Below the pieces are notes generated by a model that saw only the letters and a program-made list of their open reading frames with translations, had not been told where the DNA came from and searched no databases. From contig JASLXG010000184.1 of NCBI GenBank assembly GCA_030740435.1, forward strand, positions 1 through 37,100: DNA of 37,100 bases, read 5' to 3'. A program made the position numbers and the translations under genes. This stretch comes from Alphaproteobacteria bacterium (GTDB taxonomy: Bacteria; Pseudomonadota; Alphaproteobacteria; UBA2966). Shown here piece by piece: positions 1 through 37,100 of this stretch (within the stretch, counting starts at the first letter, position 1; each line of letters starts with the position of its first letter).

Positions 1-139
1 GGTTGAGAACTACTTTGCCAAGATCAAGGAATTCCGGGGCATCGCCACCCGCTACGACAAGACCGATACCAGCTACGCCGCAAACTTGAACCTCGCCGCC
101 ACCATCATTGCCATGCGCTAATTGTCAACAGGCCCTAGT
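1..139 (+). mobile_element. 3' end of an IS5-type insertion sequence (partial)
   Basis: The left edge cuts into an insertion sequence. It holds the last 39 codons of a DDE transposase and about 18 nt of non-coding end. The sequence after the stop, TTGTCAACAGGCC followed by CTAG, looks like an IS end with a possible CTAG target duplication near 135-139. The other end lies outside the window, so neither the boundary nor the duplication can be confirmed. The element name cannot be given. Confidence 0.6.
2..121 (+). CDS. IS5 family transposase, C-terminal fragment
   Basis: The frame is open from the window edge to a TAA at 119-121 and gives 39 residues starting VENYFAKIKEFRGIATRYDK. This matches the conserved end of IS5-type DDE transposases (pattern [VI]EN-F-K-K-FR-IATRYDK-----L----L-A--I--R), including the Glu expected to be the catalytic E of the DDE triad. 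Only the C-terminus is visible because the gene starts upstream of the window. Whether the full gene is intact cannot be judged. It is followed by a chromosomal gene on the same strand, so the element sits just upstream of the DUF3572-HAD pair and could affect its expression (inference). Confidence 0.8.
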   Translation, partial: VENYFAKIKEFRGIATRYDKTDTSYAANLNLAATIIAMR

Positions 140-258
140 GCGCCCGGCGAAAGATTCGGTTACCCTCGCGCCAAAGCCGTCCCATGGAGGAGCTATACGG
201 TGAGGGGAATTGCCAGGGGTTTACTCGCTACCAGCGTAGGATTTGTCCAGGAATTGTC

Positions 259-540
259 ATGACTCCGGAAAGTGCGGAAACCATTGCTCTCAAGGCGCTC
301 GCCTTCATCGCCGCCGACGCCGATGAGCTCGAACGGCTGCTGGCCCGCAGCGGCCTGAGGCCCGAGGCGCTGCGCCACCTGGCCGGCGATCCGGCGCTGC
401 TCGGCGGCGTTCTCGACTTTCTGCTCGAGCACGACGGCCGCCTGGTGGCCTTTTGCCAGGACGCCGGCTTGGCCCCCGAGGAGCCCAGCCAGGCCCGCGC
501 CCGGCTGCCCGGCGGGGCGCCGGAAATGGTTTTGCCATGA
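259..540 (+). CDS. DUF3572 family protein
   Basis: A 93-residue acidic, probably all-helical protein with no signal peptide or membrane segment. The pattern AETIALKALAFIAADADELERLLARSGLRPEALR, then DPALLGGVLDFLLEHDGRLVAFCQDAGLAPE, fits DUF3572, a small cytoplasmic family mostly of Alphaproteobacteria with no known function. I chose the ATG at 259 because the family normally begins a few residues before AE-IA--AL and because CAGGA lies 7-8 nt upstream. The frame is open further upstream to an ATG at 184, but that adds 25 residues unlike the family. The stop overlaps the next start (ATGA), so it is translationally coupled to the HAD gene. Confidence 0.8.
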   Translation: MTPESAETIALKALAFIAADADELERLLARSGLRPEALRHLAGDPALLGGVLDFLLEHDGRLVAFCQDAGLAPEEPSQARARLPGGAPEMVLP

Positions 541-1232
541 GCCGTCAGGGCAGCAACGCCAGCACGCGCCCACCGCCGCCAGAGGTGGCGGCGCAACTGG
601 CGGCGCTCAAACTCGACCCGGGCCGGCCGCTGATCATCTCGGACGCCGACGAGGTGTTGTTCGAATTCATGGCCGGCTTCGTCGCCTTCATCGAGGAGAG
701 GGACTGCTATTTCGATTGGGCCTCGTTCGCGCTCACCGGCAACGTGCGCGACCGTGAAAGCAAAAGAGCGCTGGACCAGGACGAGGTGCACGCGCTTTTG
801 CAAGATTTCTTCGATGCCCGTGCCGAACAGCTCGATCCCGTGCCCGACGCCGCCGAGGCCCTGGCGGCACTGGCCAAGCGGGCCCAGGTCGTGGTGCTCT
901 CGAACGTGCCCAAGGATTCCTTCGCGGCCCGCCAGCGCAGCTTGCGCAACAACAACATGGACTATCCCCTGATCGCCAACTCCGGCATGAAAGGGCCGGC
1001 GGTGCGGGTGCTGGCGGAACAGGTGCAGGCGCCGGTGCTGTTTATCGACGACATCCCGCACAACCACACCTCGGTGGCCCGGGCAGCCGAACGCGTGATC
1101 CGGCTGCATTTCGTCGCCGACCCGCGCCTGGCCCGCCTGCTGGAGCCGGCCGAGGACAGCCACCATCGGGCCGACACCTGGCCGGCGGCCCGCGCCTTCA
1201 TCGAGAACCACCTGGCCGAGGCCGGGTTCTGA
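537..1232 (+). CDS. HAD superfamily hydrolase
   Basis: A 231-residue cytoplasmic protein of the haloacid dehalogenase fold. Motif I is ISDADEVLF (nucleophile Asp in DxD, about residues 36-38), motif II LSNVP (about 122-126), motif III the Lys in GMKGPAV, and motif IV FIDDIPHN. Together these predict a Mg2+-dependent phosphotransferase or phosphatase. The substrate is unknown, and the DADE form of motif I is slightly unusual. The start is the ATG overlapping the DUF3572 stop (ATGA). The frame is open upstream to 453 but only as out-of-phase sequence over DUF3572. The first 20 residues are low complexity (Ser, Pro, Gln). Confidence 0.8.
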   Translation: MSRQGSNASTRPPPPEVAAQLAALKLDPGRPLIISDADEVLFEFMAGFVAFIEERDCYFDWASFALTGNVRDRESKRALDQDEVHALLQDFFDARAEQLDPVPDAAEALAALAKRAQVVVLSNVPKDSFAARQRSLRNNNMDYPLIANSGMKGPAVRVLAEQVQAPVLFIDDIPHNHTSVARAAERVIRLHFVADPRLARLLEPAEDSHHRADTWPAARAFIENHLAEAGF

Positions 1233-1269
1233 ACCCGGCCGCCAGAGAGAGACAACACTTGGGCCCAAC

Positions 1270-1929
1270 ATGAAAGTCCTCGCTCTCCTGTCACAAAAAG
1301 GCGGCGCCGGCAAAACCACCCTGGCCGTCCACCTCGCCGTGCACGCCCACTTGACCGGCGAGCGCGTGGCGCTGATCGACATCGATCCCCAGCGCTCGGC
1401 CGGTGACTGGTGGCGGGCGCGCGAGGACAAGGTGCCGGCGCTGGCGGAATGCCATCCCCGCCACCTGGTCGACGCCCTAGACCAGGCCGCCAAGCGCGAC
1501 ATCGGCATGACCATCCTCGACACGCCCCCGCAGGCCGGCCCGGTGGCCGAGATGGTGGCGGGGCTGGCCGGCCCCTCCTTGATCCCCTGCCGGCCCAGCC
1601 CCATCGACCTGCGCTCGACGCAGCGCACCGTCGAGATCGTCAAGAAAGCGAAGGCCCGAGCCGGCATCGTGCTCAACGCCTGCCCCCTGGCGCGGCGCGA
1701 GGGCACGGAACCCTCGATCACCCGCGAGGCGCGTCAGGGCGTGGCCGAGTTCGACATCCCCGTGGCCCCGGTCATCATCAGCCACCAGGCGGCGCTATCA
1801 CATCCCACCATGGACGGCAGGACCTATATCGAGGTCTTCCGCGACGGCCGGGCGGCCTATGAGATCGGCGAGCTCTGGGCCTGGCTGGTCTACATGGTCA
1901 GGGACGCCGACTACCAGCCCAGCAGTTGA
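1270..1929 (+). CDS. Orphan ParA-family ATPase
   Basis: A 219-residue P-loop ATPase of the ParA/MinD group. A deviant Walker A motif QKGGAGKTT lies at residues 9-17, a switch region DIDPQRSAGDWW follows at about 37-48, and the Walker B-like strand is TILDTPPQ (about 81-88). It resembles the short, plasmid-type or VirC1-like ParA proteins that lack an N-terminal DNA-binding domain. No ParB-like partner or obvious centromere repeats lie nearby, so a plasmid or chromosome partition role is not supported. Positioning of another cargo is possible. It is 37 nt after the HAD gene and 3 nt before the Mak-like gene, so it is probably in one operon. Confidence 0.8.
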   Translation: MKVLALLSQKGGAGKTTLAVHLAVHAHLTGERVALIDIDPQRSAGDWWRAREDKVPALAECHPRHLVDALDQAAKRDIGMTILDTPPQAGPVAEMVAGLAGPSLIPCRPSPIDLRSTQRTVEIVKKAKARAGIVLNACPLARREGTEPSITREARQGVAEFDIPVAPVIISHQAALSHPTMDGRTYIEVFRDGRAAYEIGELWAWLVYMVRDADYQPSS

Positions 1930-1932
1930 GAA

Positions 1933-2898
1933 ATGCGGCGCATCGGGGTCGACCTCGGCGGCACCAAGATCGAGGCCATGGCCCTGGCCGGCGACGGCAG
2001 CATTGCCGCCCGCCGGCGCCTGGCCACACCGCGTGACGACTACGACGCCACGATCGATGTGGTTTGCGGCCTGGTGGACGAAGTCGAAAGCCAGGCCGGG
2101 GGGGCACAATCCAGCGTCGGCATCGGCATTCCCGGCACCATTTCCCCGGCCAGCGGCCTGATCAAGAACGCCAACTCGACCTGGCTCATCGGCCGGGCGC
2201 TCGACCGCGATCTGGCGGCGGCACTGGGCCGGCCGGTGCGCCTCGCCAACGACGCCAACTGCCTGGCGCTTTCCGAAGCCATCGACGGCGCCGCGGCCGG
2301 GGCGAACGTGGTGTTCGGCGTCATCCTCGGCACCGGCACCGGCGGCGGCCTGGTGGTAAGCGGCAAGGTGATCACGGGCGCCAACGCCGTGGCCGGCGAA
2401 TGGGGCCACAACCCGCTGCCATGGCCCGAGCCGGCGGAGTTGCCGGGCCCGGATTGCTATTGCGGCAAGAAGGGCTGCATCGAGACTTTTCTCTCCGGCC
2501 CCGGCGTCGCTCGCGACCATTTATTGGCCACGGGCGAGAAACTCGAGCCTGCCGAACTGGCGGCGGCGGCCGAACAGGGCGATCCGACCGCCGGGGCCAC
2601 TCTGGAGCGCTACGAGCTTCGCCTCGCCAAATCCCTCGCCACCATCATCAACGTCGTCGATCCCGACGTCATCGTGCTCGGCGGCGGCTGTTCCAACATC
2701 GACAGGCTCTACGCCAACGTGCCCAAACTCTGGGGCCGCTTCGCCTTCTCCGACAGTGTCAACACGCGCCTGGAAAAGGCCCAGCACGGCGATTCCAGCG
2801 GCGTCCGCGGCGCCGCCTGGCTGTGGCCCGAACCGCCCGAACCGCCCAAACGGGGACAGGGACCTTTTATTGCCTGTTCGCCAAAAAGTAACTGTTGA
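1933..2898 (+). CDS. mak: ROK family fructokinase / mannokinase (Mak-like)
   Basis: A 321-residue ROK sugar kinase, expected to phosphorylate fructose or mannose with ATP in the cytoplasm. It follows E. coli Mak closely: GVDLGGTKIEA (phosphate 1), IGIPGTISPASGLIKNANSTWL, LANDANCLALSEA with the catalytic Asp in NDAN (about residue 105), GTGTGGGLV, GEWGHNPLPW, the zinc motif CYCGKKGCIETF, RYELRLAKSLATIINVVDPDVIVLGGG and HGDSSGVRGAAWLWP. Mak ends at about this WLWP, whereas here 25 more residues follow, largely translated from the repeat beginning at 2851. The natural stop therefore seems to have been replaced by repeat sequence. The start lies 3 nt after parA. Confidence 0.88.
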   Translation: MRRIGVDLGGTKIEAMALAGDGSIAARRRLATPRDDYDATIDVVCGLVDEVESQAGGAQSSVGIGIPGTISPASGLIKNANSTWLIGRALDRDLAAALGRPVRLANDANCLALSEAIDGAAAGANVVFGVILGTGTGGGLVVSGKVITGANAVAGEWGHNPLPWPEPAELPGPDCYCGKKGCIETFLSGPGVARDHLLATGEKLEPAELAAAAEQGDPTAGATLERYELRLAKSLATIINVVDPDVIVLGGGCSNIDRLYANVPKLWGRFAFSDSVNTRLEKAQHGDSSGVRGAAWLWPEPPEPPKRGQGPFIACSPKSNC

Positions 2899-2903
2899 TT
2901 TTC
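2851..2903 (+). repeat. GGGGACAGGGACC repeat, copy 1
   Basis: The copy begins CGGGGACAGGGACC, has a variable AT-rich stretch, then TGTTCGCCAAAAAGTA and a diverging CTGT(T/C)G--TTTTC tail. The second copy starts 99 nt downstream at 2950. This copy overlaps the 3' end of the Mak-like gene and supplies its last codons and stop. GGGGACAG-type repeats recall REP-like elements associated with RAYT transposases, but no such transposase is in the window and the second half does not form the usual inverted GGGGACAG arm. Confidence 0.65.
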
Positions 2904-2949
2904 ATATCCCAGCGTCACGGGCGCCTGTTTCCTGAGGTAGGCTTAATAT

Positions 2950-3003
2950 CGGGGACAGGGACCAATTAATTACTGTTCGCCAAAAAGTAGCTGTCGTGTT
3001 TTC
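2950..3003 (+). repeat. GGGGACAGGGACC repeat, copy 2
   Basis: The second copy is in the same orientation and shares CGGGGACAGGGACC and TGTTCGCCAAAAAGTA exactly with the first. Between these blocks it reads AATTAATTAC where copy 1 reads TTTTATTGCC. It ends 12 nt before the stop codon of the convergent FemAB-like gene, so the two copies fill the 116-nt space between two convergent genes. Confidence 0.65.
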
Positions 3004-3014
3004 CAGTGGCCGGA

Positions 3015-4187
3015 TCAGCCGTCGCCTTGGGTCTGCCGAAACGGCGCCCGGCGGCCGAGATGCTCGATTTCCTGGTCGATTTCCCGGCGCTCGTGTTCGA
3101 GGTAGTTCTCCACCGCCGCACGAAAGCCGCCGTCGCGGATCCAGTGGGCCGAATAGGTGTGTACCGGCACATAACCCCGGGCCAGCTTGTGTGGCCCCTG
3201 GGCGCCGGCCTCGACGCGGGCCAGGCCGTGGTCGATGGCGAACTCGATGGCCCGGTAGTAGCAGACCTCGAAATGCAAAAAGCGGTGCTCCTCCGTGCAG
3301 CCCCAGTAGCGGCCGTAAAGGCAGTCCGAACCGATCAGGTTAAGGGCACCGGCGATCCAGCGCCTATTGCGGCGCACCAGAAAGAGCGCAATGCGCTCGG
3401 CCATGGCCTGGCCCAGCAGGCTGAAGAATTCCCGGTTGAGGTAGGGCCGGCCCCACTTGCGGCTGCCCGTATCCATGTAGAAGTGGAAAAAGGCATCCCA
3501 GTGCTCCTCGCCAATGTCGGCGCCCTGCAGCACCACCAGTTCGAGTCCCTCGCCCAGGGCCTGGCGGCGTTCCTTGGCTATGGTCTTGCGCTTGCGCGCC
3601 GCCAAATCGGCCAGGAAGTCGGCGAAGGTTCCGTAGCCCCGATTGAGCCAGTGGAACTGCTCGCCGGTGCGTTGCAGCATGCCGAGCTCGCCGCCGCGAA
3701 GCCATTCGTCCCGGCTGCAGAAGTTGACGTGCAGCGACGAGATCTCGTGCTGCCGCGCAATCTGCACCGCCGCCGCCAGCAGGGTATCGCGCACCGCGCT
3801 CTGGTCGGGGCCCGGCGGCGCCAGCAGGCGCGGCCCCGGCACCGGCGTAAAGGGCACCGCCATCAGCAGCTTGGGATAATATTCGCCGCCGGCCCGCTCG
3901 AAGGCGTCGGCCCAGCCATAGTCGAAGACGTATTCGCCCTGGGAGTGGGACTTGAGGTACAAGGGCGCCACGCCCAGCAGCCGGCCATCGGCATCCTCCA
4001 GCGCCAGGTGCTGCGGCGCCCAGCCGGTCTCGGGCCGCACCGAGCCGCTCTCTTCCAGCGCCTTGAGAAAAGCGTGGCCGACAAAGGGGTTCTGGGTCCC
4101 GGCACAGGCATCCCAAGCGGCCGCGTCGAGGGAGGCGATGGCGTTGACGATCCTGGCGCTGACCGGTTCCTGCTCGACGTCGCCCAT
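3015..4187 (-). CDS. FemAB-like / GNAT-fold protein (COG3146, DUF482)
   Basis: A 390-residue soluble protein of COG3146 (Pfam FemAB_like). Family landmarks are visible: NPFVGHAFLKALEESGSV near the N-terminus, GVAPLYLKSHSQGEYVFDYGWADAFERAGGEYYPKLLMAVPFTPVPGPRLL, then FHFYMDTGSRKWGRPYLNREFF and LFLVRRNRRWIAGALNLIGSDCLYGRYWGC, ending with HFEVCYYRAIEFAIDHGLARVEAGAQGPHKLARGYVPV. The family has a double GNAT-like fold and is annotated as possibly linked to peptidoglycan or amino-acyl transfer, but the reaction is not established. It is the last gene of the minus-strand run, 23 nt after the GDPD gene, and this adjacency is common in Alphaproteobacteria. Confidence 0.85.
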   Translation of the reverse strand: MGDVEQEPVSARIVNAIASLDAAAWDACAGTQNPFVGHAFLKALEESGSVRPETGWAPQHLALEDADGRLLGVAPLYLKSHSQGEYVFDYGWADAFERAGGEYYPKLLMAVPFTPVPGPRLLAPPGPDQSAVRDTLLAAAVQIARQHEISSLHVNFCSRDEWLRGGELGMLQRTGEQFHWLNRGYGTFADFLADLAARKRKTIAKERRQALGEGLELVVLQGADIGEEHWDAFFHFYMDTGSRKWGRPYLNREFFSLLGQAMAERIALFLVRRNRRWIAGALNLIGSDCLYGRYWGCTEEHRFLHFEVCYYRAIEFAIDHGLARVEAGAQGPHKLARGYVPVHTYSAHWIRDGGFRAAVENYLEHERREIDQEIEHLGRRAPFRQTQGDG

Positions 4188-4210
4188 GATTCCCTAAATC
4201 GTTTGAGGCA

Positions 4211-5002
4211 TCATTCTGTCATAGATACTAATTCGAGGGCAGCTCCCGGCAAGCGCAGCTGAGGCCGGACTTCCTCGAAGATGATGTTGTCGGCAAAATG
4301 GCCGGCGGTTTCCTGCTGCGCCGCACTCCTGACCGTATAGAGCAGCAACGGCAGGCGGTGGCGCAGGCGCTGGGCGGCGGCACAGGGCTGGCGCCCGACG
4401 TCGTCGACGATGAAGTGGGGCCGGCTGAGCCAGTTGAAGGCGAAGCGCCGGGCCAGCACCTTGGCGGGCCAACCGCCCGGCAGCTTGGTGTGGCGAAAAT
4501 CACCCGAGATCTGGCCGCGGGGAACCGCCGGCGCCAGGCGGCGGAAGCGATAGAGCGACAACGGATTGAAGGACTGCACGGCGAAACGGCCGCGGTAGTC
4601 CCGCAAGACCTGCCAGGCCGCCGCCTCGAGCCGTCCCGCCCCCCGGGACGCTCCGGTATCGCGGGCCTTGATCTCGATCAGCAGCGGCACCCGGTCGGCC
4701 ACCCGTTCGAGCACTTGGGCCAGGCTGGGAATGGCCTCGTCGCTGTCGGCCAGGCGCAATTCGGCCAGCGCCGCCGACGGCAACCCGTCGAGGCGGCCGG
4801 GCCGGGCCGTCATGCGCTCCAGGTCGTCGTCATGAAAGACCAGCACTTCACCGTCGGCACTGCCCAGGACGTCGATTTCGATGCCGTAACCGGCGGCGAT
4901 GGCGGCATCGACGGCGGCCAGCGAGTTTTCCGGCAGGCCCGCGCCGTGCAGGCCACGATGGGCAAACGGCCGTTCGCTCAGCCAAGCCGGGGCGGAGGTC
5001 AT
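4211..5002 (-). CDS. Glycerophosphodiester phosphodiesterase
   Basis: A 263-residue cytoplasmic GDPD-family TIM barrel, expected to hydrolyse glycerophosphodiesters to sn-glycerol 3-phosphate and an alcohol. The catalytic signature is present: AHRG (about residues 14-17), PENS, then EIDVLGSADGEVLVFHDDDLERMT with the metal-binding E-x-D and the catalytic His, and later LLIEIK and SFNP. There is no signal peptide, so it should act on intracellular substrates. The ATG at 5002 was chosen because the AHRG motif normally falls about 15 residues from the start. The frame is open further upstream but only across the RidA gene. It starts 19 nt after the RidA stop. Confidence 0.87.
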   Translation of the reverse strand: MTSAPAWLSERPFAHRGLHGAGLPENSLAAVDAAIAAGYGIEIDVLGSADGEVLVFHDDDLERMTARPGRLDGLPSAALAELRLADSDEAIPSLAQVLERVADRVPLLIEIKARDTGASRGAGRLEAAAWQVLRDYRGRFAVQSFNPLSLYRFRRLAPAVPRGQISGDFRHTKLPGGWPAKVLARRFAFNWLSRPHFIVDDVGRQPCAAAQRLRHRLPLLLYTVRSAAQQETAGHFADNIIFEEVRPQLRLPGAALELVSMTE

Positions 5003-5021
5003 GAAGGAGCTGCCGCTGGCC

Positions 5022-5489
5022 TCAGCGCACCTCGATGACGGCGTCGATCTCAACCGGGATGCCCATGGGCAGGTCGGAGGCGCCGATGGCCGAGCGGGCG
5101 TGGCGGCCGGCCTCGCCGAAGACCTCGACCAGCAGATCCGAGGCGCCGTTGATGACCTCGGGATGCTCACCGAAGTCGGGGCCGCAGTTGACCAGACCGA
5201 AAAGCTTGAGCCAACGCACGATGCGGTCGAGGTCGCCTTCGCAGGCCTCACGCGCCTGAGCCAGCAGGTTGAGCGCCGTCAGCGCCGCCGCTTCACGGCC
5301 CTCTTCCAGCGACACCCCTTGGCCCACCTTGCCTTGCAGCGGAATCACCGTGCCGCGCACCGGACCCTGGCCGGCGATGTGGACGATGTTACCCACCCGC
5401 GTCCAGCCCACGTAGGTGCCGGCCGGCGCCATGGGCTGGGGCAGCTCGTGTCCCAGCTCGGCCAGCCGGGCCTCGATGCGGCCGGCCAT
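5022..5489 (-). CDS. RidA family protein (second tandem copy)
   Basis: A 155-residue RidA/YjgF-YER057c-UK114 family protein. These usually form homotrimers with active sites at subunit interfaces and hydrolyse reactive enamine/imine intermediates. Visible motifs are HIAGQGPV, NLLAQAREACEGDLDRIVRWLKLFGLVN, NGASDLLVEVFGEAGRHARSAIGASDLPMGIPVEIDAVIEV, with the family Arg in the HAR-A segment. It belongs to the longer subgroup with an N-terminal LAELGHELP segment. It is a tandem paralogue of the gene at 5489-5956, of the same length and roughly half identical by eye. Its ATG shares one base with that gene's TGA (TGATG), so the two are translationally coupled. Confidence 0.87.
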   Translation of the reverse strand: MAGRIEARLAELGHELPQPMAPAGTYVGWTRVGNIVHIAGQGPVRGTVIPLQGKVGQGVSLEEGREAAALTALNLLAQAREACEGDLDRIVRWLKLFGLVNCGPDFGEHPEVINGASDLLVEVFGEAGRHARSAIGASDLPMGIPVEIDAVIEVR

Positions 5490-5956
5490 CACGCCACCTC
5501 GAAGACGGCGTCGATCTCGACGCTGACCTGGCGCGGCAGCGAGCCGGCGCCGACGGCGAAGCGGGCATGGCGCCCGGCTTCGCCGAAGACCTCGACCATC
5601 AGGTCCGAGGCGCCGTTGACGACCTCGGGATGACGGCCGAAGTCGGCCACCGCGTTGACGTAGCCACCAACCTTGAGGCAGCGCACCACACGGTCGAGAT
5701 CCCCGCCACAAGCGGCCTTGACCTGGGCGATGATGTTGAGGCCGCAGATCCGGGCCGCCGCTTGCGCCTCGTCCATTTCGATGCCGGAGCCGACCTTGCC
5801 GATATGTTGCAGCTCGCCATCCACCAGCGGCACCTGGCCGGCGATCCAGACGTTATTGCCGCTCTGCACCCAAGGCACGTAATTGGCCAGGGCGGCCACC
5901 GCTTCCGGCAGCACGATGCCCAGTTCTTGGAGCCGCGATTCGATTTTTCCGGCCAT
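5489..5956 (-). CDS. RidA family protein (first tandem copy)
   Basis: A 155-residue RidA/YjgF family protein, paralogous to its downstream neighbour. Landmarks are VWIAGQVPLVDGELQHIGKVG, LNIIAQVKAACGGDLDRVVRCLKVGGYVN, and NGASDLMVEVFGEAGRHARFAVGAGSLPRQVSVEID. Imine/enamine hydrolysis is expected from the family, but the substrate is unknown. The start has GAGGGAGGGAG a few nt upstream, a strong ribosome-binding site, while the downstream copy depends on a TGATG overlap. It lies 29 nt after the aldehyde dehydrogenase, which suggests detoxification of carbonyl or imine intermediates in one operon (inference). Confidence 0.88.
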   Translation of the reverse strand: MAGKIESRLQELGIVLPEAVAALANYVPWVQSGNNVWIAGQVPLVDGELQHIGKVGSGIEMDEAQAAARICGLNIIAQVKAACGGDLDRVVRCLKVGGYVNAVADFGRHPEVVNGASDLMVEVFGEAGRHARFAVGAGSLPRQVSVEIDAVFEVA

Positions 5957-5985
5957 GTTCTTCTCCCTCCCTCTACTTGAAATCC

Positions 5986-7458
5986 CTATCCGCCCGGCCG
6001 GCCGCCGGCACCGCCGCCCAGTTTGACCGCCACGTTCTTGGTCTGGACGTAATTGAGCAGCGCCTCCTGGCCCTTCTCGCGGCCAAAGCCCGAGCGCTTG
6101 GTGCCGCCGAAGGGCGTCTCGACGCCGCCGGCGAACCATTCGTTGACGAAGACCTGGCCGGCCGACAGCCGGTCGGCGGTCCAGTGCGCGGTTTCCAGAT
6201 CGCGGGTATAGACGCCGGCCACCAGGCCGTAGTCGGTACCGTTGGCGATGGCCACGGCCTCTTCCGGTTCGTCGAAACCGAGCACCGCCAGCACCGGCCC
6301 GAAGACCTCGTCCTGGGCGATGGCCATGTCGGGGCCCACGCCGGTGAATATGGTCGGCTGCATGAAGTGGCCCTCGGCCTCGGCCCGGCGGCCGCCCACG
6401 GCGGCCTCGGCGCCGGCCTGGCTTGCGCCCAGGCAATAGCCTTCGACCTTGTCGAGCTGGGCCGCCGAGATCAGCGGCGTGATGTCGTGGCCCTCGATGC
6501 CGGGGCCGATGCTGAGTTCGCGGGCGCGCCCGCTCAGGCGTTCCACCACATCATCGTGGACCGAATTATGCACCACCAGGCGCGACTGGGCCGAGCAGAC
6601 CTGGCCGGCGTGGGTGAAGATGCCGATGGCTGTCGAGGCCACGGCCTGGTCGAGGTCGGCATCGGCATAAACGATACCGGCCGACTTGCCGCCGAGCTCC
6701 ATGATCGAGGGCAGCACGCGTTCGGCCGCCGCCTTGAGGATGGAGCGCCCGGTGGCCACGGAACCGGTAAAGACGATGTGGTCGACGTCGCCGTGGGCCG
6801 CGAGCGCAGCGCCGGCATCAAAGCCGTAGCCGCAGATCAGGTTCAGCGCCCCGGCCGGCACGCCGGCCCGGGCACAGGCCTCGACCAGCAGTGCCATGGA
6901 AAGCGGCGAGAGCTCGGGCGACTTGATGACCACGGTATTGGCCGTGGCCAGGGCACAGGCGATGGAGCGGGCGGCGATCTGCAGGGGGAAGTTCCAGGGC
7001 ACGATCTGGGCCGAGACGCCGAAGGGCATGGGCACGGTGTAATCGACGTAGCCCTTGCCCAGCGGGATCATGCGGCCCTCGAGCTTGTCGGCGGCACCGC
7101 CGTAATAGGTGAAATAGCGCGCCGCCGCCAGCGCCTCGTTCTTGCCGCCGGCCATGGTCTTGCCGTTATCCAGGCACTCGGCGGTGGCAATATCGTCGGC
7201 CATCTCGGTCAAATTGCGCGCGACGTCGAGCATCATCTGGCCCCGCGCCGAGGGCCGCATGTCCACCAGCTCGCGGCTCTCGAAGACCTGGCGCGCCGCC
7301 GCCACGGCGGCATCCACGTCGGCCTCACGGGCCCGGGCGATGGTGGCGATCTGTTGGCCGCTGGCCGGGTTCTCGACGGCGATGGTGTCGCCGCCCGAGC
7401 CCTCGACCCAGGCGCCGCCGATAAAGTTCTGCCAGTGGTCTTTGATGTCCGCTGTCAT
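5986..7458 (-). CDS. NAD(P)-dependent aldehyde dehydrogenase
   Basis: A 490-residue member of the aldehyde dehydrogenase superfamily, full length for the family, oxidising an aldehyde to the acid in the cytoplasm. Seen are the oxyanion Asn in PWNFPL (about residue 153), the NAD-binding VIKSPELSPLS and FTGSVATGRSI, the general base Glu in MELGGKSA (about 251), the catalytic Cys in GQVCSAQSRLVV (about 285), and the EVFGPVL and PFGGTKRSGFGRE motifs near the end. It resembles betaine-aldehyde and gamma-aminobutyraldehyde-type dehydrogenases, but the substrate cannot be assigned. GAGGGAA precedes the ATG. The last residues are Gly/Pro-rich (KLGGGAGGRPGG). Confidence 0.9.
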   Translation of the reverse strand: MTADIKDHWQNFIGGAWVEGSGGDTIAVENPASGQQIATIARAREADVDAAVAAARQVFESRELVDMRPSARGQMMLDVARNLTEMADDIATAECLDNGKTMAGGKNEALAAARYFTYYGGAADKLEGRMIPLGKGYVDYTVPMPFGVSAQIVPWNFPLQIAARSIACALATANTVVIKSPELSPLSMALLVEACARAGVPAGALNLICGYGFDAGAALAAHGDVDHIVFTGSVATGRSILKAAAERVLPSIMELGGKSAGIVYADADLDQAVASTAIGIFTHAGQVCSAQSRLVVHNSVHDDVVERLSGRARELSIGPGIEGHDITPLISAAQLDKVEGYCLGASQAGAEAAVGGRRAEAEGHFMQPTIFTGVGPDMAIAQDEVFGPVLAVLGFDEPEEAVAIANGTDYGLVAGVYTRDLETAHWTADRLSAGQVFVNEWFAGGVETPFGGTKRSGFGREKGQEALLNYVQTKNVAVKLGGGAGGRPGG

Positions 7459-7489
7459 GACGTTCCCTCGCGTGGCCGGCCGCCCAGTT

Positions 7490-7513
7490 TAGCCCGCATT
7501 TCTCACCGGGTCA
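7490..7513 (+). repeat. Solo copy of the 24-bp MITE terminal repeat
   Basis: The sequence begins TAGCCCGCATTTCTCACC and ends GGGTCA. It is identical over 24 bp to both ends of the 278-bp element at 11823-12100. It also agrees with the right end of that element for three further bases (TGG). No inverted partner lies nearby, so it is a solo end or a remnant. It overlaps the 3' end of the DUF454 gene and supplies the codons ATG-ACC-CGG (with the adjoining CA) and the TGA stop. Confidence 0.8.
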
Positions 7514-7976
7514 TGGATTGCTCGGCCTGGGGCCGCCCGGGCCGGGTCACGATCCAACTGGCGATGATGACCAACATAAATCCCAGCCCCAGCGTCAGGA
7601 CGGCATCACCATAGTGCAGCGCCACGAAGATCAGCCCCCCCGACATCACCACCACGGCCGCCAGTTTGGCGCGCAGCGGGATGACGCCGTGATCGTGCCA
7701 GGCCCTGACCGGTGGTCCCAGCCGGGGGTGGTGGTAGAGCCAGTTCTGAAAGCGCGGCGAAGAGAGCGAAAAGGCCCAAAGCGCCATGAGCAAAAAGACC
7801 GTGGTCGGCAACAGCGGCAGGAAGATGCCGGCCACGCCGACCGCGACGTTGAGCCAGGCGAAAGCGAAGAAAAGGTGGCGCAACGTCGCACTTTGCCGCA
7901 CCCGGACGGCCAGGGCAGACCTTGCGCCGGCGTTCACGGCCGCGTCGCCTTCAGGCGGCCGTGGTACCGCCATCAA
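7503..7976 (-). CDS. DUF454 (YbaN) family inner-membrane protein
   Basis: A 157-residue membrane protein of the DUF454/YbaN family, function unknown. Typical features are HLFFAFAWLNVAVGVAGIFLPLLPTTVFLLMALWAFSLSSPRFQNWLYHHPRLGPPVRAWHDHGVIPLRAKLAAVVVM, that is, two hydrophobic helices around the LPLLPTTVFLL motif, the SSPRF-NWL-HHP-LGP-VR-W block, and two more helices near the end. The N-terminal 30 residues are polar and variable, so a later start is possible. As drawn, the start overlaps the SDR stop by 26 nt. The last four residues, MTR and the stop, fall in a 24-bp repeat copy, so the natural C-terminus may have been altered. Confidence 0.8.
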   Translation of the reverse strand: MMAVPRPPEGDAAVNAGARSALAVRVRQSATLRHLFFAFAWLNVAVGVAGIFLPLLPTTVFLLMALWAFSLSSPRFQNWLYHHPRLGPPVRAWHDHGVIPLRAKLAAVVVMSGGLIFVALHYGDAVLTLGLGFMLVIIASWIVTRPGRPQAEQSMTR

Positions 7977-8724
7977 TAGGTAACGCGATGCCGGTGATCA
8001 TGCGGGCTTCGTCGGAAGCCAAAAAGACCGCGGCATTGGCTGTGTCGACCTCTTCGGGCATGCGGCCCAAGGGGATGGTGGAGCGGAAGCGGGCCTTGGC
8101 TTCTTCCCAGTCGTCGGCCATGCCGGGCAGAAACTCCTTCAGCATGGGGGTGTCGGTGGCGGCCGGACACAGCGTGTTGACACGGATGTTCTCGGGCGCC
8201 AGCTCCAGCGCCAGACCACGAGTGAGACCATGGACACCGTGTTTGGCCGCCGTGTAGGGCGTGAAGTTGGGCCTCGCCATGAGGGCCTGCAACGACGAGG
8301 TAAAGAGGATGACAGCGCCGTTTTCGCTGGCCTGGGCGCGCTTGCGCAGCTCCGGCAACGCCGCCTGGGTCATGCGAAAGGGGCCCTTCAGGTTGACGTC
8401 GACGACGCGGTCGAGGGCGGCGTCGTCGATGCCCTCGAAGGTGCCGGAAAAGGGCGTGCCGGCGTTGTTGAAGAGGATATCCAGCCCGCCCCAGCGCTCG
8501 GCCGCCAGCGCCACGGCGGCCTCGTTCTGGGCCCGGTCCATGTGGTCGTCGTGGAGGTAGGCGCAGTTCTGGCCCAGCTCGTCGGCCAGGGCCTGGCCGG
8601 CCCCGTCGTCGAGGTCGGTGATGACGACTGAGGCGCCCTCTTCGACGAAGCGCCGCGCCGAAGCCGCCCCCAAACCCGAAGCCGCCCCGGTGATGATCGC
8701 AACCTTGCCTGCCAGTCTGGCCAT
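7951..8724 (-). CDS. Short-chain dehydrogenase/reductase (SDR)
   Basis: A 257-residue classical SDR, a cytoplasmic NAD(P)-dependent oxidoreductase. Seen are the cofactor motif TGAASGLG (about residues 12-19), an acidic DLDD after the second strand that favours NAD, NNAG (about 90-93), the catalytic Ser in LFTSSLQAL, YTAAK (Tyr and Lys, about 159-163), and the C-terminal IDGGTTAA. The substrate cannot be assigned. The ATG at 8724 was chosen because MARLAGKVAIITG is the usual SDR start and GGGAGG lies 10-15 nt upstream. It is the first gene of a seven-gene minus-strand run and is divergent from the alpha/beta hydrolase, with 91 nt between the starts. Confidence 0.88.
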   Translation of the reverse strand: MARLAGKVAIITGAASGLGAASARRFVEEGASVVITDLDDGAGQALADELGQNCAYLHDDHMDRAQNEAAVALAAERWGGLDILFNNAGTPFSGTFEGIDDAALDRVVDVNLKGPFRMTQAALPELRKRAQASENGAVILFTSSLQALMARPNFTPYTAAKHGVHGLTRGLALELAPENIRVNTLCPAATDTPMLKEFLPGMADDWEEAKARFRSTIPLGRMPEEVDTANAAVFLASDEARMITGIALPIDGGTTAA

Positions 8725-8771
8725 TTCATGTTCCTCCCTGCTACCTTCCTGCGTCTTACACGACTGGCTAC

Positions 8772-8804
8772 AGAGCGGCAAGAGAGCGGCAAGAGAGCGG
8801 CAAG
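8772..8804 (+). repeat. Three tandem copies of an 11-bp unit (AGAGCGGCAAG)
   Basis: Three perfect head-to-tail copies of AGAGCGGCAAG lie in the 91-bp divergent intergenic region between the SDR gene and the alpha/beta hydrolase, ending 11 nt before the hydrolase start. The following GGGAGGGTGACG contains the likely hydrolase ribosome-binding site. An 11-bp unit is close to one helical turn, so copy-number change could alter promoter geometry; this is inference only. Confidence 0.75.
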
Positions 8805-8815
8805 GGAGGGTGACG

Positions 8816-9622
8816 ATGGCGAAAATCGAGACGGTATTCGTCGAGGGAAAACCACGCCTGGCTTGCGACGTGGCGGGCAGCGGCGAGCTTGTGGTGCTGC
8901 TGCACGGCATCGGCGGCCAGCGCCAGAACTGGAGCGACCAAATGCCGGCCTTCGCCCGGCACTTCCAGGTGGTGGCCTGGGACGCCCGCGGCTACGGCTT
9001 GTCGGATGACTACGAGGGGCCCCTCGACTTCGCCGATTTCAGCGCCGATCTGACCCGCCTGCTCGATCATTTCGGCGCCCCCCGGGCCCATCTCGTGGGG
9101 CTCTCCATGGGCGGGCTCATCCTGCAGGATTTTTATGAGCGCGAGCCCCAACGGGCGGCCTCGCTGGTGCTTTGCAACACCCTCGCCAGCTTCGCCGAGA
9201 TGCTGACGCCCGAGCAACGCGCCGAGTTCATCCGGCTCCGCCAAGAGCCCCTATTGGCCGGCGGCGAGCCCCGCGACATCGCACCCGGCGTGGCCCAATC
9301 CTTCTCCGGTCCCGACATCAGCGAGGCCCAGATGGCGCGCCTGGTGGCCTCCATGTCGGCGCTGCACAAGGAGAGCTACCTCAAGACCATCGTGGCCACC
9401 ACCAATCACGAGCGCATCCCCGACCTGGCGGCCTTCGCGCTGCCGGTGCTGCTGGTCTTCGGCGAGCACGACCCCCTGACGCCGGTGGCCTTCGGCGAAA
9501 GCATGCAGGCGCGCTTGCCCGATTCCCGCCTCCACGTCATCCCCCGGGCCGGGCACCTCTCGAACCTGGAAAAGCCGGACGAGTTCAACCGCGTCGTGCT
9601 GGAGTTCCTACTCGCCCGATAA
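8816..9622 (+). CDS. Alpha/beta hydrolase (PcaD-like)
   Basis: A 268-residue alpha/beta-fold hydrolase, cytoplasmic. The oxyanion-hole motif is VLLHGIGG (about residues 27-34). The nucleophile elbow is GLSMGG (Ser about 97), the acid is the Asp in FGEHDPLTP (about 221), and the catalytic His is in PRAGHLSNLEKP (about 246). The pattern DARGYGLSDDYEGP and the overall length resemble 3-oxoadipate enol-lactonases and related C-C or ester hydrolases, but the substrate is not determinable. GGGAGGG sits about 7 nt before the ATG, next to a three-copy 11-bp tandem repeat. It faces the GGDEF gene convergently. Confidence 0.85.
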   Translation: MAKIETVFVEGKPRLACDVAGSGELVVLLHGIGGQRQNWSDQMPAFARHFQVVAWDARGYGLSDDYEGPLDFADFSADLTRLLDHFGAPRAHLVGLSMGGLILQDFYEREPQRAASLVLCNTLASFAEMLTPEQRAEFIRLRQEPLLAGGEPRDIAPGVAQSFSGPDISEAQMARLVASMSALHKESYLKTIVATTNHERIPDLAAFALPVLLVFGEHDPLTPVAFGESMQARLPDSRLHVIPRAGHLSNLEKPDEFNRVVLEFLLAR

Positions 9623-9740
9623 TCGCCGAGGACCCTTTGTCTATTTGGCACCAAGCCGCCATTGAGGCGGCGGCCAAGCGCGCGGATGCGCGCGCCCGGC
9701 GAGGGCCCAAATAAGACTCGGCGGGGGAACCGGCGCACTT

Positions 9741-9770
9741 GGGTGGGGCGGGGGGACGGGGGGTCGGGGG
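9741..9770 (+). other. G-rich tract with G-quadruplex potential
   Basis: Within 30 nt there are five G-runs (3, 4, 6, 6 and 5 G) separated by 1-2 nt, which exceeds the usual four-run quadruplex pattern with short loops. It lies between the 3' ends of the convergent hydrolase and GGDEF genes, 8 nt beyond the GGDEF stop. G-richness is on the plus strand, so it would appear in read-through RNA of the hydrolase. Two GC hairpins (about 9653-9670 and 9678-9695) precede it, but no U-tract terminator follows. Confidence 0.6.
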
Positions 9771-9777
9771 TCGAAAG

Positions 9778-10476
9778 TTACTCTGCGGCGACGTCGAAGG
9801 TGTCGTTCTTGCGGGTCTTGGTCTCGTACATCTCGGCGTCGGCGCGGCGCAGGAGGTCGGCCTCGTCGCTGTTGGCGTCGTAGCTGGCCGAGCCGAAACT
9901 GGCGCGCAGCGGAATGCCGACGCCCTTGTAGCGGGCGTGGGCCTGGGAGAGCAGGCTGTGCAGGCGGCGCGCCCGGAAGAACCCTTCGGCCTCGCCGGTG
10001 TGGGTGAGCAACGCCGCGAACTCGTCGCCGCCCAGCCGGCCCAGCACGTCGGTCAGCCGGGTGTTCTGGCGCAGCACCTTGGAGACACGCCGCAGCACGG
10101 CATCGCCGGCGGCGTGGCCGTGGCGGTCGTTGATCTGCTTGAAGTCATCGAGGTCGATGTAGGTCAAAACCCCGGTGTCGCCGTGACGGCGGGCCGCCGC
10201 CAGCACCCTGCGCATCTGGGCGTCGAAGCCGCGGCGGTTCAAAAGTCCGGTCAGGGGATCGGTCATGACCAGCGATTCGAGGCGCTCGATCTTCTCGCGT
10301 TGATGGGAAATGCGCTGCTCGGCGGCGGCCACCACCTCGACCGCCTGCTCCAGCAGGCGCCAGGGCTCCTGGCGGGTGATGGCGGTGCGGTCGCGCAACG
10401 AGCGCAGCAGCTGGTCGGTCAGCGCGCCGGCCTGGCCCTTGGCTGGCACGGGACCGAAATCAATGGCGATACTCAT
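9778..10476 (-). CDS. Diguanylate cyclase (GGDEF domain protein)
   Basis: A 232-residue soluble protein. Residues 1-65 are helical with a probable coiled coil (LLEQAVEVVAAAEQRISHQREKIERLE). From about 66 comes a complete GGDEF domain: LVMTDPLTGLLNRRGFD, YIDLDDFKQINDRHGHAAGD, and the active-site GGDEF at 149-153. An RLTD motif at 140-143 is exactly five residues before GGDEF and matches the product-inhibition I-site (RxxD). It should make cyclic di-GMP from two GTP. No sensor domain of known type or membrane segment is visible, so any input is probably through the N-terminal helices. The ATG at 10476 has GGGAGAGGAA upstream. An 8-bp hairpin lies 27 nt upstream of the start. Confidence 0.88.
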   Translation of the reverse strand: MSIAIDFGPVPAKGQAGALTDQLLRSLRDRTAITRQEPWRLLEQAVEVVAAAEQRISHQREKIERLESLVMTDPLTGLLNRRGFDAQMRRVLAAARRHGDTGVLTYIDLDDFKQINDRHGHAAGDAVLRRVSKVLRQNTRLTDVLGRLGGDEFAALLTHTGEAEGFFRARRLHSLLSQAHARYKGVGIPLRASFGSASYDANSDEADLLRRADAEMYETKTRKNDTFDVAAE

Positions 10477-10809
10477 GCGGGTTCCTCTCCCTTTCTTGTT
10501 TTCCGGCCGCACCCCACTCGCGGCCGGGGACAACGTCTGACGACTTTCTGAGTTCTTGCTCGCAAGGGCCATGCCAGTGAAAAGCCGCACGAAACCGCGG
10601 CCCAAGGCCCAATTTCCCCGGCAAAATCTGCCGCCCGGCAGCTTTGGTCGGGGCCGCCGGGAAGAAATGTCAGGGTGGTTTCAGGAAGCGCTGTGACGCT
10701 CGAGAAAATCGAGCAGCGCCTTCTCGGCCTTTGGCATCAGGCGGCTTCCGATCAGGCACCTTCGCGAAATTCGCGCCGCCGGGCTGGGACGCCAAGGACG
10801 TCATGATAT
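10477..10809. other. 333-nt divergent intergenic region, GGDEF / EipB
   Basis: No convincing gene is present. A perfect 8-bp inverted repeat, CCGGCCGC / GCGGCCGG with a 9-nt loop (10503-10527), lies just upstream of the GGDEF gene and could be an operator or an mRNA hairpin. A second structure, GCGCTG...CTCGA-GAAAA-TCGAG-CAGCGC, spans about 10688-10720. On the minus strand about 10691-10737, a short frame ending LMPKAEKALLDFLERHSAS looks protein-like but has no body or start region, so it may be a gene remnant or chance. Confidence 0.5.
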
Positions 10810-11664
10810 ATGCTGGCGCACGATCTGAAACTGGCGTTCGAAATGATCATGAAATACCTGCCGCCAAGGGCCTTTGCCCTGCTGACGTTGCTGACCGGGC
10901 TGACGGGGCCGGCGGCGGCTGGCGCCATCAATCTCGACCTCTTGTCGCACCGCGCCATCTACGAGCTCTCGCTGGCCAGTGCCGCCAGCGGCAGCGGCGT
11001 TGCCCGGGTCGAGGGCCGCATGGCGCTGGAATGGGTCCGGACCTGCGAAGGCTTCACGGCGCTGCAGCGCATCGGCATGCGCGTGGCCGACCTGCAAGGC
11101 CGCCAGATCGACAGCGACTATACGCTGTCATCGTGGGAATCGAAGCAGGGCGACATCTTCCGCTTCAACATCCGCAGCCTGGCCCGCGGCCGCAAGGAGG
11201 AAGCCTACAGCGGCCGCGCCACCCTGGCCGGTCGGGGCCAGGCGGGCAGCGTCAGCTTCAGCAAGCCCGACGGCCTCGAGGTCGCGCTCGGCGCCGGCAC
11301 CGTCTTTCCCACCGAACACACCACCTTCCTGGTGCGCTCCGCCAGTGCCGGAGAACGCCGCATCGCCGCCCGCATGTTCGACGGCAGCGGCAAGAAGGGG
11401 CTCTTCGACGTCATCGCCTTCGTCACCGACGCCATGCCCGAGGGTGCCGCCGAGGTGGCCCACCCGGCGCTCGACCGTGTGCCGGCCTGGCGCATGCGCA
11501 TGGCCTTTTTCCGCGTCGACCGGGGCGACGAGACGCCCGATTACGAGGTCGATTTCCGCATGTTCGCCAACGGTGTCGCCGACCGCCTGGTGATGGACTA
11601 CGGCGACTTCGCCGTGGCCGGGCGGCTGAGCAAGCTCGAGCCCATGGACGAGCCGGGCTGCTAG
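10810..11664 (+). CDS. eipB: EipB (DUF1849) cell-envelope integrity protein
   Basis: A 284-residue exported protein of the EipB/DUF1849 family, described in Brucella as a periplasmic beta-spiral protein needed for envelope integrity. The family start LLSHRAIYELSLASA-----GV---EGRMALEWVRTCEGF is clear, as are SWESKQGDIFRFN and the central H-TTFLVR. Cys79 (RTCEGF) and the last residue Cys284 are the only cysteines and match the conserved EipB disulfide pair, which supports oxidative folding outside the cytoplasm. A signal peptide (KYLPPRAFALLTLLTGLTGPAAAGA) ends near residue 38. ATGs at 10843 and 10849 give a more normal signal length, so the true start may be there. A terminator-like hairpin follows. 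Confidence 0.82.
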   Translation: MLAHDLKLAFEMIMKYLPPRAFALLTLLTGLTGPAAAGAINLDLLSHRAIYELSLASAASGSGVARVEGRMALEWVRTCEGFTALQRIGMRVADLQGRQIDSDYTLSSWESKQGDIFRFNIRSLARGRKEEAYSGRATLAGRGQAGSVSFSKPDGLEVALGAGTVFPTEHTTFLVRSASAGERRIAARMFDGSGKKGLFDVIAFVTDAMPEGAAEVAHPALDRVPAWRMRMAFFRVDRGDETPDYEVDFRMFANGVADRLVMDYGDFAVAGRLSKLEPMDEPGC

Positions 11665-11671
11665 ATTCTCT

Positions 11672-11712
11672 CCGAGCCGCCCCGAGATAGCTGTTCTTCG
11701 GGCTCGGTTTTG
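11672..11712 (+). terminator. Rho-independent terminator after eipB
   Basis: CCGAGCC at 11672-11678 pairs over 7 bp with GGCTCGG at 11701-11707, enclosing a 22-nt loop that can pair further. It is followed by TTTTGCTTT. It starts 8 nt after the eipB stop codon and fits an intrinsic terminator, although the loop is long and the T-tract is interrupted. Confidence 0.6.
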
Positions 11713-11822
11713 CTTTGTCTCGAGAAAAGAGTTCAGCGCTGAACTAGTTTCTTTTGTTCCGTGGATACAAAGGCTTGTGGATCATGAGCCGATGGGAATC
11801 GGGAGCCGGCGAGCCGCCACCC
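11713..11822. other. Non-coding stretch between terminator and MITE-like element
   Basis: No gene is seen. Its local base composition is lower in GC than the surroundings (GAAAAGAGTTCAGCGCTGAA contains the palindrome TTCAGCGCTGAA). No assignable promoter or RNA was found. Together with the MITE-like element it makes the 433-nt gap between eipB and the enolase-superfamily gene. Confidence 0.4.
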
Positions 11823-12100
11823 TAGCCCGCATTTCTCACCGGGTCACGGGCAGCAAAGCCCCCAGGTGATGCGATCCGGAAGGAAAAGGTCGAAGAGCGT
11901 AGTGGTACTACGCTCTTCGACCTTTTCCGTAGCGGGCGCGCGCACAGGGACTCTGCGGGGCGACCCTCCGGGCGACGCTGTGGCGCCGACAGGGTGTGTC
12001 GCTGTGCTTGCCCGATGTCCCACATTGCGCGGCGCAGCGCTCCTACCCTGTCGACGCCACAGCGTCGCGCAGGCCATGACCCGGTGAGAAATGCGGGCTA
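11823..12100. mobile_element. 278-bp MITE-like element with perfect 24-bp terminal inverted repeats
   Basis: The left end (11823-11846) begins TAGCCCGCATTTCTCACC and ends GGGTCA. The right end (12077-12100) is its exact reverse complement over all 24 bp. Inside are a perfect 22-bp inverted repeat with a 3-nt loop (11882-11928) and a second 23-bp inverted repeat with one mismatch (arms 11972-11994 and 12046-12068). There is no coding capacity for a transposase, so this looks like a non-autonomous element. A third copy of the end sequence occurs alone at 7490-7513. Its outer 3 bp form the TAG stop of the neighbouring enolase-superfamily gene. The family is not identified, and a target duplication beyond a possible TA is not visible. 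Confidence 0.8.
11882..11928. repeat. Perfect 22-bp inverted repeat with 3-nt loop
   Basis: The arms GGAAAAGGTCG... (11882-11903) and ...CGACCTTTTCC (11907-11928) are exact reverse complements with GGT between. In RNA from either strand this would be a very stable hairpin. It lies inside the MITE-like element and has no downstream U-tract, so terminator function is not obvious. Confidence 0.85.
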
Positions 12101-13201
12101 AAGCACGTCGAACGTCGCCTCCTCGATCAGATCCCAATCGAGCTCGGCGCCCAGGCCCGGGCCCTGGGGCAGTTGCGCCTTGCCGTTCTCGATGACCAGC
12201 GGTGTGCCGAGACCAAAATCGAAATAGTCGGTGGGCCACAGGAGCTCGAAGAACTCGCTGTTCCTGAGCGCCGCGGCGCAATGCAAATTGACCAGCTCCA
12301 GCGGATGATAGATGGCGGTGTGGATCTCGCACTGGACGCCGAAGGCGTCGGCTAGATGCGCCGTCTTCATTGCGCCGGTGACGCCGCCGCCCCAGGAGAC
12401 GTCGGCCCGGACGATGTCGACCACCCGCGTGGCCAGACACTCGGCCACTGAATAGGGCCGCTTGGCCAGCACCTCGGCACCGGCGATGGGGATGTCGAGC
12501 GCCCGGCTGAGCTCGCGCAAGCCGGAGAAATTCTCATCCGCCAGCGGCTCCTCGAACCAGTAATAGTCGAGCCGCTCGAGCTCGCGCCCCATACGCAAGG
12601 CCTGTTCGCTGGTATAGGCGGCGACGGGATCGCTCATCAGGGTGAAGTCGGGGCCCACGGCCTCACGCACGCAGCGGTGGGCCTCGAGGTCGAAGGCATA
12701 GTCGCCCGGCGGATGCAGCTTGTAGCCGGCCCAGCCGGCGGCCTGGACCTCGAGCGCCTGCTCGGCGTAGGCGGCCGGCTCGGGCAGCACCAGCGAGGAC
12801 GCGTAGACCGGCACCTCGTCACGGTAGGCGCCGAGGTATTGGTAGAGCGGCTGGCCGGCGGCCTGGGCCGAGAGCAACCAGCAGGCCACGTCGAAGGGGC
12901 CGAAGCTGTAGATCGGCACGAGGTGCCACCAGCGGTCGCTGACCCGGAAGTCCTGCCAGTTACGCTCGCGATAGAGGGGGTCGCGCCCGAGAAAGAAGGG
13001 TTTCAGCGAGGTGGCGGCGATCTCGCCGGCTGGCCGGGCGCCACGCCCGGCGTAGCCGAAGGAGGACGCCGATAGCCCCTCGTCGGTCTTCATCGTGATC
13101 ACCAGGAATTCCAGTTCCGAGCCCTGGCCGTCGCGCAGCTCGCCGCCCGTCATGCCGGACTGGTGGCGGCAGAGCCGAATTTCGATCTCGCTGATTTTCA
13201 T
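12098..13201 (-). CDS. Enolase superfamily enzyme (mandelate racemase / muconate lactonizing type)
   Basis: A 367-residue cytoplasmic enzyme of the MR/MLE group, which abstracts a proton alpha to a carboxylate with Mg2+. An N-terminal capping domain (KISEIEIRLCR...) precedes the barrel. The three metal ligands appear as Asp in LMSDPVAAY (about 191), Glu in WFEEPL (about 217) and Glu in IAGAEVL (about 243). After strand 2 the motif is YKLHPPGD (K-x-H rather than K-x-K), and EIHTAIYHP offers a His on the opposite face, as in mandelate-racemase-type enzymes. This suggests acid-sugar or similar acid chemistry, but the substrate is unknown. The start is the ATG at 13201; a TTG seven codons upstream is possible. 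The TAG stop is the outer end of the MITE-like element, so the C-terminus may be truncated or altered. Confidence 0.83.
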   Translation of the reverse strand: MKISEIEIRLCRHQSGMTGGELRDGQGSELEFLVITMKTDEGLSASSFGYAGRGARPAGEIAATSLKPFFLGRDPLYRERNWQDFRVSDRWWHLVPIYSFGPFDVACWLLSAQAAGQPLYQYLGAYRDEVPVYASSLVLPEPAAYAEQALEVQAAGWAGYKLHPPGDYAFDLEAHRCVREAVGPDFTLMSDPVAAYTSEQALRMGRELERLDYYWFEEPLADENFSGLRELSRALDIPIAGAEVLAKRPYSVAECLATRVVDIVRADVSWGGGVTGAMKTAHLADAFGVQCEIHTAIYHPLELVNLHCAAALRNSEFFELLWPTDYFDFGLGTPLVIENGKAQLPQGPGLGAELDWDLIEEATFDVL

Positions 13202-13253
13202 GCCGCCCAGAATAGAGCACAAATTGGGCAGCGGGAATCGGCGGCTGTGCCCC

Positions 13254-14141
13254 CTATTCGATCTTGGCGGGGGCCAGGGGCTCGACCGGGATCTCCATCA
13301 GATCCTCGCCCCAGATGACGGTGCCCTCGAAGACGTTCATGATGTCGCTGACGACGCGTTCGCGGATGCCGGGTTGGTCGATCTGCTCCAGCATGTGGGT
13401 CAGCACCAGCGTCCTGGCGCCGGCCCGCTGGGCCACCTCGGCCACGTCCAGGTGGCTGCCGGTGAGCTCGCGGAAGAGGGGATGGGGCTCGGTGCCGCTC
13501 ATGATGTAGGTCATGTGGATCAGCACGTCGACGCCGCGTGCCAGTTCCACCAGGCTCTCGGGTACGCCGCCTGAATCGCCGGAATAGCACATCGAGGCAC
13601 CGTCGCCCTCGAGCCGGAAGGCATAGCAGGGCATGATCGGCTGCAGGTGCGGCACCTCGGCCACCGTGACCTTCCAGCCCTTGCCCTCGATGACGTCGCC
13701 GGCCTGGATCTCGGTGACCTCGGGCCGGGGCTTGGGGCGCGGCGGCGTGCCGCCGCGGACGCGAAAGATCTCGTTGCTGGCCGGATGTTCGGTGCGGCCC
13801 ACGATGTCGGGCCAGAAGACGCCTTCCGGGCCGAACAAAAGCTCCGTCATGCGCCCGATGGGCGGCGGGCCGAAGACCTTGAGCTCGGGGATCTTGTCGG
13901 CGCCCAGGTCCCAGCGCTGCAGCACCAGACGGGGATAGTCGAGGCAGTGGTCGTGGTGGAGGTGGCTGAAGAAGGCGTGGCTGACCTCGCTCTGCTTGGC
14001 CCCCGATTCGATCAGGCGCTGGCCCGAACCGGCGCCCTGGTCCATGACGATTAGGTCGTCGCCGACCTCGATCAGATACCCCGAACTGGCCCGGTTGGGG
14101 AGCGGCTTGGGGGTTCCGGTGCCCAAAAGCGTGATCTTCAT
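13254..14141 (-). CDS. MBL-fold metallohydrolase (RNase Z-like)
   Basis: A 295-residue metallo-beta-lactamase-fold hydrolase, cytoplasmic. MKITLLGTGTPKPLPNRASSGYLIEVGDDLIVMDQGAGS is typical of the arylsulfatase/RNase Z branch. The zinc motif is SHLHHDHCLDY (H-x-H-x-D-H, about residues 59-64), with further ligands likely His in VPHLQP, Asp in YSGDSGG and His in LTHMLEQ. Without the RNase Z exosite arm, tRNA 3' processing is not indicated, so the substrate is open. It lies 52 nt upstream of the enolase-superfamily gene on the same strand, so the two may form an operon. It is divergent from the DHH gene by 163 nt. Confidence 0.85.
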   Translation of the reverse strand: MKITLLGTGTPKPLPNRASSGYLIEVGDDLIVMDQGAGSGQRLIESGAKQSEVSHAFFSHLHHDHCLDYPRLVLQRWDLGADKIPELKVFGPPPIGRMTELLFGPEGVFWPDIVGRTEHPASNEIFRVRGGTPPRPKPRPEVTEIQAGDVIEGKGWKVTVAEVPHLQPIMPCYAFRLEGDGASMCYSGDSGGVPESLVELARGVDVLIHMTYIMSGTEPHPLFRELTGSHLDVAEVAQRAGARTLVLTHMLEQIDQPGIRERVVSDIMNVFEGTVIWGEDLMEIPVEPLAPAKIE

Positions 14142-14304
14142 CGGCTGCTTCCTCGCATGGATTTCTCTCTCCGGCCTGGCCCGGACGGCGGGGCCAGGAA
14201 CGACCTTTGGCTATCGCCGGTTTGGCTCCAGGTCGTGCTACACTTCCCCCCAGCGCGCGGCGCAGACGGCTTTTGCCGCCTGTCCTATTACCAGAACAGG
14301 TACC

Positions 14305-15231
14305 ATGTCCGAAAAAAAATACCGCCTCGTCACCCGGGCCGATTTCGACGGTGCCGTTTCGGGCTGCCTGTTGATGGAATTGGGCATGATCGGCGAGGTG
14401 GCGTTTGCCGAGCCCAAGCAGGTGCAGGATGGCGAGGTTGAAATCGACGGCAACGATATTCTCACCAACCTGCCCTATACCGAAGCCGCCCACCTCTGCA
14501 TCGACCACCATTTCAGCGAGGTCGAACGCGTGGGGGCCCACGACAACCTGGTGATCGATTCCGAGGCGCCCTCGGCGGCCCGGGTGGTCTACGAGCATTT
14601 CGGCGGCCACGACGCCTTTCCCGAGATCTCCGAGGAAATGTTGGCGGCCGTCGACCAGGCCGATGCGGCGCAATATGATGAAGCCGACATCCTGGCGCCC
14701 GAGCCCTGGACCATGCTCAATTTCATGCTCGATCCGCGCACCGGCCTCGACCGCTTCGGCCCCTACCAGGTCTCGACGCCGCAGTTCATGAAGGAAATGA
14801 TGACCTATCTTCGCCACACCCCGGTGGCGGAGATCATGGCGCTGCCCGACGTCGAGGAGCGCCTGCACCTCTTCATGACCCATGCCGAGCTCTTCGAGAT
14901 GCAGATCAAGGATTGCGCCAAGCTGCACGGCAACCTAGTGGTGGTCGATTTCCGCGGCCAGGATTCGATCTACTGCGGCAACCGCTTTACCGTCTACGCC
15001 CTCTACCCCGAGTGCAACATATCGATCCAAGCGCTGCCCTTCGGCTCGGACCACACCGTTTTCGCCGTCGGCAAGTCGATCCTCGACCGCAGCTCGCGCA
15101 CCAACGTCGGCGAGCTGATGCTGAAGTACGGCGGCGGCGGCCACCGCGCCGTCGGCACCTGTCGCGCGGCCAACGCGGACGCCGAGCGGGTGCTGGGCGA
15201 ACTGGTGGCCCGGATCACCGCCGACGGTTAG
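14305..15231 (+). CDS. DHH family phosphoesterase
   Basis: A 308-residue member of the DHH/DHHA1 phosphoesterase superfamily, which includes exopolyphosphatases and nano-RNases. The N-terminal motif RADFDGAVSGCLL supplies the first Asp pair, CIDHHFSE is the DHH motif (about residues 71-73), and D-A near DQADAAQYDEAD supplies another metal ligand. The C-terminal DHHA1 domain has LKYGGGGHRAVGTC. Two Mn2+ ions are expected. The substrate (oligonucleotide, polyphosphate or other) cannot be told. ACAGGTACC precedes the ATG. Its stop overlaps the stop of the convergent selenoprotein gene by 4 nt. Confidence 0.82.
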   Translation: MSEKKYRLVTRADFDGAVSGCLLMELGMIGEVAFAEPKQVQDGEVEIDGNDILTNLPYTEAAHLCIDHHFSEVERVGAHDNLVIDSEAPSAARVVYEHFGGHDAFPEISEEMLAAVDQADAAQYDEADILAPEPWTMLNFMLDPRTGLDRFGPYQVSTPQFMKEMMTYLRHTPVAEIMALPDVEERLHLFMTHAELFEMQIKDCAKLHGNLVVVDFRGQDSIYCGNRFTVYALYPECNISIQALPFGSDHTVFAVGKSILDRSSRTNVGELMLKYGGGGHRAVGTCRAANADAERVLGELVARITADG

Positions 15232-16322
15232 CCCGCGTAAACGAACATTTCCAGGTCGAGCTCAGCGCGCATGTCCGCCGTCATCTCCTCCTTGACCGCC
15301 TCGAGCGGAATGCCGGTGGCATCGGCGGCCCGGGGATAGGCGTTGAAGGCGGCGATCACCGCCGCGGCGTCGAGCATGGCGGCCTCGCCGAGACGCTCGG
15401 TGATGGCGGCCCGCGCCATCGCCGTCCGGGCCGCGTCGCGGCGGCAAACGCCGGCCGCGAAGGCGCTCAAAAGCGCCCCCTGGGGCACGCCGCCATCGCC
15501 CGCCGCGTCGCTCATGACGGCTGCGAGCTGGTATTCGTCGCCGCTGCTTTGGCCGCTCACCCGGAGCCGCGCTGCATGGCTGGTGGTTCAGTAGAAGCAC
15601 TCAAGGAGGGCCGAACAGCGGGCCGCCAGGAACTCGATCTGGGCCCGCGAGATGGCCCTGTCCAGGCCCTCGAGCTCGTCGATACGGGGGTCGGGCAGGT
15701 AAAGCGGGTTCATGAGGTCCCAAAAACGCCGCACCTCGTCGGGCACCAGGGTCAGCGAGCGGCGAATGTAGAAGTGCGAGTCGTTGGCGTAGAAATCGGC
15801 GAAGTCGGGCGGCGCATCTTCGGGCGCGATGGTCGAGAGCCAGCCTGGGCCAAGCGTCGCCTCGGGCGGGCGCCGCCGCGCCGGCTGGCCAGCGCTACGC
15901 TTGGGAAATTCCGGCAAGGCGAGGCCGGCGCCGAAGGCGAAGGAATCGACGGTTTGGCTGATGATGGCGACGCTGACGATCTCGATAAATTCGTCTTCTT
16001 CGATCCCTGAATCGCGGGCCTGGCGGTACCATCTTTCGCTCAGACGGCCGGAATCGGTAATCAGCGGATGGATGACTTCGATCCAGGAATCGGCAAGCCC
16101 GCCGGCATAGTCGTGGCTGCCCGCCTCGGCGTGGGGCGAAAGCGCCTCTTTGCGGCGCCGGCAAAAGCCGCAGTTCCAGGCCTCGCGCGCCGCCGCCGCA
16201 ATGGCCAGGCGTTGGGCACCGTCGAGCCAGGCGCCGCACTCGCCGAGGCGCCGCCAGGCCTCGTTCAGCGCTGAGCGCAGGTCCTCGCGCAGGTTCAGCG
16301 GCGCGGCGTCGAAGGGGTTCAT
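15228..16322 (-). CDS. AhpD-related selenoprotein (in-frame TGA read as Sec)
   Basis: Two frames, MNPFDAAPLN...LLECFY (244 aa) and TTSHAARLRV...FVYAG (119 aa), are in the same phase and separated only by one TGA at 15588-15590. Read through, they give 364 residues with U at 245. The junction becomes E-C-F-Y-U-T-T-S-H, exactly the AhpD/carboxymuconolactone-decarboxylase active-site pattern C-x2-C-x3-H with the second Cys as selenocysteine. The N-terminal half has its own CGFC pair (REAWNCGFC). A SECIS-like hairpin follows the TGA. A peroxidase or thiol-redox role is expected from the family. It starts 78 nt after the NapF-like gene on the same strand, with AAAGGAAA as ribosome-binding site. 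The alternative is a nonsense-mutated pseudogene or a separately started second half. Confidence 0.8.
15552..15570 (-). promoter_or_regulatory. Candidate bacterial SECIS hairpin
   Basis: In the mRNA, GCGGCUC-CGGGU-GAGCGGC starts 17 nt after the UGA. It forms a 4-bp apical stem (GCUC/GAGC), a G-G mismatch and 2 more pairs, with a 5-nt loop CGGGU. A G is at loop position 2 and the loop begins 24 nt after the UGA. This fits the loose bacterial SECIS rules (a short stem-loop in the coding region just after UGA, with G among the first two loop bases). No folding program was run. Confidence 0.55.
15588..15590 (-). other. TGA codon predicted to encode selenocysteine
   Basis: The minus-strand TGA between TTC-TAC and ACC-ACC-AGC-CAT lies at the position of the second Cys of the AhpD CxxC-x3-H motif. 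The frame stays open for 119 further codons and keeps the high GC third positions of a coding sequence. Confidence 0.75.
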
Positions 16323-16400
16323 CGAGGTTTCCTTTCAATCATCCGCCCCGGACCGCAAGCTTGGGCGACAATTCCGGAGCGGATTTTGCTGCCTTCGCCA

Positions 16401-17000
16401 TCACGCCTCCCCGCTCTCCCCGGCCGCGATGAAGACCGCGATGCCGACCGCCTTGGGATCGACGATACAGGCTTCGCGGCAAAGCGCACAGCCGGCGCAG
16501 AGATCCTGGTCAATCACCGGTTTGCGCCCGTCCGGCCATTGCAGCGCGCCGGCGACCGGGCAACTGTCGGCACAGGCGCCGCACTCGGGGCCCAGATAGG
16601 GCAGGCACGACCGTTCGTCGATGCTGGCCACGGCCAACTTCGGCGGCACCACGGGTGCATTTTCTTTGGCGCCCGCCGGCAGCGCCAATGCGGCCGGTTC
16701 GCAGGCGCTGACGCAGGGCCAGTCCGGGCACAGACGGCAACCGCGATGGAGCAGATTCATGGCCGGTGTCCCGGCCGCCGTCAGGCCATGGCCGGACCTG
16801 AGTTTGAAGAGAACGTCATAGCCGCAGGCCTCGAGGCATTTGTCGCAGCGTGTGCAGCGGGCCAGGAACAGCGGCTCGTCGACGGCGAAGGGCGGCCTGA
16901 TCCAACCGTCGGCGCGCAGGGTTGCCGCCTGGCCGGCCACCTCCAGGGCCACCTCGGCAGCCTTTTGCGCACCCAGTTTCAAGAGATCGCGGCGTTTCAT
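16401..17000 (-). CDS. NapF-like ferredoxin-type protein, four [4Fe-4S] motifs
   Basis: A 199-residue iron-sulfur protein. Four Cys clusters are visible: CTRCDKCLEACGYD (about 50-60), CRLCPDWPCVSACEP, CLPYLGPECGACADSCP and CAGCALCREACIVDP, suggesting four [4Fe-4S] centres. It starts MKRRDLLKLGAQKAAEVA, which contains a twin-arginine-like RRDLLK, but the following region is only weakly hydrophobic, so export is uncertain (classical NapF is cytoplasmic). The frame is open further upstream over the neighbouring gene; the ATG at 17000 was chosen because it overlaps that gene's stop (ATGA). It is the last ferredoxin-type gene of the nap-like run and probably handles electrons or maturation of the NapA-like enzyme. 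Confidence 0.78.
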   Translation of the reverse strand: MKRRDLLKLGAQKAAEVALEVAGQAATLRADGWIRPPFAVDEPLFLARCTRCDKCLEACGYDVLFKLRSGHGLTAAGTPAMNLLHRGCRLCPDWPCVSACEPAALALPAGAKENAPVVPPKLAVASIDERSCLPYLGPECGACADSCPVAGALQWPDGRKPVIDQDLCAGCALCREACIVDPKAVGIAVFIAAGESGEA

Positions 17001-17602
17001 TTCGGCCGCTTCTCGTTGTGGGCGCCGCGGATCTTGCCGGTCAGGGCGCGCCGGCGCTGGACGATGGTGAAGCCCACCAGCATGATCGCCAGGACCGCGA
17101 GCGCGATGCTGGTGGGTCCAAAGCGTGATGGCTCGCCGACCCGCAGGGGGAAATCGATGGCATAGGGCACACCAGCGGCCTCGAACTCGGCGCTGACGAT
17201 GTATTCGCCGGCAGCTTCGAAGTGGACACCTTGGCGAAAGACCGCGTCGTCCGGTGATTGCAGGCCGAGAACCGAGCTGTGCGGACGATACCCCAACCAG
17301 GAAAACCACGAACCGTTGCGCACCTTGAAGGTAACCTTGCCGGTGAACGGCGGGCCGCCGTCGGTTCGCGGGAGATAGAGATTGATGCGCCCCGGACGCC
17401 CCGGACGCGGCTGGTCGGGAAAGACCATGTAGGTGGCGGTAAAGTCGCCGACCTGTATCTCCACCTGGATTGCCGGCGGTGTGTTGGAATCGCCGCTCAG
17501 GTCGTAACTGGGCCGGCCCAGCACGTGGTGCGCGAGCGCCAACTCCAGGGCCGCCGAACAAGCGACCACGACCATCAGGGCAAGGAACGAAAACCTCGCC
17601 AT
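16997..17602 (-). CDS. Membrane-anchored YtkA/FixH-like periplasmic protein
   Basis: A 201-residue protein with an N-terminal signal or anchor helix (FSFLALMVVVACSAALELALA), a beta-rich periplasmic domain of about 130 residues (QVEIQVGDFTATYMVFPDQPRPGRPGRINLYL...FTGKVTFKVRNGS...FEAAGEYIVSAEFEAAGVPYAIDFPLRVGE) and a C-terminal membrane helix (TSIALAVLAIMLVGFTIV) with a basic tail. The layout resembles YtkA/FixH-type proteins, which have Ig-like domains linked to copper or membrane-complex assembly; the assignment is weak. No clear metal motif is visible. It is tightly coupled to both neighbours: 3 nt after the NapG-like gene and ATGA overlap with the NapF-like gene. It is not a standard nap gene. 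Confidence 0.6.
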   Translation of the reverse strand: MARFSFLALMVVVACSAALELALAHHVLGRPSYDLSGDSNTPPAIQVEIQVGDFTATYMVFPDQPRPGRPGRINLYLPRTDGGPPFTGKVTFKVRNGSWFSWLGYRPHSSVLGLQSPDDAVFRQGVHFEAAGEYIVSAEFEAAGVPYAIDFPLRVGEPSRFGPTSIALAVLAIMLVGFTIVQRRRALTGKIRGAHNEKRPK

Positions 17603-17605
17603 CGC

Positions 17606-18214
17606 TCAGCCCCGGCTCGGCGCGGTCCGATCGGCGCCGCCTTTGACGACCCAGATCGGTTTGCTGGGATGGGGACAGATCTCGACGCAAAGCCCGCAAC
17701 CGACACAACCCTCTTTGATGACCGGCCGGTACTGGTTCCACATCTTGTGGCTAATGGCCTGCTTGCCCAAGGGGCAGATACTGACGCAGGCGCCGCAGAC
17801 GCCACGGTCGACCCAGGGATAACAGGCGTCGCGGTCGATTTGGGCCAATCCCATGGCAACCCGTTCCCGAGGCACCACGCTGAGCGCCTCGGTGGGGCAG
17901 ACCTCCATGCATTTGCCGCACAAGATGCAGCCCTTTTCCGCCGCATCGAGGAAAGGTGTATTGACCTTGGCGCCGCCGCCGCGGCTGTGAAAAAACAGGC
18001 AGCGCGGCGGGCAGACCTCGCCGCAAAGGCCGCAACCGATACAGGCGGCAACGAAGGCGGCGTCATCCGCCAGCGCCCCCGGCGGGCGCAGATAATTGCG
18101 GTTTTTTGCTGTCTGCCCGGGCGCCAGCAGCGGTGACGCGGCGTAAGGCGCGGCGCTGGCGGCCACCAGCGCGGCACCGGCGACGATCTTCTTGAGCAGC
18201 CGGCGGCGCTTCAT
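17606..18214 (-). CDS. Second NapG/MauM-like ferredoxin-type protein
   Basis: A 202-residue iron-sulfur protein with a twin-arginine-like leader (KRRRLLKKIVAGAALVAASAAPYA), so probably exported folded to the periplasmic face. Cys motifs are CIGCGLCGEVCPPRC (about 58-72), CILCGKCMEVCP, CYPWVDRGVCGACVSICP and CVGCGLCVEICPHP, predicting four [4Fe-4S] centres. The NYLRPPGAL segment before the first cluster is shared with the other NapG-like protein (YLRPPGGL at 19199-19771), so the two are paralogues. It starts within the NapH stop (ATGA). A quinol-to-periplasm electron relay with NapH is the expected role. Confidence 0.8.
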   Translation of the reverse strand: MKRRRLLKKIVAGAALVAASAAPYAASPLLAPGQTAKNRNYLRPPGALADDAAFVAACIGCGLCGEVCPPRCLFFHSRGGGAKVNTPFLDAAEKGCILCGKCMEVCPTEALSVVPRERVAMGLAQIDRDACYPWVDRGVCGACVSICPLGKQAISHKMWNQYRPVIKEGCVGCGLCVEICPHPSKPIWVVKGGADRTAPSRG

Positions 18215-19206
18215 GGCCCCGCCACCTCCGGCGGGCGGCGATGTTCACGGCCCAGGTGGCCCGGCCCCTGGGCGGCCACGTCGCTGGGCCTGATGGTGAA
18301 CGTCAAGGCAGCCGTCGGGCAGATGGCGATGCAGGCGGTACAGTTGTTGCACTCCTGGCCGAAACCATCGGCCATGGGATCGAGGCCGAACTCGCAAATG
18401 ACGTTGCACTTGGCGCAATCGTTGCAATTCTCGACCAGGCGGCGGATGCGCACCAGGCGGAAGCGCCCAAGCAGGGAATAGAGCGCCCCCCCGGGGCAGA
18501 GATAGCGGCAGAAACCTCGCCGCGCCACCAGCAAATCGAACAGCAGCGTGACCAGGAAAAACACCGTGCCGGCGCCAAATCCGCCCAGCGCGATGACATA
18601 GTAAAGCTCGCGGCCGATGATGGCCGGCGGATAGATGGTGGCGACCAGGACGACGCCGCTGGCCGCCGAGAGCACCAATCCCAAGACCAGCACGGCATAT
18701 TTCAGCCGCAAGTCGAAGCGCCGGTTGCCCAGATCGAGGCCGGCCCAGCGCAGCCAGGAGGCAAAATTGCTGTTGAGTTCATAGATCAGCGTGGCCGGGC
18801 AGATCCAGCCGCAGAAAATGCGGCCGAAGACGGCGGTCACGGCCAGGGGGATCAGCGCCGTCAGCAGAAAGGGCCAATGAAAGCCCAGGCCGGCGGCGAT
18901 CTGTCCCAGGGCGGCCAAGGGATCGGTGAGTCTGAGCGACCAGAACGTCCCCGACCAGGTGGTGCCCTTGATGGCATCCAGGTCCTCGGCCGGATCGTCG
19001 ACCAAGGGCGCGGTCAGCATCTCCATGACGTCGTAGAGGCGCTTTTCCTCTGGCGCCAGCAAGTCGTAGGCGTGGGCTGCCACGTAGGTCTGGTAAAGGT
19101 GCACCAGCGGCAAGAGGACGAGCGTGGCCAGGACCAGGCACAGCACCAGCCAGCGCAGTTTGTTGAGGTGGCGCCAGAGCACGAAAGGCTGGCGGCCCTC
19201 AGCCAT
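18211..19206 (-). CDS. napH: NapH-like quinol dehydrogenase membrane subunit
   Basis: A 331-residue inner-membrane protein with about four main membrane helices and the NapH/NosR hallmarks: FCGWICP (about 124-130) and FCRYLCPGGALY (about 223-234) CP motifs at helix ends, followed by two [4Fe-4S] motifs, CNDCAKCNVICEFGLDP and CNNCTACIAICPT. NapH with NapG moves electrons from quinol to periplasmic acceptors. It has an extended periplasmic loop after helix 1 (LLAPEEKRLYDVMEML...) longer than in enteric NapH. I chose ATG 19206, which overlaps the NapG stop by 8 nt; an upstream extension is unlikely. The C-terminal tail (GHLGREHRRPPEVAGP) is non-conserved. Confidence 0.82.
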   Translation of the reverse strand: MAEGRQPFVLWRHLNKLRWLVLCLVLATLVLLPLVHLYQTYVAAHAYDLLAPEEKRLYDVMEMLTAPLVDDPAEDLDAIKGTTWSGTFWSLRLTDPLAALGQIAAGLGFHWPFLLTALIPLAVTAVFGRIFCGWICPATLIYELNSNFASWLRWAGLDLGNRRFDLRLKYAVLVLGLVLSAASGVVLVATIYPPAIIGRELYYVIALGGFGAGTVFFLVTLLFDLLVARRGFCRYLCPGGALYSLLGRFRLVRIRRLVENCNDCAKCNVICEFGLDPMADGFGQECNNCTACIAICPTAALTFTIRPSDVAAQGPGHLGREHRRPPEVAGP

Positions 19207-19771
19207 GGTCCGGAATGATGCGGATGGCCTGCGGCAATTGAATGCAGGAGCGTTCGCAAAGGCCACAGCCGACGCATTTGTCGGTGACGTGGGGCTGCTC
19301 GAGGCGGCCCACGGTGATGGCCACGTCGGGCAGCGGACAGGCCCGGTAGCAGACGCCGCAGGTCTTGCCCTGGAACGACAGGCACAGGCTTTCGTCGACC
19401 CGGGCCCGGCCCATCCTGACCTCGGCCAGGATGGCCCCCAATTCGCGCGCGATGGGTTTGAGGGCGCCGGTGGGGCAGGCGTCGCCGCATTTCATGCAAA
19501 GGATGCAGGCTTTTTGGCGCGGGATGAGGTGTGGCGTCTCGGCCGAAGCCCAGCCGTTCTCAAAGCCGAAAAACTTGATGGAACGGTTGGGACAGTTTTC
19601 GCCGCATTGGCCGCAACGGATGCAACGCGCCAGAAATTCCTTCTCGGCCAGCCCCCCGGGGGGCCGCAGGTACCTGAGCGAAGGCCGCCCCGGCGCTGCC
19701 GCGGCCGGGCTCGGCAGTGCCGCCGCCGCGGCCGCGGCACCCACCACCCTCATGAAAGTTCTGCGACGCAT
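19199..19771 (-). CDS. napG: NapG-like ferredoxin-type protein
   Basis: A 190-residue protein with a twin-arginine-like leader (RRRTFMRVVGAAAAAAALPSPAAAA) followed by four [4Fe-4S] motifs: CIRCGQCGENCPN (50-60), CILCMKCGDACP, CLSFQGKTCGVCYRACP and CVGCGLCERSCIQLP. The arrangement matches NapG/MauM proteins, which work with NapH in electron transfer from quinol to the periplasm. GAGGG lies directly against the ATG, closer than usual, so a slightly different start is possible. It lies 73 nt after the NapA-like gene and overlaps napH by 8 nt. Confidence 0.82.
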   Translation of the reverse strand: MRRRTFMRVVGAAAAAAALPSPAAAAPGRPSLRYLRPPGGLAEKEFLARCIRCGQCGENCPNRSIKFFGFENGWASAETPHLIPRQKACILCMKCGDACPTGALKPIARELGAILAEVRMGRARVDESLCLSFQGKTCGVCYRACPLPDVAITVGRLEQPHVTDKCVGCGLCERSCIQLPQAIRIIPDHG

Positions 19772-19844
19772 CCCTCGATGGCCAATAAATTAACCCGGTC
19801 AACCGTAGCCGTTCGTGCGGTCAGTCGTTCCCGCTTCGCAGCCC

Positions 19845-22556
19845 TCAGATCTTCTCAATTCGGGCGGCGCACTTCTTGAAGTCCACCTGCCCCGACACGG
19901 GATCCCAAACCCGGCTGGTAATGCCGTTGGCCAGCCATTTGTTCTTCTTGGGATCGGCGCTGTCCGCCACCGAGAGGTTCCAGGGCCCGAACATGTAGCC
20001 CCGGGGTACGCTGTTGCGGGCCGGCTTGACCAGGCTGTTGGTACCGACCTGGGCCCGGGCTTCGAGCGATCCCCGGCGCGTCACCACGCGCACCTTGTCG
20101 CCATCCTTGATGCCCAGATCCTTGGCGTCGTCGTCGTGCATCTCGACGTACATTTCCGGCACCAGGCGGCGGGTGGTGGGGCTGCGGTTGGACTTGGCCG
20201 TATGGAAGTGCTCGTAGACCACGCCCAGCCCCATCCAGTAGGGATATTTGTCCTTGGGCACCTTGTCCCAGCGCGTGCCGCGGAAATCCTCGTCCGGCAT
20301 ATCCGGCGTCAGCCCCTTGTCACGAGCCTCGACCATCAGATCGATGTGGTCGATGGTGTAAAGTTCCTCCTCGACACCGAACTGCATCAATTTCTCAGTC
20401 GCCGCCGCACGGTCGGAATAGTCCTGGCGGCAGAGTTTCATGTGCACCTTGCCGTCTTTGGTGCGGAAGTAGCCGTAGGGCCGGTTCTCCCAGCTTCCTT
20501 CCTGCATCATGAAGCGGCGCTTGGTGCCGCCGTTTTGAGCGGTCTCGTAGCTCGGCGCCGGCCATTGGATGCCGCGCAGCTCCTTGAGCTGCTCGTAGGG
20601 CGATATCTTGTCCAGTTTCTCGACGTCCAGAATGCCGGTGAGATCGGTGTCCGTGCCGGCCGAGGCGCGGATCACGTCGCGGAAAATCTCTTCGGGGTCG
20701 TAGAAGCCGTCGTCGCCCCGCTTGTAGGGCAGGACCTTTTCCATATCCAGCCCCAGCAGCGTGCCGATCTCCTTAGCCTTGTCGATGACCATGTCCAGGT
20801 CGGGCAGGCATCCCTTGGGCGGCTCGGCGGCCTTTTCACAAAGATTGATACGCCGTTCCGAGGAGATGTAGACGCCCGCCACCTCGCCCCAGGTGGCGGC
20901 TGGAAAGATCACGTCGGCATAAAGATTGTTGGGCGCGTGGCGATAGATTTCCTGCACCACGTTGAAGGTCTTGGCCAGCGCCGGGCGCACCAGATTGTAC
21001 TGGTCGGGCAGATCGATGTGCGTGGCGTAGACCAGGAACATGGCCTTGACCTCGTCCTTCAGCGCCCGCTCCATCATGCCCACGGCATAGCCCGGGTTCT
21101 TGGAGTTCATGGCGTTGACCAGATTGGCCTCGGGCACGCGCCAGCTTTTGGCCATGTGCTTGCGATGGGTAGCGTCCGAGAGCGGTTTGTTGAAGGGCAG
21201 CCGCCCCGTCAAGCCACCGGTGAAACGCTCGCCCATGGCGTTGGGCTGTCCGGTCATGGAAAAGGGGCCGCAGCCGGGCTTGGCCAGATTGCCGGTCAGC
21301 GTCAGCAGGTTGATGATCGAGATGACGTTGTGCTGGCCGTGGACGTGCTGGTTGTAGCCGATACCCCACATGATGATGACGCCGCCATAGCCGCCTTTCT
21401 GCTTGCCCCGGGCCCTGGCCAAACGCTTGCGCGTGGCATCGGCGAACATGCCGGCGACGCGGCGGATGAGGGCCGGCGAGACGTCGTGATTGGGCCCGCC
21501 CATGCGATCCTGCACCTGTTCGGGGCTGTAATCCTCGCGGCACGCTTTGACGTATTCCTGCCAGCCGGTGGCATGCTCCTTGACGAAATCCCAATCGATG
21601 ACGTCATCGTGGTCCTTCAGCAAAACGTGGGCCATAGCGTTGAGAAAACTGATGTCGCCGTTCAGGATCGGCACGTGCACGGTGTTGTCGGGATTGACGT
21701 CCTCGTAGCCGGTCAGAGTGCCGGTGCGGCGCGGGTCGACGACCACGGAGGGAATGTTCTTCTTGCGTTTGTAATCGGCGGCGCGCCAGAAAATGATGGG
21801 GTGCGATTCGCGGGCGTTGTGCCCGAAATGCATGATCATGTCGCACATTTCGATGTCTTCATAAGCCAGCGGCGGCGTATCCGAGCCCAGCGTCGCGAAA
21901 TAGCCGGTCACAGCCGAGGTCATGCACATGCGGGCATTGGCCTCGATGGTGTTCGAGCCCAATACGCCCTTGAGGAACAGGTTCTCGAGATACTGCCCCT
22001 CCATGGTCAACTGGCCCGAGCCATAGAGCGCCACCGAGTTGCCGCCATATTTCTTGGCGAAGTGGGCGATCTTGTGCGCCACCATCTCGGAGGCGTCGTG
22101 GTAGGGCACGCGTTGGAAGTGCTCCTCGTCGAACGAGTCCTTGGTTTGGGAGACGAAATCGAGATCGCCGTGGCCGCTTTTTTTCCATTCCTTCCAGACG
22201 TCCTTGCGCACGTAAGGATCGCCTTCCATGCGATCGACGTACATGGGCTCGGCCGCCGTCAGGCCCTTGATGCACTGCAGGCCGAAATTCGTCGGATGGT
22301 CCTTGTCGGGCCGCATCGAGACGATCTTGCCTTTTTCGACTTGGATGATGGTGCCGCAGCCGACGCCGCAGTAGGGGCACTGGGCGATCGCCGTGGTGCG
22401 CTCGTCCTCGGTTTCGGCCGCCTCGGCGGAAGCGATCTCGAGTTCCGGATTGGCGCCCACCAGCAGGCCGGCGCCGGCCGCCGAGGCGGAGGCCGAAACG
22501 AAGGCTCCGGTTTTGAGCAAATCCCGGCGCGACAGAGTTCTTTTGCTGCGTTTCAT
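19845..22556 (-). CDS. napA: NapA-like periplasmic molybdopterin oxidoreductase
   Basis: A 903-residue bis-MGD molybdoenzyme, longer than typical NapA (about 830). It has a Tat leader (SRRDLLKTG at 9-17 plus a hydrophobic Ala/Gly stretch), an N-terminal [4Fe-4S] site with Cys 60, 63, 67 and 95, and a molybdenum-ligand Cys211 in NARMCMTSAV, as in NapA (NARHCMASAV). PGCGPFSMTGQPNAMGER and the end VDFKKCAARIEKI are also NapA-like. However, the NapA motif NQHTRG reads NQHVHGQHN here, so the active-site Arg is absent, and there are insertions after residue 100 and near 590. Nitrate is the default substrate by homology, but the change makes this uncertain. AAGGAGG precedes the ATG. No NapD chaperone is nearby. 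Confidence 0.82.
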   Translation of the reverse strand: MKRSKRTLSRRDLLKTGAFVSASASAAGAGLLVGANPELEIASAEAAETEDERTTAIAQCPYCGVGCGTIIQVEKGKIVSMRPDKDHPTNFGLQCIKGLTAAEPMYVDRMEGDPYVRKDVWKEWKKSGHGDLDFVSQTKDSFDEEHFQRVPYHDASEMVAHKIAHFAKKYGGNSVALYGSGQLTMEGQYLENLFLKGVLGSNTIEANARMCMTSAVTGYFATLGSDTPPLAYEDIEMCDMIMHFGHNARESHPIIFWRAADYKRKKNIPSVVVDPRRTGTLTGYEDVNPDNTVHVPILNGDISFLNAMAHVLLKDHDDVIDWDFVKEHATGWQEYVKACREDYSPEQVQDRMGGPNHDVSPALIRRVAGMFADATRKRLARARGKQKGGYGGVIIMWGIGYNQHVHGQHNVISIINLLTLTGNLAKPGCGPFSMTGQPNAMGERFTGGLTGRLPFNKPLSDATHRKHMAKSWRVPEANLVNAMNSKNPGYAVGMMERALKDEVKAMFLVYATHIDLPDQYNLVRPALAKTFNVVQEIYRHAPNNLYADVIFPAATWGEVAGVYISSERRINLCEKAAEPPKGCLPDLDMVIDKAKEIGTLLGLDMEKVLPYKRGDDGFYDPEEIFRDVIRASAGTDTDLTGILDVEKLDKISPYEQLKELRGIQWPAPSYETAQNGGTKRRFMMQEGSWENRPYGYFRTKDGKVHMKLCRQDYSDRAAATEKLMQFGVEEELYTIDHIDLMVEARDKGLTPDMPDEDFRGTRWDKVPKDKYPYWMGLGVVYEHFHTAKSNRSPTTRRLVPEMYVEMHDDDAKDLGIKDGDKVRVVTRRGSLEARAQVGTNSLVKPARNSVPRGYMFGPWNLSVADSADPKKNKWLANGITSRVWDPVSGQVDFKKCAARIEKI

Positions 22557-22569
22557 TTTCTACGCCTCC

Positions 22570-23226
22570 TTATTTCTTACCAAGACTGCGCAGATAGACG
22601 ATGATGTCGTCGATCTCCTGATTGGTCAGATCGGCCAACCCAGCCGGCCCCTGAAAGGCCAACATGCGGGTATTGGAGCGGCCCTTTTTGATGGTTTCCC
22701 GGATGAAGCCGTCGGTGACCTTGTTCAAAAAACCGGCCGATCCTATGGCCGTACCGGTGCCGCCGGCCTCGTAACCGTCGCCGCTGACGCCATGACAGGT
22801 GGAGCAGATGTTGTTGTACCAGGTTTGTCCCAGGCGGGGATCACCGCGGGCGTCGGGCTGGCCGTCCACTTCCTTGGCCCGGTTCGGCTTTTGCTCGTGG
22901 AAGCGCAGAAAGGCCACGATGGCACGGACTTTCTTGCGCCCCAAATGGGCAAACGGCGGCATCCCCGTATCCTCCCGGCCATCACGGATTGTGGCCTCGA
23001 AAAACTTGTCCGTCGAGATGCTCAGAAGTTCCTGATTGGTCAACGACGGCGCCACACCAGGCGAGCCGATGGCGTCGGCCTGATGACAGACCTCGCAATT
23101 CTCGACGAACAGTACCTTGCCCAGTTTCAGCGTCGATGGAGACGCCGTGGCGGCCTGGCTGGCGGTGCTGAAGGTGGCCCAGGCCAGGCCGGCCAGGCCG
23201 GCGAACATCACTTTGAATGCGAACAT
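22570..23226 (-). CDS. Dihaem class I cytochrome c (takes the NapB position)
   Basis: A 218-residue periplasmic protein with a Sec signal peptide (FKVMFAGLAGLAWATFSTASQA, cleaved near 25) and two cytochrome c domains. Haem motifs are CEVCH at 44-48 and CSTCH at 141-145. Candidate axial Met ligands are in DTGMPPFAH and NTRMLAFQG. It is a tandem class I dihaem cytochrome, not NapB, whose two haems are bis-His and embedded in a shorter protein. Its location between napC and napA argues that it is the electron donor to the NapA-like enzyme, or the link from NapC. GGGAGAG precedes the ATG and the stop is 13 nt before the napA start. Confidence 0.85.
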   Translation of the reverse strand: MFAFKVMFAGLAGLAWATFSTASQAATASPSTLKLGKVLFVENCEVCHQADAIGSPGVAPSLTNQELLSISTDKFFEATIRDGREDTGMPPFAHLGRKKVRAIVAFLRFHEQKPNRAKEVDGQPDARGDPRLGQTWYNNICSTCHGVSGDGYEAGGTGTAIGSAGFLNKVTDGFIRETIKKGRSNTRMLAFQGPAGLADLTNQEIDDIIVYLRSLGKK

Positions 23227-23281
23227 GTTCTCTCCCTACCCTCTGCGATCTCGAGCGCCCCACGTTGGGCCGTCAATCCGA

Positions 23282-24013
23282 CTAGTCGTCCTTGCCCCAT
23301 CCATCGTCCTTGGAAGGAGCCGCCATGTCCAGGTGGCAGGAACGGCAATCCACCTTTTCCTCTTCCATCCTGTCATGCAGCGCATCCATCACCGCCTCCT
23401 CGTCGAAGCCCTCGGGTAGCGTATGGACGATTCCCTGATGGCATTCGATGCAGGTGGTGCCCCACTTTTCGGCCAACCCGTGCATGGTGCGGGCCTGGAT
23501 ATCCTGCACCTGGCGGTTCATGTATTCGATGCCGTGGCAGTTCCGGCACTCCCGCGAATCAGTACCTACCATATCGTTCCAGACGTATCCCGCCAACTGC
23601 AACCGCTTGGCGTTGAACTCGCCCGGGGTGCTGATCGATCCCATCAGCCAGTGAAACAATTCGTTGGTCGCGCCGATCTTGCGGACGACCTTGTGAATCC
23701 ATTCCTTGGGCACGTGGCAGTCGGGGCACGAGGCCCGCACACCGGTGCGATTGGTGAAGTGCGCCGATTTACGGTATTCCCGGTAAACGTTCTCCTCCAT
23801 GACATGGCAGGATATGCAAAAGGTCTCGGTGCTGGTGGCCTCCAAACTCCAATTGAAGGCGCCCCAAAAGAGTATGCCGGCCACGAACGCGGCTAGGATC
23901 GCAGATAGCGGACGGCTGCTGACGGTGGTTTGCAAGAACCGCAATAGCACGACCAGCCATTCCGGTCGCGCCCACGACCGGCGCAATATCTGGCTCTCTT
24001 CGCGTCCCGCCAT
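23282..24013 (-). CDS. napC: NapC/NirT-type cytochrome c with five haem sites
   Basis: A 243-residue membrane-anchored multihaem cytochrome. One N-terminal membrane helix (about 36-56) is followed by CxxCH motifs at 66-70, 96-100, 156-160, 188-192 and 223-227. The first four and the spacing match tetrahaem NapC/NirT quinol dehydrogenases (FCISCH-ME, SCPDCHVPK, CRNCH, CIECHQGI-H-LP). The fifth, DCRSCH, lies in a short acidic tail beyond the normal end, giving a pentahaem form that differs from TorC because no large extra domain is present. It should take electrons from quinol and pass them to the dihaem cytochrome encoded 55 nt downstream. It is the first gene of the run, divergent from maeB. 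Confidence 0.85.
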   Translation of the reverse strand: MAGREESQILRRSWARPEWLVVLLRFLQTTVSSRPLSAILAAFVAGILFWGAFNWSLEATSTETFCISCHVMEENVYREYRKSAHFTNRTGVRASCPDCHVPKEWIHKVVRKIGATNELFHWLMGSISTPGEFNAKRLQLAGYVWNDMVGTDSRECRNCHGIEYMNRQVQDIQARTMHGLAEKWGTTCIECHQGIVHTLPEGFDEEAVMDALHDRMEEEKVDCRSCHLDMAAPSKDDGWGKDD

Positions 24014-24148
24014 TTCCCCCCGGGGGCTTGCTTCGCCGCCTGTTTACCGTGACAGCTAAGCCTCGCAAAATCAATGCCCTAGCCCGCAATCAGCACTTCC
24101 CAGAAACCGCGACAGGGTTAACATGGAAGCTGCAACAGGAGCATCGCC

Positions 24149-26440
24149 ATGGACAACCAAATCACCCAGCAAGCGCTCGACTATCATCGCCGCCCCGCCC
24201 CGGGCAAGCTCACCGTCACGCCGACCAAGCCGCTGGGCAACCAGCGCGACCTGGCGCTGGCCTATTCGCCGGGCGTGGCGGCGGTCTGTGACGCCATCGT
24301 GGCCGACAACGCGGCAGCCTTCGAGATGACCGTGCGGGGCAATCTGGTGGCCGTGGTCAGCAATGGATCGGCGGTCCTGGGGCTCGGCGATATCGGGCCG
24401 CTGGCCGCCAAGCCGGTGATGGAGGGCAAGGCGGTTCTGTTCAAGAAATTCGCCGGCATCGACGTTTTCGACCTCGAGATCGACGCCACCGACCCCGACC
24501 GGCTGGTCGAGATCGTGGCGGCGCTGGAGCCCACCTTCGGCGCCATCAACCTCGAGGACATCAAGGCCCCGGATTGCTTCGTGGTGGAGCGCGAGTTGCG
24601 CCGGCGCATGAACATACCGGTTTTCCATGACGACCAGCACGGCACCGCCATCGTGGCCAGCGCGGCGTTGAAAAATGGACTGGCCGTGGTGGAGAAGGAC
24701 ATCGGCGAGATCAAGCTGGTCTCGACCGGCGGCGGCGCCGCCGGCATAGCCTGCCTCGACCTGATGGTGGCGCTGGGGCTTCGGCGCGAGAACGTCGTGC
24801 TGGTCGATCACCTGGGCGTCGTCTTTGCCGGCCGCGACCAGGAGATGACGGCCGAGAAGGCGGCCTACGCCGTGGCCACCGAGGCCCGCGACCTCGACCA
24901 GGTGATCGGCGGGGCCGACGTTTTCCTCGGCCTCTCGGCACCCGGCGTGCTGCTTCCCGAGATGGTGGCCCGGATGGCCGAGCGGCCGCTCATTCTGGCG
25001 CTGGCCAACCCCACGCCCGAGATCCTGCCCGAGGACGTGCACGCCGTGCGGCCCGACGCGGTGATGGCGACGGGGCGTTCGGACTACCCCAACCAGGTCA
25101 ACAACGTGCTCTGTTTTCCCTTCCTTTTCCGTGGCGCCCTGGACGTCGGTGCCACGGCCATCAACGAGGAGATGAAGCTGGCCTGCACCACGGCCATTGC
25201 CGAATTGGCCAAGGCCGAATCCTCGGAAGTGGTGGCCCGGGCCTACAGCGGCGCCGAGAGCCTGACCTTCGGCCCCGACTATCTCATCCCCAAGCCTTTC
25301 GATCCCCGCCTGATCGTCGAAATCGCCCCCGCCGTGGCCCAGGCGGCGATGGCCAGCGGCGTGGCGACACGGCCGATCGCCGACTTCGACCAGTATCGCG
25401 ATCAGTTGTCGCGTTTCGTCTTCCGCTCGGGCACGCTGATGAAACCGGTTTTTGCCCAGGCCAAGCAGGACGCCCGCCGCCTGGTTTATGCCGAAGGCGA
25501 GGACCCGCGCGTGCTGCGGGCCGTCCAGGTGGTAATCGACGAGGGCCTGGCCCGGCCCACCCTGGTCGGCCGCCCCGAGGTCATCGCGGGGCAGATCGAG
25601 GCCTTGGGATTGCGGCTGCGGCCGGACCATGATTTCGAACTCGTAAACCCCAACGACAACCCGCGCTACGAGGACTTCTGCGGCCACTACCACGGCCTGA
25701 TGGAACGCAAGGGCGTCTCGCCGGAAGCGGCGCGAACCATCGTGCGCACCAATACCACGGTGATCGCCTCGCTGTTGCTGGCCCGGGGCAAGGCCGATGC
25801 CATGATTTGCGGTACCTATGGCCAATACCTCTGGCACCTGCGCTACGTGCTCGACGTCATCGGCAAGGCGGCCGGGGTGACCGAGGCGGCGGCACTCGGC
25901 GTGCTGATCCTCGACAAGGGCACCTATTTCTTTTGCGATACCCACGTCAAAGCGGAGCCCACGGCGGAAGAGATGGTCGAGGCCACGATGATGGCCGCCG
26001 AAGAGGTGCGGCGCTTCGGCATCGAGCCCCGTGTGGCCTTTCTCTCGCACTCCAATTTCGGCTCCGCCGAGACGCCGTCGGCGCGCAAGGTGCAGGCGGC
26101 GGTGCGCCTTCTGGCCCAGCGCCGGCCCGACTTCGAGTTCGAGGGCGAAATGCACGCCGATGCCGCCCTCGACGAGAAGCTCCGCCGCCGCCTCTTTCCC
26201 AACTCGCGCCTCGAGGGCCAGGCCAACCTTCTCATGCTGCCTTCGCTGGACGCCGCCAACAACGCCTTCAACCTGCTCAAGGTGCTGGGCGACGGCCTGC
26301 CGGTGGGACCCATACTGCTGGGCGCCGCCAAGCCGGCCCACATCGTCACGCCATCGATCAGCGCCCGGGGCATCGTCAACATGAGCGCCATTTCCGGCGT
26401 CGACGCCCAACTCGATTTCAGCGCCGCCGGCAGCGGTTGA
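24149..26440 (+). CDS. maeB: NADP-dependent malic enzyme with C-terminal phosphotransacetylase-like domain
   Basis: A 763-residue MaeB-type enzyme converting malate to pyruvate and CO2 with NADP+. The N-terminal malic domain shows [10 protein letters not shown] with the catalytic Tyr (about 38), [21 protein letters not shown] with the catalytic Lys, metal ligands in [12 protein letters not shown], and [11 protein letters not shown]. The nucleotide site is [10 protein letters not shown] (about 191-200). From about 430 a phosphotransacetylase-like domain follows ([40 protein letters not shown]), which in such enzymes senses acetyl-CoA and is not catalytic. ACAGGAGC lies 8-9 nt before the ATG. 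The UbiD gene begins 52 nt downstream, so maeB may lead the catabolic operon. Confidence 0.92.
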
Positions 26441-26492
26441 GTTGTCGCTGGCAGCCACCTATCGTGTCGCCAGACAGAAAAGGGAGATGACC

Positions 26493-28067
26493 ATGTCAGA
26501 CGCGGTGCGCCGGAACGCCGCCAACGAGCGCGACAGCTCCAGCCTGCGCACCACTATCGAGTGGCTGCGCGACGAGGGCCACCTGATCGAAACCGAGAAG
26601 GAGGTCAACCCCGACCTCGAGCTCACCGGCATCCAGAAGCACCTCGACGGCGGACCACCGATCCTCTTCCACAACGTCAAAGGCAAGCCCCACGCCCGGG
26701 CCATCACCAACCTTTTCTCCGACATCACCGTGATCGACAGCATGTTCGGCTTCGACGGTCCCGTCGACCGCACCCGCAAGATCGCGGCCGCCTTTTCCGA
26801 TCCCCTCAAGCCGGCCGAGATCGGCCAGGACGAGGCGCCCTGCCAGGAACACATCATCACCGAGAACATCGACGTCAACGAGTGGATCACGGCCATCCGC
26901 CACACAGCCCTTGAGCCCGAGCTGACCGTGGGTTCGGGCATCCGCTGCGTCGTCGGGCCCTATTTCGACGGCGGCAGCGACCTCGGCTACAATCGCATGA
27001 ACTTCCGCTGGGGCGACGTCGGCACCTTCCAGATCTCGCCCGGCTCGCACATGTGGCAGGTGCTGACCAAGCACTACAAGGACGATGAACCCATCCCGCT
27101 GACCATGTGCTTTGGCGTACCGCCGGCATGCACGCTGCTGGCCGGGGCCGGCTTCGACTACGTCATCCTGCCCAAGGGCTGCGACGAGATCGCCGTGGCC
27201 GGGGCGATCCAGGGCTCACCCATCCGCCTGGTCAAGGCCCGCACCGTCGACGCCTGGGCCCTGGCCGATTCCGAATACGTACTCGAAGGCCACCTGCACC
27301 AGCGCGACAAGCGCTACGAGACCGCCGAGGCCGAGGAGAAGAACGTCCAGGGCAAGACCTTCTTCCACCCCGAATGGGCCGGCTACATGGGCAAGGCGTA
27401 CAAGACCTCGACTTTCCACGTCAGCGCCATCACCATGCGCAAGCCGGAATCCCGGCCCATCATCTTTCCCCTCGGCGTTCACACCTCGGACGACAGCAAC
27501 ATAGACACCACGGTGCGCGAGGCCGCCATCTTCGAGCTTTGCGAGCGTTTGCAGCCGGGCATCGTGACCGACGTCCACATCCCCTTCTGCATGACCGACT
27601 GGGGCGGCGCCATCATCCAGGTCAAGAAGCGCAACTCCATCGAGGAGGGCTGGCAACGCAACTTCATGGCGGCCATTCTCTCGTGCTCCCAGGGCATGCG
27701 CCTGGTCATCGCCGTCAGCGAGGACGTCGACATCTATTCCATGGACGACATCATGTGGTGCCTGACCACGCGGGTGAATCCCAAGACCGACATTTTGAAT
27801 CCGCTGCCCGGCGGTCGCGGCCAGACCTTCATGCCGGCCGAGCGCATGACCGCCGGCGAAAAGGCCTGGACGGCCTCGAATACGGTCTTCGAAGGCGGCA
27901 TGGGCATCGACGCTACGGTGCCCTACGGCTACGAGCAGGACTTCCACCGGCCCGTCTACCCCGTCGACCGGGTCAAGCTCGAGGACTTCTTTTCGGACGA
28001 AGACATCGAGCGGGCCAAGGCACGCATGCAGGGCTGGGTGCTGTCGCTGGCCAGGACGGGGCGCTAG
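26493..28067 (+). CDS. UbiD family prenyl-FMN-dependent decarboxylase
   Basis: A 524-residue UbiD-family (de)carboxylase, near the usual length, acting on an unsaturated or aromatic acid with prenylated FMN and a metal in the cytoplasm. Recognisable segments are EVNPDLELTGIQKHLDGGPPILFHNVKG, the prFMN/metal region NRMNFRWGDVGTFQISPGSHMW, GFDYVILPKGCDEIAVAGAIQGSPIRLVKARTVD (with the DE active-site region), and LTTRVNPKTDILNPLPGGRGQ. The ATG at 26493 was chosen because AGGGAG lies 6 nt upstream; an ATG at 26487 abuts that site. No ubiX is in the window. The next gene is a class III CoA-transferase 14 nt downstream, so the substrate may be a CoA thioester, as in phthaloyl-CoA decarboxylase. Confidence 0.87.
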   Translation: MSDAVRRNAANERDSSSLRTTIEWLRDEGHLIETEKEVNPDLELTGIQKHLDGGPPILFHNVKGKPHARAITNLFSDITVIDSMFGFDGPVDRTRKIAAAFSDPLKPAEIGQDEAPCQEHIITENIDVNEWITAIRHTALEPELTVGSGIRCVVGPYFDGGSDLGYNRMNFRWGDVGTFQISPGSHMWQVLTKHYKDDEPIPLTMCFGVPPACTLLAGAGFDYVILPKGCDEIAVAGAIQGSPIRLVKARTVDAWALADSEYVLEGHLHQRDKRYETAEAEEKNVQGKTFFHPEWAGYMGKAYKTSTFHVSAITMRKPESRPIIFPLGVHTSDDSNIDTTVREAAIFELCERLQPGIVTDVHIPFCMTDWGGAIIQVKKRNSIEEGWQRNFMAAILSCSQGMRLVIAVSEDVDIYSMDDIMWCLTTRVNPKTDILNPLPGGRGQTFMPAERMTAGEKAWTASNTVFEGGMGIDATVPYGYEQDFHRPVYPVDRVKLEDFFSDEDIERAKARMQGWVLSLARTGR

Positions 28068-28081
28068 CGGGAGAAGCGGCC

Positions 28082-30466
28082 ATGCTGGCCGGCCTCCGGG
28101 TCCTCGACCTTGCCGGCCCGTTGGGCTGGCTGGCAGCCCGCTTGCTGGCCGACCTGGGGGCGGACGTCGTCCGCCTCGAACCTCCCGGCTTGCCCCGCGA
28201 CGTCACCTGGCGGGCCAACAACGTCAACAAGCGTCTAGAGGAAATCGATCCCTTCGTCCCCGGGAACCGGGGGCGGGTCGAGGAATTCCTGGCCGGGGTC
28301 GACATCCTGATCGAGACCATTACCCCGGGATCGCCCGAGGCCGCAGAATTCGACCCCTACCGCCTGGCCGCCGCCCACCCTCGGCTGGTCCACGTCTCGA
28401 TCACGCCTTTCGGACGCACCGGACCGCGCGCCCAGTGGCCGGCCAGCGACCTCGAGATCATGGCGGCCGGTGGGGCGCTCTCGCTGGCCGGCGAGCCCGA
28501 GGGGGCGCCGACCCGGGTGACGGCGCCGCAATCGGGCGGCTGGGCTGGCGCCCACGGTGCTGCAGGAGCGCTGATCGCGCTCACCGAATGCCGGACCAGC
28601 GGCCGTGGCCAGCACGTCGACGTCTCGGCCCAGTCGGCAGTGATCATGGCGCTGGCGCATGCGCCCGCCTTCTGGGACGTGCTGGGCACGGTGGCGACAC
28701 GGGCCGGGGCCTACGTCACCGGGCGCTCGGTGGCAGGGGCGCGCTACCGGGCTTTCTGGCCCTGCCGCGACGGCTATTTGAACTTCGTGCTCTATGGCGG
28801 TGCCGCCGGGCGCAGCACCAACAAGGGCTTGCTGGCCTGGATGCATGAGGCGGGTGCCGAGCTTGGCGCGTTGGCCGAAGTCGATTGGGAATCTTTCGAC
28901 CCAACCAGGCTGAACCAGGACGAAGTCGACCGCCTGGAGGCGGTGATCGCAGCCTTCCTGCGAGACGTGAGCAAAGCCGAGTTTCTGGCCCAGACCACGG
29001 CCCGCGGCATGATGGGCTATCCGGTCTTCGACGTCGGCGATATCGCCGGTGATCCCCAGCTGGCGGCAAGGAAGTTCTGGCAGGAGGTGAGCGACGCCAA
29101 GGGCCGTAGCGAGCACCACTGCGGCAGTTTCGCCGTCATCGACGGCCAGCGGCTCAAGCTGCGGCACGCCCCGGGCACGACAGCCGGTGGAGCCTGGCCG
29201 CCAAGCGGGGTGGGCGAATCCGGGTCCGGTCCGCGCGGGTCGGCGCTCGGGGACCTCAAGGTGGTCGAATTCGGAGGCTACGCCGCCGGGCCACAGGTGG
29301 GTAAGATCATGGCCAACTATGGTGCCGAAGTGGTGCACCTGGAGGCGGCCGACCGGCCTGACGGTTTTCGCCTTCAGTACCCGCCCTATCCCGACAACCG
29401 GCCGGGCATCAACCGCAGCGGCTGCTTTGCGCTGTTCAACGATTCCAAGTGCGGCGTCACCGTCGACGTCAAGAAGCCGGCCGGGCTGGAACTCGCCCGC
29501 CGCCTGGTGGACTGGGCCGACGTGGTGGTCGAGAACATGCGGCCCGGCGTTATCGACCGCTTGGGGCTCGGTTACGCCGGTTTTGCCGAGAGCAACCCGG
29601 GGTTGGTCATGTTGTCGACCTGCAACATGGGCCAGACCGGGCCGCGGGCCAAGATGCCGGGGTTCGGCACCATGCTCTCGGCACTGGCCGGCTTCTGCGG
29701 CCTGACCGGCGAGCCCGACGGCCCGCCCATGCTGCTCTACGGGCCCTACATCGATTTCGTGGCGGCTCTCCTTGGCCTCTCGGCGGTGCTGGCGGCCCTG
29801 GATCGACGCCGGCAGAGCGACCATGGCGCGTACATCGATCTGGCCCAATACGAAACCGGGCTTCTCTTCCTGGCCGGCCCGCTGCTCCAGTTTCAGGAAA
29901 GCGGCGCCGTGCTTTACCGCCAGGGGAACCGCGACCCTGAGGCCGTGCCCCACGGCACCTACCGCGCCGCCGACGGCCACTGGGTCGCTCTTTCCTGCTG
30001 GTCGGACGCCCAGTTCGCCGCCCTGGCGGCAGCCCTGGGCGAGCCAGGGGCGGCCCGAGACGAACGCTTCCGGACGGCGGCGGCGCGCCGACGCCGGGCT
30101 GCCGAGCTCGATATCCTGGTTGCCGCCTGGTGCGCCGCCCGGCCGGTCAAGGCCATCGTCGACGCCCTTCGCGAGGCGGCGGTTCTCGTCTATCCTGTCA
30201 ACGACATGCGGGATCTATTTCACGACGAGCAGATCCGGGCCGGCGGCACCTGGCAGATGCGGCCCCACGACGAGATGGGCGACATTGCCTGCTACCTGCC
30301 GGCCATGGCGCTTTCAGCCACGCCTGGAACGGTGGCCGGGCCGGCACCCCTGCTGGGCGAGCACAACGGCCATGTCTTTTCGGAGCTTCTGGGATTGAGC
30401 GAGGAGGAAATCGAGGCCTATCGGGCTCAAGGCGTTTTCGGCGACCGCGACCGGCTCAGCGCCTAG
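28082..30466 (+). CDS. Fused two-domain class III (CaiB/BaiF) CoA-transferase
   Basis: A 794-residue protein made of two CaiB/BaiF domains in tandem. The first starts LAGLRVLDLAGPLGWLAARLLADLGADVVRLEPP, with HVSITPFGRTGP and HVDVSAQSAVIMAL. The second starts near residue 386 with LGDLKVVEFGGYAAGPQVGKIMANYGAEVVHLE, with NMRPGVIDRLGLGY, STCNMGQTGPRA and YIDLAQYETGLLFL. Single-domain members are about 400 residues and dimerise as interlocked rings. The catalytic Asp expected shortly after VDVS is Ser in domain 1 and Glu in domain 2, so activity may be altered or confined to one half. GGGAGAAG precedes the ATG. It lies next to UbiD and a TRAP carrier, which suggests CoA activation of the imported acid. 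Confidence 0.87.
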   Translation: MLAGLRVLDLAGPLGWLAARLLADLGADVVRLEPPGLPRDVTWRANNVNKRLEEIDPFVPGNRGRVEEFLAGVDILIETITPGSPEAAEFDPYRLAAAHPRLVHVSITPFGRTGPRAQWPASDLEIMAAGGALSLAGEPEGAPTRVTAPQSGGWAGAHGAAGALIALTECRTSGRGQHVDVSAQSAVIMALAHAPAFWDVLGTVATRAGAYVTGRSVAGARYRAFWPCRDGYLNFVLYGGAAGRSTNKGLLAWMHEAGAELGALAEVDWESFDPTRLNQDEVDRLEAVIAAFLRDVSKAEFLAQTTARGMMGYPVFDVGDIAGDPQLAARKFWQEVSDAKGRSEHHCGSFAVIDGQRLKLRHAPGTTAGGAWPPSGVGESGSGPRGSALGDLKVVEFGGYAAGPQVGKIMANYGAEVVHLEAADRPDGFRLQYPPYPDNRPGINRSGCFALFNDSKCGVTVDVKKPAGLELARRLVDWADVVVENMRPGVIDRLGLGYAGFAESNPGLVMLSTCNMGQTGPRAKMPGFGTMLSALAGFCGLTGEPDGPPMLLYGPYIDFVAALLGLSAVLAALDRRRQSDHGAYIDLAQYETGLLFLAGPLLQFQESGAVLYRQGNRDPEAVPHGTYRAADGHWVALSCWSDAQFAALAAALGEPGAARDERFRTAAARRRRAAELDILVAAWCAARPVKAIVDALREAAVLVYPVNDMRDLFHDEQIRAGGTWQMRPHDEMGDIACYLPAMALSATPGTVAGPAPLLGEHNGHVFSELLGLSEEEIEAYRAQGVFGDRDRLSA

Positions 30467-30493
30467 CGGTGCCACAGCCCACATGCCCACCAG

Positions 30494-30512
30494 GGCCGCC
30501 GTCAGAGCGGCC
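30494..30512 (+). repeat. 6-bp hairpin between CoA-transferase and TAXI genes
   Basis: GGCCGC / GCGGCC with a 7-nt loop in the 77-nt gap before the TAXI gene. There is no following T-tract. It could be an mRNA processing or attenuating structure that sets the receptor level, or it could be chance in GC-rich sequence. Confidence 0.35.
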
Positions 30513-30543
30513 GGAACAGTAGACAACAACGAGGGAGAATCCA

Positions 30544-31551
30544 ATGAAAACGATACGAGTTTTTGCCGCTTTGTCGTTGGTCATGGCGACCGTCATCGGG
30601 ACCGCCGAGGCCCAAAGCAAATACAACCTGACCCTATCCGGGGCCAGCCCGGGCGGGCTCTGGTCGAAGATCGGGGCCGGCATCGACGCCGCCATCGCGG
30701 CCGCCTACCCGGGCTCGACGGTGACCTATCAGACCTCGTCGGGCGGACTGGCCAACGTGCCGCTGGTGTCCAAGGGCAGCGTGCCCATGGGTCTGGCCAC
30801 CGACGGCGAGCTGACGGTGGCCTGGACCGGCCAGGCGCCCTTCAAGTCGGCCATGAAGAACGTCCGCGTGCTGTTCCGGGCCTATACCCCGGCGGCTCGC
30901 TTTCAGGCCACCCATCTGCTCCTGAATAAGGATTTCGCCGACAAGTACGGCATCGCCTCGCTGGCCGATCTCAAGGCCAAGAAACCGCCGGTACGCATGG
31001 CCATCAATCGGCGCGGCAACATGGACAGCGTGGTCAGCGCCATGGTCATGGCGGAGGTCGGCATCCCGCTGGCCGACATCAAGGGCTGGGGCGGCCAGGT
31101 GGTCAACGCGGCCTCCAAGGAAATCGTCTCCTTGATGCTCGACCGGCGCATCGATTTCGCCAACTACGGGATCGCCTACAAGCACCCCACCGTGCGCCAG
31201 ATCGCCAAGGGTGTGACGCCGGTGCTGCTCGACATTCCGGCCTCCGTGGTCAAAACCGTGGCCGGCAAACTGGGCGGCGAGCCCTGCGCCTTCAAGCAGG
31301 GCGACTACGCCTTCGCCAGCGCCAGGATCAACTCGATCTGCATCGGAGCGGTAATCGTGGCCAACGCCAACATGCCGGACGCCACGGCCTACGCCGTCAC
31401 CAAGGCGCTGCACACCCAGATCGAAGCCTTCAAGAACAAGTCGCACCGCCTGATCAAGAAGACCGCGACGGCCAAGACGCTCTCGACCCCGGCCATCGCG
31501 CCTTTCCATCCGGGCAGCGTCAAGTACCTCAAGGAAGCGGGGCTGATGTAG
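30544..31551 (+). CDS. TAXI family TRAP transporter solute-binding protein
   Basis: A 335-residue periplasmic receptor with a clear signal peptide (MKTIRVFAALSLVMATVIGTAEA, cleaved before QSKYN). The TAXI-type start YNLTLSGASPGGLWSKIGAGIDAAIAAAYPGSTVTYQTSSGGLANVPLVSKGSVPMGLATDGE is evident, then VLFRAYTPA and DLKAKKPPVRMAINRRGNMDS. TAXI receptors deliver ligands, often carboxylates, to fused TRAP permeases. The ligand is unknown and is probably the acid consumed by the surrounding decarboxylase genes. GAGGGAGAA lies about 6 nt before the ATG. The fused permease follows after 69 nt. Confidence 0.88.
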   Translation: MKTIRVFAALSLVMATVIGTAEAQSKYNLTLSGASPGGLWSKIGAGIDAAIAAAYPGSTVTYQTSSGGLANVPLVSKGSVPMGLATDGELTVAWTGQAPFKSAMKNVRVLFRAYTPAARFQATHLLLNKDFADKYGIASLADLKAKKPPVRMAINRRGNMDSVVSAMVMAEVGIPLADIKGWGGQVVNAASKEIVSLMLDRRIDFANYGIAYKHPTVRQIAKGVTPVLLDIPASVVKTVAGKLGGEPCAFKQGDYAFASARINSICIGAVIVANANMPDATAYAVTKALHTQIEAFKNKSHRLIKKTATAKTLSTPAIAPFHPGSVKYLKEAGLM

Positions 31552-31620
31552 CCGTCAGCGTGCAGAACGTCCAATCCGGCGGGCCGATCTGAGCGGCCCG
31601 CCGCCGGGGCGCCGGGTGCC

Positions 31621-33552
31621 GTGATCGGACTGGGCGTAATTCGTGCCAGCGTGTGGTTCTCGGTCGGTGCACGCCGCCGGCCGACGGGTGCGCTCGGCTG
31701 GTTTTTCACCGCCGTTTCGCTGGTCATCGCCGTCTTCGTCATCACCGCGGCGACGCTGATCATCATCGGTCCCTGGACGCTGGGCATGCTGTTCACCTGC
31801 GGCATGATGACCATCGGTTTTCTCACCGTCGGCGCCTTCGAGCATTCCGATGCCGAGCGGCCCAGCCCCATCGACTGGCTGCTCAGCGGCACGGCGCTGG
31901 CATCGGGCGTCTATTTCAGCCTGCAGGCCGGCGTCGTCGAGGAACGCATCTCGCTGCTCGACGCTTTGACCGTCTGGGATCTTTTTTTCTCCTCGGCGGT
32001 GCTGCTGCTGGCCATCGAGATGACGCGCCGCACCACCGGCCTCGGCTTGACCGTGGTGGCGCTCCTGTTCATAGCCTACAACTTCTGGGGCCACCTCTTG
32101 TCCGGCGTGCTGCAGCACGGCCTGATCGGCTACGAACACTTCGCCGACATCATGATGTTCACCACCGACGGTATTTTCGGGCTGCCCATTCGCGTCGCCG
32201 CCACCTATGCCTTCCTATTCGTGCTGTTTGGCACCACTTTGCAGGCCACCGGCGGTGGCGATTTCTTCTTCGATTTCGCAGCCTCGATCAGCGGCCGCCA
32301 CCCCGGCGGCCCGGCCAAGGTGGCGGTGATTTCGTCGGGGCTTTACGGCATGGTTTCGGGTAGCCCCACTTCGGACGTCGTAACGACCGGATCGATCACC
32401 ATCCCGATCATGCGCAAGCTGGGCTACAAGCGAGCGCTGGCAGGCGCCGTCGAGGTGGCGGCCTCGACGGGCGGCAGTTTGGTGCCGCCGGTGATGGGCT
32501 CGGCCGCCTTCATCATGGCCGAGTACACCGGCATCGAATACCAGGACATCGCCATCGCCGCGGTGGTGCCGGCGCTGCTCTACTACGTCTGCATCTATTC
32601 GCAGGTCCACTTCCGCTCGCTCAAGATGGGATTGCGGCCGCTCGACGCCGACCGAATTCCGCCTTTTCTCAAGACCATGAAACAGGGCGGCCTCTTTTTC
32701 GTGCCGCTGGTGGCCATTACGGTGGCGCTCTTTCATGGCTACACGCCGACCATGGTGGCGGTGTTCGGCACCATCGCCGTGTTGGCCGTGGCCATGCTCA
32801 AGCCCGGCACCCGCATCGGCCCCGTCACCATGATCAAGGTGCTGGCCGAAACCTGCTACCGCATGGTGCCGGTGGCCGGCGCCTGCGCCGCCGCCGGCCT
32901 GATCATCGGCGGCATCACCATGACCGGCCTGGCGGCCAAGTTCGCCCACGTTATCTACCTGATCACCGATGCCCAGCTCTTCAGCTCGCTGGTCCTGGCG
33001 GCGGCGCTGACCATCGTGCTGGGACTGGGCATGCCGACACCCAGCGCCTATATCCTGGCCGGCGTATTGATGGGGCCGCTGCTGGCCGAATTGGGCGTGC
33101 CCATATTGGCGGCCCACATGTTCCTGCTCTATTACGCCGTGATGTCGGCCATCACCCCGCCGGTGGCCGTGGCGGCCTACGCCGCCGCCTCGATCGCCGA
33201 GGACAATCCGCTGCACATCGCCGTTTTGTCGGTGCGTCTGGCACTGGCCGCCTTCGTGGTGCCGTTCGGCTTCATCTATCGGCCGGAGATCCTGCTCGTG
33301 GGGACGCCGCTCGACATCATCGGCGCCACCTTGGCGGCGGTGCTCGGGGTCTTCCTGCTGGCACTGGCGGTCGAGGGCTATTGGCGGGGCCCATTACGGG
33401 CCTGGCAGCGCCTGGCATTGACCGCGGCCGGACTTTCGATGTTCGGCTCCTCGCTGCCCTTGACACTGCTCGGCTTGGCCCTGGCGGCGCTGCTCTGGCT
33501 GGCGACACCGGGGCTGCGACTGGTGCGGCCCGACCCCGAGGACCCGGCGTGA
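31621..33552 (+). CDS. TRAP transporter fused permease (DctQM-like)
   Basis: A 643-residue inner-membrane protein with many hydrophobic helices. The N-terminal part corresponds to the small DctQ-like subunit and the rest to the DctM-like permease. Typical permease motifs are GRHPGGPAKVAVISSGLYGMVSGSPTSDVVTTGSITIPIMRKLGYKRALAGAVEVAASTGGSLVPPVMGSAAFIMAEY and LGLGMPTPSAYILAGVLMGPLL, as in TAXI-associated fused permeases. It drives Na+ or H+ coupled uptake. The start is a GTG at 31621, chosen as the first usable codon after the intergenic gap. Its TGA overlaps the GTG start of the next gene, so the transporter is coupled to the decarboxylase-like gene. Confidence 0.88.
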   Translation: MIGLGVIRASVWFSVGARRRPTGALGWFFTAVSLVIAVFVITAATLIIIGPWTLGMLFTCGMMTIGFLTVGAFEHSDAERPSPIDWLLSGTALASGVYFSLQAGVVEERISLLDALTVWDLFFSSAVLLLAIEMTRRTTGLGLTVVALLFIAYNFWGHLLSGVLQHGLIGYEHFADIMMFTTDGIFGLPIRVAATYAFLFVLFGTTLQATGGGDFFFDFAASISGRHPGGPAKVAVISSGLYGMVSGSPTSDVVTTGSITIPIMRKLGYKRALAGAVEVAASTGGSLVPPVMGSAAFIMAEYTGIEYQDIAIAAVVPALLYYVCIYSQVHFRSLKMGLRPLDADRIPPFLKTMKQGGLFFVPLVAITVALFHGYTPTMVAVFGTIAVLAVAMLKPGTRIGPVTMIKVLAETCYRMVPVAGACAAAGLIIGGITMTGLAAKFAHVIYLITDAQLFSSLVLAAALTIVLGLGMPTPSAYILAGVLMGPLLAELGVPILAAHMFLLYYAVMSAITPPVAVAAYAAASIAEDNPLHIAVLSVRLALAAFVVPFGFIYRPEILLVGTPLDIIGATLAAVLGVFLLALAVEGYWRGPLRAWQRLALTAAGLSMFGSSLPLTLLGLALAALLWLATPGLRLVRPDPEDPA

Positions 33553-34523
33553 GTTTGGAATTGAGCGTCTGCAGCGGCGATTACGACCGCGTCCAGGCCC
33601 TCAAATCGGGCGCCGTGAAGATCGCGGGCTGCACGCTCTCCTACCACAACCACCATCCCGCCGAGACCTTCCGCCGGCTCTTCGACGACCACGAATTTGA
33701 CGTCGCCGAGATGTCGCTCTCGAGCTACCTGGTGGCGCTGGGCCAGGGGGGCTTTCCCTACCGCGCCATCCCGGTCTTTCTCTCGCGCGTCTTCGCCCAC
33801 GGCTCGATCTACCTGGGGCCGCATAGCGCCATCGAGGCGCCATCCGACCTCAAAGGAAAGCGGCTCGGATCGCCCAACTACCACTTCACCCGCGGGCTTT
33901 GCGTGCGCGGCCTGTTGGCCGACGAATACGGCCTGGCGCCGGGCGATATGCTGTGGCGCACCGGCGGCGTCGACAGCCCGGGCGGGCTCGGCTATTTGCC
34001 CATCGAGGCGCCGGCGGGCGTCGAGATCGAGCCCATCGGCGCCGACCAGACGCTCTCCGCCATGCTGCTGGCCGGCGAGATCGACGCCATCGTCAGCTAC
34101 CGCGACCCAGAGGTTTTCAGCCGTGGCGAAGCGGGCGTCAGACGCCTGTTTGCCGACTTCCGCCCGCTCGAGCAGGCCTACTTCAAGAAAACCGGCATTT
34201 TCCCCATCATGCACGTGGTCGGCATTCGCCAGGACTTGCTGGCGGCCCACCCTTGGCTGGCCGGGGCGATCTTTCGCGGCTTCTCAGAGGCCAAGGCCCT
34301 GGCCTTGCCGAGGCTCCAGGACCTCGATGCGCTCTCCGTCATGCTGCCCTGGCTGGTGGCCGAGGCCGAGGCCACCATAGAATTGATGGGTGCGGACTTT
34401 TGGCCCTACGGCGTCGAGGCCAACCGTGCCACCATCGAGGCCCAGACGCGCTGGTCCCATGAGCAGGGACTGATACCCCGGCAATTCACAGCCGACGAGA
34501 TTTTCGTCAAGATGGAGCCCTGA
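33549..34523 (+). CDS. 4,5-dihydroxyphthalate decarboxylase-like protein, copy 1
   Basis: A 324-residue cytoplasmic protein of the Pht5-like family, which has a periplasmic-binding-protein (type 2) fold without a signal peptide. The pattern SVCSGDYDRVQALKSGAVKIAGCTLSYHNHHPAETFRRLFDDHEFDVAEMSLSSYLVALGQGGFPYRAIPVFLSRVFAHGSIY is characteristic, then DLKGKRLGSPNYHFT, and FFPIMH-like GIFPIMHVVGIR, ending FWPYGVEANRATIEA. Known members decarboxylate 4,5-dihydroxyphthalate to protocatechuate, but most annotated homologues are untested. The start is GTG, overlapping the permease stop (GTGA), and the stop overlaps the next ATG (TGATG). Confidence 0.82.
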   Translation: MSLELSVCSGDYDRVQALKSGAVKIAGCTLSYHNHHPAETFRRLFDDHEFDVAEMSLSSYLVALGQGGFPYRAIPVFLSRVFAHGSIYLGPHSAIEAPSDLKGKRLGSPNYHFTRGLCVRGLLADEYGLAPGDMLWRTGGVDSPGGLGYLPIEAPAGVEIEPIGADQTLSAMLLAGEIDAIVSYRDPEVFSRGEAGVRRLFADFRPLEQAYFKKTGIFPIMHVVGIRQDLLAAHPWLAGAIFRGFSEAKALALPRLQDLDALSVMLPWLVAEAEATIELMGADFWPYGVEANRATIEAQTRWSHEQGLIPRQFTADEIFVKMEP

Positions 34524-35524
34524 TGAGCACCCCCGGCAATCCCCTCCGCCTCACCCTGGCCACCGACGACTACGATCACATGCGCGACCTGGCCAGCGGC
34601 CAGGTTCGCGCCCCGGGTATCGAAATCACCCATCTACGGCTCTCGGTCGAAGAAATCTTCTACCGCTTCACGGCCTACGGCGAATGGGACGTCTCGGAAT
34701 ATTCCTTCGCCAAATACGTCTCGCGCCGGGGCCAAGGCGACCATAGCATCACGGCAATTCCGGTCTTTCCCTCGCGGGTCTTCCGGCTCTCTTCGTTCTA
34801 TGTCCGGGACGACGACTCGGTGAATACCCTCGAGGATCTCAGGGGCCGCAGCGTTGGCGTGCCCGAATGGTCGGTGACGGCCGGTGTCTACGCCCGGGGA
34901 TATCTCGAACACGAGGCCGGGGTGGCGCTGACCAAAATCGACTGGGTTCAGGCCGGCATGAACGAGCCCGGCCGCGAGGAAAAGGCCGAACTGGCGCTGC
35001 CCGACGGCATCCGCTACCGCGGCCAGCCCGACCGGTCACTCACGGAAATGCTGCTGGCGGGCGACATCGACGCCATGATCGTACCCCGGCCGCCGGCCCA
35101 TTTCGCCGAAGGCCGGCCCGGCATGCGCCGCCTGCTGGCCGACTTTCGTGCCGCCGAGGAGGCGCACTACAGCAAAACCGGCATCTTTCCCATCATGCAC
35201 ACCATCGCCATCCGCACGGCGCTGCTGGAGCGCCACCCCTGGATCGCGGCAAACTTGATGACCGCCTTCGAGGAGGCCAAGCAGCGCAGCCTGGCCCGCG
35301 CCCTCGATGCCACCATGTCGCATTTTCCCGTGCCCTGGGGTTTCGACGACGCGGCCCGGGCCCAGGCGCTTTTCGGTGCCGACATCTGGCCTTACGGAAT
35401 CGAGCCCAACCGACCCACGCTGGAGGCCTTTTTGCAGTATGCCTTCGAGCAGGGCCTGGTGCCCGAGCCGCTGGCCGTCGAGGATCTTTTCCCGGCCTCG
35501 GTACAACAAAGTCACATCGTTTGA
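34523..35524 (+). CDS. 4,5-dihydroxyphthalate decarboxylase-like protein, copy 2
   Basis: A 333-residue paralogue of the preceding gene. Shared landmarks are TLATDDYDHMRDLASGQVRAPGIEITHLRLSVEEIFYRF, the block EWDVSEYSFAKYVS, AIPVFPSRVFRLSSFYV, DLRGRSVGVPEWSVTAGVYARGYLEHEAGV, GIFPIMHTIAIR, and IWPYGIEPNRPTLEAFLQYAFEQGLVPE. It has no signal peptide. It is closer than copy 1 to the usual Pht5-like consensus in the PVFPSR and VGVPE motifs, so copy 1 may have diverged in specificity. Two copies could act as a heteromer or on different acids. The start is translationally coupled (TGATG). Confidence 0.83.
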   Translation: MSTPGNPLRLTLATDDYDHMRDLASGQVRAPGIEITHLRLSVEEIFYRFTAYGEWDVSEYSFAKYVSRRGQGDHSITAIPVFPSRVFRLSSFYVRDDDSVNTLEDLRGRSVGVPEWSVTAGVYARGYLEHEAGVALTKIDWVQAGMNEPGREEKAELALPDGIRYRGQPDRSLTEMLLAGDIDAMIVPRPPAHFAEGRPGMRRLLADFRAAEEAHYSKTGIFPIMHTIAIRTALLERHPWIAANLMTAFEEAKQRSLARALDATMSHFPVPWGFDDAARAQALFGADIWPYGIEPNRPTLEAFLQYAFEQGLVPEPLAVEDLFPASVQQSHIV

Positions 35525-35539
35525 GCGGAGCCCCAAGCT

Positions 35540-36307
35540 ATGTCCGATCCCGATCTCGAAACCCTGGCGCTGGCCTGCCGCATCCTGGCCATGGAGGGCC
35601 ATGACGACGTCTCGCTGGGCCACCTCTCATTGCGTGATCCCGAGGGCCGCGGCTTTTGGATGAAACGTTTCTTCCTCGGTCTCGACGAGATCATGGGGCC
35701 CGAGGATTTCCTGCTACTGGACTTCGAAGGCAAAATCCTGGCCGGCGCCGGCCAACGCCATTCCGAATGGCCGATCCACTCGGAGATCCTGTTGGCCCGC
35801 GACGACGTCAACGTGGTTGGTCACAGCCATCCCTTTTACGCCTGCCTCTTCGCCGCCACCCACGAGACCTTGGCCCCCATCGGCCAGGAGGGCATCCATT
35901 TCGCCGGCAACACGCCGCACTACCGCGATACCTCGGATCTCATCGACTCGAAGCCGCTGGGTCAGGATCTGGCGGCGGCGCTGAGGAATGCCAAGGTGGT
36001 GTTCATGAAAAACCACGGTATTACGTTTTGCGGCCCGACCATCGCCGACGCCACCATCACCGGCATCTACATCGAAAAAGCCTGCCAGGCCCAGCTCGTG
36101 CTCAACGGCTCGGGGCTGGCCTGGGGCGTGCCCGAAAAGGCCGAAACCGACGGCAAGGCGGACAATCTCGGCGCCATGGGCCTGTGGGACAATTTCTTCG
36201 CCTACTACGGCCGCAAACTCCTGCGCCACGAAGGTGCGGGCGACCAAGCCGAACGGCTGCGGGCCGAGACCATGGGCTGGCAGCGGGGTAGCCGGAAAGT
36301 GCCCTAG
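35540..36307 (+). CDS. Class II aldolase/adducin family protein (possible decarboxylase)
   Basis: A 255-residue class II aldolase-fold protein. Metal-site residues appear as His-x-His in VVGHSHPFYACLF (about 95-97) and His in MKNHGITFCG (about 157), with a candidate acid in HSEWPIHSEI. The N-terminal LACRILAMEGHDDVSLGHLSLRDPEG is family-typical. Most members cleave or epimerise sugar phosphates, but some (the PhtC/OphC type) are 3,4-dihydroxyphthalate decarboxylases. The position after two Pht5-like genes and near UbiD favours decarboxylase or retro-aldol chemistry on an aromatic acid (inference). It starts 15 nt after the previous stop and is the last gene of the operon. Confidence 0.83.
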   Translation: MSDPDLETLALACRILAMEGHDDVSLGHLSLRDPEGRGFWMKRFFLGLDEIMGPEDFLLLDFEGKILAGAGQRHSEWPIHSEILLARDDVNVVGHSHPFYACLFAATHETLAPIGQEGIHFAGNTPHYRDTSDLIDSKPLGQDLAAALRNAKVVFMKNHGITFCGPTIADATITGIYIEKACQAQLVLNGSGLAWGVPEKAETDGKADNLGAMGLWDNFFAYYGRKLLRHEGAGDQAERLRAETMGWQRGSRKVP

Positions 36308-36319
36308 GGCATCGCCCGC

Positions 36320-37100
36320 TTAGGGGTTGTCGAATTCCCGCTTTGGCCCCAGGTAGTACCAGAAGTTCAGCACCAGGCAGACGAAGTAGAAGATCGCGAA
36401 GCCGTAGAGGGCGTACTGCGGTGTCGCCGCCTTGATCTGCTCGCCGAACACCTGGGGGATGATGAAGGCGCCGTAGGCCGCCACCGCCGAGGTCCAGCCC
36501 AGCGCCGGGCCGGCCTGTTCCTTGGGGAAGATCATGGCGATGGTGCGGAAGGTCGAGCCGTTGCCGATGCCGGTGCCGGCAAAGAGCACCAGGAAAAGCA
36601 GGAAGAAAGGCACGAAGTAATCTTCCGGCGTCGCCGAATGGTAGGCGGCCTGCATGAAATAGGCCACGCCGAGCGCGCTCAGGATCATCATGATGGTGAT
36701 GATCTGGGTCACCTTGGCACCACCGATCTTGTCCGAAACCCAGCCCCCGATGGGCCGGATCAGGGCGCCGATGAAGGGGCCCATCCAAGCGAACATCAAG
36801 GCGCTGGGGCCGTTCGGGTTGAGGGTGTCGTGGGTCATCACGCCGCCCACCTCGAGATGCTGGAAACCGAAGACAACCTTGATGGCGAGCGGAAAAGCCG
36901 CCGAGTAGCCAATGAAGGATCCGAAGGTCATGGACGAGGCAAAATTGCCGCCGCCGAAGCCCGACAAGAGCGCCAGCAACTGGAAGGTCCAGAGCGGCGT
37001 ATTCTTGTCCTGCAGGGCGAAGCCGGCGCCCACGGCCGGGATCATCAAGAGCGCCGTGGTGAAAAATATGGTATTTCGGCCGCCCGCTATACGGATGAAA
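36320..37100 (-). CDS. NarK/NNP family nitrate/nitrite transporter (C-terminal part)
   Basis: The frame is open from the window edge to a TAA at 36320-36322, giving about 260 residues of a major facilitator with six or more helices. Both nitrate signatures are visible: GFGGGNFASSM and GTGIGNGSTFRTIAMIF, together with IRPIGGWVSDKIGGAKVT. The visible upstream residues include GGRNTIFFTTALLMIPAVG. This fits the nitrate/nitrite porter family. The N-terminus lies outside the window. It is convergent with the catabolic operon (12 nt between the stops). Such carriers feed cytoplasmic nitrate reductases (Nar or Nas), not periplasmic Nap, so a second nitrate system may lie beyond the edge. Confidence 0.85.
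   Translation of the reverse strand, partial: FIRIAGGRNTIFFTTALLMIPAVGAGFALQDKNTPLWTFQLLALLSGFGGGNFASSMTFGSFIGYSAAFPLAIKVVFGFQHLEVGGVMTHDTLNPNGPSALMFAWMGPFIGALIRPIGGWVSDKIGGAKVTQIITIMMILSALGVAYFMQAAYHSATPEDYFVPFFLLFLVLFAGTGIGNGSTFRTIAMIFPKEQAGPALGWTSAVAAYGAFIIPQVFGEQIKAATPQYALYGFAIFYFVCLVLNFWYYLGPKREFDNP

Follow-up and report, generated by a model that had tools for sequence, protein, structure and literature searches.

A candidate selenoprotein gene of the NF041238 AhpD-related family behind an in-frame TGA in an alphaproteobacterial genome

Does a TGA within an alphaproteobacterial open frame mark a broken gene, or does it encode selenocysteine (Sec) in an intact one, and what would the resulting protein then do? 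The question is raised by a locus in the window, the whole 37,100-nucleotide stretch of DNA that was analysed. On the minus strand, positions 16322..15228 read as an ATG, 244 codons, a TGA (15588..15590), 119 codons in the same phase and a TAA; translation of the TGA as one residue yields a 364-aa protein containing LLECFYUTTSHAAR, with CFYUTTSH at residues 242-249. A GAAAGGA ribosome-binding-site-like sequence lies upstream of the start codon (16323..16347, minus strand; GGCGGATGATTGAAAGGAAACCTCG before the ATG). An earlier note on this DNA had reported frames of 244 and 119 codons in one phase with a single TGA between them, and these coordinates proved exact; its placement of the feature at 15228-16322 likewise holds, although it made no mention of the strand, which is the minus one. 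The plus-strand reading of 15228..16322 was rejected, as it contains two TGAs and makes no family sense. GC3 is alike on the two sides of the TGA (0.83 and 0.87). A simple count over this GC-rich window gave 18 cases in which open stretches of >200 and >100 codons in one phase are joined at a TGA. An open frame on either side of a TGA is therefore unremarkable here, and homology was needed to give the observation meaning.

Family membership and the conserved UGA

When read through the TGA, the protein matches NF041238 (AhpD_rel_CFYUT, "alkylhydroperoxidase-related (seleno)protein") with 425.4 bits over residues 12-360, the curated cut-off being 175 bits, and the match spans the TGA and covers model positions 2-355 of 357. 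The CxxU-T motif of this model is present as CFYUT at residues 242-246, and the Pfam CMD domain PF02627 is weakly matched around the CxxU (19.1 bits, under the cut-off of 23). The family has thus already been described, in 2005 as "hypothetical protein 1" of the Sargasso Sea (PMC1088965) and under the name NF041238 in PMC13188914, and the window copy is a further member of it: they are alike in the 349-residue match, the CxxU, the in-frame UGA and the SECIS-like hairpin, and nothing essential in the window copy differs from NF041238. The expectation that gene callers would split such a gene and lose its active site is accordingly only partly true, since an NCBI model for the family, carrying "(seleno)protein" in its name, exists.

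A profile search of 385 genomes of the class returned 50 listed matches above the cut-off, distributed over 27 genomes, and every one of the 50 contains exactly one TGA. As matches over threshold in a further 398 genomes of the phylum were confined to the organism's own genome, Cys forms were sought in two orders richer in the family, where again all listed matches (22/22 and 30/30) have exactly one TGA. No Cys form of the family was found above the cut-off in the class search or in these two orders, whereas the authors of 2005 did count homologues with Cys for their family (PMC1088965). A plasmid search with the protein gave no match. In an alignment of 49 members, with identity down to about 31%, the U occupies a single column in all 49, and C242, U245, T246 and H249 are invariant. 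The nearest Cys-containing relatives, which score below the family cut-off, have Cys at the Sec column (CFYC in L049 and L051), as does the solved structure 6k40 (CVYC). This bears out the proposal that the locus encodes the AhpD redox motif with its second Cys replaced, and it answers, in the same sense, the suggested check of residue 245 in homologues. Conservation downstream of the TGA, a further suggested check, is as high as upstream of it: identity to the four nearest relatives before and after the TGA is 63/61, 61/61, 60/60 and 59/62%.

These comparisons bear on whether the gene could be a pseudogene, in which a nonsense mutation or an assembly error has split a former Cys-type AhpD gene. 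Under the standard code the TGA does end the frame, and the 18 chance pairs in the window show how readily such a picture arises. Nevertheless, each of 63 distinct full members extracted from many genomes keeps the same UGA as its one U and has an otherwise open frame with no other stop, the divergence among them is old (about 31% identity at the lowest), and conservation is equal on both sides of the UGA, which makes a pseudogene highly improbable. The claim of the earlier note that the gene is a functional selenoprotein gene and not a pseudogene is supported by these 63 members, as far as comparison of sequences can support it.

Selenium machinery and the hairpin after the UGA

All four genes whose presence had been suggested as a check, selA, selB, selC and selD, were found in the same genome. 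The tRNA-Sec (selC; 73.5 bits, anticodon TCA) shares a contig with selD (419 bits), and selA and selB are adjacent on another contig (561 and 412 bits). The machinery genes are on contigs other than that of the window, in a draft assembly with 3.1% contamination. Among the sampled genomes, selA is present in all 27 that bear the family as compared with 56 of the 385 overall (hypergeometric p = 3e-26, a figure that is too favourable, since it treats related genomes as independent and is not corrected for shared descent). A change of the genetic code, with UGA read as Trp or another standard amino acid, is the least probable account of all: nothing was found in its favour, TGA serves as the stop codon, where one is expected, in several of the neighbouring genes, tRNA-Sec is the only UGA-reading tRNA-like match above cut-off, and relatives have Cys rather than Trp at the aligned position.

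Directly after the UGA, the sequence can form a SECIS-like hairpin (15552..15570, minus strand) in which GCUC (columns 24-27, counted from the U of UGA) pairs with GAGC (columns 33-36). The apical loop, starting at the 28th base, is of 5 nt (CGGGU) in the window copy, and one loop G is invariant across the family. Below the apical stem of the window copy come a 1x1 G.G mismatch, which is a feature of its clade, and two further pairs; across members the lower-stem pairs differ in kind (C-G, U-G, A-U, G-C). The isolated 41-nt stretch that follows the UGA in the window copy was no more stable than shuffles (z = +1.26). Since folding energy thus gave no proof of the SECIS in the window copy by itself, comparative evidence was used. 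At Leu253, 48 of 49 members use the codon CTC, as against 22% CTC among the Leu codons elsewhere in the same genes, and the codon that completes the stem at its 3' end has G as its third base in 49/49, while its residue varies between Ala, Glu, Gly, Val, Met and Leu. Such constraint at silent positions would be expected of an RNA element, and together with the invariant loop G it points to a hairpin directly downstream of the UGA with a G in its apical loop, as a SECIS should have. Covariation of the stem is only suggestive, being reached in 44 of 2000 permutations, and RNAalifold retains only 3 pairs.

It is well supported by these comparisons that SelB and the Sec-charged tRNA would read UGA 245 as selenocysteine, guided by the hairpin directly downstream. 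On the evidence of family, machinery and hairpin, the identity of the locus as a selenoprotein gene appears close to certain, and the best explanation of the locus, to which we would give a probability of about 0.9, is a functional selenoprotein gene belonging to NF041238.

Two predicted AhpD-like domains and the resemblance to Sestrin

AlphaFold2, run on the 49-row alignment, returned a model with a pLDDT of 91.1 and a pTM of 0.92. The prediction is of a single chain that joins two AhpD-like helical domains as a fused dimer, the N-terminal one being divergent. The predicted C-terminal catalytic domain (residues 159-361; 15240..15848, minus strand) resembles AhpD-type proteins, matching 6k40 with a Z of 13.1 over 179 residues. 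As helical folds give high Z scores easily, the N-terminal domain (residues 1-158; 15849..16322, minus strand), modelled with a pLDDT of 93, was compared separately: the first 17 PDB rows are without exception AhpD-type (Z 6.7-8.8), and the next rows lie at about 3.7-3.8.

The C-terminal half has the helix-turn-helix CxxC-x3-H arrangement of AhpD-like proteins (CMD superfamily), with U245 as Sec in the place of Cys. All five residues of the relay, E230, C242, Y244, U245 and H249, are kept, the Glu standing 12 residues before the first Cys, and their spacing is identical to that of the proton relay in PA0269 (E36/C48/Y50/C51/H55; PMC3141380) and of the relay in YP_296737.1 (E74/C86/Y88/C89/H93; PMC4674687). 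This half is thus alike in fold, relay and spacing to the TIGR01926 peroxidase-related enzymes and single-domain AhpD proteins (6k40, 3c1l, 2prr, PA0269), but these have one domain and Cys where the window protein has two domains and Sec, and its TIGR01926 score is 41.7 bits against a cut-off of 81.8.

The best full-length PDB match of the model is human Sestrin2 (SESN2), one of the Sestrin stress proteins of animals, with a Z of 18.4 and an rmsd of 2.9 over 238 residues, at 11% identity and spanning model residues 1-339. Two AhpD-like domains per chain, predicted here, are shared with Sestrin and with the Sestrin-like bacterial fused AhpD dimers, carrying Cys, that were noted earlier (PMC11429811). 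Sestrins are defined by a single catalytic Cys in the N-domain, a cysteine-free C-domain and an acidic hinge (PMC4674687, PMC11429811). In contrast to Sestrin, whose active site is in the N-domain (Sesn-A, Cys125) and consists of a single Cys, the window protein has its active site in the C-domain, with Sec. For the 49 members, the matches with E values of up to 10 included neither the Sestrin profile (PF04636) nor a Sestrin chain. Membership in the Sestrins was rejected on sequence, there being no profile match, and on the placement of the active site, the full CxxU relay being in the C-domain; the likeness is one of architecture. Our literature search found no paper linking the NF041238 selenoprotein family to the Sestrin arrangement.

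The N-terminal domain is without the relay and carries instead C51-x2-C54, H70 and H85, each present in 42 of the 49 members. Of the remaining seven, one (L009) is a truncated sequence, and six have a deletion of the CxxC together with substitutions at both His positions. Kept and lost in this way, the four residues would seem to behave as one site. The six members without the N-terminal CxxC form one clade in the tree, so that their loss counts as a single event, which weakens, without removing it, the case that these four residues act together. The site might, at a guess, hold a bound metal ion, or its thiols might form a second pair by which the Sec site is reduced.

The own genome holds three paralogues of the family, each with one UGA: the one in the window and a further two on contig C96. 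The latter, both Sec-containing, are at L052:7685-8749 and L052:15296-16366 on the minus strand, about 7.6 kb apart. The window copy falls, with full support, in a clade of nine that includes sequences from gammaproteobacterial MAGs (L008, L009). Tandem Sec-containing copies, both of the clade without the N-terminal CxxC, occur at L046:267-1316 and L046:1507-2556 (minus strand). A shorter AhpD-like match at L050:202-594, with the motif CFYUTQSH and a score below the family cut-off, comes from a genome that has selA; it is a separate Sec-containing AhpD type.

Probable chemistry, partners and meaning

The genes around the locus give little guidance to its substrate. A nap-like redox cluster ends 78 bp upstream of the gene and was not found near its relatives within the flanks read; with no conservation of the genes next to it, the locus offers no context from which to name a substrate, and the neighbourhood was left unused as functional evidence. 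The cluster is an operon-like run on the minus strand (16401-24013) with a NapC/NirT cytochrome, a c-type cytochrome, NapH, three NapG-type ferredoxins, a Tat-type molybdopterin oxidoreductase (329 bits, against a NapA cut-off of 904) and an orphan 201-aa protein that has no Pfam or NCBIfam match. The run is a putative periplasmic Mo/W enzyme system.

From the relay, an AhpD-type selenol/thiol oxidoreductase is the likely nature of the protein, and we infer that it is most likely a selenol/thiol oxidoreductase or peroxidase. AhpD chemistry, with C242 and Sec245 cycling and with hydroperoxides being reduced or electrons being passed to a partner, is a probable reading. The C242/Sec245 pair would alternate between the selenol-thiol and the selenenylsulfide form, E230, Y244 and H249 would move protons, and the Sec site would either reduce organic hydroperoxides directly or hand electrons to a peroxiredoxin-type partner. 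The N-terminal C51/C54/H70/H85 site would be metal-bound, or would act as a thiol pair that reduces the Sec site. More tentatively, the protein may represent an always-Sec bacterial enzyme built like Sestrin, with cooperation between a metal or dithiol site in its N-terminal domain and the CxxU in its C-terminal one.

Within this chemistry, the protein could work with a peroxiredoxin as its reductase or adaptor, in the way that AhpD of M. tuberculosis works with AhpC, rather than being a peroxidase itself. Relatives in L042, L069 and L070 argue for this, their AhpD-type selenoprotein gene adjoining a gene for a Prx-like UPYC selenoprotein; selA is nearby on the same contigs, and a comparable pairing of Prx-like and AhpD-like genes is on record in ocean data (PMC2398784). 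At the window locus and in the closest relatives, however, no Prx-like neighbour was seen within the flanks read, and we regard the adaptor role as possible but as falling short of even odds. It is unlikely that Sec is inserted into a protein whose main role is binding or sensing, which is part of what Sestrin does, with the redox site serving as a switch and not for turnover. The Sestrin2 match (Z 18.4) is the best full-length one, and the existence of several Sec-containing paralogues within one genome hints at specialised partners; on the other hand, similarity of fold at 11% identity, without a match to the Sestrin profile, shows no function, and the retention of all five relay residues fits catalysis.

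The analysis thus shows a gene that looks disrupted to be intact, and assigns it to a selenoprotein family on record since 2005. It also brings out features of this family that can be tested, namely Sec without a Cys substitute in the members read, a predicted Sestrin-like fused AhpD dimer, and a four-residue N-terminal site that is kept or lost as a unit. If the tentative reading of two cooperating sites were true, the family would give a bacterial model for the division of labour between the two diverged domains of a fused AhpD dimer.
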